The notes below the pieces were generated by a model. That model saw only the letters and a program-made list of their open reading frames with translations. It was not told the origin of the DNA and ran no database searches. A stretch of DNA of 36,143 nt from contig NZ_JRJG01000079.1 of the NCBI RefSeq assembly GCF_000759435.1, forward strand, positions 1 through 36,143, read 5' to 3'. The DNA is from Hoeflea sp. BAL378 (lineage in GTDB: Bacteria > Pseudomonadota > Alphaproteobacteria > Rhizobiales > Rhizobiaceae). Position numbers and translations under genes: made by a program. Numbering within the stretch: position 1 is the first letter of the stretch; each line of letters starts with the position of its first letter. Shown in pieces: positions 1 through 36,143 of this stretch.

Positions 1-420
1 CGGCTCGAGGCCTGGCGCTCGCGTCTCGACCGCCACGCGCTGTCGCTGCAGGCGGTCCCGCGCCGCATCGCCGAGACGCAAACCCGCGGCCGCGACCGGC
101 TGACTGGCCTCGACCGCCGCGCCGACATCGCCCTAACCCAGATGCTGGGCCAGCGCCGCCGCGGGCTCGACGCCCAGGCGCGGATGCTGCAGTCGCTGTC
201 CTATCACTCTGTGCTCGGCCGCGGCTTCGCGGTGATCCGCGACGCGGACCGGACGGTGCTGTCGCGCGTGGCCCAGGTCGACGCCGGCAGCCTGCTCGCC
301 ATCGAATTCGCTGACGGCGAGATCGCGGCGCTGGCGCAAAGCACGGGCCAACCTGTCGCCGCGCAGAAGAAGCCATCCCGGGCCAAGCGCGGCGAACCCG
401 GCCAGGGCAGCCTGTTCTAG
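1..420 (+). CDS. xseA: Exodeoxyribonuclease VII large subunit, C-terminal part (partial)
   Basis: The reading frame is open from the first base and ends at TAG 418-420, giving 139 residues of the C-terminus. It has the arginine/leucine-rich helical region that forms the long coiled coil of XseA. After it comes the conserved tail 'LSYHSVLGRGFAVIRD' (about residues 65-80), a short beta segment and 'EFADGEIAAL'; this order is typical of the large subunit. Exonuclease VII degrades single-stranded DNA in both directions into oligonucleotides and works with the small subunit XseB in repair. The N-terminal OB-fold and catalytic core lie outside the window. The basic tail with 'QKKPSRAKR' ending in 'GQGSLF' is common in alphaproteobacterial XseA. 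Identification by family pattern; confidence high. Confidence 0.9.
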   Translation, partial: RLEAWRSRLDRHALSLQAVPRRIAETQTRGRDRLTGLDRRADIALTQMLGQRRRGLDAQARMLQSLSYHSVLGRGFAVIRDADRTVLSRVAQVDAGSLLAIEFADGEIAALAQSTGQPVAAQKKPSRAKRGEPGQGSLF

Positions 421-495
421 GGCAGCGGCGGCATCAATCCTCGTTCATTCTTTCCGGCCCAGGCTTAACTTGAGTTGTAGCCCCGGCAACGTTTG

Positions 496-510
496 GAACA
501 TATAAGGAAC
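496..510. promoter_or_regulatory. Putative LexA (SOS) box GAAC-N7-GAAC
   Basis: Two GAAC half-sites at 496-499 and 507-510 are separated by exactly seven bases (ATATAAG). Direct repeats GTTC-N7-GTTC, or the reverse complement GAAC-N7-GAAC, are the LexA operator described for alphaproteobacteria. The site overlaps the AAGGA ribosome-binding region and ends two bases before the ATG at 513, with possible -10-like CATATA at 499-504. Bound LexA would therefore block transcription of the repair operon downstream. The motif is seen directly; LexA binding is inference. Confidence 0.65.
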
Positions 511-512
511 AA

Positions 513-1748
513 ATGAGCGGAAAGACACTCGAATCAAAACTGGCGATTCTCAGCGACGCCGCCAAGTACGACGCCTCCTGCGCCTCTTCGGGATCGACGC
601 GACGCGACAGCCGCGACGGCAAGGGGCTGGGGTCGAACGAGGGGACCGGCATCTGCCATGCCTACGCGCCCGACGGGCGCTGCATCAGCCTGCTCAAGAT
701 CCTGATGACCAATTTCTGCATCTATGACTGCGCCTACTGCATCAACCGCGTCTCGTCGAACGTGGCCCGGGCCCGGTTCTCGGTCGACGAGGTTGTTCGC
801 CTGACGATCGATTTCTACCGGCGGAACTATATCGAGGGACTGTTCCTGTCCTCAGGCGTCATCCGGTCGCCGGATGCCACCATGGCCGACATGGTGCGGA
901 TCGCGCGCGATCTGCGCGAGAAGGAGAATTTTCGCGGCTACATCCACCTCAAGACCATCCCCGACGCAGCACCCGAGCTGATCGCCGAGGCGGGACGGCT
1001 GGCCGACAGGCTGTCGATCAATGTCGAGCTGCCGACCGATGCCAGCATGCAGGCCTTTGCCTCGGAAAAGAACCCGGGGCAGATCCGCCGGGCGATGGCG
1101 GACGTGCGGCTGCGCAAGGAAGCCGCCCGGGACGTGACCCACACCGGCCGCAAGGCGCCCCGTTTCGCGCCGGCGGGACAGTCGACCCAGATGATCGTCG
1201 GCGCCGACGGCTCCAACGACGCCGCGATCCTGGGCGAATCCACCCGGCTCTATTCGAGCTACCAGTTAAAAAGGGTCTATTATTCTGCCTTCTCGCCGAT
1301 TCCCGACAGCTCCTCGCGGCTGCCGCTGGTCTCGCCGCCGCTGGTGCGCGAACACAGGCTCTACCAGGCGGACTGGCTCTTGAGGTTCTACGGCTTCGAT
1401 CTCAAGGAGATCGTCAGCACCGCCAGGGACGGAAATCTCGATCTCGAACTCGATCCGAAACTGGCCTGGGCGCTGGCGAACCGGGCGGTGTTCCCGGTCG
1501 ACATCAACCGGGCCGACCGCGAGCTTCTGCTGCGGGTGCCGGGCTTCGGGGTGAAGACGGTCGACCGGATTTTGAGCACCCGCCCCTACCGGACCATCCG
1601 CTACGAAGACGTTGTGCGCATGGGCGGGATGATGAAGAAGGCGGGGCCGTTCGTGACCGCCCAGGGCTGGTCCTCCGGCGGGCTGATCGACACGGCGCGG
1701 CTCAGGAGCCGGTTCCTGCCGCCGCCGGTGCAATTGTCGCTGCTGTGA
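513..1748 (+). CDS. Radical SAM protein with C-terminal helix-hairpin-helix (putative DNA modification/repair)
   Basis: This 411-residue protein carries the radical SAM cluster motif C69-x3-C73-x2-C76 ('CIYDCAYC'), which binds a [4Fe-4S] cluster and cleaves S-adenosylmethionine to a 5'-deoxyadenosyl radical. Near residues 337-354 a helix-hairpin-helix ('LLLRVPGFGVKTVDRI') suggests non-specific DNA binding. The layout matches the family named 'putative DNA modification/repair radical SAM protein', which is almost always encoded beside the UdgX-type protein, as it is here. The start ATG has AAGGA five bases upstream. The stop overlaps the start of the next gene (TGATG), so the two are translationally coupled. 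A GAAC-N7-GAAC box overlaps its ribosome-binding site and suggests SOS control. The chemical reaction is not known; a role on damaged or modified bases is inference. Confidence 0.85.
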   Translation: MSGKTLESKLAILSDAAKYDASCASSGSTRRDSRDGKGLGSNEGTGICHAYAPDGRCISLLKILMTNFCIYDCAYCINRVSSNVARARFSVDEVVRLTIDFYRRNYIEGLFLSSGVIRSPDATMADMVRIARDLREKENFRGYIHLKTIPDAAPELIAEAGRLADRLSINVELPTDASMQAFASEKNPGQIRRAMADVRLRKEAARDVTHTGRKAPRFAPAGQSTQMIVGADGSNDAAILGESTRLYSSYQLKRVYYSAFSPIPDSSSRLPLVSPPLVREHRLYQADWLLRFYGFDLKEIVSTARDGNLDLELDPKLAWALANRAVFPVDINRADRELLLRVPGFGVKTVDRILSTRPYRTIRYEDVVRMGGMMKKAGPFVTAQGWSSGGLIDTARLRSRFLPPPVQLSLL

Positions 1749-3214
1749 TGCGGCACATCGTTATTCCGGATACAGGCACGGCGGCGGCCTGGCGCGAGGC
1801 GGCCCGCGCCTGTCTGATGCAAGGTCTTTCGCCCGCCGACATCGCCTGGGGCAGCGAAAGCAGCGAACGCGGCCTGTTCGAGGACCAGCCCGTTTCCTGC
1901 GCCGCGCCCGTCAGGATGACCGTGCCGCGCAGTTTCGTCGAACTTGCCGAAGCTGTCTGCTGGCATCGCGATGAGGATCGCTTCGCGCGGCTTTATGCAT
2001 TTCTCTGGCGATTGAAGGATGCGCCGCAGCTGATGTCCGACCGCGGCGACAGGGATCTGGCGCATCTGCGCGCCATGGAAAAATCCGTCCGCCGCTGTCA
2101 GCACAAGATGAAGGCCTTCGTCCGTTTCCGCGAAATCGGCAACCGCGACGATCCGCGGCGCAGCTTCGCGGCCTGGTTCGAGCCGACCCATCACACGCTC
2201 GAACCCACGGCGGATTTCTTCGTGCGTCGCTTCGCAGACATGGACTGGCGCATTGCAACACCGGACCTGACCGCGATCTTCGAACAGGGCGCGCTGCGCC
2301 TTGCCCCCGGTCATCCCAAGCCGGCGCTGCCCGATGACAGCAGCGAGGCGCTGTGGCTCACCTATTTCCGCAGCATCTTCAACCCGGCCCGGCTGAAAGT
2401 GCAGGCCATGACCTCGGAGATGCCGAAGAAATACTGGAAGAACCTGCCCGAGGCCGCGACCATTGCCGATCTCATCGCCACCGCCCCGGCCCGCGCCCGG
2501 GCGATGGCCGAGGCGGCGCCGACCCTGCCGCCGATGCGCGCAGAAAAGGCGCGGCTGCAACTCGCCGCGCATGAGTCGGCCTGGAGCGGACCGACAGAGG
2601 CGCTTCCGTCGGCCATTCGCGCCTGCACCCGCTGCCCGCTGCACAGAACGGCGACCCAGGCGGTGCCCGGCGCCGGTCGGCTGGACGCGGATCTGATGAT
2701 CGTCGGCGAACAGCCCGGCGACCAGGAGGATCTGGCCGGGCTCCCCTTCGTCGGTCCGGCCGGGCAATTGTTCGACAGGATCGCCCAGTTAGCGGGACTT
2801 GAAAGGTCGGAGGCGTTCGTCACAAATGCGGTCAAGCATTTCAAGTTCACGCCGCGCGGCAAAAGACGGCTGCACCAGAGGCCCAATTCGGGCGAGATCG
2901 AGCATTGCCGCGGATGGCTGGATGCCGAGCGCAGGCTGGTGCAGCCGAAACTGACCCTCGCCCTCGGCGCCACCGCCGCGGAAGCGCTCACCGGATCGGG
3001 CGCCGGCATCCTCGCCCGGCGCGGCACGGTAGAACAGCTTGCCGACGGCACGCCGGTGCTGGTGGCGGTTCATCCGTCCTATCTGCTGCGCCTGCCCGAT
3101 CCGGTGGAGCGGGAGAGGCAGACCCGTCTGTTTGAAGAGGATCTTCGTCTTGCTGCGGACATGGTCCGGCGGCTGAGAGCTGAGGCCGGTGCGATCCGGG
3201 CTGCTTCGACCTGA
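1745..3214 (+). CDS. udgX: DUF4130-UdgX fusion, uracil-DNA cross-linking glycosylase homologue
   Basis: This is a 489-residue two-part protein. Residues about 1-260 match the DUF4130 'probable DNA metabolism' domain (for example 'RLYAFLWRLK', 'MEKSVRRCQHKMKAFVRFRE', 'MPKKYWKNLPE'). Residues about 285-489 are a UdgX-type uracil-DNA glycosylase domain. It has C294-x2-C297 for the Fe-S cluster, motif 'GEQPGDQED' (321-329), the R-loop 'GKRRLHQRP' with His377, C388, and 'VHPSYLLR' (His443). In Mycobacterium smegmatis UdgX the histidine of KRRIH forms a covalent bond to the uracil-site sugar, so this protein should lock onto uracil in DNA. His365 sits where family 4 enzymes have a third cluster cysteine. 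Either GTG 1745 or ATG 1748 can start; both overlap the upstream stop. The fused arrangement and the radical SAM partner are known as a conserved pair. Confidence 0.9.
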   Translation: MMRHIVIPDTGTAAAWREAARACLMQGLSPADIAWGSESSERGLFEDQPVSCAAPVRMTVPRSFVELAEAVCWHRDEDRFARLYAFLWRLKDAPQLMSDRGDRDLAHLRAMEKSVRRCQHKMKAFVRFREIGNRDDPRRSFAAWFEPTHHTLEPTADFFVRRFADMDWRIATPDLTAIFEQGALRLAPGHPKPALPDDSSEALWLTYFRSIFNPARLKVQAMTSEMPKKYWKNLPEAATIADLIATAPARARAMAEAAPTLPPMRAEKARLQLAAHESAWSGPTEALPSAIRACTRCPLHRTATQAVPGAGRLDADLMIVGEQPGDQEDLAGLPFVGPAGQLFDRIAQLAGLERSEAFVTNAVKHFKFTPRGKRRLHQRPNSGEIEHCRGWLDAERRLVQPKLTLALGATAAEALTGSGAGILARRGTVEQLADGTPVLVAVHPSYLLRLPDPVERERQTRLFEEDLRLAADMVRRLRAEAGAIRAAST

Positions 3215-3274
3215 GCCTCGAGCCGGTACCCTTCACCGGTTGCGCCTACTCGGGAACAGTCAGCGACTTCCCAC

Positions 3275-3748
3275 TCACGCGCCAAGCGCGGCAATAATGG
3301 CCTTCATAGCGCGCGCGGCATCGTTGGGATCCAGCCGCAATTGAAGGCCGCGCTGGCCGGCATTGATGAACACGTAGGGTTCCGAAAGCGCCGCCCGTTC
3401 AATGGCGGTAGGGACGGCCTTCTTCTGGCCGAAGGGGCTGATTCCGCCGACATGATAGCCGGTCACGCGTTCGGCTTCGGCCGGCTTCATCATCGCGGCC
3501 GATTTTCCGCCGAGCGCTACGGCCAGCTTCTTCATGCTGACTTCGCGGTCGGAGGGCAGCACGACGCAGACCGGTCTCCCGTCGAGTTCCGCCATCAATG
3601 TCTTGAGCACAAGCGACGGCGGTTCGCCCAGAGCTTCGGCGGCCTGCAAACCAATGCTGTCGGCGTCCGGATCGTATTCGTAGGCATGAACGGAGAAGGC
3701 GATGCCCAAGTTTGCAAGGAACTGGGTGGCGCGGGTTGTCTTCGCCAT
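3275..3748 (-). CDS. ybaK: YbaK/EbsC-type Cys-tRNA deacylase
   Basis: This 157-residue single-domain protein belongs to the YbaK/ProRS-editing fold. It hydrolyses Cys-tRNA(Pro), and in some hosts Cys-tRNA(Cys), as a trans-editing factor in the cytoplasm. Diagnostic parts are 'EPPSLVLKTLMAELDG' with Lys49 at the position of the essential lysine of Haemophilus YbaK, 'PSDREVSMKKLA', and 'GYHVGGISPFGQKK' near residues 97-110 which shapes the pocket. Length matches the family (about 155-160). The ATG at 3748 lies 11 bases after the stop of the upstream ArsC-like gene, so the two form one operon on the minus strand. It converges on udgX, with only 60 bases between the stops. Confidence high for family. 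Confidence 0.9.
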   Translation of the reverse strand: MAKTTRATQFLANLGIAFSVHAYEYDPDADSIGLQAAEALGEPPSLVLKTLMAELDGRPVCVVLPSDREVSMKKLAVALGGKSAAMMKPAEAERVTGYHVGGISPFGQKKAVPTAIERAALSEPYVFINAGQRGLQLRLDPNDAARAMKAIIAALGA

Positions 3749-3759
3749 CTCGGCTCCCC

Positions 3760-4107
3760 TCAGGCGAAGAACCGCTCATAGATGTCCGGCTTGAAGCCGA
3801 TGAGCAGCCGGCCGTCCGCCTCGAGCACCGGGCGCTTGATCATCGAGGGCTGCGCCAGCATCAGCGCGATGGCCTTGCCGGCGTCGAGGTCCTGCTTCTG
3901 AGCGTCATCAAGCTTGCGGAAGGTGGTGCCGGCGCGGTTGAGAACGGTCTCCCAGCCGGCCTCGTCGCACCAGCGCTGAAGATGCGCCCGGTCGATGCCC
4001 GACACCTTGTAGTCGTGGAAGGCCGCGTCGACGCCATGCTCCGCAAGCCAGGCCCGCGCCTTCTTCATCGTGTCGCAGTTCTTGATGCCATAGATGGTGA
4101 CGGTCAT
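3760..4107 (-). CDS. ArsC/YffB-family glutaredoxin-like reductase
   Basis: From the ATG at 4107 this is a 115-residue protein starting 'MTVTIYGIKNCDTMKKA', the usual N-terminus of the YffB/Spx/MgsR branch of the ArsC family. Cys11 (in 'KNCDTMKKA') is the conserved reactive cysteine, and 'MIKRPVLEADGRLLIGF' near residue 88-104 is the family signature with Arg in the anion pocket. A longer frame reaches back to 4161, but the extra 18 residues are arginine/serine-rich and do not look like the fold. YffB-type proteins are thiol reductases of uncertain substrate; arsenate reduction is not supported because there is no ars context. It leads the ybaK gene in a two-gene operon. Confidence 0.85.
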   Translation of the reverse strand: MTVTIYGIKNCDTMKKARAWLAEHGVDAAFHDYKVSGIDRAHLQRWCDEAGWETVLNRAGTTFRKLDDAQKQDLDAGKAIALMLAQPSMIKRPVLEADGRLLIGFKPDIYERFFA

Positions 4108-4237
4108 GTCCGGCCTTTCACTCCTGTCCGACGCACTGCGTCGGTGCCGATGGTTCGGCATAGCAGCCTATCTCCGATCGGAATCGCTTGGAAGCCTCTC
4201 CCGACCCGGTCCCGGACGCGGCTTGCCGTCCCGCCGC

Positions 4238-4855
4238 TCAGGCAAGCACCTTGTGCCCGAGCTGCATGTCGAGCCTGCCCACGAAGCTCTCCATGCTGGT
4301 TTCACCGAGGTCGACCTTCTTGGCGCCGCCGCCGGCGATCACGGTGACGTCCGCAAAGCCGAGTACCTTCAGGATCATCCCGAGATACTGGGTGGCGATG
4401 TCGCGGTCCCGGATCGGCGAGCCCTCGCCATATTCGCCGCCCGAGGCGATCAGCAGTGTCGCCTTCTTTCCGGTGACCAGGCCGCGGCCGTCATGGCCGA
4501 GGGTCAGGCCCTTGCGCACGATGTGATCGATCCACGCCTTGAGCGCGGCGGGGATGTTGAAATTGTAGACCGGAGTGGCGATGACGAGTTCGTCGCACTG
4601 CAGGAGTTCCCGGACGAGCCTATCGGAGAGCGCCAGTTGCGCCTTCATCTCCGGCGTCTGCGCGTCGGGTGACGTGAAATAGGCTTCAAGCCAGGGCCTC
4701 GTCACATGGGGCAGGGCCTGTTCGGCAAGATCGCGGGTGACGATCCTGTGGTGCGGGTTGAGCGCCTGCCATTCGGCAAGGTAGCGTCGCGTCATGTTGC
4801 GCGACACCGAGGCGTCGCCGCGCGGACTGGTTTCGACAATAAGAAGTCTTGTCAT
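4238..4855 (-). CDS. azoR: FMN-dependent NADH:quinone/azo oxidoreductase
   Basis: This 205-residue flavodoxin-like protein begins '[22 protein letters not shown]', the phosphate-binding loop for FMN. It also has '[25 protein letters not shown]' near residues 95-119 and '[13 protein letters not shown]', all typical of AzoR/AcpD. The enzyme is a cytoplasmic homodimer that reduces quinones and azo compounds by two-electron transfer from NAD(P)H, protecting against quinone and thiol stress. Length equals that of the family (about 200). It is transcribed divergently from a LysR gene that starts 108 bases away, so that regulator is the likely controller. Physiological substrate cannot be told from sequence. 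Confidence 0.9.
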
Positions 4856-4942
4856 GCTGCTTTCCTTTTCCTGCCTGGAGTATGAAGGCGAGGCTAGGAC
4901 TTCCAGCTCTCCTGCGGGAGTGATATAAATCCGATAATCTCC

Positions 4943-4957
4943 ATCACTTCAGGTGAT
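4943..4957. promoter_or_regulatory. Putative LysR-type box (T-N11-A) between azoR and lysR
   Basis: The 15-base element ATCAC-TTCAG-GTGAT is a perfect interrupted palindrome with the T-N11-A spacing typical of LysR-family binding sites. It ends six bases before the GTG start of the LysR gene, so it would suit autorepression as well as control of azoR. The palindrome is seen directly; which protein binds is inference. Confidence 0.5.
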
Positions 4958-4963
4958 AGTCCC

Positions 4964-5863
4964 GTGATTTCATCGTTGAGCCTTGACCAACTGCGCGTGC
5001 TGGTGGCGATCGCCGACACCGGCAGTTTTTCCGCGGCCGGCCGCGCTTTGCGCCGGGTCCAGTCCGCCATCAGCCAGACGGTGGCGACACTGGAGGCGTC
5101 CCAGGGGGTGACGCTGTTCGACCGCAGCGGTCACCGGCCGGTGCTCACGGAGACGGGCCGGGTGCTCGTGCAGCAGGCGCGAATGGTGCTCGCGAGCGCC
5201 GCCCGTTTCGAGGCCGTGGCCGCGGGATCGCGTCAAGGCATGGAGGCGGAGCTGGCGCTGGCCATCGACCCGCTGGTCCCCACCGCGCCCCTGATCGGCA
5301 GCCTTCGCGCGCTGCACGAGACCCATCCGCAATTGCAGGTCAGCTTCTCGACCGAAGGGCTTGGAGGCGCGCTCCGCCGGTTGCGCGCGGGCGACGTGTC
5401 GCTGGCGCTTTGCCTGCTGCTGCCCGACGTGCCGGAGGATGTGATGGCGACGCCGCTGATCCGGATCAGCCTCTTGCCCGTGGCTGCCGCAACCCATCCG
5501 CTGGCGAGGCTCGGCCGTCCGGCGACCCGCGTCGATCTGGAGAGCCATGTGCAACTGGTCCTCGCCGACCCGGCGGGCCGGGACGGACCGAACTACGGGC
5601 TGACCGGCTCGGCTCCGTGGCGGTTCGTCGATCTTGGACGGCGACTGGATTTCCTGCTGGCGGGTTTCGGCTGGTGCCGCATGCCCGGGCATCTCGTCAG
5701 GGAGCACCTGGAGGCCGGGAGCCTGGTCAGGCTCGCGCTCGATGACGATACCAGGGGGACAGCAGATCCGCTGACGATTTACGCGGCGCATCTCGCCGAC
5801 CGGGTGCCGGGCCCGGCGGGCCGCTGGCTTCTGGGCGACCTGGCGGCGCGATTGGCGAACTGA
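4964..5863 (+). CDS. LysR-family transcriptional regulator (divergent to azoR)
   Basis: This 299-residue protein has the LysR winged helix-turn-helix at residues about 5-64 ('LSLDQLRVLVAIADTGSFSAAGRALRRVQ..ISQTVATLE'). A periplasmic-binding-like effector domain follows to the end. The start is GTG; the near-perfect family N-terminus 'SLDQLRVLVAIAD' supports it. It is divergent to azoR and probably regulates it in response to quinones or similar electrophiles, as other LysR regulators beside azoreductases do. The T-N11-A palindrome just upstream of its start is a likely site for its own binding. Specific inducer unknown. Confidence 0.9.
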   Translation: MISSLSLDQLRVLVAIADTGSFSAAGRALRRVQSAISQTVATLEASQGVTLFDRSGHRPVLTETGRVLVQQARMVLASAARFEAVAAGSRQGMEAELALAIDPLVPTAPLIGSLRALHETHPQLQVSFSTEGLGGALRRLRAGDVSLALCLLLPDVPEDVMATPLIRISLLPVAAATHPLARLGRPATRVDLESHVQLVLADPAGRDGPNYGLTGSAPWRFVDLGRRLDFLLAGFGWCRMPGHLVREHLEAGSLVRLALDDDTRGTADPLTIYAAHLADRVPGPAGRWLLGDLAARLAN

Positions 5864-5946
5864 GCCGCCCCGTCCCGGGATGGGTCCTGGGGAAGTGCCG
5901 GACAGGTGCGAACCGTCCGGCGCCCGGAAGGATCGCTGCCTCTGCC

Positions 5947-6987
5947 CTATCGGGATCCTTCGACGCTTGCCACCGTGTCGCGGATGGTCGTCGCCGCCGG
6001 CCTCGGCGCCCAGCCAAGGTCCCGGAGCGCTTTGGCGTTCGAGACAGGACGATACTTGCCGAGTTCGAACAGGCGGGATCGGGTGACCGGGTCGAACAGG
6101 GCGGACAGCCGCACCAGCCAGTCGGGCAGCCTTCGCCGAGGAACGCGTTGTGCCGAGGATGGGCATTCTTGCCGGATGGTTTCGGCGATGTCGGCCATCC
6201 AGAGCACCGGGCCCGAGGCGATATAGCGCTGTCCCGCCGCGGCCTCTGCCGTCAGCGCACGGACATGAAGATCGGCGACGTCGCGCACGTCGACAACAGG
6301 AAAACTGATGCGCGGCAAGCCGGGCAAGGATCCATCGATCAGCTTCGCGACAATCTGAGCCGAAGCTGACCGGTGCCTGCCGATTGCCGGGCCAAGGATC
6401 GCGCCGGGGCAAATGGTGACCAGTTCTACCCCGTCCGGATGCTCTGCATGCCATGCCCATGCCGCGCGTTCGGCGGCGATCTTGGAGCGTTCATAGGCGG
6501 AGGTGTCGGTCGGATCGGGGACAGACCAATCCTCCTCCGTGAACGGCTCCTGCCGGCTGCCGCTGCCGTAACTGATGGCCGCCAACGACGATGTCATGAC
6601 GACGCGCCGCGCCCCCTGGCGGGCGGCGGCGCGCAGGATCCGAAGCGTTCCTTCGCGGGCCGGGCGAACAAGCTCGTCATCCTTCTTCGGACTGGTCGCC
6701 GGAAGCGGAGAGGCGATGTGCAAGACGTAGGAGCATCCGGCCATGGCCTGGTCCCACTCCTCGTCGGCGTTGAGATCGGCCTGCGCAAATTCGAGCCGGT
6801 CGACATTCGCGACGCTCGCCAGTTCGGACGAGATCCGGGGCGCCTTGGCACTATCCCTGAGGGTGGTCCTGACCCGCCATCCGGCGTTCAGCAACGCGAC
6901 GATGCAGAAGCTCGCGACATAGCCGGAGCCGCCCGTGACGAGCACGATCTCCCGGGCGGCGTCCGGGGCATTTTCTCCCGCGCTCAT
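5947..6987 (-). CDS. Extended SDR, dihydroflavonol-4-reductase-like aldehyde reductase
   Basis: This 346-residue NAD(P)-dependent oxidoreductase has the Rossmann motif 'TGGSGYVA' at 18-25 and catalytic Tyr165-x3-Lys169 ('SAYERSKIAAE'). A conserved 'CPGAILGP' follows, as in dihydroflavonol reductase/cinnamoyl-CoA reductase-like enzymes. Members reduce aldehydes and ketones such as methylglyoxal or lactaldehyde; the substrate here is unknown. Its ATG overlaps the stop of the upstream SDR gene by four bases (ATGA), so both are in one operon under the TetR operator at 7859-7891. The N-terminal 12 residues before the Rossmann strand are a short extension. Confidence 0.85.
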   Translation of the reverse strand: MSAGENAPDAAREIVLVTGGSGYVASFCIVALLNAGWRVRTTLRDSAKAPRISSELASVANVDRLEFAQADLNADEEWDQAMAGCSYVLHIASPLPATSPKKDDELVRPAREGTLRILRAAARQGARRVVMTSSLAAISYGSGSRQEPFTEEDWSVPDPTDTSAYERSKIAAERAAWAWHAEHPDGVELVTICPGAILGPAIGRHRSASAQIVAKLIDGSLPGLPRISFPVVDVRDVADLHVRALTAEAAAGQRYIASGPVLWMADIAETIRQECPSSAQRVPRRRLPDWLVRLSALFDPVTRSRLFELGKYRPVSNAKALRDLGWAPRPAATTIRDTVASVEGSR

Positions 6988-7844
6988 TTGGCCGCGCCTG
7001 GCGCGGCGAGGTCCCGCAGCGCCGCGATGCTGCGCTGCTCGTAGGTTCCGAGCGCGTCGCGTCCCCTGAGGCTCGCGCTAAGCCTGGTGTCGCGCCCGAC
7101 CGGAACGAACAGCGGGGTTCGCGGATCGGTGGCTGCGTCATAGATCGTGTCGGCGACCGTCGCCGCGTCCCCGATCCAGCCATCTCGGTATAGGGTGCTG
7201 CCGAGGAACTCGGCCCGTTCGGAAATGACGGCCCAATAGGGCGAATCCGGCCCGTAGCCCGGCGTCACCGGAGACTTGTCGCGAATATCGGTGGCCGTGA
7301 GGCCGGGTTCGACGACGGCAACGCGCACGTTGAAGGGGCGGAGTTCGTAGAACAACGCCTCGCTGACCGCTTCGAGCGCGTGCTTGCTGGCGGAATAGAG
7401 ACCCTGACCGACATCGGACGCGAAGCCGAGCCCCGAGGACACGTTCACGATCACGCCGTTGCCCCGTTCCCGAAAGTAGGGAACGAGCGACCGCATGATG
7501 CGGAGCGGCGCGACGAGATTGGTCTCGAAGGTCAGGTCGATGCTGGCGTCGTCGGACAGCTCGATGGGGCCGAATGTTCCCACGGCCGCATTGTTGACGA
7601 TGACGTCGGGAACGCCGGAGGAGATGACCTTCGCCAGAGCCTCATCGGTCGCCGCGCGATCCTGGAGGTCAAACACCGCATACCGGGCCGTGAGCCCCTC
7701 GGCAGCGAGGTGCTTCTCGAGTTCCGTGGCCCGCTCTTTCGAGCGGACCGCCGCCGTCACAGTCCAGCCCGCCGTGGCGAACCGCCTGAGGGTTGCCAGG
7801 CCGATGCCCGAGCGCGCTCCCGTGATCAAGACTTTTCCAGCCAT
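6984..7844 (-). CDS. Classical SDR-family oxidoreductase
   Basis: From ATG 7844 this is 286 residues; a TTG at 7853 in frame would add three. It shows the cofactor motif 'TGARSGIGLA', the 'NNAAVG' motif, Ser of 'NVSSG' and the catalytic 'YSASK' (Tyr and Lys near residues 150-154). A C-terminal region with 'VVEPGLTATDI' also fits the family. It should reduce a carbonyl with NAD(P)H in the cytoplasm. It is first in a two-gene operon with the DFR-like gene and is divergent from a TetR regulator, with a 33-base palindrome between them. The arrangement suggests that the TetR protein represses both SDR genes until a carbonyl or phenolic ligand appears; the ligand is not known. Confidence 0.87.
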   Translation of the reverse strand: MAGKVLITGARSGIGLATLRRFATAGWTVTAAVRSKERATELEKHLAAEGLTARYAVFDLQDRAATDEALAKVISSGVPDVIVNNAAVGTFGPIELSDDASIDLTFETNLVAPLRIMRSLVPYFRERGNGVIVNVSSGLGFASDVGQGLYSASKHALEAVSEALFYELRPFNVRVAVVEPGLTATDIRDKSPVTPGYGPDSPYWAVISERAEFLGSTLYRDGWIGDAATVADTIYDAATDPRTPLFVPVGRDTRLSASLRGRDALGTYEQRSIAALRDLAAPGAAK

Positions 7845-7858
7845 TTTAGTCAATCCGT

Positions 7859-7891
7859 CCAGTGGTCAGATTGTTGCAATCTGACCACTGG
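7859..7891. promoter_or_regulatory. Perfect 33-base palindrome, likely TetR operator
   Basis: The arms CCAGTGGTCAGATTG (7859-7873) and its exact reverse complement (7877-7891) flank three bases TTG. It lies in the short gap between the start of the SDR gene (7844, or 7853) and the TetR start (7910), where a repressor would cover both divergent promoters. A TTGCAA at 7875-7880 could be a -35 element for the TetR gene. The perfect 15-base arms are directly visible; assignment to the adjacent TetR is inference. Confidence 0.75.
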
Positions 7892-7909
7892 TTGGTTTAT
7901 TGTCAAGCC

Positions 7910-8539
7910 ATGATCGAAAAGCTCTCTCCGCATGCCAGCCGATTGCCGAAGTCGATGACTGATCGGCCCTATCACCACGGAAACCTGCGTGAGGCGATCG
8001 TCGCCGCCGCGCTCGACGTGCTGGGCGACAAGGAGCCGTCCGAACTGTCGCTTCGCGATCTCGCGCGCATGGTCGGCGTCGGCCACAGCGCGCTCTATTC
8101 CCACTTCCGTGACCGCGGCGAATTGCTCGCCGTTATCGCGGGAGAGGGTTTCCGGATACTGCTGCTCGAGCTGAGACATGCGCTCGGGAAAGGAACGCAG
8201 GATCCGTTGGCCGCGCTTGTCACCGCTTATCTTCACTTCGCCAGGACGAACCCGGCGCATTATCGGACGATGTTCCGGCCTGAAAGCGCCGCGCCGGAAA
8301 ATGCAATCCATGTGGAAGAATGGTGCGGCGGATGTTTCCAGACACTGCTCAGCACTCTCAAGGAGCAGCGGCATCTGCCCGAGGAGAAGGCTTTCGACTG
8401 CGCCGTGGGGATCTGGAGCACGCTGCACGGGCTGGCGCTGCTGGGGGATGCCGCCGGGCCCCTTCACCAGAAAGTGCCGAAAGAAAACGAAGTGGATCTC
8501 GCCATCAATTTCGCCAACGCCCTGGTCGGCGCCGAGTAG
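7910..8539 (+). CDS. TetR/AcrR-family repressor (divergent to SDR pair)
   Basis: From ATG 7910 the product has 209 residues. The region 'RPYHHGNLREAIVAAALDVLGDK' is the classic N-terminal helix of TetR regulators, and 'LSLRDLARMVGVGHSALYSHFRDRGELLAVI' is the helix-turn-helix. The C-terminal part ('LVTAYLHFARTNPAHYRTMF', 'WSTLHGLALLG') is the ligand domain of the WHG-type TetR group. The frame extends upstream to 7862 but that would run through the palindromic operator. An ATG at 7955 is an alternative start just before the conserved 'RPYHHGN'. It probably represses itself and the divergent SDR operon. Confidence 0.88.
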   Translation: MIEKLSPHASRLPKSMTDRPYHHGNLREAIVAAALDVLGDKEPSELSLRDLARMVGVGHSALYSHFRDRGELLAVIAGEGFRILLLELRHALGKGTQDPLAALVTAYLHFARTNPAHYRTMFRPESAAPENAIHVEEWCGGCFQTLLSTLKEQRHLPEEKAFDCAVGIWSTLHGLALLGDAAGPLHQKVPKENEVDLAINFANALVGAE

Positions 8540-8710
8540 GCCCGACGGGATCACCGGCCTGCAGGTCTGGTGTCTTCCCCTCACTCCCCCGAGGCCATCA
8601 GACCGTGAAGGCGGCGACATCGGGCCGGGACGGCAGGTCCATGGCACGCATCCTTCCGGCGGCGCGACCGTCGCCGCCGGCCCGCGAAAGCCGTCTCCTG
8701 CACCATCCGT

Positions 8711-9679
8711 CTATTTGCCCTCGATCCGCCCCTGAGAGCCATTTTCGATCTCGCTCCTGATCGTGCTCCAGGCCGGATCATCGGCATAAAGGGCGGACCT
8801 GAGATAGGCCCAGGTGATGCGCTGGACGGCGGCAACCCGGTCGGGACTTTCGTCCGATGTTTCCGCCGCATCATAGCCCGATATGCCGCCGAAGATATGC
8901 CCGGCATCTGTCAGGGACAGCAGCGATTTGGGGCCGGGAGCGAGATGGTACGCATCGGCCCGCCAGTCCGCACGCTCGGAAAACATTGGGTTGATGTCCT
9001 TGTCGCCGGTCACGACCAGGCAAGGCGTCGCCATGCCGCTGAAGTCGCTGTTGACCAGGGCCGGATAGAGGTCCGCAATCCTTGCCGACGCCCCGTTTCC
9101 ACTGCCCGGCGGCGAGAACAGGACGGCCGCCTTAATCCGCGGCTCGGAGAGGTCGACGTCATCGCCGCTTGCGGGATCCTTCACGCGCATGCCGGCCAGC
9201 ATGGCGACCGTGTGCCCGCCCAGGGAATGGCCCACCGCAGCGATGCGGCTCCTGTCGATGCGACCCGCTAGGCCGGGAACGGTGGATTCGATCTCATCGA
9301 GATGATCGATGATGAAGCTCATGTCCCGGGGGCGCGATGTCCAGAACAGCGGCCCTTCGGGCCCGGTCGTGTCGAGACCGAGGGTCTTCGAGTTCTGGTG
9401 GGTCGGGATGATCACCACGAAGCCATGGGCGGCATAATAATCGACCAGGGGTCCGTAGCCCCGCATCGAGGCGATGAAGTTCGATGAGCCGTGGCCGTGC
9501 GACAGCAGGATCACCGGCAGCCTTTCGCCCGTCGCCGGGACGACCACCCGCATTTCAAGCGGCGCCTGGCGTCCCGGGACCTCGAACGTCACCGGACTGA
9601 AGGAAAGGATGGGTGTCGCCATCGGCACAGGCGGTCGGTCAGGCTTCACGGTTGGTTCAGGCATGGTCTTGGTCTCCAT
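8711..9679 (-). CDS. Alpha/beta hydrolase (chlorophyllase / PAF-acetylhydrolase-like)
   Basis: This 322-residue alpha/beta hydrolase carries the oxyanion-side 'LSHGHGSS', the nucleophile elbow 'GHSLGGH' with Ser152, an acid in 'VTGDKDINPMF' (Asp226 or Asp228) and His261 in 'LTDAGHIFGG'. This gives a full catalytic triad. The layout resembles bacterial chlorophyllase-like and platelet-activating-factor acetylhydrolase-like esterases acting on small esters or lactones. There is no signal peptide, so it is cytoplasmic. An ATG at 9664 has GGAG nine bases upstream and may be the true start. It is the last of three genes (SDR, SDR, hydrolase) in an operon that starts at 11400. The substrate is unknown. 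Confidence 0.85.
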   Translation of the reverse strand: METKTMPEPTVKPDRPPVPMATPILSFSPVTFEVPGRQAPLEMRVVVPATGERLPVILLSHGHGSSNFIASMRGYGPLVDYYAAHGFVVIIPTHQNSKTLGLDTTGPEGPLFWTSRPRDMSFIIDHLDEIESTVPGLAGRIDRSRIAAVGHSLGGHTVAMLAGMRVKDPASGDDVDLSEPRIKAAVLFSPPGSGNGASARIADLYPALVNSDFSGMATPCLVVTGDKDINPMFSERADWRADAYHLAPGPKSLLSLTDAGHIFGGISGYDAAETSDESPDRVAAVQRITWAYLRSALYADDPAWSTIRSEIENGSQGRIEGK

Positions 9680-9712
9680 TTGCGCGGATGATGTGTCCGG
9701 GGCGGGCTTTGT

Positions 9713-10591
9713 TCAGGCCGAGCCCAGAATGTCGTCGATGAGGCCGGCCTTCTGCAGGGGTTGCCACTGCAGGCGCTGCCGTGTCAGGGCGCTGGAGGCG
9801 GGAACGTCCATCCTGGCGATGCGGTCAAGCCAGCCGAAATGGCCTGCCGAGTCCGCTTCCGAAAGCGACGTCACCGGCACATCCAGCCGCCTGCCGATCG
9901 CTTCGGCGACGGCGCGGACCGCCACGCCTTCCTCGCCCACCGCATGATAGCGCTCGCCACTCGCGCACTTGTCGAGGACGAGGCCGTAAAGCCGGGCGGC
10001 GTCGAGCCGATGCACCGCCGGCCATCGGTTCTGTCCGTCGCCCACATAGGCCGAGACGCCCTGCTTGCGCGCATGGTCCATCAGGTAGGACGCAAAGCCC
10101 TGCCGGTTCTGATCGTGGACCTGCGGCATCCGGAGCACCGACACGCGCACGCCGCTGTCGGTCAAGGCCATGGCCGCCTGCTCCGACACGCGCGGCATGC
10201 CATGGGCGCCCGCAGGCAGGATGTCGGTCTCGGTCGACACCCGCCCCATCAGCGGCGGCAGGCCCGAGGTGACGATGAAGCGTTTGTCAGATCCGGCAAG
10301 CGCGCTGCCCAGCGCCTCGATTGCGATGCGGTCCATCTCGCAGTTTTCCGCCATGCGCGAGAAATCGTGATCGAAGGCGGTGTGGATGACGGCATCTGCC
10401 TGTTCCGCGCCCCGGCGCAGGCTTTCCGGATCGCGCAGATCGCCCTCAAGGAATTCGCAACCAGCCTGCCGCAAGGCATCGGCCGACGCTTCCGACCGGG
10501 CAAGACCGAGCACCTGGTGTTTCTCGTTGAGCAGGTTGGCCACGATCGCCGAACCGATGAATCCGGTCGCGCCGGTCAGGAAAATTCGCAT
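9713..10591 (-). CDS. Atypical SDR (NAD-dependent epimerase-like), lacks the usual YxxxK
   Basis: This 292-residue protein starts 'MRIFLTGATGFIGSAIV', the cofactor motif of extended/atypical SDRs. Around residue 148, where the catalytic Tyr-x3-Lys is expected, the sequence is 'GMPRVSEQAAMALTD', so the classical active-site pair is missing; this is usual for the SDR_a5 subgroup. The protein may therefore bind NAD(P)H for a non-canonical reduction or regulatory job. The start has GAGGA upstream at suitable distance. It lies 62 bases after the SDR at 10654-11400 and 33 bases before the hydrolase, all on the minus strand. Confidence 0.83.
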   Translation of the reverse strand: MRIFLTGATGFIGSAIVANLLNEKHQVLGLARSEASADALRQAGCEFLEGDLRDPESLRRGAEQADAVIHTAFDHDFSRMAENCEMDRIAIEALGSALAGSDKRFIVTSGLPPLMGRVSTETDILPAGAHGMPRVSEQAAMALTDSGVRVSVLRMPQVHDQNRQGFASYLMDHARKQGVSAYVGDGQNRWPAVHRLDAARLYGLVLDKCASGERYHAVGEEGVAVRAVAEAIGRRLDVPVTSLSEADSAGHFGWLDRIARMDVPASSALTRQRLQWQPLQKAGLIDDILGSA

Positions 10592-10653
10592 TCGATAGTC
10601 CTCGAATTGGGTGGGATCAGGTTAGTGCAGGAGAGCAGACTTCGCCGGCGCGG

Positions 10654-11400
10654 CTACCAGGCCACCGGTCCGTTCTCATCCGAGAAGGTTCCCGTCGGTC
10701 CATCGTCGCCGATCAGGGCCAGGCGCACCGGTTCGCGCGCACCCTCCTCCACGCTGCGCGTGCCGTTGAAGTTGTTGAGCGCGGTCGAGGTGAAGCCGGG
10801 ACAGGCGGCGTTGACCTTGATGGTGGTGCCTTCGAGTGCCAGCGCGAAGGCCAGCATCACCGCGTGCGCCGCCGTCTTCGAGACGGAGTAATTGCCGAAC
10901 ATCCGCCGGTGCGGATTGGCCGGATCGGAGTTGAGGGTCAGCGAGGCACCCGAGCTCCCGGTGATGACGATGCGGCCCGCGGGCGACTCGCGCAGAAGCG
11001 GAAGCATGGCCTGCGTCACGGCGATGACGCCGAACACATTGGTTTCGAACACCGTCCGGATGTCGGCAAGAGGCGCGTCGGTGAGCAGGTTTGTCCGGAC
11101 AGCCTCGGCGAAATCCTCGCTCGGCCTCGCGCGCGAGATCCCGGCATTGTTCATCAGGATGTCGAGGCGGCCGAACCTCGAGCGGATGAGAGCCGCCGCC
11201 CGGGCGATCGAGGCTTCGTCGGTGACGTCGAGCTGGATGGCATGGGCTCCCGCTCCGACGTCCTGCGCCGCCTTCTCGCCCTTTGCGAGGTCGCGGGCTC
11301 CGACCATCACGGTCACTCCCTGTGCAACCAGGTCCCTTGCGATCTGGAGGCCGATGCCCTGGGTCGCTCCGGTGACGAGGGCAATGCGTTCGTCCGACAT
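10654..11400 (-). CDS. Classical SDR, carbonyl-reductase-like
   Basis: This 248-residue protein has 'TGATQGIGLQIA' at 10-21, 'NNAGISRA', 'VITGSSGASL' and the active-site 'YSVSKTA'. The insertion between the NNAG motif and the active site ('SEDFAEAVRTNLLTDAPLADIRTVFETNVFG', longer than in bacterial SDRs such as FabG) resembles plant and animal carbonyl reductases. It likely reduces a quinone, aldehyde or ketone with NADPH in the cytoplasm. It is the first gene of an operon with an atypical SDR and an alpha/beta hydrolase, divergent from a TetR regulator. Start ATG 11400 has AAGGAA upstream. It probably responds to the same signal as its TetR neighbour. Confidence 0.87.
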   Translation of the reverse strand: MSDERIALVTGATQGIGLQIARDLVAQGVTVMVGARDLAKGEKAAQDVGAGAHAIQLDVTDEASIARAAALIRSRFGRLDILMNNAGISRARPSEDFAEAVRTNLLTDAPLADIRTVFETNVFGVIAVTQAMLPLLRESPAGRIVITGSSGASLTLNSDPANPHRRMFGNYSVSKTAAHAVMLAFALALEGTTIKVNAACPGFTSTALNNFNGTRSVEEGAREPVRLALIGDDGPTGTFSDENGPVAW

Positions 11401-11448
11401 GATGGATTTCCTTCTTTCAAAGCTGGCTTTTCGGCGCCCGACGGCGTA

Positions 11449-11496
11449 TTAAGCGGAACAGTCTTCCGCCTATATACGGAACAATGTTCCGCTTAA
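11449..11496. promoter_or_regulatory. Tandem TetR-type operators flanking a TATATA box
   Basis: A left palindrome GCGGAA-CAGTC-TTCCGC (11453-11469) and a right, better palindrome CGGAACA-A-TGTTCCG (11477-11491) flank TATATA at 11471-11476. The whole block is itself bounded by the inverted repeat TTAAGCGGAACA (11449-11460) and TGTTCCGCTTAA (11485-11496). TTAAGC 11449-11454, a 16-base spacer and TATATA could be a promoter for the TetR gene, so that repressor dimers sit in the spacer and just after the -10 box. The repeats are directly visible. Confidence 0.7.
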
Positions 11497-11526
11497 CAAG
11501 TGTGAAATGGGGAAAGTTTGACGTCC

Positions 11527-12144
11527 ATGCCAGGCAGATCATCGCAACGGACCGTGCGCGCGGATGCGCAGCGCAACATCGAGACCCTGGTGCGGACCGC
11601 CCGGGACGTGTTCGCCACGTCCGGTGTCGAGGCGCCGATGCGCGAGATCGCCGAAAAGGCAGGGGTTGGCGTCGGCACCATCTACCGCAACTTCCCGCAG
11701 CGCTCCGACCTGATTGCAGCGGTGTTTCGCAGCGAGGTCGACGCCTGCGCCGACGCCGCGGCCAGCCTTGCGGAAGCCTTTCCTCCGGGGGAAGCGCTCG
11801 ACCGCTGGATGCAGCGCTATGTCGACTTCATCGTCGCCAAGCGCGGACTGGCCGCCGCCCTGCATTCGGGAGACCCGGCGTTCGAAGCGCTGCCGGCCTA
11901 TTTCGACAGCCGGTTCGAGCCGGCGCTGCAACGATTGCTCGATGCCGCCGTCACCGCCGGAGAGATACGGCCCGACGCCAATCCCTATGATCTCCTGCGG
12001 GCGGTCGCGAGCCTGTGCATGCCGTCCAGCGACGGCAATCCGTCCGCCGCTCGGCGGCTGGTCGCGCTGCTGGTCGACGGGCTGCGTTACCGCGCGGCCG
12101 GTCCGCAGGGTGCGGCTGGGGGTGCTGCTCACACGCCCGGCTAG
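11527..12144 (+). CDS. TetR/AcrR-family repressor (divergent to SDR-SDR-hydrolase operon)
   Basis: Starting at ATG 11527 the product is 205 residues; a TTG at 11518 adds three. The helix-turn-helix is clear: 'NIETLVRTARDVFATSGVEAPMREIAEKAGVGVGTIYRNFPQRSDLI'. The C-terminus ('LDRWMQRYVDFIVAKRGLAAAL', 'DPAFEALPAYFDSRFEPALQRLLDAA') matches the SBT-type TetR ligand domain. GGGGAAAG precedes the start. It should bind the CGGAACA-N-TGTTCCG operators upstream and control both itself and the divergent operon of two SDRs and a hydrolase. Confidence 0.88.
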   Translation: MPGRSSQRTVRADAQRNIETLVRTARDVFATSGVEAPMREIAEKAGVGVGTIYRNFPQRSDLIAAVFRSEVDACADAAASLAEAFPPGEALDRWMQRYVDFIVAKRGLAAALHSGDPAFEALPAYFDSRFEPALQRLLDAAVTAGEIRPDANPYDLLRAVASLCMPSSDGNPSAARRLVALLVDGLRYRAAGPQGAAGGAAHTPG

Positions 12145-12181
12145 AGTCTCTCCATCGTGACAGCAGGCGCGCGGCTGGAGG

Positions 12182-12760
12182 TCAGGCGGCTTCGTTTCCC
12201 GGAGTCCCGCCAGTCCGCCCCGGAAGAACGGCGTCCGCTATGATCGCGAAGAGATGGTCCGCCCGCGGCACCAGCGGCGGCTGGTCGGCGAGCCAGGCCA
12301 GGGCGCTGATCAGCGCGAAGAGATCGTTGCCGTCCATGTCAGGCCGCGCCAGCCCCTTGGCCTGCGCCCGTTCTAAAAGCCCGGCGCCCGCCTGGCGCAG
12401 ATCCACGCAGGAGGAATGCAGGGCGGAGGTTTCGTCCGTGATCGCGGCCACCATCGGCGCGATGACTCCCTTGTAGCTGTGCGTCACCACGATCGCCTCG
12501 CGCAGCCAGCTCAACAGCGCCTCGTCGGCTTTTTCGCACCGCGCCAGTTCGCCGGCCCTCGCGGTCAACGCGTCGAAGCGCGTGCGGAGCAGGGCCTCCA
12601 GCAAGGCTTCCCGCGTCGGGAAATGACGATGCAACGTTCCATCGCCAACGCCTGCCTTGCGGGCAATGTCCCGCAGCGACGCATCGGCGCCGTCCTCGGA
12701 GAGAAGGTCGCGGGCGACGGCGAGGATGTGGTCGTAGTTCTTCCGGGCGTCTGATCTCAT
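12182..12760 (-). CDS. TetR/AcrR-family repressor (divergent to quinone reductase)
   Basis: From ATG 12760, which has AAGGGA seven bases upstream, this is a 192-residue repressor. The helix-turn-helix is 'NYDHILAVARDLLSEDGADASLRDIARKAGVGDGTLHRHFPTREALLEA'. The C-terminal domain with 'EALLSWLREAIVVTHSYKGVIAPM' is of the same SBT-like group as the TetR at 11527, so the two may be distant paralogues. A longer frame reaching 12805 would overlap the operator-like repeats and is unlikely. It lies 107 bases from the start of the divergent zinc-free MDR oxidoreductase gene and is the likely controller of it. Confidence 0.86.
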   Translation of the reverse strand: MRSDARKNYDHILAVARDLLSEDGADASLRDIARKAGVGDGTLHRHFPTREALLEALLRTRFDALTARAGELARCEKADEALLSWLREAIVVTHSYKGVIAPMVAAITDETSALHSSCVDLRQAGAGLLERAQAKGLARPDMDGNDLFALISALAWLADQPPLVPRADHLFAIIADAVLPGRTGGTPGNEAA

Positions 12761-12776
12761 GATATCCCTTGACAAA

Positions 12777-12834
12777 TGGAGCGGCGCGCCGTTTAAACGG
12801 GGCATCGCTCCACTTAATGCGGGGCAGTGCTCCA
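12777..12834. promoter_or_regulatory. Operator-like repeats between TetR and quinone reductase genes
   Basis: TGGAGCG (12777-12783) and CGCTCCA (12806-12812) form an inverted repeat around a 12-base perfect palindrome CCGTTTAAACGG (12789-12800). GGGGCATCGCTCCA (12799-12812) recurs as GGGGCAGTGCTCCA (12821-12834) with two mismatches, centre to centre 22 bases, two helical turns. These are likely repressor half-sites for the adjacent TetR. Directly visible; binding is inference. Confidence 0.55.
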
Positions 12835-12867
12835 GCTATAGCACGCCTGCCGTGAAAGGACAAAGCC

Positions 12868-13884
12868 ATGTCGACTGAAACAATGAAAGCCGTGCGGATC
12901 CACGAATTCGGCGGCCCGGACGTCCTGCGCTATGAAGATGCGCCGAAACCCGTGCCGAAGCCGGGCGAGGTCCTGGTCCGCGTCCATGCCATCGGCCTCA
13001 ATCCTCCCGACTGGTACCTGCGCGACGGCTATCGGGCGCTGCCGCCGGAATGGCGGCCGCAGGTGGATTTCCCCCTCATTCTCGGAACCGATATTTCAGG
13101 CGTCGTCGAGGCGGTGGCCGAGGGTGTCGAGGGCTTTTCCGTCGGCGACGAGGTCTATTCCATGGTGCGCTTTTTCAGCGTCGGCGAGAGCAAGGCCTAT
13201 GCGGACTATGTCAGCGTGCCGGCGGCGGAGCTTGCCATGAAGCCCGCCGGAATCGATCACATCCATGCTGCCGCAGCCCCCATGTCGCTGCTCACCGCCT
13301 GGCAGTTCCTGGTGGAACTCGGCCACGGCGAACCGAACCCGCTGCAGCCCCGCCCGCATCGGCCGGTCCCGCTCGAGGGCAGAACCGTGCTGGTCAACGG
13401 CGCCGCGGGCGGCGTCGGCCATTTCGCGGTTCAGGTGGCGAAGCTGAAGGGGGCGCGGGTGATCGCCGTGGCCTCTGGCCAGCATGAGGCCATGGTGCGC
13501 GACCTCGGCGCCGACGACTTCATCGACTACACGAAGACGCCTGCCGAGAACGTGGCCCGGGACCTCGATCTTGTCCTCGATGCGGTGGGCGGTCCGACAA
13601 CGGGCCGTTTTCTGAAGACGCTCAAGCGGGGAGGAGCCCTGTTTCCGGTCTACCCGCTCGGCTTTTCCGATGCCGAGGAGGCCGAACGGCGGGGCATCAC
13701 CGTCTCCGCCACGCAGGTCCGTTCCAGCGGAGCACAACTGGCGGAGCTTGCCGGCCTGCTCGAGGACGGAACGATCCGCGCGGTCATCGACAGCACCTAT
13801 CCGCTTGCCGAAGCGCGCCAGGCGCATGAACGGGCCGCCAGGGGCCATATCCAGGGAAAGATCGTGCTGACCGTCGGCCAGTGA
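12868..13884 (+). CDS. NADP-dependent MDR oxidoreductase (quinone oxidoreductase-like)
   Basis: This 338-residue medium-chain reductase shows the GroES-like N-terminal domain ('MKAVRIHEFGGPDVLRYEDAPKP' split at residue 6, 'GEVLVRVHAIGLNPPDWYLRDG', 'LGTDISGVV'). Then comes the Rossmann motif 'NGAAGGVGHFAVQVAKLKGARVIAVAS' near residues 173-199. No structural or catalytic zinc cysteines are present, which places it with zeta-crystallin/quinone oxidoreductase types that reduce quinones or enones with NADPH. The start has AAAGGA upstream. It leads a two-gene operon with a quinol-monooxygenase-like protein, a pairing that fits quinone metabolism, and is controlled by the divergent TetR. Confidence 0.87.
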   Translation: MSTETMKAVRIHEFGGPDVLRYEDAPKPVPKPGEVLVRVHAIGLNPPDWYLRDGYRALPPEWRPQVDFPLILGTDISGVVEAVAEGVEGFSVGDEVYSMVRFFSVGESKAYADYVSVPAAELAMKPAGIDHIHAAAAPMSLLTAWQFLVELGHGEPNPLQPRPHRPVPLEGRTVLVNGAAGGVGHFAVQVAKLKGARVIAVASGQHEAMVRDLGADDFIDYTKTPAENVARDLDLVLDAVGGPTTGRFLKTLKRGGALFPVYPLGFSDAEEAERRGITVSATQVRSSGAQLAELAGLLEDGTIRAVIDSTYPLAEARQAHERAARGHIQGKIVLTVGQ

Positions 13885-13900
13885 CCGGGAGGAACTCGAC

Positions 13901-14200
13901 ATGCTCATACTCATCGGGTACATCCACATCGATCCGCCGGACGTCGACGCATTCCACCGCGACGTCCGGGCGATCAGCCGCAGCACCAGGGCCGAAGAGG
14001 GATGCCTGTTCTACGGCTTCGCTCTGGATGACAGGCCGGCAGGGCGCTTCCTGGTCGCCCAGCGCTGGCGGGACCAGCAAGCGCTGACGGCCCATCTCGA
14101 AAGGGCGGAGACTCGGGCGTTCCTGACAGACTGGGGCGACCGGATGAAGGCCGACCTTCAGACCTATGAGGTGCATCAGGACAGGCGCGGCCCCGATTGA
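13901..14200 (+). CDS. Antibiotic biosynthesis monooxygenase (ABM) family protein, YgiN-like
   Basis: This 99-residue ferredoxin-like alpha/beta protein has the ABM layout: 'ILIGYIHIDPPDVDAFHRDVRAIS', then 'EEGCLFYGFALDDRPAGRFLVAQRWRDQQALTAHLE'. Such proteins are cofactor-free dimers, and E. coli YgiN is a quinol monooxygenase that works beside the quinone reductase MdaB. It starts 16 bases after the quinone-oxidoreductase stop with GGGAGGA upstream, so it is in the same operon. The pairing supports a redox cycle acting on quinones or quinols. The exact reaction is unknown. Confidence 0.82.
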   Translation: MLILIGYIHIDPPDVDAFHRDVRAISRSTRAEEGCLFYGFALDDRPAGRFLVAQRWRDQQALTAHLERAETRAFLTDWGDRMKADLQTYEVHQDRRGPD

Positions 14201-14380
14201 ACTGCCGGCTTCGGGCCAGGGCCGCACATCGTCCCGCGAAGCTGGCAGGGCCGACACCGAGCTCACGCCGCGCGCAAGCTTAATACCCGGCTCGTGCGCC
14301 TGTAGCCGGCGAACAGACTGACCTCTCCCCAGGGAGTCGAGGAGCGGTCCGGCTCTACAGCGTAGTTTCTTGGAGGAAGC

Positions 14381-15694
14381 GTGGCCCTGGATTTGCTCAA
14401 TACCGTCGTCGATCTCGCCAATCGCAGAGCGGACGACATCCCGCAGAGCGCGCGCCGGTTCGCTCTCCTTTCGCTTTACGACTGGCTCCTGTGCGCCGTC
14501 GCGGGGAGGCCCGAGCCTGTGGCGCAACTCATCCGCAGCTACGTCCGCTCCGAGGCAGCCGCTCCGGTCGCCTCGATGATCGGCGACGGAAAAACCAGTC
14601 CCAGCCTCGCGGCGCTGGTCAATGGCACGACCAGCCACGCTCTCGATTTCGACGACACGCATTTTGCCCATATCGGACATCTTTCGGTCGCCATCTACCC
14701 AGCAGCTTTTGCCGCGGCCGAAGAGACCGATGCGGATCTTTCCCAGGCCGTCGATGCATTTCTGCTCGGCGCCGAGGCTGCCATACGGGTGGGACTGACG
14801 CTTGGCGCCGAGCATTACAACCGCGGTTTCCACCAGACGGCCACTGCCGGCGCCTTTGGCGCCTGCCTTGCGGCTTCGCGCCTCTACGGCCTGAACAGCG
14901 ATCAGATCCGCACGGCGATCGGCCTTTGCGCAACGCGCGCCTCCGGGCTCAAGTGCCAGTTCGGGACGATGGGGAAGCCTTACAATGCCGGCATTGCCGC
15001 CTCAAACGGCATCGAGACGGCCAAGCTGGCGCTGCTCGGCTTTTCCGCCCCGGAAGACGGCCTGATGGGCGATCAGGGCTTCATTCCGACGCATTCCAAC
15101 GACCCGCAGCCGGCGCCGCTTCAAGAAGACCGGTATCTGTTCGAGGATATCCGCTACAAGTTCCATGCCTGCTGTCACGGCACCCATGCCATGCTCGAAG
15201 CACTCTCGCTTGCGATGGACGGGCGGCGAATCTCCCTCGACGAGGTGAGATCCTGCCGCGTCCGGACAAGTCCGCGCTGGATGAATGTGTGCAACATTCA
15301 AAAGCCGGCTACCGGCCTTGAAGTGAAGTTCAGCTATCGCTGGCTGGCCGGGATGCTGCTCAACAACGACCCCACCGGCTCAATCACGCTCTATACGGAC
15401 GCGTTGGCCGACGATCGCCACCTCGCTGCGTTTGCGGAGCGCGTGGAGGTCATCCCCGATGACGCTGTCGGCTACATGCAATCGGAGTGCGAGCTGGTCC
15501 TCACCAGCGGCGAACGGATCTCGACGCGTTTCGACCTCGAAGATCCCATCGCCCCCGACGAGATCGAACGGAAACTGCGGAGGAAGGCATCCAGCCTGTA
15601 CGGTGACCGGACCGGTCCGTTCGACCGCATCCTCGACGCGCATGGCAGCCTCAGCGCGCGGGATGTCGCGATCCTCCTGCGCGATTTCACCTAG
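14381..15694 (+). CDS. MmgE/PrpD family protein (possible cis-aconitate decarboxylase or 2-methylcitrate dehydratase relative)
   Basis: This 437-residue protein begins at GTG 14381, seven bases after GGAGGAA. It has the family signature 'NGTTSHALDFDDTHFAHIGHLS' (broken here as residues about 86-107; Asp-Phe-Asp-Asp) and 'HQTATAGAFGACLAASRLYGL', the helical core of MmgE/PrpD. The family includes 2-methylcitrate dehydratase (PrpD), iminodisuccinate epimerase and the cis-aconitate decarboxylases that make itaconate. Length is typical (about 440-460). There is no prpB, prpC or acnM nearby, so propionate metabolism is not supported. It sits directly before the LysR and the CoA-acting enzymes, as does the MmgE/PrpD gene PA0881 in the Pseudomonas aeruginosa itaconate cluster. 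It could therefore act on an itaconate-related acid; its reaction is not shown by the sequence. Confidence 0.87.
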   Translation: MALDLLNTVVDLANRRADDIPQSARRFALLSLYDWLLCAVAGRPEPVAQLIRSYVRSEAAAPVASMIGDGKTSPSLAALVNGTTSHALDFDDTHFAHIGHLSVAIYPAAFAAAEETDADLSQAVDAFLLGAEAAIRVGLTLGAEHYNRGFHQTATAGAFGACLAASRLYGLNSDQIRTAIGLCATRASGLKCQFGTMGKPYNAGIAASNGIETAKLALLGFSAPEDGLMGDQGFIPTHSNDPQPAPLQEDRYLFEDIRYKFHACCHGTHAMLEALSLAMDGRRISLDEVRSCRVRTSPRWMNVCNIQKPATGLEVKFSYRWLAGMLLNNDPTGSITLYTDALADDRHLAAFAERVEVIPDDAVGYMQSECELVLTSGERISTRFDLEDPIAPDEIERKLRRKASSLYGDRTGPFDRILDAHGSLSARDVAILLRDFT

Positions 15695-15711
15695 AGCCTG
15701 CGCTTGCGCCT

Positions 15712-16659
15712 TCATCGCGCCGCGGCGCGGACTGCAGGATAGTGCGCCCCGGGCCAAAGCCCGTCTTCTATCAACCGGCCAACAACAGACTTGAGCTCGC
15801 CGGCAATGGCCTCGGTCGCCCGCGTGGTGGGGCGCGACACAGACTGGACGATGTAGGCATTGCGCTTGAGGGCAATATTGCTGAACCGCCGCACCGAAAG
15901 CCGCCCGGCCCGCTGCTCCTCCACGACGGCGTGAAGCGGCAATATGGAATATCCGTATCCCGCCTCCACAAGCCTCTTGATGTTGCGATAGCTATCGAGC
16001 TCGATCGTCGGCTCGACCGACATTCCCCTGGCGCCGAAGATGTCGTCGAGCATGATCCTGAGCCCATGCGCCTTGCTGGGCAGTATCAGCGACTTGCCGC
16101 TCAAATTCTCCAGAGCGATCCCGCCGTCATCCATTTCGGCGTCAGCGGGCGCGAGCAGCACCAGCTCTTCCTCGAGCAAAGCCTCGGAGCGCACGCTGGA
16201 ATCCTGAAAGTCGAGATAGATCACCGCAAGGTCGATATCTCGCGCCAGGAGCCAGTCCAGCACAAAGCCGCTCATTGCCTCCGCGATGATGATCTTGACG
16301 CCCGGAAACCGGTCGCGGCACCGCATGATCAAAGGGACCGAGAGGATTTCGCCAATTGTCCCGGGAAACCCTAAGCGCACCGTGCCGCCCGGTTCCTTGC
16401 CGAAATTGCGCACCTCGTCTTCGGTCTGCTCGATATCCGCAAGAATCGCCCGCGCCCGCCGGGCAAGCAATTCTCCCTCCTCGGTCGGGACCACTCCCTT
16501 GGGCCCGCGGACAAGCAGTTTCACCGACATCGACTGTTCCATATTCCGGACATGCAGCGACAAGGCGGGTTGCGCGACGCTCACCCGCTGCGCAGCAGCG
16601 GAAAACGAGCCCTCTTCGATGATGGCCAGAAAATACCGGAGTTGCCGGATATCGAACAT
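15712..16659 (-). CDS. LysR-family regulator of the itaconate-like cluster
   Basis: This 315-residue protein has the LysR helix-turn-helix 'MFDIRQLRYFLAIIEEGSFSAAAQ' at its N-terminus, 'VAQPALSLHVRNMEQ', and a substrate-binding effector domain with 'LGFPGTIGEILSVPLIMRC'. It is convergent with the MmgE/PrpD gene and divergent from the acyl-CoA dehydrogenase operon. This position matches the LysR regulator RipR of the itaconate (rip) locus, so an itaconate-type acid or CoA ester is a plausible inducer. A TATAAT sequence (complement of 16692-16697) is well placed for its own promoter. Function as regulator is confident; ligand is inference. Confidence 0.88.
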   Translation of the reverse strand: MFDIRQLRYFLAIIEEGSFSAAAQRVSVAQPALSLHVRNMEQSMSVKLLVRGPKGVVPTEEGELLARRARAILADIEQTEDEVRNFGKEPGGTVRLGFPGTIGEILSVPLIMRCRDRFPGVKIIIAEAMSGFVLDWLLARDIDLAVIYLDFQDSSVRSEALLEEELVLLAPADAEMDDGGIALENLSGKSLILPSKAHGLRIMLDDIFGARGMSVEPTIELDSYRNIKRLVEAGYGYSILPLHAVVEEQRAGRLSVRRFSNIALKRNAYIVQSVSRPTTRATEAIAGELKSVVGRLIEDGLWPGAHYPAVRAAAR

Positions 16660-16671
16660 GGGCAGACTTTT

Positions 16672-16701
16672 TTGTTATTGCCGACAGAACAATTATATAT
16701 T
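16672..16701. promoter_or_regulatory. Divergent promoter and LysR-type box between LysR and acyl-CoA dehydrogenase genes
   Basis: ATTG-N9-CAAT (16677-16693) has the T-N11-A form of LysR sites. On the minus strand TATAAT (16697-16692) can be the -10 box of the LysR gene. On the plus strand TTGTTA at 16672-16677, an 18-base gap and TATATT at 16696-16701 could drive the acyl-CoA dehydrogenase operon. The box would then overlap both promoters, as usual for LysR-controlled divergent pairs. The motifs are seen; their use is inference. Confidence 0.5.
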
Positions 16702-16771
16702 TGCTGTATGTCCGGCCGCGAGTCCATACTCACACCAAAGATTGGATTGAACTTACCCCCGCGGAGGCAGT

Positions 16772-17935
16772 GTGAAACCATCTCAGAGCGACGAGTATCA
16801 GGACATCCGCGACGCGGTTCGGGCGTTGTGCGCTGAATTTCCTGACGAATATCACCGCAGGATCGACGCGGAGCGCGCCTATCCCGAGGCCTTTGTGGAG
16901 GCTCTCACTCAAGCGGGCTGGATGGCTGCCCTGATCCCGGAAGAGTATGGCGGCTCCGGCCTGGGACTCACGCAAGCTTCCGTGATCATGGAAGAGATCA
17001 ATCGTGCCGGCGGCAACTCGGGCGCCTGCCACGGCCAGATGTACAACATGACCACGCTGGTGCGCCACGGCTCCGAGGAACAGAGGCGGAAGTACCTGCC
17101 CAAGATCGCCTCCGGCGAATTGCGGCTCCAATCCATGGGCGTGACCGAACCCACCACCGGCACCGACACCACAAAGATCAAGACCACCGCCGTCAGAAAA
17201 GGCGAGAGATACGTGATCAACGGCCAGAAGGTCTGGATCTCGCGGGTCCAGCATTCCGATCTGATGATCCTTCTGGCCCGCACCACGCCGCTTAGCGAGG
17301 TGACAAAGAAGGCGGAAGGGCTTTCGATCTTTCTGGTGGACATCAAGCAGGCGATGCAGGGCGGCATGACCGTTCAACCCATCCCCAACATGGTCAATCA
17401 CGAGACCAACGAACTGTTTTTCGACAATCTCGAAATTCCTCGGGAAAACCTGATCGGCGAGGAAGGCAAGGGGTTCAAATATATCCTGACCGGGCTCAAC
17501 GCCGAACGCACACTGATTGCCGCTGAATGTATCGGGGACGGCTACTGGTTTACCGAAAGGGTCACCAAATATGTCTCGGAACGCACCGTGTTTGGCCGGC
17601 CCATTGGCCAGAACCAGGGCGTGCAGTTCCCCATTGCCGAAGCCTATATCGAGATCGAGGCCGCCAATCTGATGCGCTACAAGGCATGTGCATTGTATGA
17701 TGCCGGCCAGCCCTGCGGCGCGGAGGCCAACATGGCGAAATATCTCGCCGCAAAGGCCAGTTGGGAAGCCGCGAACGCCTGCATTCAGTTCCATGGCGGC
17801 TTCGGCTTCGCCAATGAATATGACGTGGAGCGCAAGTTCCGTGAAACGCGGCTCTATCAGGTGGCGCCGATTTCGACCAACCTCATCCTGAGCTACATTT
17901 CCGAACACGTTCTCGAAATGCCGAGGTCCTTCTGA
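16772..17935 (+). CDS. Acyl-CoA dehydrogenase, catalytic-glutamate position altered
   Basis: This 387-residue FAD enzyme starts at GTG 16772 after CGGAGGC. It has 'RAVRALCAEF'-type N-terminal helices, 'YGGSGLGLTQASVIMEEI', the FAD-binding 'QSMGVTEPTTGTDTT', 'KVWISRVQHSDLMILLAR' and 'RTVFGRPIGQNQGVQFPIAEAYIEIEA' (long motif split across residues about 272-298). Near residues 365-372, where MCAD-like enzymes have 'YEGT' with the catalytic base, it reads 'APIST'; Glu376 of MCAD aligns with Pro366. The base may instead be a glutamate of helix G (in 'WFTERVTKY'), as in isovaleryl- or long-chain dehydrogenases. The stop overlaps the next ATG (TGATG). It may oxidise a methylsuccinyl- or similar dicarboxylic CoA ester feeding the pathway; an acyl-CoA dehydrogenase gene (PA0879) is also part of the P. 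aeruginosa itaconate cluster. Confidence 0.88.
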   Translation: MKPSQSDEYQDIRDAVRALCAEFPDEYHRRIDAERAYPEAFVEALTQAGWMAALIPEEYGGSGLGLTQASVIMEEINRAGGNSGACHGQMYNMTTLVRHGSEEQRRKYLPKIASGELRLQSMGVTEPTTGTDTTKIKTTAVRKGERYVINGQKVWISRVQHSDLMILLARTTPLSEVTKKAEGLSIFLVDIKQAMQGGMTVQPIPNMVNHETNELFFDNLEIPRENLIGEEGKGFKYILTGLNAERTLIAAECIGDGYWFTERVTKYVSERTVFGRPIGQNQGVQFPIAEAYIEIEAANLMRYKACALYDAGQPCGAEANMAKYLAAKASWEAANACIQFHGGFGFANEYDVERKFRETRLYQVAPISTNLILSYISEHVLEMPRSF

Positions 17936-19044
17936 TGAGGCTTCCGCTTGAAGGACTGAATGTCGTCGCCATCGAGCAGGCGGTGGCCGCACCGTTCACC
18001 ACATCGCGGCTTGCCGATGCCGGCGCGCGGGTGATCAAGATCGAGCGGCCCGAAGGAGATTTCGCACGCGGTTATGACGATGTTGCCAAAGGCCAGTCCA
18101 GCTATTTCGTCTGGCTCAACCGCGGCAAGGAATCGGTGACCCTCGATCTGCGCCAGGCCAGGGACACGGCGCGGCTGAACGAGCTGCTGGGCAATGCCGA
18201 CATCCTGGTGCAGAATCTCAAGCGTGGCGCCCTCGACCGGCTGGGATTCGGACCCGAACGCCTGGCCAGGGATTTTCCCCGGCTGATCACATGCTCGATA
18301 AGCGGATATGGCGAAGACGGCCCGATGTCCGACCGCAAGGCCTACGACCTTTTGATCCAGGCGGAATCGGGATTGTGCTCGATCACCGGCGGCCCGTCCG
18401 AGCCGGCGCGGGTGGGCATATCCATTGTCGACATCGCCACCGGCGCAACCGCCTACGCCGCCATTCTCGAGGCGCTGATTCAGCGTGGAATGACCGGCAC
18501 GGGCGCGCAGATATCGGTGTCCATGTTTGATGTGATGGCCGACTGGCTCACCGTGCCTTTGCTCAACCACGAAGGCGGAAAAAGCCCTCAGCGCGTCGGC
18601 ATGGCCCACCCCTCGATCGCGCCCTATGGCGTGTTCACCACGAAGGACGATCAGCAAATCCTGATCTCGGTACAAAGCGACCGGGAGTGGGTAAAGCTGT
18701 GCGACATCTTTCTCGATGCCCCGGAATACGGGACCGACGGGAGGTTTGCGACCAATGTGGCGAGGGTCGCAAACCGGACCGAGACGGATGCGCTCATGGA
18801 GCAGGGCTTCGCCGGGATGAGTCTCGACGAGGCCGTTGCCAGGCTGCTCGAGGCCGATGTCGCGCTGGCGACCGTGAGCGACATGGAAAAGCTCTCCCGC
18901 CATGCCCATCTGCGCCGCATCACAGTGGACACGCCCAATGGCCCGGTAAGCTATCCCGCCCCCGCGCCGATTTTTGCCGGCCAGCAACGCCGCTACGGCG
19001 CCGTGCCGGCCTTGACCCCGAATGAGCCTCAGGCACCAAAATGA
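17935..19044 (+). CDS. Class III (CaiB/BaiF) CoA-transferase, candidate itaconate/mesaconate CoA-transferase
   Basis: This 369-residue protein shows the CaiB/BaiF layout: 'VAIEQAVAAPFTTSRLADAGARVIKIERP' near residues 10-39, 'NRGKESVTLDLR', 'SISGYGEDGP' and 'KAYDLLIQAESGL', with Asp138 as the conserved aspartate that forms the acyl-enzyme. It moves CoA from a donor such as succinyl-CoA to a dicarboxylic acid. In Pseudomonas aeruginosa the itaconate CoA-transferase lies beside the same set of enzymes as here. It overlaps the gene before it by one base (TGATG) and the gene after by four (ATGA), so it is co-translated. Mesaconate C1-C4 CoA transfer is an alternative role in this family. Confidence 0.87.
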   Translation: MRLPLEGLNVVAIEQAVAAPFTTSRLADAGARVIKIERPEGDFARGYDDVAKGQSSYFVWLNRGKESVTLDLRQARDTARLNELLGNADILVQNLKRGALDRLGFGPERLARDFPRLITCSISGYGEDGPMSDRKAYDLLIQAESGLCSITGGPSEPARVGISIVDIATGATAYAAILEALIQRGMTGTGAQISVSMFDVMADWLTVPLLNHEGGKSPQRVGMAHPSIAPYGVFTTKDDQQILISVQSDREWVKLCDIFLDAPEYGTDGRFATNVARVANRTETDALMEQGFAGMSLDEAVARLLEADVALATVSDMEKLSRHAHLRRITVDTPNGPVSYPAPAPIFAGQQRRYGAVPALTPNEPQAPK

Positions 19045-19880
19045 GCAAACTCGACATCGATCATCTGCGCCAGTGGATCGGCAAGCAGGAGACCAGGTCG
19101 GAGAGGGTGACCGCTCCGTTGGTCGAGCGGTTCAAGGCAACCCTCGATCAGCCAGGCGGGGCCCGCGACGGTGATGCCGCGCCGAGCCTCATTCATTTCT
19201 GTCTCGCGCCGCCCGCCGCACCAACTGCGGAGCTGGGCGCGGACGGCCATCCGGCGCGCGGCGGCTTCTTGCCGCCTGTGCAGCTTCCGCGCCGCATGTG
19301 GGCCGGCGGCAGCTTCACATTTCACAGCGATATCGTGATCGGCCAGACGGTCACGAGGCGGTCCGTCATTTCAGATGTCGCAGTCAAGGAAGGGCGGTCC
19401 GGGATCCTGTGTTTCGTGACGGTCGATCACGCCATCGAAAGCGCGGGGCAATTGCTGGTCCAAGAACGCCAGGACATCGTCTATCGCGGCGAGGACGCAG
19501 GCCCTGACGCCAGAAAGACGCCGGAGGCCGCGCCGCACGGCGCCCACCGCAAAACCGTCACGCCCTCGCCCACGCTCCTGTTCCGGTATTCGGCGCTCAC
19601 ATTCAATGGGCACCGCATTCATTACGACGCGCCCTATGCGCGCGAGATCGAGGGCTACCCCGGCCTGATCGTGCACGGACCGATGCAGGCGACGATGCTG
19701 GTGCATTTCGCACAGACGATCGCCGGCCGCCGACCGGCCCGGTTCGATTTCAGGAGCCTGTCGCCCCTGTTCGACGATCAGCCCTTCACCCTCAATGCCG
19801 AGGAAGAGGGGGACAGCATGCGATTGTGGACGTCCACGGCCGATGGCCCCATTGCCATGGAAGCGAAAGCGGCATGGTAG
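19041..19880 (+). CDS. MaoC/FAS1-like hydratase, candidate itaconyl-CoA / mesaconyl-C4-CoA hydratase
   Basis: This 279-residue double-hotdog protein has an N-terminal half of the FAS1-like dehydratase type ('LPRRMWAGGSFTFHSDI', residues 82-98). The C-terminal hotdog carries the hydratase motif 'ALTFNGHRIHYDAPYA' (185-200), with His191, His194 and Asp196, and 'EGYPGLIVHGPMQATM'. This is the arrangement of mesaconyl-C4-CoA hydratase of the 3-hydroxypropionate bi-cycle and of itaconyl-CoA hydratase (Ich), which makes (S)-citramalyl-CoA from itaconyl-CoA. It overlaps both neighbours (ATGA in front, seven bases behind), so stoichiometric synthesis with the transferase and lyase is likely. Confidence 0.87.
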   Translation: MSKLDIDHLRQWIGKQETRSERVTAPLVERFKATLDQPGGARDGDAAPSLIHFCLAPPAAPTAELGADGHPARGGFLPPVQLPRRMWAGGSFTFHSDIVIGQTVTRRSVISDVAVKEGRSGILCFVTVDHAIESAGQLLVQERQDIVYRGEDAGPDARKTPEAAPHGAHRKTVTPSPTLLFRYSALTFNGHRIHYDAPYAREIEGYPGLIVHGPMQATMLVHFAQTIAGRRPARFDFRSLSPLFDDQPFTLNAEEEGDSMRLWTSTADGPIAMEAKAAW

Positions 19881-20665
19881 ACCTCGCGACCATCCGCGCG
19901 GCCCTTTTTGTGCCGGCAAGCCGGCCCGAACGGTTCGCGAAGGCGGCGGCGGCAGGCGCCGACGCCGTCATTCTTGACCTGGAAGACGCCGTCGGGGTGG
20001 ACGACAAGGACGCGGCACGGTCAGCACTCAGGGCCGATTTCACAAAGCGGCCGGTGATCGTGCGGATCAATGCCCTTGGAACCCGCTTTCACGAGGCGGA
20101 TCTGGCGGCTGTGGCGAAGCTCAGGCCCGACACCGTCATGCTGCCGAAAGCGGAGACTAGCGCCGCGGTCGCTTCGGTGGCCAATGCAATTGCAGGCATA
20201 CCGATAATCGCGCTGGTCGAGACGGCGCGCGGGTTGAGCCAGGCGCGGCACCTCGCTGCATCGCCGGGCGTTGCCCGCCTTGCCTTCGGGTCGGTCGATT
20301 TCTGCAGCGACATGGGCTGTGCCCCTCTGCGCCAGGTGCTTTTGCCGGCGCGCATGGAGCTTGTCCTGGCCTCCCGCCTTGCGGGCCTTCCACCCCCGAT
20401 CGACGGCGTGACAGTCAATGTCGCCGACCCGGCCCTGTGTCATGACGATGCCCGGCATGCCTATGAACTCGGGATGACCGGCAAGCTGTGCATCCATCCC
20501 GGGCAGGTCGAGGAGGTCAAGCGGGCCTTTGCGCCCAGCCAGACCGAGATTGCATGGGCGCGCCGCATCCTTTCATCCGGCGATGGCGCAGCGGCTATTG
20601 ACGGTGAAATGGTCGATGAGCCGGTCCGTGCGCGGGCGCGGGCGATGATGGCGCATGTGAACTGA
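19874..20665 (+). CDS. CitE/HpcH-family lyase, candidate citramalyl-CoA lyase
   Basis: From ATG 19874, overlapping the hydratase by seven bases, this is 263 residues. The family marks are 'ALFVPASRPERFAKA', 'VILDLEDAV' (33-40), Arg64 in 'VIVRIN', Glu116 in 'ALVETARGL' and Asp142 in 'AFGSVDFCSDMG'; Glu116 and Asp142 bind magnesium. These TIM-barrel enzymes cleave citramalyl-CoA or malyl-CoA to acetyl-CoA plus pyruvate or glyoxylate. With the CoA-transferase and hydratase upstream, it completes the three-step itaconate route (activate, hydrate, cleave). An upstream in-frame ATG at 19826 would extend it deep into the hydratase frame and lacks family similarity. Confidence 0.88.
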   Translation: MVDLATIRAALFVPASRPERFAKAAAAGADAVILDLEDAVGVDDKDAARSALRADFTKRPVIVRINALGTRFHEADLAAVAKLRPDTVMLPKAETSAAVASVANAIAGIPIIALVETARGLSQARHLAASPGVARLAFGSVDFCSDMGCAPLRQVLLPARMELVLASRLAGLPPPIDGVTVNVADPALCHDDARHAYELGMTGKLCIHPGQVEEVKRAFAPSQTEIAWARRILSSGDGAAAIDGEMVDEPVRARARAMMAHVN

Positions 20666-20807
20666 TGAGTCCGGTTCCGATGCTGAGCAACCCCACATCC
20701 TCAAGTGGCGCCTCGGCGTGCGGCTAAACTGGATACGCTTCATGGCCGGTCTTTCCCAATTTGCGCAGCTCCAAATTCGGTTGGCGGCGTGAAACCGATC
20801 GTGCTCA

Positions 20808-21176
20808 TCAGCCCACCCACCCCATCCAGACAAAGGCTGAACCAAGCACCGCCTCCGCGACCACAGACCGAAAGATGCCCGCGCTGGCTCGCCGGGCCAG
20901 GAATTCGGACAGCCCCAGACACGCCAGCAGCATAGACGTTCCGCCCATGACCAGGCACAGCGCCGACCGGATCTCCGAGGCGGCGGCTGTTCTGCCGAGG
21001 AAGAACATCAGGGCGAGGCCGAGATACATCAGGCCCATCCGGCGAAACAGGATAAGCGCGCCAGTGGATGGCTCGAGCCCCCACTCCTTGAGCACGCTCC
21101 CGCCGAAGAAGATGAAGCGGGCGCCGAGAACGGCACACGCGACCGTCATGACGAGCGCCAATATCCCGAAAGTCAA
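20808..21176 (-). CDS. Small four-helix integral membrane protein of unknown function
   Basis: This protein of about 122 residues has four hydrophobic stretches ('FGILALVMTVACAVLGARFIFF', split as residues 2-23; 'MGLMYLGLALMFFLG'; 'ALCLVMGGTSMLLACLGLSEFL'; 'VAEAVLGSAFVWMGWVG'). It is predicted to lie wholly in the inner membrane. A TTG at 21176 with GGGAG seven bases upstream is the best start; a TTG at 21182 has the Shine-Dalgarno too close. It resembles the short DUF4345-type membrane proteins, but I cannot name a function. It is divergent from an AraC-family gene whose start is about 110 bases away, and may be controlled by it. Confidence 0.65.
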   Translation of the reverse strand: MTFGILALVMTVACAVLGARFIFFGGSVLKEWGLEPSTGALILFRRMGLMYLGLALMFFLGRTAAASEIRSALCLVMGGTSMLLACLGLSEFLARRASAGIFRSVVAEAVLGSAFVWMGWVG

Positions 21177-21288
21177 AGCCAATCTCCCTTACCCATGATC
21201 GCCGGACGGCGTGAGCATCGAGTTATAGGCGGTCGACTCCAGACGAACTATGCGCCAAAATCCCGTTTTTGTTGGAGATCATCCAAAA

Positions 21289-22227
21289 ATGGACCCATTG
21301 TCCGATATCATCTCGTTCCTGCGACTGCGAAGCTATCTCGTCGGCGGCTTCGAAGCCGGCGGGAGCTGGTCGATCGGCTTTGACGCCCATGAGGCCATCA
21401 AATGCTACGCCGTGGCCGCCGGCGCGTGCTGGATCGCCGTGGACGGTGCGGGAGAGCCTGTGTTTCTCCAGAAGGGGGATTGCTTCCTGCTGCCGCGAGG
21501 CCGGCCGTTTCAGATCGCCAGCGACCTGAACCTGCCCGCCGACGACTGGCGGGGCTATTTTCTCGGCGCCGAAGAAGGCAAGCTGGTGAAGCTCAACGAC
21601 GGCACCGGCGTGACGGTGCTCGGCGGCCATTTTGCGCTCGCGGGTCCTCACGCGGAGATCCTGCTCGGCATGCTGCCGCCCATCGTCCATTTGCGCGGCG
21701 AGACGGATCGCGACACGCTGCGCTGGGCCTTCGAGCGGATGCGGCAGGAACTGACCGATCTCAAGCCGGGTGGCATCCTCGTCGCCCAGCAACTCGCCTT
21801 GATGATCCTCATCCAGGCGCTCCGTCTCTATCTCGATGCGAACACGGGTGTCGGCTGGCTGTTCGCGCTGTCGGATCAGCGGGTGGGGGCAGCCATCAAG
21901 GCGATCCATCGGGAGCCGTCGCGGCGTTGGACGGTGGAAACGCTCGCCGCAGAAGCCGGCATGTCGCGCGCCGGCTTTGCCGCGCAGTTCCGGCAGTTGG
22001 TCGGCGAAAGCCCGATCGTGTATCTCACGCGCTGGCGAATGCTCCTCGCCGGACGCCGTCTGGACCACGGCGAGCCCATCGGCGCGATCGCCCATGCCCT
22101 CGGCTATGACTCGGAAAGCGCCTTCAGAACCGCCTTCAAGCGCGTCACGGGCACGACGCCCCGCCAGCACGCGCGTTCGCCTGGACAGCGCGGCGCCGTG
22201 CGTTTCCTCGTGCAGAGCGGTCCATGA
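21289..22227 (+). CDS. AraC-family regulator with cupin N-domain
   Basis: Starting at ATG 21289, with GGAG eleven bases upstream, this is 312 residues; ATG 21250 is an alternative. The N-terminal cupin ('VGGFEAGGSWSIGFDAHEAIKCYAVAAGACWIAVDG', spread over residues about 16-52) matches the AraC cupin_6 type. The C-terminal double helix-turn-helix is 'WTVETLAAEAGMSRAGFAAQF' and 'GEPIGAIAHALGYDSESAFRTAFKR', followed by 'TGTTPRQHA'. It is divergent from the small membrane protein and convergent with the amidohydrolase, nine bases away. The inducer is unknown. Cupin_6 AraC proteins often sit beside dehydrogenases or oxidoreductases, and the target here is more likely the membrane protein gene. Confidence 0.87.
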   Translation: MDPLSDIISFLRLRSYLVGGFEAGGSWSIGFDAHEAIKCYAVAAGACWIAVDGAGEPVFLQKGDCFLLPRGRPFQIASDLNLPADDWRGYFLGAEEGKLVKLNDGTGVTVLGGHFALAGPHAEILLGMLPPIVHLRGETDRDTLRWAFERMRQELTDLKPGGILVAQQLALMILIQALRLYLDANTGVGWLFALSDQRVGAAIKAIHREPSRRWTVETLAAEAGMSRAGFAAQFRQLVGESPIVYLTRWRMLLAGRRLDHGEPIGAIAHALGYDSESAFRTAFKRVTGTTPRQHARSPGQRGAVRFLVQSGP

Positions 22228-22235
22228 CCCGCTTC

Positions 22236-23219
22236 TCAGGCTATCAAGCGAAGCGCGTTTTCCCCGGCGATCGCGCTGTATGATCGCGCATCGAGGCCAA
22301 GCTTTGCCAATCCGTCCAGCGTGTCGCCAACGCTGCTGAACGGCATATCGGAGCCAAAAACGACCTTGGGAACGCCAAAGAAGGATATGCCGCACCGCAC
22401 AGGTTCGACGGAACCCTGCATCGACGTGTCCCCGTAGAACATCCTGAGATATTCGCCCGATGTGTGCCTGAAGCCCGCAAGGCCTTCGCGCCTGCGCCCC
22501 TCATCGAGGGCATCGAGCTCATATTGCAGCATTTCTTCCATCCGCGCCGACTGATAGGGAATCATGCCGCCAAGGTGGTGGGTGACTATTTTCAAGCCGG
22601 GATGGCGATCGAAGATGCCCCGGCAGATGATGCGCCACATGAGGACCGATGTGAGATAAGGCCAGCCGATCACCTGGCCGACACCGAACAGCGAGCCCTT
22701 TTCGCCAGGAAAGTCGGCCAAGCCGGGCGGGCGCGCCGGATGGAGGAACAAAGGCTTGTCTCTCCGGGCCAGCATTTCAAAGACAGGTTCGAAGCGCGGA
22801 TCGTCGAGAGGCGTGTCGCGTATCTGCGTCGAAAGCTGAATGCCCGCTGCGCCGAGCTGGTCGAAGGCCCTCTCCATTTCGCGCAGGGACCAGTTCACGT
22901 CATCGAGTGAAAGGCTGGCGAGGAAGCCCACGAACCGGTCAGGGTGCATCGCCACGAGCTCGGCCATTTCGTCATTGGCAAGCGGGACGATGTGTCGGAT
23001 TTGCTCCGGTGTGGCGATTTCCTCCAGGGCCGGGCTGGCGAGCGAGATCACCTGCAGGTGCTCCGGCACGCGGTCGAGCTGTCGAAACCGCTCTTCCATA
23101 TCATACAGCGCGCGGACGCCCTGTATTTCCCGCGTCATTGCTCCGAACCGCTGGGGCATCGCATCGATCATACGGAATGTCCGTTGCGGCAGGACATGGG
23201 TGGAGAAGTCGATAATCAT
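22236..23219 (-). CDS. Amidohydrolase_2 (ACMSD-like) family protein with altered metal site
   Basis: This 327-residue TIM-barrel protein belongs to the amidohydrolase_2/ACMSD group, whose members are metal-dependent decarboxylases and hydrolases. The usual N-terminal 'IDxHxH' reads 'IIDFSTHVLP': Ser6 replaces the first histidine while His8 remains. The other ligands are kept: His in 'FLHPARPPG' near residue 158, 'VTHHLGGMIPY', and Asp in 'FGSDMPFSSVGD' near residue 290. It could therefore bind one metal with reduced ligands or not at all. It is the last gene of the hyuA-hyuB operon, 69 bases after hyuB, so it probably processes the hydrolysis product or substrate of HyuAB. Substrate unknown. 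Confidence 0.85.
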   Translation of the reverse strand: MIIDFSTHVLPQRTFRMIDAMPQRFGAMTREIQGVRALYDMEERFRQLDRVPEHLQVISLASPALEEIATPEQIRHIVPLANDEMAELVAMHPDRFVGFLASLSLDDVNWSLREMERAFDQLGAAGIQLSTQIRDTPLDDPRFEPVFEMLARRDKPLFLHPARPPGLADFPGEKGSLFGVGQVIGWPYLTSVLMWRIICRGIFDRHPGLKIVTHHLGGMIPYQSARMEEMLQYELDALDEGRRREGLAGFRHTSGEYLRMFYGDTSMQGSVEPVRCGISFFGVPKVVFGSDMPFSSVGDTLDGLAKLGLDARSYSAIAGENALRLIA

Positions 23220-23288
23220 GCGCGGTTGAATCCTCTCGGTTCGAAGAGGGCGCTGCAGACGGCGGCGCCCTCCTCCTCCAATGCATCT

Positions 23289-25265
23289 CTACTTCCAGGC
23301 GGATGCGGAGCGCGTTTTCATGAGTTCGCGATATTGCGCGGTGGTGTTGGGCAAAAGGCTGCCGCTGTCCCAATCCAGTATGATCCCGTATTGCCGGATC
23401 AGGTCGAGCACGCCGATTTCGCCCCGCTGAAACCGTTCAACAATCGGTTCGGGATCGGCTTCGAGCCAACCATGGCGTTGCTTGCGAATGCGCGCGCGCT
23501 CCAGCTTCGTGGCATCGGCGTCGATTCGATAGTCGCAAAGATCGGCGTCGATCACCTTGACGACGACCCCGTAGTCCGTGCGGGCGCGCTCTATGGACAC
23601 ATATTCGTCGATCACATCCTCCAGGACCGCCTTCGGATCGCGTTCGAGCGGATCACCATAGCCGCCGCCGCCGCCCGACGGGCGGTGAAGCGTGTCGCCT
23701 GCCTCCATTCTTACATTCGCCCACAAGGGACCGCGGTCGACAGTTCGGCCACCGCTTTGGTGCAGCGAGTAGACCGGGCAGGAAGGCAGTCCGCCGGCGT
23801 CGCCCCACACCACGGCCCGGGCCCTGTTGCAGACGAATGTCGCTATGGTGTCCTTGGCGTCGTCGGTAAACCGGTAGCCCTTCGCGATTCCCATGCCACC
23901 CCGGTACTTACCCGGACCGGCCGAATCCGCCGCCAGTTCATATTGGGTGACCATGGTCGGCGACAGTCGTTCCTGGCCTTCAACCGGCTGGTTCTTCAGG
24001 CTGATGCCGAACAAGGTGCTGTAGCATCGCCCATCCTTGGTGGAATGCCCGCCCCAACCGCCGGAAAGCCAGTCGTAAAGCAGGTATTGCTGACCGTCGC
24101 CAATGCGCCGGTCGTATCCGCCGATCAGCAGGTAGTCGAGATTGAAGGAACAGGCCATCGCGCGAGACGGCTCGATCTTGGAAAAGATGCTCTGCACGGA
24201 ATTCACGAGCTTCTCATAGGTCATGACATGTCCCGTGCATGCGACGGGCCACTTCGCGCTGACCAGCGTTCCGTCAGGCACCTTCAGGTCCACCACCCTG
24301 AAGAAGCCTGAATTGAGCGGTATTTCCGGAAAGAACAGCTTCAGGCTTGCGCAGATGGCCGAATAAGCGCTGCCTTCGTGCGCGTTGATGTTCATCGCCA
24401 GGGTGGGTGCGGTGCCCGTCAGGTCGAAGGTGAGCTGAGTGCCTTGTTTGATCATCTTCATCTTGATCGGGATCAGGCCGTCGCCGGGGCGGCCATAATC
24501 CTGATCGAGATAGTCGATGCTTTCCCAACTTCCGTCCGGAAGGCTCTCCAGCCGGGCACGGAAGAAGCGCTCGACATAATCCTGAACCGCGCTGAAGGCT
24601 TCGAGAACGTCTTCAACGCCGTACTTGTCGACGAGGCGCAGAAGCTCCCGCTTGCCAACCAGGGTGGACTCATATTGTGCATTGAGGTCGCCTTCGGAGT
24701 CGCTCGGCACGCGCACATTGGCCATGATCATCCGGGCAATGTCGCGCAGGAAGCGGCCCTGGCTCCACAAGCGGATCGGCGTAATACGCAGCGCTTCAGA
24801 CCAGTAGCTCGTGGCGCTGACGTCGAACGAGCCCGGTGCGTTCCCGCCTATATCGGCCCAATGCGCGCTCGACTGCGTAAAGGCGATGAGCTTGCCTTCA
24901 TGAAATACCGGCAGCACGACGCGGATGTCGTTCCAGTGTGTATTGCCGGCATAGGCGTCGTTCATGACAAACGCGTCGCCCGGATGGATATCGTCGCCAA
25001 ACTCGGCGATCACGGCCTTGCACGTATTGTGCATCGTGGCGATGTGGCCGGACAGATCGAGCCGGCCATGCGACACGAGATTGCCGTCGCGGTCGCAGAG
25101 GCAGGACGAAAAATCGCCGTTGAAGACCGTGAAGGAATAGCATGTCCGCCTTACCTGATCGGACATGCTTTCCACCGCAGCCGAAAAGCCGTTCTTCAGA
25201 ACTTCGAACGTGACCGGATCGAGCCTGTCTTCGTGAGACAGGGGATTTTCTTTATGAACACTCAT
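23289..25265 (-). CDS. hyuB: Hydantoinase B / oxoprolinase beta-type subunit
   Basis: This 658-residue protein is a HyuB family member: 'LDPVTFEVLKNGFSAAVESM', 'FVMNDAYAGNTHWNDI', 'FDLTGTA' and the C-terminal 'GGGGYGDPLERDP'. Together with HyuA it makes an ATP-dependent cyclic-amide hydrolase (N-methylhydantoinase, 5-oxoprolinase, caprolactamase type) or, in related sets, part of an acetone/acetophenone carboxylase. Its ATG follows GAGGA overlapping the HyuA stop, with nine bases between genes, so translation is coupled. No gamma subunit of acetone carboxylase is seen, so a hydrolase is more likely than a carboxylase; the substrate remains open. Confidence 0.9.
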   Translation of the reverse strand: MSVHKENPLSHEDRLDPVTFEVLKNGFSAAVESMSDQVRRTCYSFTVFNGDFSSCLCDRDGNLVSHGRLDLSGHIATMHNTCKAVIAEFGDDIHPGDAFVMNDAYAGNTHWNDIRVVLPVFHEGKLIAFTQSSAHWADIGGNAPGSFDVSATSYWSEALRITPIRLWSQGRFLRDIARMIMANVRVPSDSEGDLNAQYESTLVGKRELLRLVDKYGVEDVLEAFSAVQDYVERFFRARLESLPDGSWESIDYLDQDYGRPGDGLIPIKMKMIKQGTQLTFDLTGTAPTLAMNINAHEGSAYSAICASLKLFFPEIPLNSGFFRVVDLKVPDGTLVSAKWPVACTGHVMTYEKLVNSVQSIFSKIEPSRAMACSFNLDYLLIGGYDRRIGDGQQYLLYDWLSGGWGGHSTKDGRCYSTLFGISLKNQPVEGQERLSPTMVTQYELAADSAGPGKYRGGMGIAKGYRFTDDAKDTIATFVCNRARAVVWGDAGGLPSCPVYSLHQSGGRTVDRGPLWANVRMEAGDTLHRPSGGGGGYGDPLERDPKAVLEDVIDEYVSIERARTDYGVVVKVIDADLCDYRIDADATKLERARIRKQRHGWLEADPEPIVERFQRGEIGVLDLIRQYGIILDWDSGSLLPNTTAQYRELMKTRSASAWK

Positions 25266-25274
25266 AGTAATTCC

Positions 25275-27302
25275 TCAAACTGCCAGGATGAGATTGAGAT
25301 AGCGATCCACTGTGCCGCGAGCGCCGGGCGGTATGAGCACGGTGGAATCAACCTGTTCGATGACTGCCGGCCCATCAAGGCGATGCCCGGCGCGAAGATC
25401 GGTTCGCTGGTAGATGGGCGTATCGATCGCCTCGCGGTTGCCGTCGAAGACAACCGGCCGCGATCTCCTGAACTCAGGCTCGCTTCCATCCGGCTCCCCG
25501 AGTGCAAGTTCGAACGGCGGAGTCACGCCGATGGCAACAACGTTGATCCGGAATATCTCGACGGGCGCCTCTTCGCGGCGGTAGTTGTATTCATGCTCGT
25601 GACCGGAGTGAAAGTCGGCCAGAACCGTCTCGATCGAGATGTTTTCAGGGTCCACAGGGACGGTAATCGACCGCCATTGACCGAGGTAGCGCATGTCGGA
25701 AGAATATTCGAAGCGATGATGGCTAGGGTCAATGCCTTCCCGTTCCAGGCGCTCGGCGCCTTCCTGGCGCAGCTTGTCGAAGGCGGACATGAGATCCCCG
25801 GTGTCCAGTTCGTCTCCCCGTCGCAGGATCATGGCTGAAAGGTCATGCCGCAGGTCGACGAGCAAGCATCCGAGCGCCGAAGTCACGCCAGGGTTCGGCG
25901 GTATGATCACGGTGGGAATGTCGAGTTCGCGCGCGATGGCCGCGCCGTGCAGCGGTCCTGCGCCGCCAAACGCGACCAAAGCGAAATCGCGCGGATCATG
26001 TCCCCTCCCAATCGACACGGTGCGGACGGCCTGCGCCATGTTGCCGTTCGCTATATTGATCACCGCCTGCGCCGCTTCGGTCGCCGAGAGGCCGAAATGG
26101 GTCGCGACCGTGGTTTGCACCGCCGTTTCCGCCTTGGACTTGTCCAAGCTCATGTCGCCGCCCAGCAGCTCTCCGCCAAGCCGGCCCAGCACGAGGTTGG
26201 CGTCCGTGTTTGTCGCCTGCTGGTTGCCTTTGGAATAGGCGGCCGGACCGGGATTCGAACCGGCCGACTGCGGGCCGTTTCGAAGACCACCGCCCGCATC
26301 GATCCAGGCAAGCGAGCCGCCGCCTGCTCCAATGGTCAGGACTTCGAGCGACGGAAAGCCGATCGGATAACCGAACTCAATCGACCAGTCCGTGGTTGAA
26401 TTGATCTGGCCGTCAACGGTGATCGAGATGTCTGCGCTCGTGCCTCCCATATCGAGGCCTATGCAGTTTTGAAAGCCGCAGTTGCCCGCGATGCGTGCCG
26501 CGGCGATGGCGCCGGCGGCGATGCCGGATGAGGCCGTGCGTGCGCCGTAGCGTTCCGCCGAGGCTGCAGTCAGAACCCCGCCGCCGGAGTGGAAAATCAG
26601 GATGTCGCCGGTAAGCCCTTCCTGCTTCAGATCGCTCGTAAGCCTGCGCACGAAAGTGCGTATCACCGGCGACACACACGCATTGGCGATTGTCGTCGAG
26701 AATCGCTCATGCTCGAAGATCTCGGGCAGAACGTCGCTGGACAGCGAGATCAAGGCGTCGCTGCCGAGTTCCTCCTGGAGGATAAGGCCCATGGCCTGCT
26801 CGTGAACAGGATTCTTGAATGAATTGATGAAGCACACGGCGACGGATTCGATGCCGCGCTTCTTGATGATCCTGGCAATCGCCCGCGCGCGCTCGGTGTC
26901 AAGCGGGGTGTAGACCGACCCGTCCGCGGCGACGCGCTCCGGCACGACAAGCCTGTCGCGGCGCGCGACGTAGGGCATCGCCAGATCGTAATTCGTGTCC
27001 CACAAATCGTCCTTGTAGCCGCGACCTATCTCGATGACATCGCGAAAACCTTCAGTGGTGACCATGGCCGTACGGGGGAACTTCCGTTCGATGATCGCAT
27101 TCGTGGCGACGGTCATCCCGATGGTCAGCATGCGGATCGCCGGAACCGGTATCCCCGCCTTCTGGATACCCTTCAGCACCGCATTCAACCCATCGGATTC
27201 GGACGGCACCTTCGAGACCATGTGCTCGCCCGTTTCTTCGTTGACGAAAAATAGATCAGTAAAACTGCCGCCGACATCGACGGCCACACGGTATTTTGTC
27301 AC
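25275..27302 (-). CDS. hyuA: Hydantoinase A / oxoprolinase alpha-type subunit (ATPase)
   Basis: From GTG 27302, five bases after GGAGGG, this is 675 residues. A longer frame to 27425 exists but its first 41 residues have no family similarity and the start just chosen has the better ribosome site. The protein opens 'TKYRVAVDVGGSFTDLFFVNEETGE', the ATP-binding fold of HyuA. It then has 'GRGYKDDLWD', 'SGGGVLTAASAERYGARTASSGIAAGA' (split near residues 250-275), 'CIGLDMGGTSADISI' and 'GAGGGSLAWID'. It phosphorylates the ring amide that HyuB then opens. It leads the operon hyuA-hyuB-amidohydrolase and is divergent from an AraC-family gene. A set of phased AGTGC repeats lies upstream. Confidence 0.9.
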   Translation of the reverse strand: MTKYRVAVDVGGSFTDLFFVNEETGEHMVSKVPSESDGLNAVLKGIQKAGIPVPAIRMLTIGMTVATNAIIERKFPRTAMVTTEGFRDVIEIGRGYKDDLWDTNYDLAMPYVARRDRLVVPERVAADGSVYTPLDTERARAIARIIKKRGIESVAVCFINSFKNPVHEQAMGLILQEELGSDALISLSSDVLPEIFEHERFSTTIANACVSPVIRTFVRRLTSDLKQEGLTGDILIFHSGGGVLTAASAERYGARTASSGIAAGAIAAARIAGNCGFQNCIGLDMGGTSADISITVDGQINSTTDWSIEFGYPIGFPSLEVLTIGAGGGSLAWIDAGGGLRNGPQSAGSNPGPAAYSKGNQQATNTDANLVLGRLGGELLGGDMSLDKSKAETAVQTTVATHFGLSATEAAQAVINIANGNMAQAVRTVSIGRGHDPRDFALVAFGGAGPLHGAAIARELDIPTVIIPPNPGVTSALGCLLVDLRHDLSAMILRRGDELDTGDLMSAFDKLRQEGAERLEREGIDPSHHRFEYSSDMRYLGQWRSITVPVDPENISIETVLADFHSGHEHEYNYRREEAPVEIFRINVVAIGVTPPFELALGEPDGSEPEFRRSRPVVFDGNREAIDTPIYQRTDLRAGHRLDGPAVIEQVDSTVLIPPGARGTVDRYLNLILAV

Positions 27303-27627
27303 CGTTCCCTCCGCGTTTATTGTTCCGAAAGCCTCCTCAGCCCGGGCGAAAATGCACCGCAAAACGGCGGCGGCGGCTATCGCGGGAGTGCAGAGAAGTG
27401 CGCGCCAGTGCAGAAATCGACGCAAGCGATTGTGTTGGGGGAACCTCTCTCAACCCGTTTCGCCCGATCGGGGGACCGCATTGGAACGCGTGGCGCGCCG
27501 GTCGATTCTTCGCTTGCGGTGCTGCAAGCGCTGCTTATAGTGGCGAGCAAAACGCGGGGTTGGAGCAACGCGGCCGACATCCGACCAGTAAAATGAAGGT
27601 CTTTTGGTCAATCGCGCAGAGGCGCCC
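27303..27627. promoter_or_regulatory. Divergent intergenic region hyuA/araC with phased AGTGC repeats
   Basis: No gene is supported here. The short motif AGTGC occurs three times at exactly 10-base steps (27387, 27397, 27407), the outer two as AGTGCAGA. Direct repeats on one face of the helix are typical of AraC-family binding. TTGCGG at 27514-27519, a 16-base spacer and TATAGT at 27536-27541 form a possible promoter for the AraC gene. The regulator at 27628 is the natural candidate to bind the repeats. Confidence 0.5.
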
Positions 27628-28626
27628 ATGGTCGACTGGAACAGCCATATGTTGTTCGATTCTTCCAACTATGCGTTGGTGAAGAAGGAAACGACACGCG
27701 TTCTGTCTCCGTTCAACCTGCATGTAACCGAGCATGGCCGCAGACTTGCCGCGCGGCTCGATTATGTCCGTCTCGGCGCGATGTCCGCAGTCCGCCTGGC
27801 TTTCGGGGCGGACGTTTCAACCGCTACCGATCCATCCGGCGACTACTATTTCATAACACTGCCGCTGGCGGGAGAATCGTTGCAGGTGATTGGCACCACG
27901 AGGGTTGAGGTAAACCCCGACAGGGGATCGGTCCTCAGTCCCACCTCGCGCCATCGACAGATTGCCGATCGCTCCTTCTCGCAGCTCATCCTGCGATTGA
28001 AGCGGGAGCGCGTCATGCAATTCATGGCCCGGCTGCGGCCGTCCTCCAACACCGCAGAGAAAACGATCGAATTCGACCCTGTGCTCGATCTTCGCGGCTC
28101 GGCCGGCGATTGCTGGCGGCATATCGGCGATCTGCTGACGGGAGGCGGCGCGATCGTCAGCCGTGCGCAACAATACCCGCTGGTTGCCCGGCAGTTGGAA
28201 GAAATGGTGATGGCCGTTCTTTTCACGACACAGGACTGCGGATTGAGCGATGTGTCACGCGATGATGCGGCAACGCCGCTACCGCATTATATCCTCCGTG
28301 CCGAGCGCTACATGGCCGCCAACCTCGCCACGCCGCTGACGATCGAGCAGATCGTCAGCAACGCCGGTGCAAGCCGCAGAACGGTCTTTGAAGGCTTCCG
28401 TCGTTGCCGGGGGGCCACGCCTCTGGAGGTGCTGCGGGATCTGCGGTTGAACCGCATCCGCGATGCGCTACTGCATCCGGATACCCCTGATGCGACCGTG
28501 ACGGATGTGGCATTCGCTTACGGTTTCAGTCACCTCGGTACGTTTTCTGGTCACTATTACCGGAAGTTCGGTGAACTGCCCTCCGCAACGCTCAGGTCAG
28601 GGAAGTCGTCAAGCGTTCAAAGGTGA
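27628..28626 (+). CDS. AraC-family regulator of the hyuAB operon
   Basis: From ATG 27628 this is 332 residues; TTG 27604 in frame is an alternative. The N-terminal half resembles the AraC_binding_2 domain ('YYFITLPLAGESLQVIG', 'GSVLSPTSRHRQI'). The C-terminal helix-turn-helix pair is 'LTIEQIVSNAGASRRTVFEGFRRCRGATPLEVLRDLRLNRIRDAL' (spread over residues about 230-275) and 'TVTDVAFAYGFSHLGTFSGHYYRKFGELP'. It is divergent from hyuA and probably activates the hydantoinase-like operon in the presence of its substrate. AGTGC repeats in the gap are its likely site. Confidence 0.87.
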   Translation: MVDWNSHMLFDSSNYALVKKETTRVLSPFNLHVTEHGRRLAARLDYVRLGAMSAVRLAFGADVSTATDPSGDYYFITLPLAGESLQVIGTTRVEVNPDRGSVLSPTSRHRQIADRSFSQLILRLKRERVMQFMARLRPSSNTAEKTIEFDPVLDLRGSAGDCWRHIGDLLTGGGAIVSRAQQYPLVARQLEEMVMAVLFTTQDCGLSDVSRDDAATPLPHYILRAERYMAANLATPLTIEQIVSNAGASRRTVFEGFRRCRGATPLEVLRDLRLNRIRDALLHPDTPDATVTDVAFAYGFSHLGTFSGHYYRKFGELPSATLRSGKSSSVQR

Positions 28627-28728
28627 GCGAGGTATCATCATCGAACAGTCCACCGCTTTGTCGCTAGAGCGCACCCCGTTGTGGCTTCTGATCGGTTCTC
28701 TTCTTTGCTTTGTGCAGACGTGCTGAGT

Positions 28729-28781
28729 GGCCAATTCTCGATGGAAATATCCTGGCCCCAGGGTCAGGTCCCAGTGGAAAT
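28729..28781. repeat. Imperfect 20-base direct repeat, possible IS21-type end relic
   Basis: GGCCAATTCTCGATGGAAAT (28729-28748) and GGTCAGGTCCCAGTGGAAAT (28762-28781) agree at 14 of 20 positions, 33 bases apart. IS21-family elements have several such repeats near their TG...CA ends. There is no transposase frame near, so at most a solo end remains. Resemblance is from memory and weak; the surrounding 28627-28847 holds no gene I can support. Confidence 0.35.
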
Positions 28782-28847
28782 CAACAGGCAAAGCGCTCTC
28801 CCGCAGCACACGATGCGTAACGGGACCACGGCGGGGCGCGGCGAATT

Positions 28848-29417
28848 TCAGAGCATGCGCGGGAGAACGTCGGTCTCGCCGCCCTTGTCCTCAAGCCGGT
28901 GCTTGATGGTGCCCGCCACGTGCAGAACGATGCAGGCCAGCAGGAGATAGGCGCTGTACATGTGCAGCGCCTGAAACACCGCGAATGCCGCATCGCTCTT
29001 CGGCAAGATTTCCGGCACGTGCGGGATGAAGAAAAAGGGAACGCCGTCGCCATCCGGGATGCTGCTCGACATGGCGTAGCCCAGCAGCGGCGTGAGGAGC
29101 GTCAAGGCGATGATCAGCCAGTGGGTGCCGTGCGAGAGCCGTTTCTCCCAGGCCTTCAGAGCCGCGGGCGGATGCGGCAGCACAGCGTGGTGACGCCAGC
29201 GCAGGGTGAGATGCACCAGCGCCACCAGCCAGACCAGCATCCCGAACTGCTTGTGGTTGGGATACAGGATGCCGGCGGTGGGATCGAATTCGTCCCGGCC
29301 GGTCATGTACCAGCCGGCCGCGATCAACCCCAGCACCAGAACGGCGCGCAGCCAGTGCAGGATGCGGATCGATGCCGGATATTTGACGCTGCGGCGCAGT
29401 CGAAACACTTCAGTCAT
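28848..29417 (-). CDS. Cytochrome b561-type membrane protein
   Basis: From ATG 29417, eight bases after AAGGA, this 189-residue protein has four membrane helices with heme-ligating histidines: 'RILHWLRAVLVLGLIAAG', 'NHKQFGMLVWLVALVHLTLRW', 'SHGTHWLIIALTLLTPLLGYAM', and 'LHMYSAYLLLACIVLHVAG' (each under 22 residues and separately placed). This is the prokaryotic cytochrome b561 pattern, moving electrons between quinol and a periplasmic acceptor such as superoxide or a soluble cytochrome. The frame could extend to 29606 but the added 63 residues are arginine-rich and have no family similarity. No partner cytochrome or YceI-like gene is close. Confidence 0.85.
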   Translation of the reverse strand: MTEVFRLRRSVKYPASIRILHWLRAVLVLGLIAAGWYMTGRDEFDPTAGILYPNHKQFGMLVWLVALVHLTLRWRHHAVLPHPPAALKAWEKRLSHGTHWLIIALTLLTPLLGYAMSSSIPDGDGVPFFFIPHVPEILPKSDAAFAVFQALHMYSAYLLLACIVLHVAGTIKHRLEDKGGETDVLPRML

Positions 29418-29598
29418 GCAGCCATCCTTGTTGGGTGAGCTCCCCGCCGACACCAGTCTCGGCGGGAACTGTCCAACGTAGATCGAAGCTTCTTGCAGAT
29501 TCCGTGGAGATCGCGCCGATCGCTCCCGCCATCCGTCCTCACTGCGCTTGCCGCGAACTGCCTCGGGGCGCCGGATGCGTCGCCGCCCGAGGGCGGAC

Positions 29599-30606
29599 CT
29601 AGGCATCCATCTCCGCCATCAGGCCGAAAAGACCGTCCCCCGGCGCGCTGAGCGTGGGGAAGCGCCGCCACGCAACCATTCCGGTCGCGTTGAAGACGAG
29701 TTCCGTCGGCTCTGCCATGACATCGTCGAGATGGTGCAGCCAGCCGGCGATCTGTCCCGCTTCCACGACCTCTCCCGGTCGGACCGAGGGTTCGAAATGT
29801 CCGGCATGGGCGGCATAGATGGACGTTTGGGGTCCGAGCGAGCGCATCAGAATGGTCGGCGCGGCGTCGGGCAGATCATAATCCGGCACGATGCCATATT
29901 CGCGCAGCACCCTGCGCAGACCGGTTTCAGCGATTTTCAGGCCTTCGGAGGACAGCGTGACACCGCTGCCGAGTTCGGTGGTGAGAGCCGGAATGCCCAC
30001 CGCTTCCGCCGCCGCGTAAAGCGTGGAGCCGGCACCGCCGCCCACGCCCGTGGTCACCATCCCGACAGGGGCCGCAAAGCTTGCAAGCAATTTCCGGATC
30101 GCGGCGGTCTCGTCTTGTGTGCGTCCGGGGCGCGCAAGGGCCAGCGGCAGGTGATCCAGCGAAAAGCCTCCCGAATGCAGATCTATGATGAGGTCGGCAA
30201 GCGGAAACAGCACGCTTGAGACGTAGTGGGCGATCATCTCGGTCGGACCGCCATCGGCCCGGCTCGGGAAAACCCTGTTCATGTTGCCGTTGTCGAGCGG
30301 CGAATTGCGTTTTCCGGCCATGACCGCAGGCCGGTTGAGCGCAGGCAGGATGATGATCCGCCCGGACACCGACTTGCCGGCAAGCTCCCGCGCAAGCTTC
30401 AAAAGCGCCACCTGCCCTTCATACTCGTCACCATGATTGCCGGCGATGAACAGCGCCGTGGGCCCGTCCCCGCCCTTGATGCAGATCATCGGCACCGGGA
30501 TCATGCCATAGGCCGAATGATCCGGAGAATAGGGCACATAGGCATGGTCCGACTGCACGCCGTTTCTGTCAAAATCGATGGTGGTCCAAACCCGGCTCTT
30601 GCTCAT
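29599..30606 (-). CDS. Succinylglutamate desuccinylase/aspartoacylase-family deacylase (DoeB-like)
   Basis: From ATG 30606, five bases after GAGGA, this is 335 residues. It is a zinc-dependent N-deacylase of the AstE/ASPA type: zinc ligands His58 and Glu61 in 'AGNHGDEYEGQ' and His144 in 'IDLHSGGFSL', with 'NRPAVMAGKRNSPLDNGNMN' at 91-110 shaping the substrate pocket. The closest named group is DoeB, which deacetylates N-acetyl-diaminobutyrate in ectoine breakdown. DoeA and other ectoine genes are absent, so another N-acyl amino acid is likely. It is last in the operon of MetC-like lyase and amino-acid importer, seven bases after the ATPase gene. An import-deacylate-cleave order is inferred. 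Confidence 0.85.
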   Translation of the reverse strand: MSKSRVWTTIDFDRNGVQSDHAYVPYSPDHSAYGMIPVPMICIKGGDGPTALFIAGNHGDEYEGQVALLKLARELAGKSVSGRIIILPALNRPAVMAGKRNSPLDNGNMNRVFPSRADGGPTEMIAHYVSSVLFPLADLIIDLHSGGFSLDHLPLALARPGRTQDETAAIRKLLASFAAPVGMVTTGVGGGAGSTLYAAAEAVGIPALTTELGSGVTLSSEGLKIAETGLRRVLREYGIVPDYDLPDAAPTILMRSLGPQTSIYAAHAGHFEPSVRPGEVVEAGQIAGWLHHLDDVMAEPTELVFNATGMVAWRRFPTLSAPGDGLFGLMAEMDA

Positions 30607-30613
30607 GATGTCC

Positions 30614-31345
30614 TCAGAGAATCTGGTGGAGAAATGCGCGCGTGCGGGCATTCCGGGGTGCCTCGAAGAAGATGTCCGGCTTCGCGGCTTCGACAATGCG
30701 CCCCTGATCCATGAAGATCACCCGGTCGGCGACCCGCCGGGCAAAGCCCATTTCGTGGGTCACACAGATCATCGTCATGCCATCCGAGGCGAGATCCGCC
30801 ATGACATCGAGCACTTCCTTGATCATTTCCGGATCGAGGGACGAGGTCGGCTCGTCAAAGAGCATGGCTTTGGGAGACATGCACAGCGCCCGGGCGATGG
30901 CGACACGCTGCTGCTGGCCGCCCGAAAGCTGACCGGGATATTTCAAGGCCTGCTCGCGAATGCGCACGCGGTCGAGCAGTGAAAGCGCCACGTCTTCAGC
31001 GGCGGCTTTTTCCAGCCCGCGCGCCCGCGTCAGCGCGAGCGTGCAGTTGCGCAACACCGTGAGATGCGGAAACAGATTGAACTGCTGAAACACCATCCCG
31101 ACAGTGCGGCGAAGGGTAAGAAGATCGTTCTGATCCGCCACTCCCTCAACCCGTATCGACCCTTCCTGAAAGCTCTCGAGCCGGTTGATGCACCGAATGA
31201 GCGTTGACTTGCCCGACCCCGATGGACCGCAGATCACGATCTGCTCGCCTTTCATAACGTCGAGATCGATCTCCTTGAGGGCTTGAAAATCCGCGTACCA
31301 TTTGTTCAGGCCCTTGACGGCGATGACGACATCATTGCTAACCAT
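30614..31345 (-). CDS. Polar amino-acid ABC transporter ATPase
   Basis: This 243-residue ATPase has Walker A 'GPSGSGKST' (40-48), Q-loop Gln87/88, signature 'LSGGQQQR' (140-147), Walker B '[12 protein letters not shown]' (160-171) and H-loop His197. It is of the HisP/GlnQ type ('[13 protein letters not shown]', '[25 protein letters not shown]', the latter across residues 195-219), so it energises uptake of amino acids across the inner membrane. It sits nine bases after the second permease. The nearest functional hint comes from the binding protein and enzymes in the same operon. Confidence 0.92.
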
Positions 31346-31354
31346 GTGCAGCTC

Positions 31355-32014
31355 TTATCGTTTGGAAGATTGCATCAGGCGCACTTCAAGCCGGCGGACA
31401 CACCAGGCCATCGTGGCGGCGAGAATGAAGAAGACGATGCCCAACAGCAACATCGGCTCGGCGTAGCGGAACGTGCTGGATGCAATCTCCAATGTCATCC
31501 CCATCATCTCGGCTACTCCGATGACGGCGAGGTAGGGGGTCGATTTGAGGATCGACACGAAGTAATTGCCCATCGGCGCCGCGATGTTGCGCAGCATCTG
31601 AGGCGCAATCACCCTGAACGTCACGTCCATCGGCGCCAGCCCCAGCGCAAGCGCTGCCTCCGACTGACCCGCCGGGATCGTGTCGATACCGGCCTTGAAG
31701 ACTTCCGCCAGATAGCCGGAATAGTAGATGCTGAGCGCCATTCCGCCGACCACCACGCCCGGCAGAACCACGCCATAATAGGGGAGCACATAATAGAAGA
31801 AGTAAATCTGCACCAGCAGCGGGGTCGAGCGAATGAAATCGATGATCAGCCGCATCAGAAGCCCGAGGGGACGGTTGACGCGGCGCAGGATTTCGAAGGC
31901 GAAGCCAAGCAGGAACGCGCCGGCGCAGGACACCAGCGCTATGGCGAGGGTCAACGGCATCGCCTGAAAGATCGCCTTCAGGATCTGCAGCAGAAAAGGC
32001 AGATCAAACGCCAC
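31355..32014 (-). CDS. Polar amino-acid ABC transporter permease 2
   Basis: This 219-residue HisMQ/ArtQ-type permease starts at GTG 32014, overlapping the preceding permease by 11 bases. Five hydrophobic segments are visible, among them 'LLQILKAIFQAMPLTLAIALVSCAGAFLLG' near the N-terminus and 'TPLLVQIYFFYYVLPYYGV'. The cytoplasmic EAA-type loop is 'GQSEAALALGLAPMDVTFRVIAPQ', which docks onto the ATPase. It pairs with the permease at 32004-32678 to form the heterodimeric membrane pore. Length is normal. Confidence 0.9.
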   Translation of the reverse strand: MAFDLPFLLQILKAIFQAMPLTLAIALVSCAGAFLLGFAFEILRRVNRPLGLLMRLIIDFIRSTPLLVQIYFFYYVLPYYGVVLPGVVVGGMALSIYYSGYLAEVFKAGIDTIPAGQSEAALALGLAPMDVTFRVIAPQMLRNIAAPMGNYFVSILKSTPYLAVIGVAEMMGMTLEIASSTFRYAEPMLLLGIVFFILAATMAWCVRRLEVRLMQSSKR

Positions 32015-32678
32015 GGCCGTGATCCTCCATCAGTTTCCCCGATCCCTGCCCCACTTTGCGCTCGAGCCAGCGGCCGAAGATCGTGATCGGATAAAGCAGA
32101 ATGAAATAGGCAAGCAGAAGCGCGGAATAGATGGCCGGCGGGTCGAAGGTGAGCTGACTGATTTCCTTCGCCCTGTGGGTCATGTCCGACATGGTGATGA
32201 GGGCGACAAGCGAGGTTCCCTTCACCAGTTGAATGAGCTGGTTGACGAAGGTCGGCAGCATGGCCCTTACCATTTGCGGCAGTTCGATCGTCCACAGGAT
32301 GGCCGGCCTGCGCAGACCGAGCGCGAAGCCTGCCTCCACCTGGCCGCGATCGAGCGCCTGAAGCGCAGCGCGGACGGACTGGCTGCCATAGGCGCCGACA
32401 TGCAAGCCGAGCGTGGAAGCGGCAACAAGCGTTGCCGAGAGATAGATGCCAACCGTCGGCAGCGAATAGTAGAACATGAACATCAGCACCAGAACCGGCG
32501 TGGAGCGCCAGAACTCGATGATCATGGTCACGCTCGCGCGTGACGCGCCCTTGAGGAAGTGCTGCAGGATGCCGGCGACCAGGCCGAACGGAATAGCGAA
32601 ACAGAGGCCCATGAACGTGACCGTCAGGGTCACGTCCATGCCTTCGAGGATACCGCGGAAGATATCGAAAAAGCTCAC
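32004..32678 (-). CDS. Polar amino-acid ABC transporter permease 1
   Basis: This 224-residue permease starts at GTG 32678. It has hydrophobic helices ('VTLTVTFMGLCFAIPFGLVAG', 'TPVLVLMFMFYYSLPTVGIY') and the EAA loop 'GQVEAGFALGLRRPAILWTIELPQ'. It is of the EhuC/HisQ type. It overlaps the second permease by 11 bases and follows the binding-protein gene by nine, so all are in one transcript. A functional importer also needs the upstream binding protein, which is interrupted here. Confidence 0.9.
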   Translation of the reverse strand: MSFFDIFRGILEGMDVTLTVTFMGLCFAIPFGLVAGILQHFLKGASRASVTMIIEFWRSTPVLVLMFMFYYSLPTVGIYLSATLVAASTLGLHVGAYGSQSVRAALQALDRGQVEAGFALGLRRPAILWTIELPQMVRAMLPTFVNQLIQLVKGTSLVALITMSDMTHRAKEISQLTFDPPAIYSALLLAYFILLYPITIFGRWLERKVGQGSGKLMEDHGRGV

Positions 32679-32687
32679 GCTTCTGCC

Positions 32688-33552
32688 TCAGTTTCCCGCG
32701 CAGATCGAAGCAGTGGTCCGCTCCGGGGCGCTGTCTTCGGAGGAGAAGCCGTACCGCTCCATGATCGCCGCAACGGTGCCGTCGGCCTTCATCTCGGCCA
32801 GCCGGGCGTTGTAGGCGTCACGCAGTTCCGTGTCGTCGGTCCGCATGGCGATCGCGGTGGCCATGGCCTCGGGCGTGCCATCGGCGCGCATCAGGCCGGT
32901 GAAGGGCGTGGCGCGCTCGAGCTCGGAGAGCTTGGGATCCTTCAGCATCATCATTGCGGTGGGCGCCGACAGCACCGTTCCGTCGACCCGCCCTGCAAGG
33001 ATGGCGGAAATCGATTCCGCGCCGCCCGGGAACTGCATGATCTTGTCCTCCGGAACACCGGCATCGAGGGCATGCTTGGTGTTCAAGGAACCCCGGTCGC
33101 CGGCCAAGGGTGACATCTCCATTGGTGATGTCGTCGAAAGAATGGATATTCTTCGGATTGCCTTTCTTGACGATCACGGCGTCGACAACGGACAGGTCAG
33201 GTTCGGAGAAGATCACCTGCTGGCAGCGCTCGGCGGTGACGGCGATCCCCGAAGCGATCATGTCGAAGCGATGGGCCTGGAGGCCGGGAATCAGCGCCCC
33301 GAATTCCGTGACGACAAAGTTGATCTTGGTGATGCCCAACGGCGCAAGCGCCTCGCGCACAAGATCGGGATGAAAACCGGCGACCTCACCGGATTCCGTG
33401 CGGAACCCCCAGGGCGCGCGGTTGTGGATTCCGATGGTCACCTCGCCGGCGTCCACGCGGTCTTTCAGCGTGTCCGAGGCGATGGCGGGAGAATTGAGGC
33501 ATGCGGCAGCGACAAGGGCTGCAAGCATAGAGCGGCTCTTCGAAAACATCAT
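32688..33552 (-). pseudogene. Amino-acid ABC transporter substrate-binding protein, interrupted by a frameshift
   Basis: Two frames together encode one polar amino-acid binding protein. From ATG 33552, with AGAGGA upstream, the first part has signal peptide 'MMFSKSRSMLAALVAAACLN' ending near 'AIASDT', then 'GEVTIGIHNRAPWGF', 'FDMIASGIAVTAERCQQVIFS' (21 positions, 20 without the first) and 'NIHSFDDITNGDVTL'. The family continues in another frame with 'AGDRGSLNTKHALDAGVPED', 'ISAILAGRVDG' and 'MERYGFSSED'. The total 865 bases equals 288 codons plus one. Dropping one C at 33104-33105 (in GGCCAA) joins the two parts seamlessly. It is either a recent pseudogene or a sequencing error; the operon around it is intact, which favours error or very recent loss. 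Confidence 0.85.
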
Positions 33553-33589
33553 GTGATTGGATCCTCTGGTTGGGTTGGGATTTTGCCCG

Positions 33590-34789
33590 TCAGACTGCCG
33601 GTGTTGCATCACCGGTCGTTGTCTTTTGGCCGCATAGAGCGGCAAGAAACGCGTCGAGATCCGCCTCGAGCTCGGAAACATCCTCGAGGCCGACGCTGAA
33701 GCGGATGATCAGATCCTCCCTTTCCCAGGGGCGGACGGTGCGCCATTCGCCAACGGACATGGGCGCCACAAGGCTTCTTGTTCCACCCCAGGACGCGCCG
33801 ATCAGGAAGGTCTTCATCGCGTCAAGGGCAGCATCGAGGTTCTGCGAAAAGCCATCGGCCAGAAGCACGCTGAATACACCGGATGCGCCGATGAAATCGC
33901 GCTGCCAGATGGCGTGCCCCGGAGATGTTGGAAGCGGCGGCCAGAGCACCTCCGCAATGGCCCGGTGGTCCAGAAGGCGGCCAATCAGGCTTTCCGCCGT
34001 CACGGCTGCATGGGACATGCGCAGCGCCATGGTTTCCATGCCGCGCAAGACCAGGGTCGCGTCATCGGGAGAAACGCCGATTCCGGCCCGCCCGATAAAG
34101 GCGCGAACGGTTTTGGCGACCTCATCGCTCGAGAATGTGATGGCCCCCATGAGCAGATCGGAATGACCGCCGGCATACTTGGTCAGGGCCTCGGTGACGA
34201 TGTCCACGCCGAACCGGTGCGGCTTGAGCAGGAGCGAGGTCGACCAGGTGTTGTCGCAGCCGACAAGCGCACCTGCAGCATGCGCCACCGCCACGATGTC
34301 CGGAAGGTCCTGCACCTCCATCGTGCTGGAGCCGGGAGATTCGCACCACACCAGTCTGGTGTTGGGACGCAGACGCCGTTTCAGATCGGCAACCGAGGTC
34401 GGATCATAATACTCGACCTCCACGCCGCTCCGCGCCAGGTCGAGGTCGGCGAAGGAGCGCATGGCCGGATAGGCGGAATCCGTGATCAGCACGTGATCGC
34501 CGGCGGACACGACCGCCATTGCCGCAATCGCATTGGCGCCCTGCCCCGATGGGACGAGAAGGCACCGCGCCGCGCCAGCAAGGCCGGTCAGCTTGTCACA
34601 GAGCATGCGTGTGGTCGGGGTCCCGTAAAGCCCGTAGGAATAGCCGTCGATTCCGCGCTCCCCGCGGGTTGCATAGGCATGGGCATCGGAGAAGACGATC
34701 GTAGAGGCGCGGTAGGTTGCCGGCGCCAGCGAGCGAAAACCTGACAATTCCGGCTCTGGCGTGACCACACATCTCGTCTTGTCTTTCAT
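33590..34789 (-). CDS. metC: Cystathionine beta-lyase (MetC)-like PLP enzyme
   Basis: From ATG 34789 (GGAGA eight bases upstream) this is 399 residues. It matches the Cys/Met-metabolism PLP family in its MetC branch: 'YRASTIVF' at the start, 'YGLYGTPTT', 'CESPGSSTMEVQDLP', 'CDNTWSTSLLLKP', the PLP lysine in 'LTKYAGGHSD' (about residue 204), 'SWGGTRSLVAP' and 'RFSVGLEDVSELEADL'. The DNTW and SWGG motifs are those of cystathionine beta-lyase rather than gamma-lyases. It releases a thiol, pyruvate and ammonia from an S-substituted cysteine. It heads an operon with an amino-acid importer and deacylase and is divergent from a LysR gene, so it may serve salvage of an S-alkyl or N-acyl cysteine rather than core methionine synthesis. 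Confidence 0.88.
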   Translation of the reverse strand: MKDKTRCVVTPEPELSGFRSLAPATYRASTIVFSDAHAYATRGERGIDGYSYGLYGTPTTRMLCDKLTGLAGAARCLLVPSGQGANAIAAMAVVSAGDHVLITDSAYPAMRSFADLDLARSGVEVEYYDPTSVADLKRRLRPNTRLVWCESPGSSTMEVQDLPDIVAVAHAAGALVGCDNTWSTSLLLKPHRFGVDIVTEALTKYAGGHSDLLMGAITFSSDEVAKTVRAFIGRAGIGVSPDDATLVLRGMETMALRMSHAAVTAESLIGRLLDHRAIAEVLWPPLPTSPGHAIWQRDFIGASGVFSVLLADGFSQNLDAALDAMKTFLIGASWGGTRSLVAPMSVGEWRTVRPWEREDLIIRFSVGLEDVSELEADLDAFLAALCGQKTTTGDATPAV

Positions 34790-34797
34790 CGGGTCGC

Positions 34798-34823
34798 GTC
34801 TCCAATTGGCCTGCTGTGGAGAC
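34798..34823. promoter_or_regulatory. Inverted repeat between metC-like gene and LysR
   Basis: GTCTCCA (34798-34804) and TGGAGAC (34817-34823) form a perfect 7-base inverted repeat with a 12-base gap. It lies in the 81-base space between the divergent starts, a usual place for a LysR operator. GGAGA of the left arm on the minus strand also serves as Shine-Dalgarno of the metC-like gene. Seen directly; function inferred. Confidence 0.45.
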
Positions 34824-34870
34824 AGATAGACAAGGCAAACACATTCTGACAAATACAAATACGAGGCAAG

Positions 34871-35809
34871 TTGATAACCAGCAGGTATATATCCTTGAAA
34901 AACCCTTTGAATTTAAGGCAGGTCGAAATCTTCAGGGCCGTCATGCTCAACGGCACCACCCAGCGCGCCGCAGAAGTCCTGCATATCTCTCAACCGGGCG
35001 TATCCAAGGCACTGCAGGATCTTGAGCGGGAGTTGGGCTTCGAGCTGTTTCATCGCACCCGCAAACGCCTGATCCCGACTGCCGAGGCGCAGCTCTATAT
35101 CCGCGAGGTGGAGGACTCGTTCGCCTCGCTTTCGCGGCTGCGCAGCGCGGCCGCCCGCATTCGCGACTTCGGCTCGGGCCAGATCAAGCTTGCGACCCTG
35201 TCCGCGCTGTCCACCAACATCGTACCGCGAGCCCTGGTGCGCTTCCGGTCCCGCTATCCGGAAGTGTCCATCACCCTTCAGTCGAACATGTCCTCGACCG
35301 TCAAGGACCTGGTGCAAAGCGCCCGTTTCGACCTTGGCCTCGCGGCAAACGAGATCGATGTGACTGGGGTCGAAGCCCGCGAATTCGCAGCCTTCCCTGC
35401 GGCGCTCGCCATGCCTGAGCATCATCCATTGACAGCCAAGCAGGTCATAGTCCCGGAGGACCTGCATGATCTCCCCTTCATCGCCCTTTCGCCGGAAGAC
35501 ACGACACGCGGGCATTTGGACGCCCTGCTGCGCGAGCGGGGCGTGCGGCCCCGCGTGGTTCTGGAGACCCCTTTCGCCAACACGATTTGCGCCATGGTCC
35601 AGGCGGGTCTCGGCTGCGGCATCGTCAACCCGCTTTCCGCGGAACTTTTCGTCCATCACGGGCTGGTTCTCAGGCCTTTCATGCCGGTTCTTCTGTTCAG
35701 GACCCTGCTCATCCGGCCAAGCGATGCGGTGCCATCGCGCATTGTCGAAACCTGCATCGATGCGCTGGAGCAGGAGGCCGCTTTGGCGGCGTCCCGGATG
35801 AGGTTATGA
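34871..35809 (+). CDS. LysR-family regulator of the C-S lyase/transporter operon
   Basis: This protein has up to 312 residues. 'LNLRQVEIFRAVMLNGTTQRAAEVLHISQPGVSKALQDLERELGFELF' (across residues 14-61) is the LysR helix-turn-helix; the rest is a substrate-binding effector domain. TTG 34871 with GAGG upstream is taken as start; TTG at 34895 or 34907 are alternatives, the last giving the common 'MNLRQVEIF' N-terminus. Sulfur regulators such as CysB and CbL are LysR proteins, so a sulfur-related inducer would fit the metC-like target, but this is inference. It is divergent from the operon. Confidence 0.88.
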   Translation: MITSRYISLKNPLNLRQVEIFRAVMLNGTTQRAAEVLHISQPGVSKALQDLERELGFELFHRTRKRLIPTAEAQLYIREVEDSFASLSRLRSAAARIRDFGSGQIKLATLSALSTNIVPRALVRFRSRYPEVSITLQSNMSSTVKDLVQSARFDLGLAANEIDVTGVEAREFAAFPAALAMPEHHPLTAKQVIVPEDLHDLPFIALSPEDTTRGHLDALLRERGVRPRVVLETPFANTICAMVQAGLGCGIVNPLSAELFVHHGLVLRPFMPVLLFRTLLIRPSDAVPSRIVETCIDALEQEAALAASRMRL

Positions 35810-36143
35810 CCTGCACCTGGAATTGCCGGCGCGATCCGACAGAGGACCTTGCGCAGGCTCTTCGGTGACCGGCGACCGATCATGATCTCGGGATAGTTCC
35901 GGGGGCTCTTCAAGTTCAAAGGCCGTGATTTCGACTGAGCGGTGATCCTGCCGGGCCTATGCCGGTGCCTTTCCTGCACTCCCGACCTTCGTGATCTCGA
36001 AGGGAGGACGGCCGGATGCGGCCCGGGTCTCCATCCTTCAGCTGTGCATCCGCCGGGTCGTTCACCTTGCGCACCTGCCGCGGGTGCGTTTCCTCCGGCG
36101 CAAGCGTGCCGTTGCTGGCAAGTGGCCGGCTGACAGAAATCCC
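35810..36143. other. Right-edge region without a recognised gene
   Basis: On the minus strand a frame is open from the window edge to TGA at 35916-35918 (75 residues, starting 'GISVSRPLASNGTLAPEETH'), which could be the end of a gene beginning outside the window. I recognise no family in it, and small plus-strand frames here look like shadows. No terminator or repeat stands out. Confidence 0.25.

Follow-up and report, generated by a model that had tools for sequence, protein, structure and literature searches.

Organization of the Locus

The window, that is, the whole stretch of DNA of 36,143 nucleotides analysed here, carries near its left end a predicted two-gene operon preceded by a short repeat. 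This repeat, GAACATATAAGGAAC, is an exact GAAC-N7-GAAC on the plus strand at positions 496-510, followed by AA and then by the ATG at 513; it is the reverse complement of GTTC-N7-GTTC. The preliminary description had located such a repeat directly before the ATG of a radical SAM gene, and we found it exactly there, ending 2 nt short of 513. The features of the region are as follows.

1..420, plus strand: end of xseA (exonuclease VII large subunit, TIGR00237), the upstream neighbour, outside the operator unit
478..483, plus strand: putative, weak -35 region TAGCCC, assigned by its position only; the window has no TTG there
496..510, plus strand: predicted LexA operator (SOS box) GAAC-ATATAAG-GAAC, from the sequence and from the exact box in 89/95 and 31/31 orthologues of the class
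501..506, plus strand: putative -10 hexamer TATAAG within the operator spacer, by comparison with 46 loci with closely placed boxes
504..508, plus strand: AAGGA, ribosome-site-like by sequence, overlapping the operator, 4 nt before the ATG
513..1748, plus strand: radical SAM protein TIGR03916 (rSAM_link_UDG), 411 aa, with CX3CX2C from residue 69
1745..3214, plus strand: fusion of DUF4130 (TIGR03915) and UdgX (TIGR03914), 489 aa

The protein encoded at 513-1748 scored 569.6 bits against TIGR03916, whose curated cut-off is 343.5, and its CX3CX2C motif reads CIYDCAYC at residue 69. The GTG start (1745) of the second gene shares bases with the stop codon of the radical SAM gene, and an ATG comes after it at 1748. 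The product of the second gene reached 320 bits for TIGR03914 (cut-off 189.95) and contains the UdgX motifs GEQPG at 321 and KRRLH at 373, along with HPSYLLR at 443. It is predicted to be a UdgX-type protein, which would bind covalently to uracil sites. Downstream of the radical SAM gene GEQPG was seen in 125 of the 155 loci examined, and the loop His was kept in every one of these 125 (122 by pattern, 3 by eye). For the remaining 30 of 155 loci, in which GEQPG was not detected, a short stretch, a variant motif or a missing gene are all possible. We take COG4277 and COG1573 to be the families of the radical SAM and DUF4130-UdgX genes, respectively.

The xseA fragment scored 45.9 bits, under the TIGR00237 cut-off of 180, and this gene runs off the edge of the window. 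Downstream of the operon, on the opposite strand at 3275-4161, there are genes for a Cys-tRNA(Pro) deacylase (ybaK kind) and an ArsC-family reductase.

Conservation of the Box within the Class

Orthologues of the radical SAM gene were collected at two levels. In the survey of the order, TIGR03916 was above the cut-off in 97 of 397 genomes and 95 loci were examined (G312 and G375, where the matches were split in two, were left out). An exact GAAC-N7-GAAC or GTTC-N7-GTTC was present between -400 and +60 of the start in 89/95 of them, and within 60 nt upstream to 15 nt inside the start in 79/95. The corresponding controls gave 6/848 for control windows of the same loci, 24/1900 for dinucleotide shuffles and 3/95 for the backward pattern. 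In the sample of the phylum, 84 of 398 genomes passed the cut-off at 62 places not already in the set, and 60 further loci were examined (G701 and G707 being left out). Here the loci of the same class but of other orders had the exact box in 31 cases out of 31, with 2/310 in control windows.

Across the class, 120 of the 126 loci examined thus have the exact box. None of the 23 families represented lacks it entirely; at the level of genera, it occurs in every member for 49 of 53 and in none for two. Lack of conservation upstream of orthologues had been named beforehand as the result that would refute a LexA box, and what we observed was conservation. The class of the 126 loci is probably Alphaproteobacteria, judging by the type of box and by 80% matches to named plasmid records.

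The six loci without an exact box all belong to the order set (L058, L074, L078, L083, L104, and L118). Boxes with one mismatch were found in all six, ending no more than 42 nt from the start in five and lying at -66 in L058; these one-mismatch matches carry little weight. In all six of these genomes the lexA gene itself has an exact box.

Boxes of SOS Genes and of Other Classes

The genome has one lexA gene above the cut-off, and GAACACATATGGAAC lies 65 nt upstream of its likely ATG. The recA box, GAACAAATAGGGTAC, has one mismatch. A narrower form of the repeat, GAACAWN5GAAC (A, then A or T at the first two spacer positions), occurs 14 times genome-wide versus 6 times for the backward pattern. 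Apart from the site under study there are 13 such sites, and the neighbours of nine were scanned with Pfam (L033, L034, L036, and L040 were left out). Among sites of this form, GAACAAATAAAGAAC precedes ssb and GAACATAACAGGAAC precedes an imuA-like gene, which scored 41 bits, under the family cut-off of 150. The comparison with recA and imuA boxes that had been proposed earlier is therefore borne out for the imuA-like gene, as well as for lexA and ssb, with boxes of the same kind, and for recA with the one mismatch. The other scanned sites adjoin DsbB, glyoxalase-like, weakly glycosyl-transferase-like, MazE-like or unassigned genes, a mixture that chance could produce as well.

Two of the sites in this genome may be recorded separately. 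An AlkZ-like DNA glycosylase gene (PF06224) has GAACAAAGCGCGAAC 17 nt upstream of its ATG (L039:1501-1515 = C110:6992-7006) and, judged by this site, is a possible further SOS gene of the genome. The minus-strand box GAACATGTCAAGAAC is found 44 nt before a small gene of a MazE-type antitoxin (L037:1501-1515 = C76:31334-31348).

Outside the class the picture changes with the lineage. In beta- and gammaproteobacteria LexA recognizes CTGT-N8-ACAG. In other classes of the phylum this motif was present in 19 of 29 loci (control windows 4/293), and with one mismatch in 5 more of the 29 (14/757 one-mismatch control windows of 100 bp), while the exact box of the alpha type was found at 0/29 of these orthologues. 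The box thus goes with the lineage, and the radical SAM gene mostly carries the LexA box of its own lineage. Upstream of lexA, CTGT-N8-ACAG was exact in 2 of the 3 genomes of this kind examined.

At five of the 29 other-class loci (L140, L160, and L161-L163) CTGT-N8-ACAG was absent from -80 to +20 even with one mismatch. The L140 genome, whose nearest named loci are from Psychrobacter, has only a partial match to the C-terminal part of LexA (positions 83-202), and the LexA match of the L160 genome is under the cut-off. The lexA genes of L161-L163 have TTAGTAGTAATACTACTAA upstream, and this TTAG-N6-TACTA form was not found upstream of their radical SAM genes. A palindrome-like stretch does lie there (GGTCTCATCCAATGAGACC in L162), which is not their lexA box. 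A LexA link at all orthologues was rejected on account of these five loci and the other kind of lexA box in L161-L163; as the sequences stand, SOS control of the operon is common, not universal.

A scan of named genomes kept 80 of at least 588 loci, mostly from Bacteroidota. Of these 80, 20 had CTAA-N5-TTAG between -300 and +20 (control windows 6/855), which fits the published Bacteroidetes motif. The alpha-type pattern matched in 4 of the same 80 of at least 588 (control 6/855), three of the four being from Chryseobacterium. In these (L204-L206) GAAC-N7-GAAC lies 52-63 nt upstream of the start of the radical SAM gene, and the LexA motif published for the phylum differs from it. At all six loci from Psychrobacter, Moraxella and Acinetobacter (L200-L203, L241, and L242) none of five box patterns was present.

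If the repeat is conserved, then it may be asked whether it could be the operator of another repressor or a part of the core promoter rather than the site of LexA. The spacer resembles a -10 element in many loci, and conservation could come partly from a promoter. However, two GAAC halves at a fixed spacing are no promoter element, and boxes of the same kind stand at lexA, ssb, the imuA-like gene and, with the one mismatch, recA of this genome, as well as at lexA in all six genomes of the class examined. Furthermore, orthologues of other classes carry CTGT-N8-ACAG, which was also exact at lexA in two of the three such genomes examined. We therefore reject another regulator as the reader of this box and consider such an explanation very improbable.

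Origin of the Radical SAM Gene

For the phylogenetic tree, 67 of the 155 loci were chosen manually so that the families were covered, and their radical SAM proteins were used. The protein of the window joins two rows from family f60 (100/98 support) within a group of 13 rows to which all ten f60 rows belong (99/92); the nine rows of f1, its own family, lie elsewhere. Its match to L145 is 82%. The closest plasmid records, at about 80%, come from Sulfitobacter, Leisingera, and Paracoccus, by which f60 is probably Rhodobacteraceae. This topology suggests that the radical SAM gene was probably acquired horizontally within the class, from another family. The f60 loci L147 and L145 likewise carry boxes 2 nt upstream of the ATG, and so it seems likely that the box came together with the gene. 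In the plasmid collection, a relative of the radical SAM protein is encoded on 158 records, of which 58 are from Phaeobacter and 142 are predicted to be non-mobilizable.

An imported operon could bring along a true LexA site that has no effect in its new genome, and the nesting of the radical SAM gene in another family makes import itself probable. But both halves of the box are intact, its spacer fits the consensus, and the SOS boxes of the genome are of the same kind, so that the LexA of this genome should be able to read 496-510. An inert import is, in our estimation, very improbable.

Frequency of the Repeat in the Window and in the Genome

The window contains two exact boxes versus 0.97 expected, and two or more were counted in 23 of 100 shuffles; taken by itself, the box in the window is not above chance. 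The whole genome has 118 exact matches (66+52), compared with 90 (44+46) for the backward pattern. The second exact GAAC-N7-GAAC of the window, on the minus strand at 27700-27714 within an AraC-type regulator gene (27604-28626), is probably a chance match. The significance of the box at 496-510 comes from its conservation at orthologues, where it recurs near the start far above the control windows in both sets, and by this conservation a chance repeat with no operator function is rejected.

The earlier reading of 496-510 as a LexA box consequently gains support, at the level of sequence comparison, from the orthologues and from the SOS boxes of the same genome. Very probably it serves LexA as the operator for an SOS operon of two genes, the first encoding the radical SAM protein and the second the DUF4130-UdgX fusion.

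Position of the Box Relative to the Start Codon

In the 120 loci of the class with an exact box, the nearest box was in the GAAC orientation in 100 and in the GTTC orientation in 20. Geometry could be described for 111 of the 126 loci, leaving out six without an exact box and nine without an in-frame ATG or GTG within 120 nt after the box; the start codons were assigned by script. The 111 comprise 46 "tight" loci, where the start codon follows the GAAC box by 1-4 nt, 43 looser loci of the same orientation, 20 in the GTTC orientation and two at distance 0. The tight loci come from 9 families and 22 genera, and in 30 loci, as in the window, the distance is exactly 2 nt.

At spacer positions 5-10 the commonest bases of the 46 tight loci read TATAAT (T37 A43 T22 A25 A27 T22). 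T at spacer position 5 was present in 37/46 tight versus 15/43 looser loci (p = 1.5e-5), and counted by genus, which removes relatedness only partly, in 20/22 versus 7/22 (p = 1.2e-4). Of the 46 tight loci, 11 have a TTG that begins 18 nt upstream of the box, versus a mean of 1.27 per offset, with 17-bp spacing to the TATAAT-like hexamer. A ribosome-site match of at least 4 bases was found in 5/46 tight and 15/43 looser loci, a difference which by genus (1/22 versus 6/22, p = 0.09) was not significant.

These features suggest for the tight loci a leaderless start with the -10 element inside the operator, and at this finer level we infer that the spacer of the operator may double as the -10 element of the promoter. 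It is conceivable, with somewhat less than an even chance, that in a large group of these bacteria operator, promoter and start codon form one composite, with -10 in the spacer, -35 17 bp upstream and leaderless transcription from the ATG. There LexA would hide the -10 element together with the transcription start and the start codon, and the unit would move between families together with its switch. If so, this operon, whose product bonds proteins covalently to DNA, would have a very tight off-state. In the papers searched, beyond which others may exist, we found no leaderless or -10-nested LexA box described for this operon.

In the window itself the AAGGA at 504-508 speaks against a leaderless start for this member. 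A consensus promoter scan of the window found no -35/-10 pair, and a classical promoter was rejected on this ground; the scan demands a final T in the -10 hexamer, which TATAAG does not have.

Proposed Function and Relation to Known Systems

The sequences show the letters, position and conservation of the box, the LexA of the genome with its further boxes, the order of the two genes, their families and their catalytic motifs. Binding, repression, induction, chemistry, and co-transcription of the operon we infer in the following form. LexA bound at 496-510 would occupy the stretch directly ahead of the start codon, thereby keeping the operon off. After DNA damage, RecA filaments would lead to self-cleavage of LexA and both proteins would be made together, their translation probably being coupled through the gene overlap. 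UdgX would then bond covalently to uracil sites in DNA, and the resulting lesion may need RecA, raised by the same response. For the radical SAM and DUF4130 parts, the probable substrates are the same damaged or modified bases. What UdgX does physiologically is said to be largely unknown (PMC10359453). The same source names RecA-dependent pathways or proteases as possible means of resolving UdgX-DNA complexes; in that case it would make sense for the operon to be induced along with RecA. Boxes in 120/126 loci of the class and in 19/29 loci of other classes may indicate that the pair is wanted on DNA damage and otherwise kept off. SOS induction could also serve as a simple handle for seeking UdgX-DNA bonds and the substrate of the radical SAM protein.

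The preliminary description had proposed a damage-response role for the pair. SOS control is supported by our data; the novelty was overstated, because PMC8565304 already puts the link in print. That paper gives evidence of SOS regulation for a two-gene COG1573-COG4277 operon in Bacteroidetes and, citing Erill 2016 and da Rocha 2008, states that such regulation of this uracil-DNA-glycosylase system was reported in Verrucomicrobia and Alphaproteobacteria. The same kind of gene pair stands under a predicted LexA box here, but in our case its source was probably another family of the class. DUF4130, SplB-like radical SAM proteins and uracil-DNA glycosylases have also been linked with SOS genes, with a predicted role related to mutagenesis (PMC3765255); the gene association is the same as ours and that study, in the part of it consulted, is gene-context work with no analysis of operators. 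SOS control of this gene pair has therefore been reported already and is not new in kind. Relative to the papers searched, the present analysis adds breadth, boxes that follow the lineage within the phylum and the start-codon geometry in 46 loci; it further adds that the radical SAM gene was probably acquired by horizontal transfer within the class.

Compared with the operator GTTC-N7-GTTC of alphaproteobacterial LexA (PMC8565304, PMC3323433, PMC12700426), the halves and spacing at 496-510 are the same, and boxes of this kind recur at lexA, ssb and the imuA-like gene here. The difference lies in its position on the gene start, 2 nt before the ATG, and in its TATA-like spacer. UdgX of Mycobacterium smegmatis has GEQPG, KRRIH and the motif B HPS(S/A)(L/V)(L/V)R (PMC10359453). 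The protein of the window shares with it GEQPG and the KRRxH loop with the bonding His. It differs in being a fusion with DUF4130, in having a radical SAM gene as partner, and at one position of motif B, which reads HPSYLLR.
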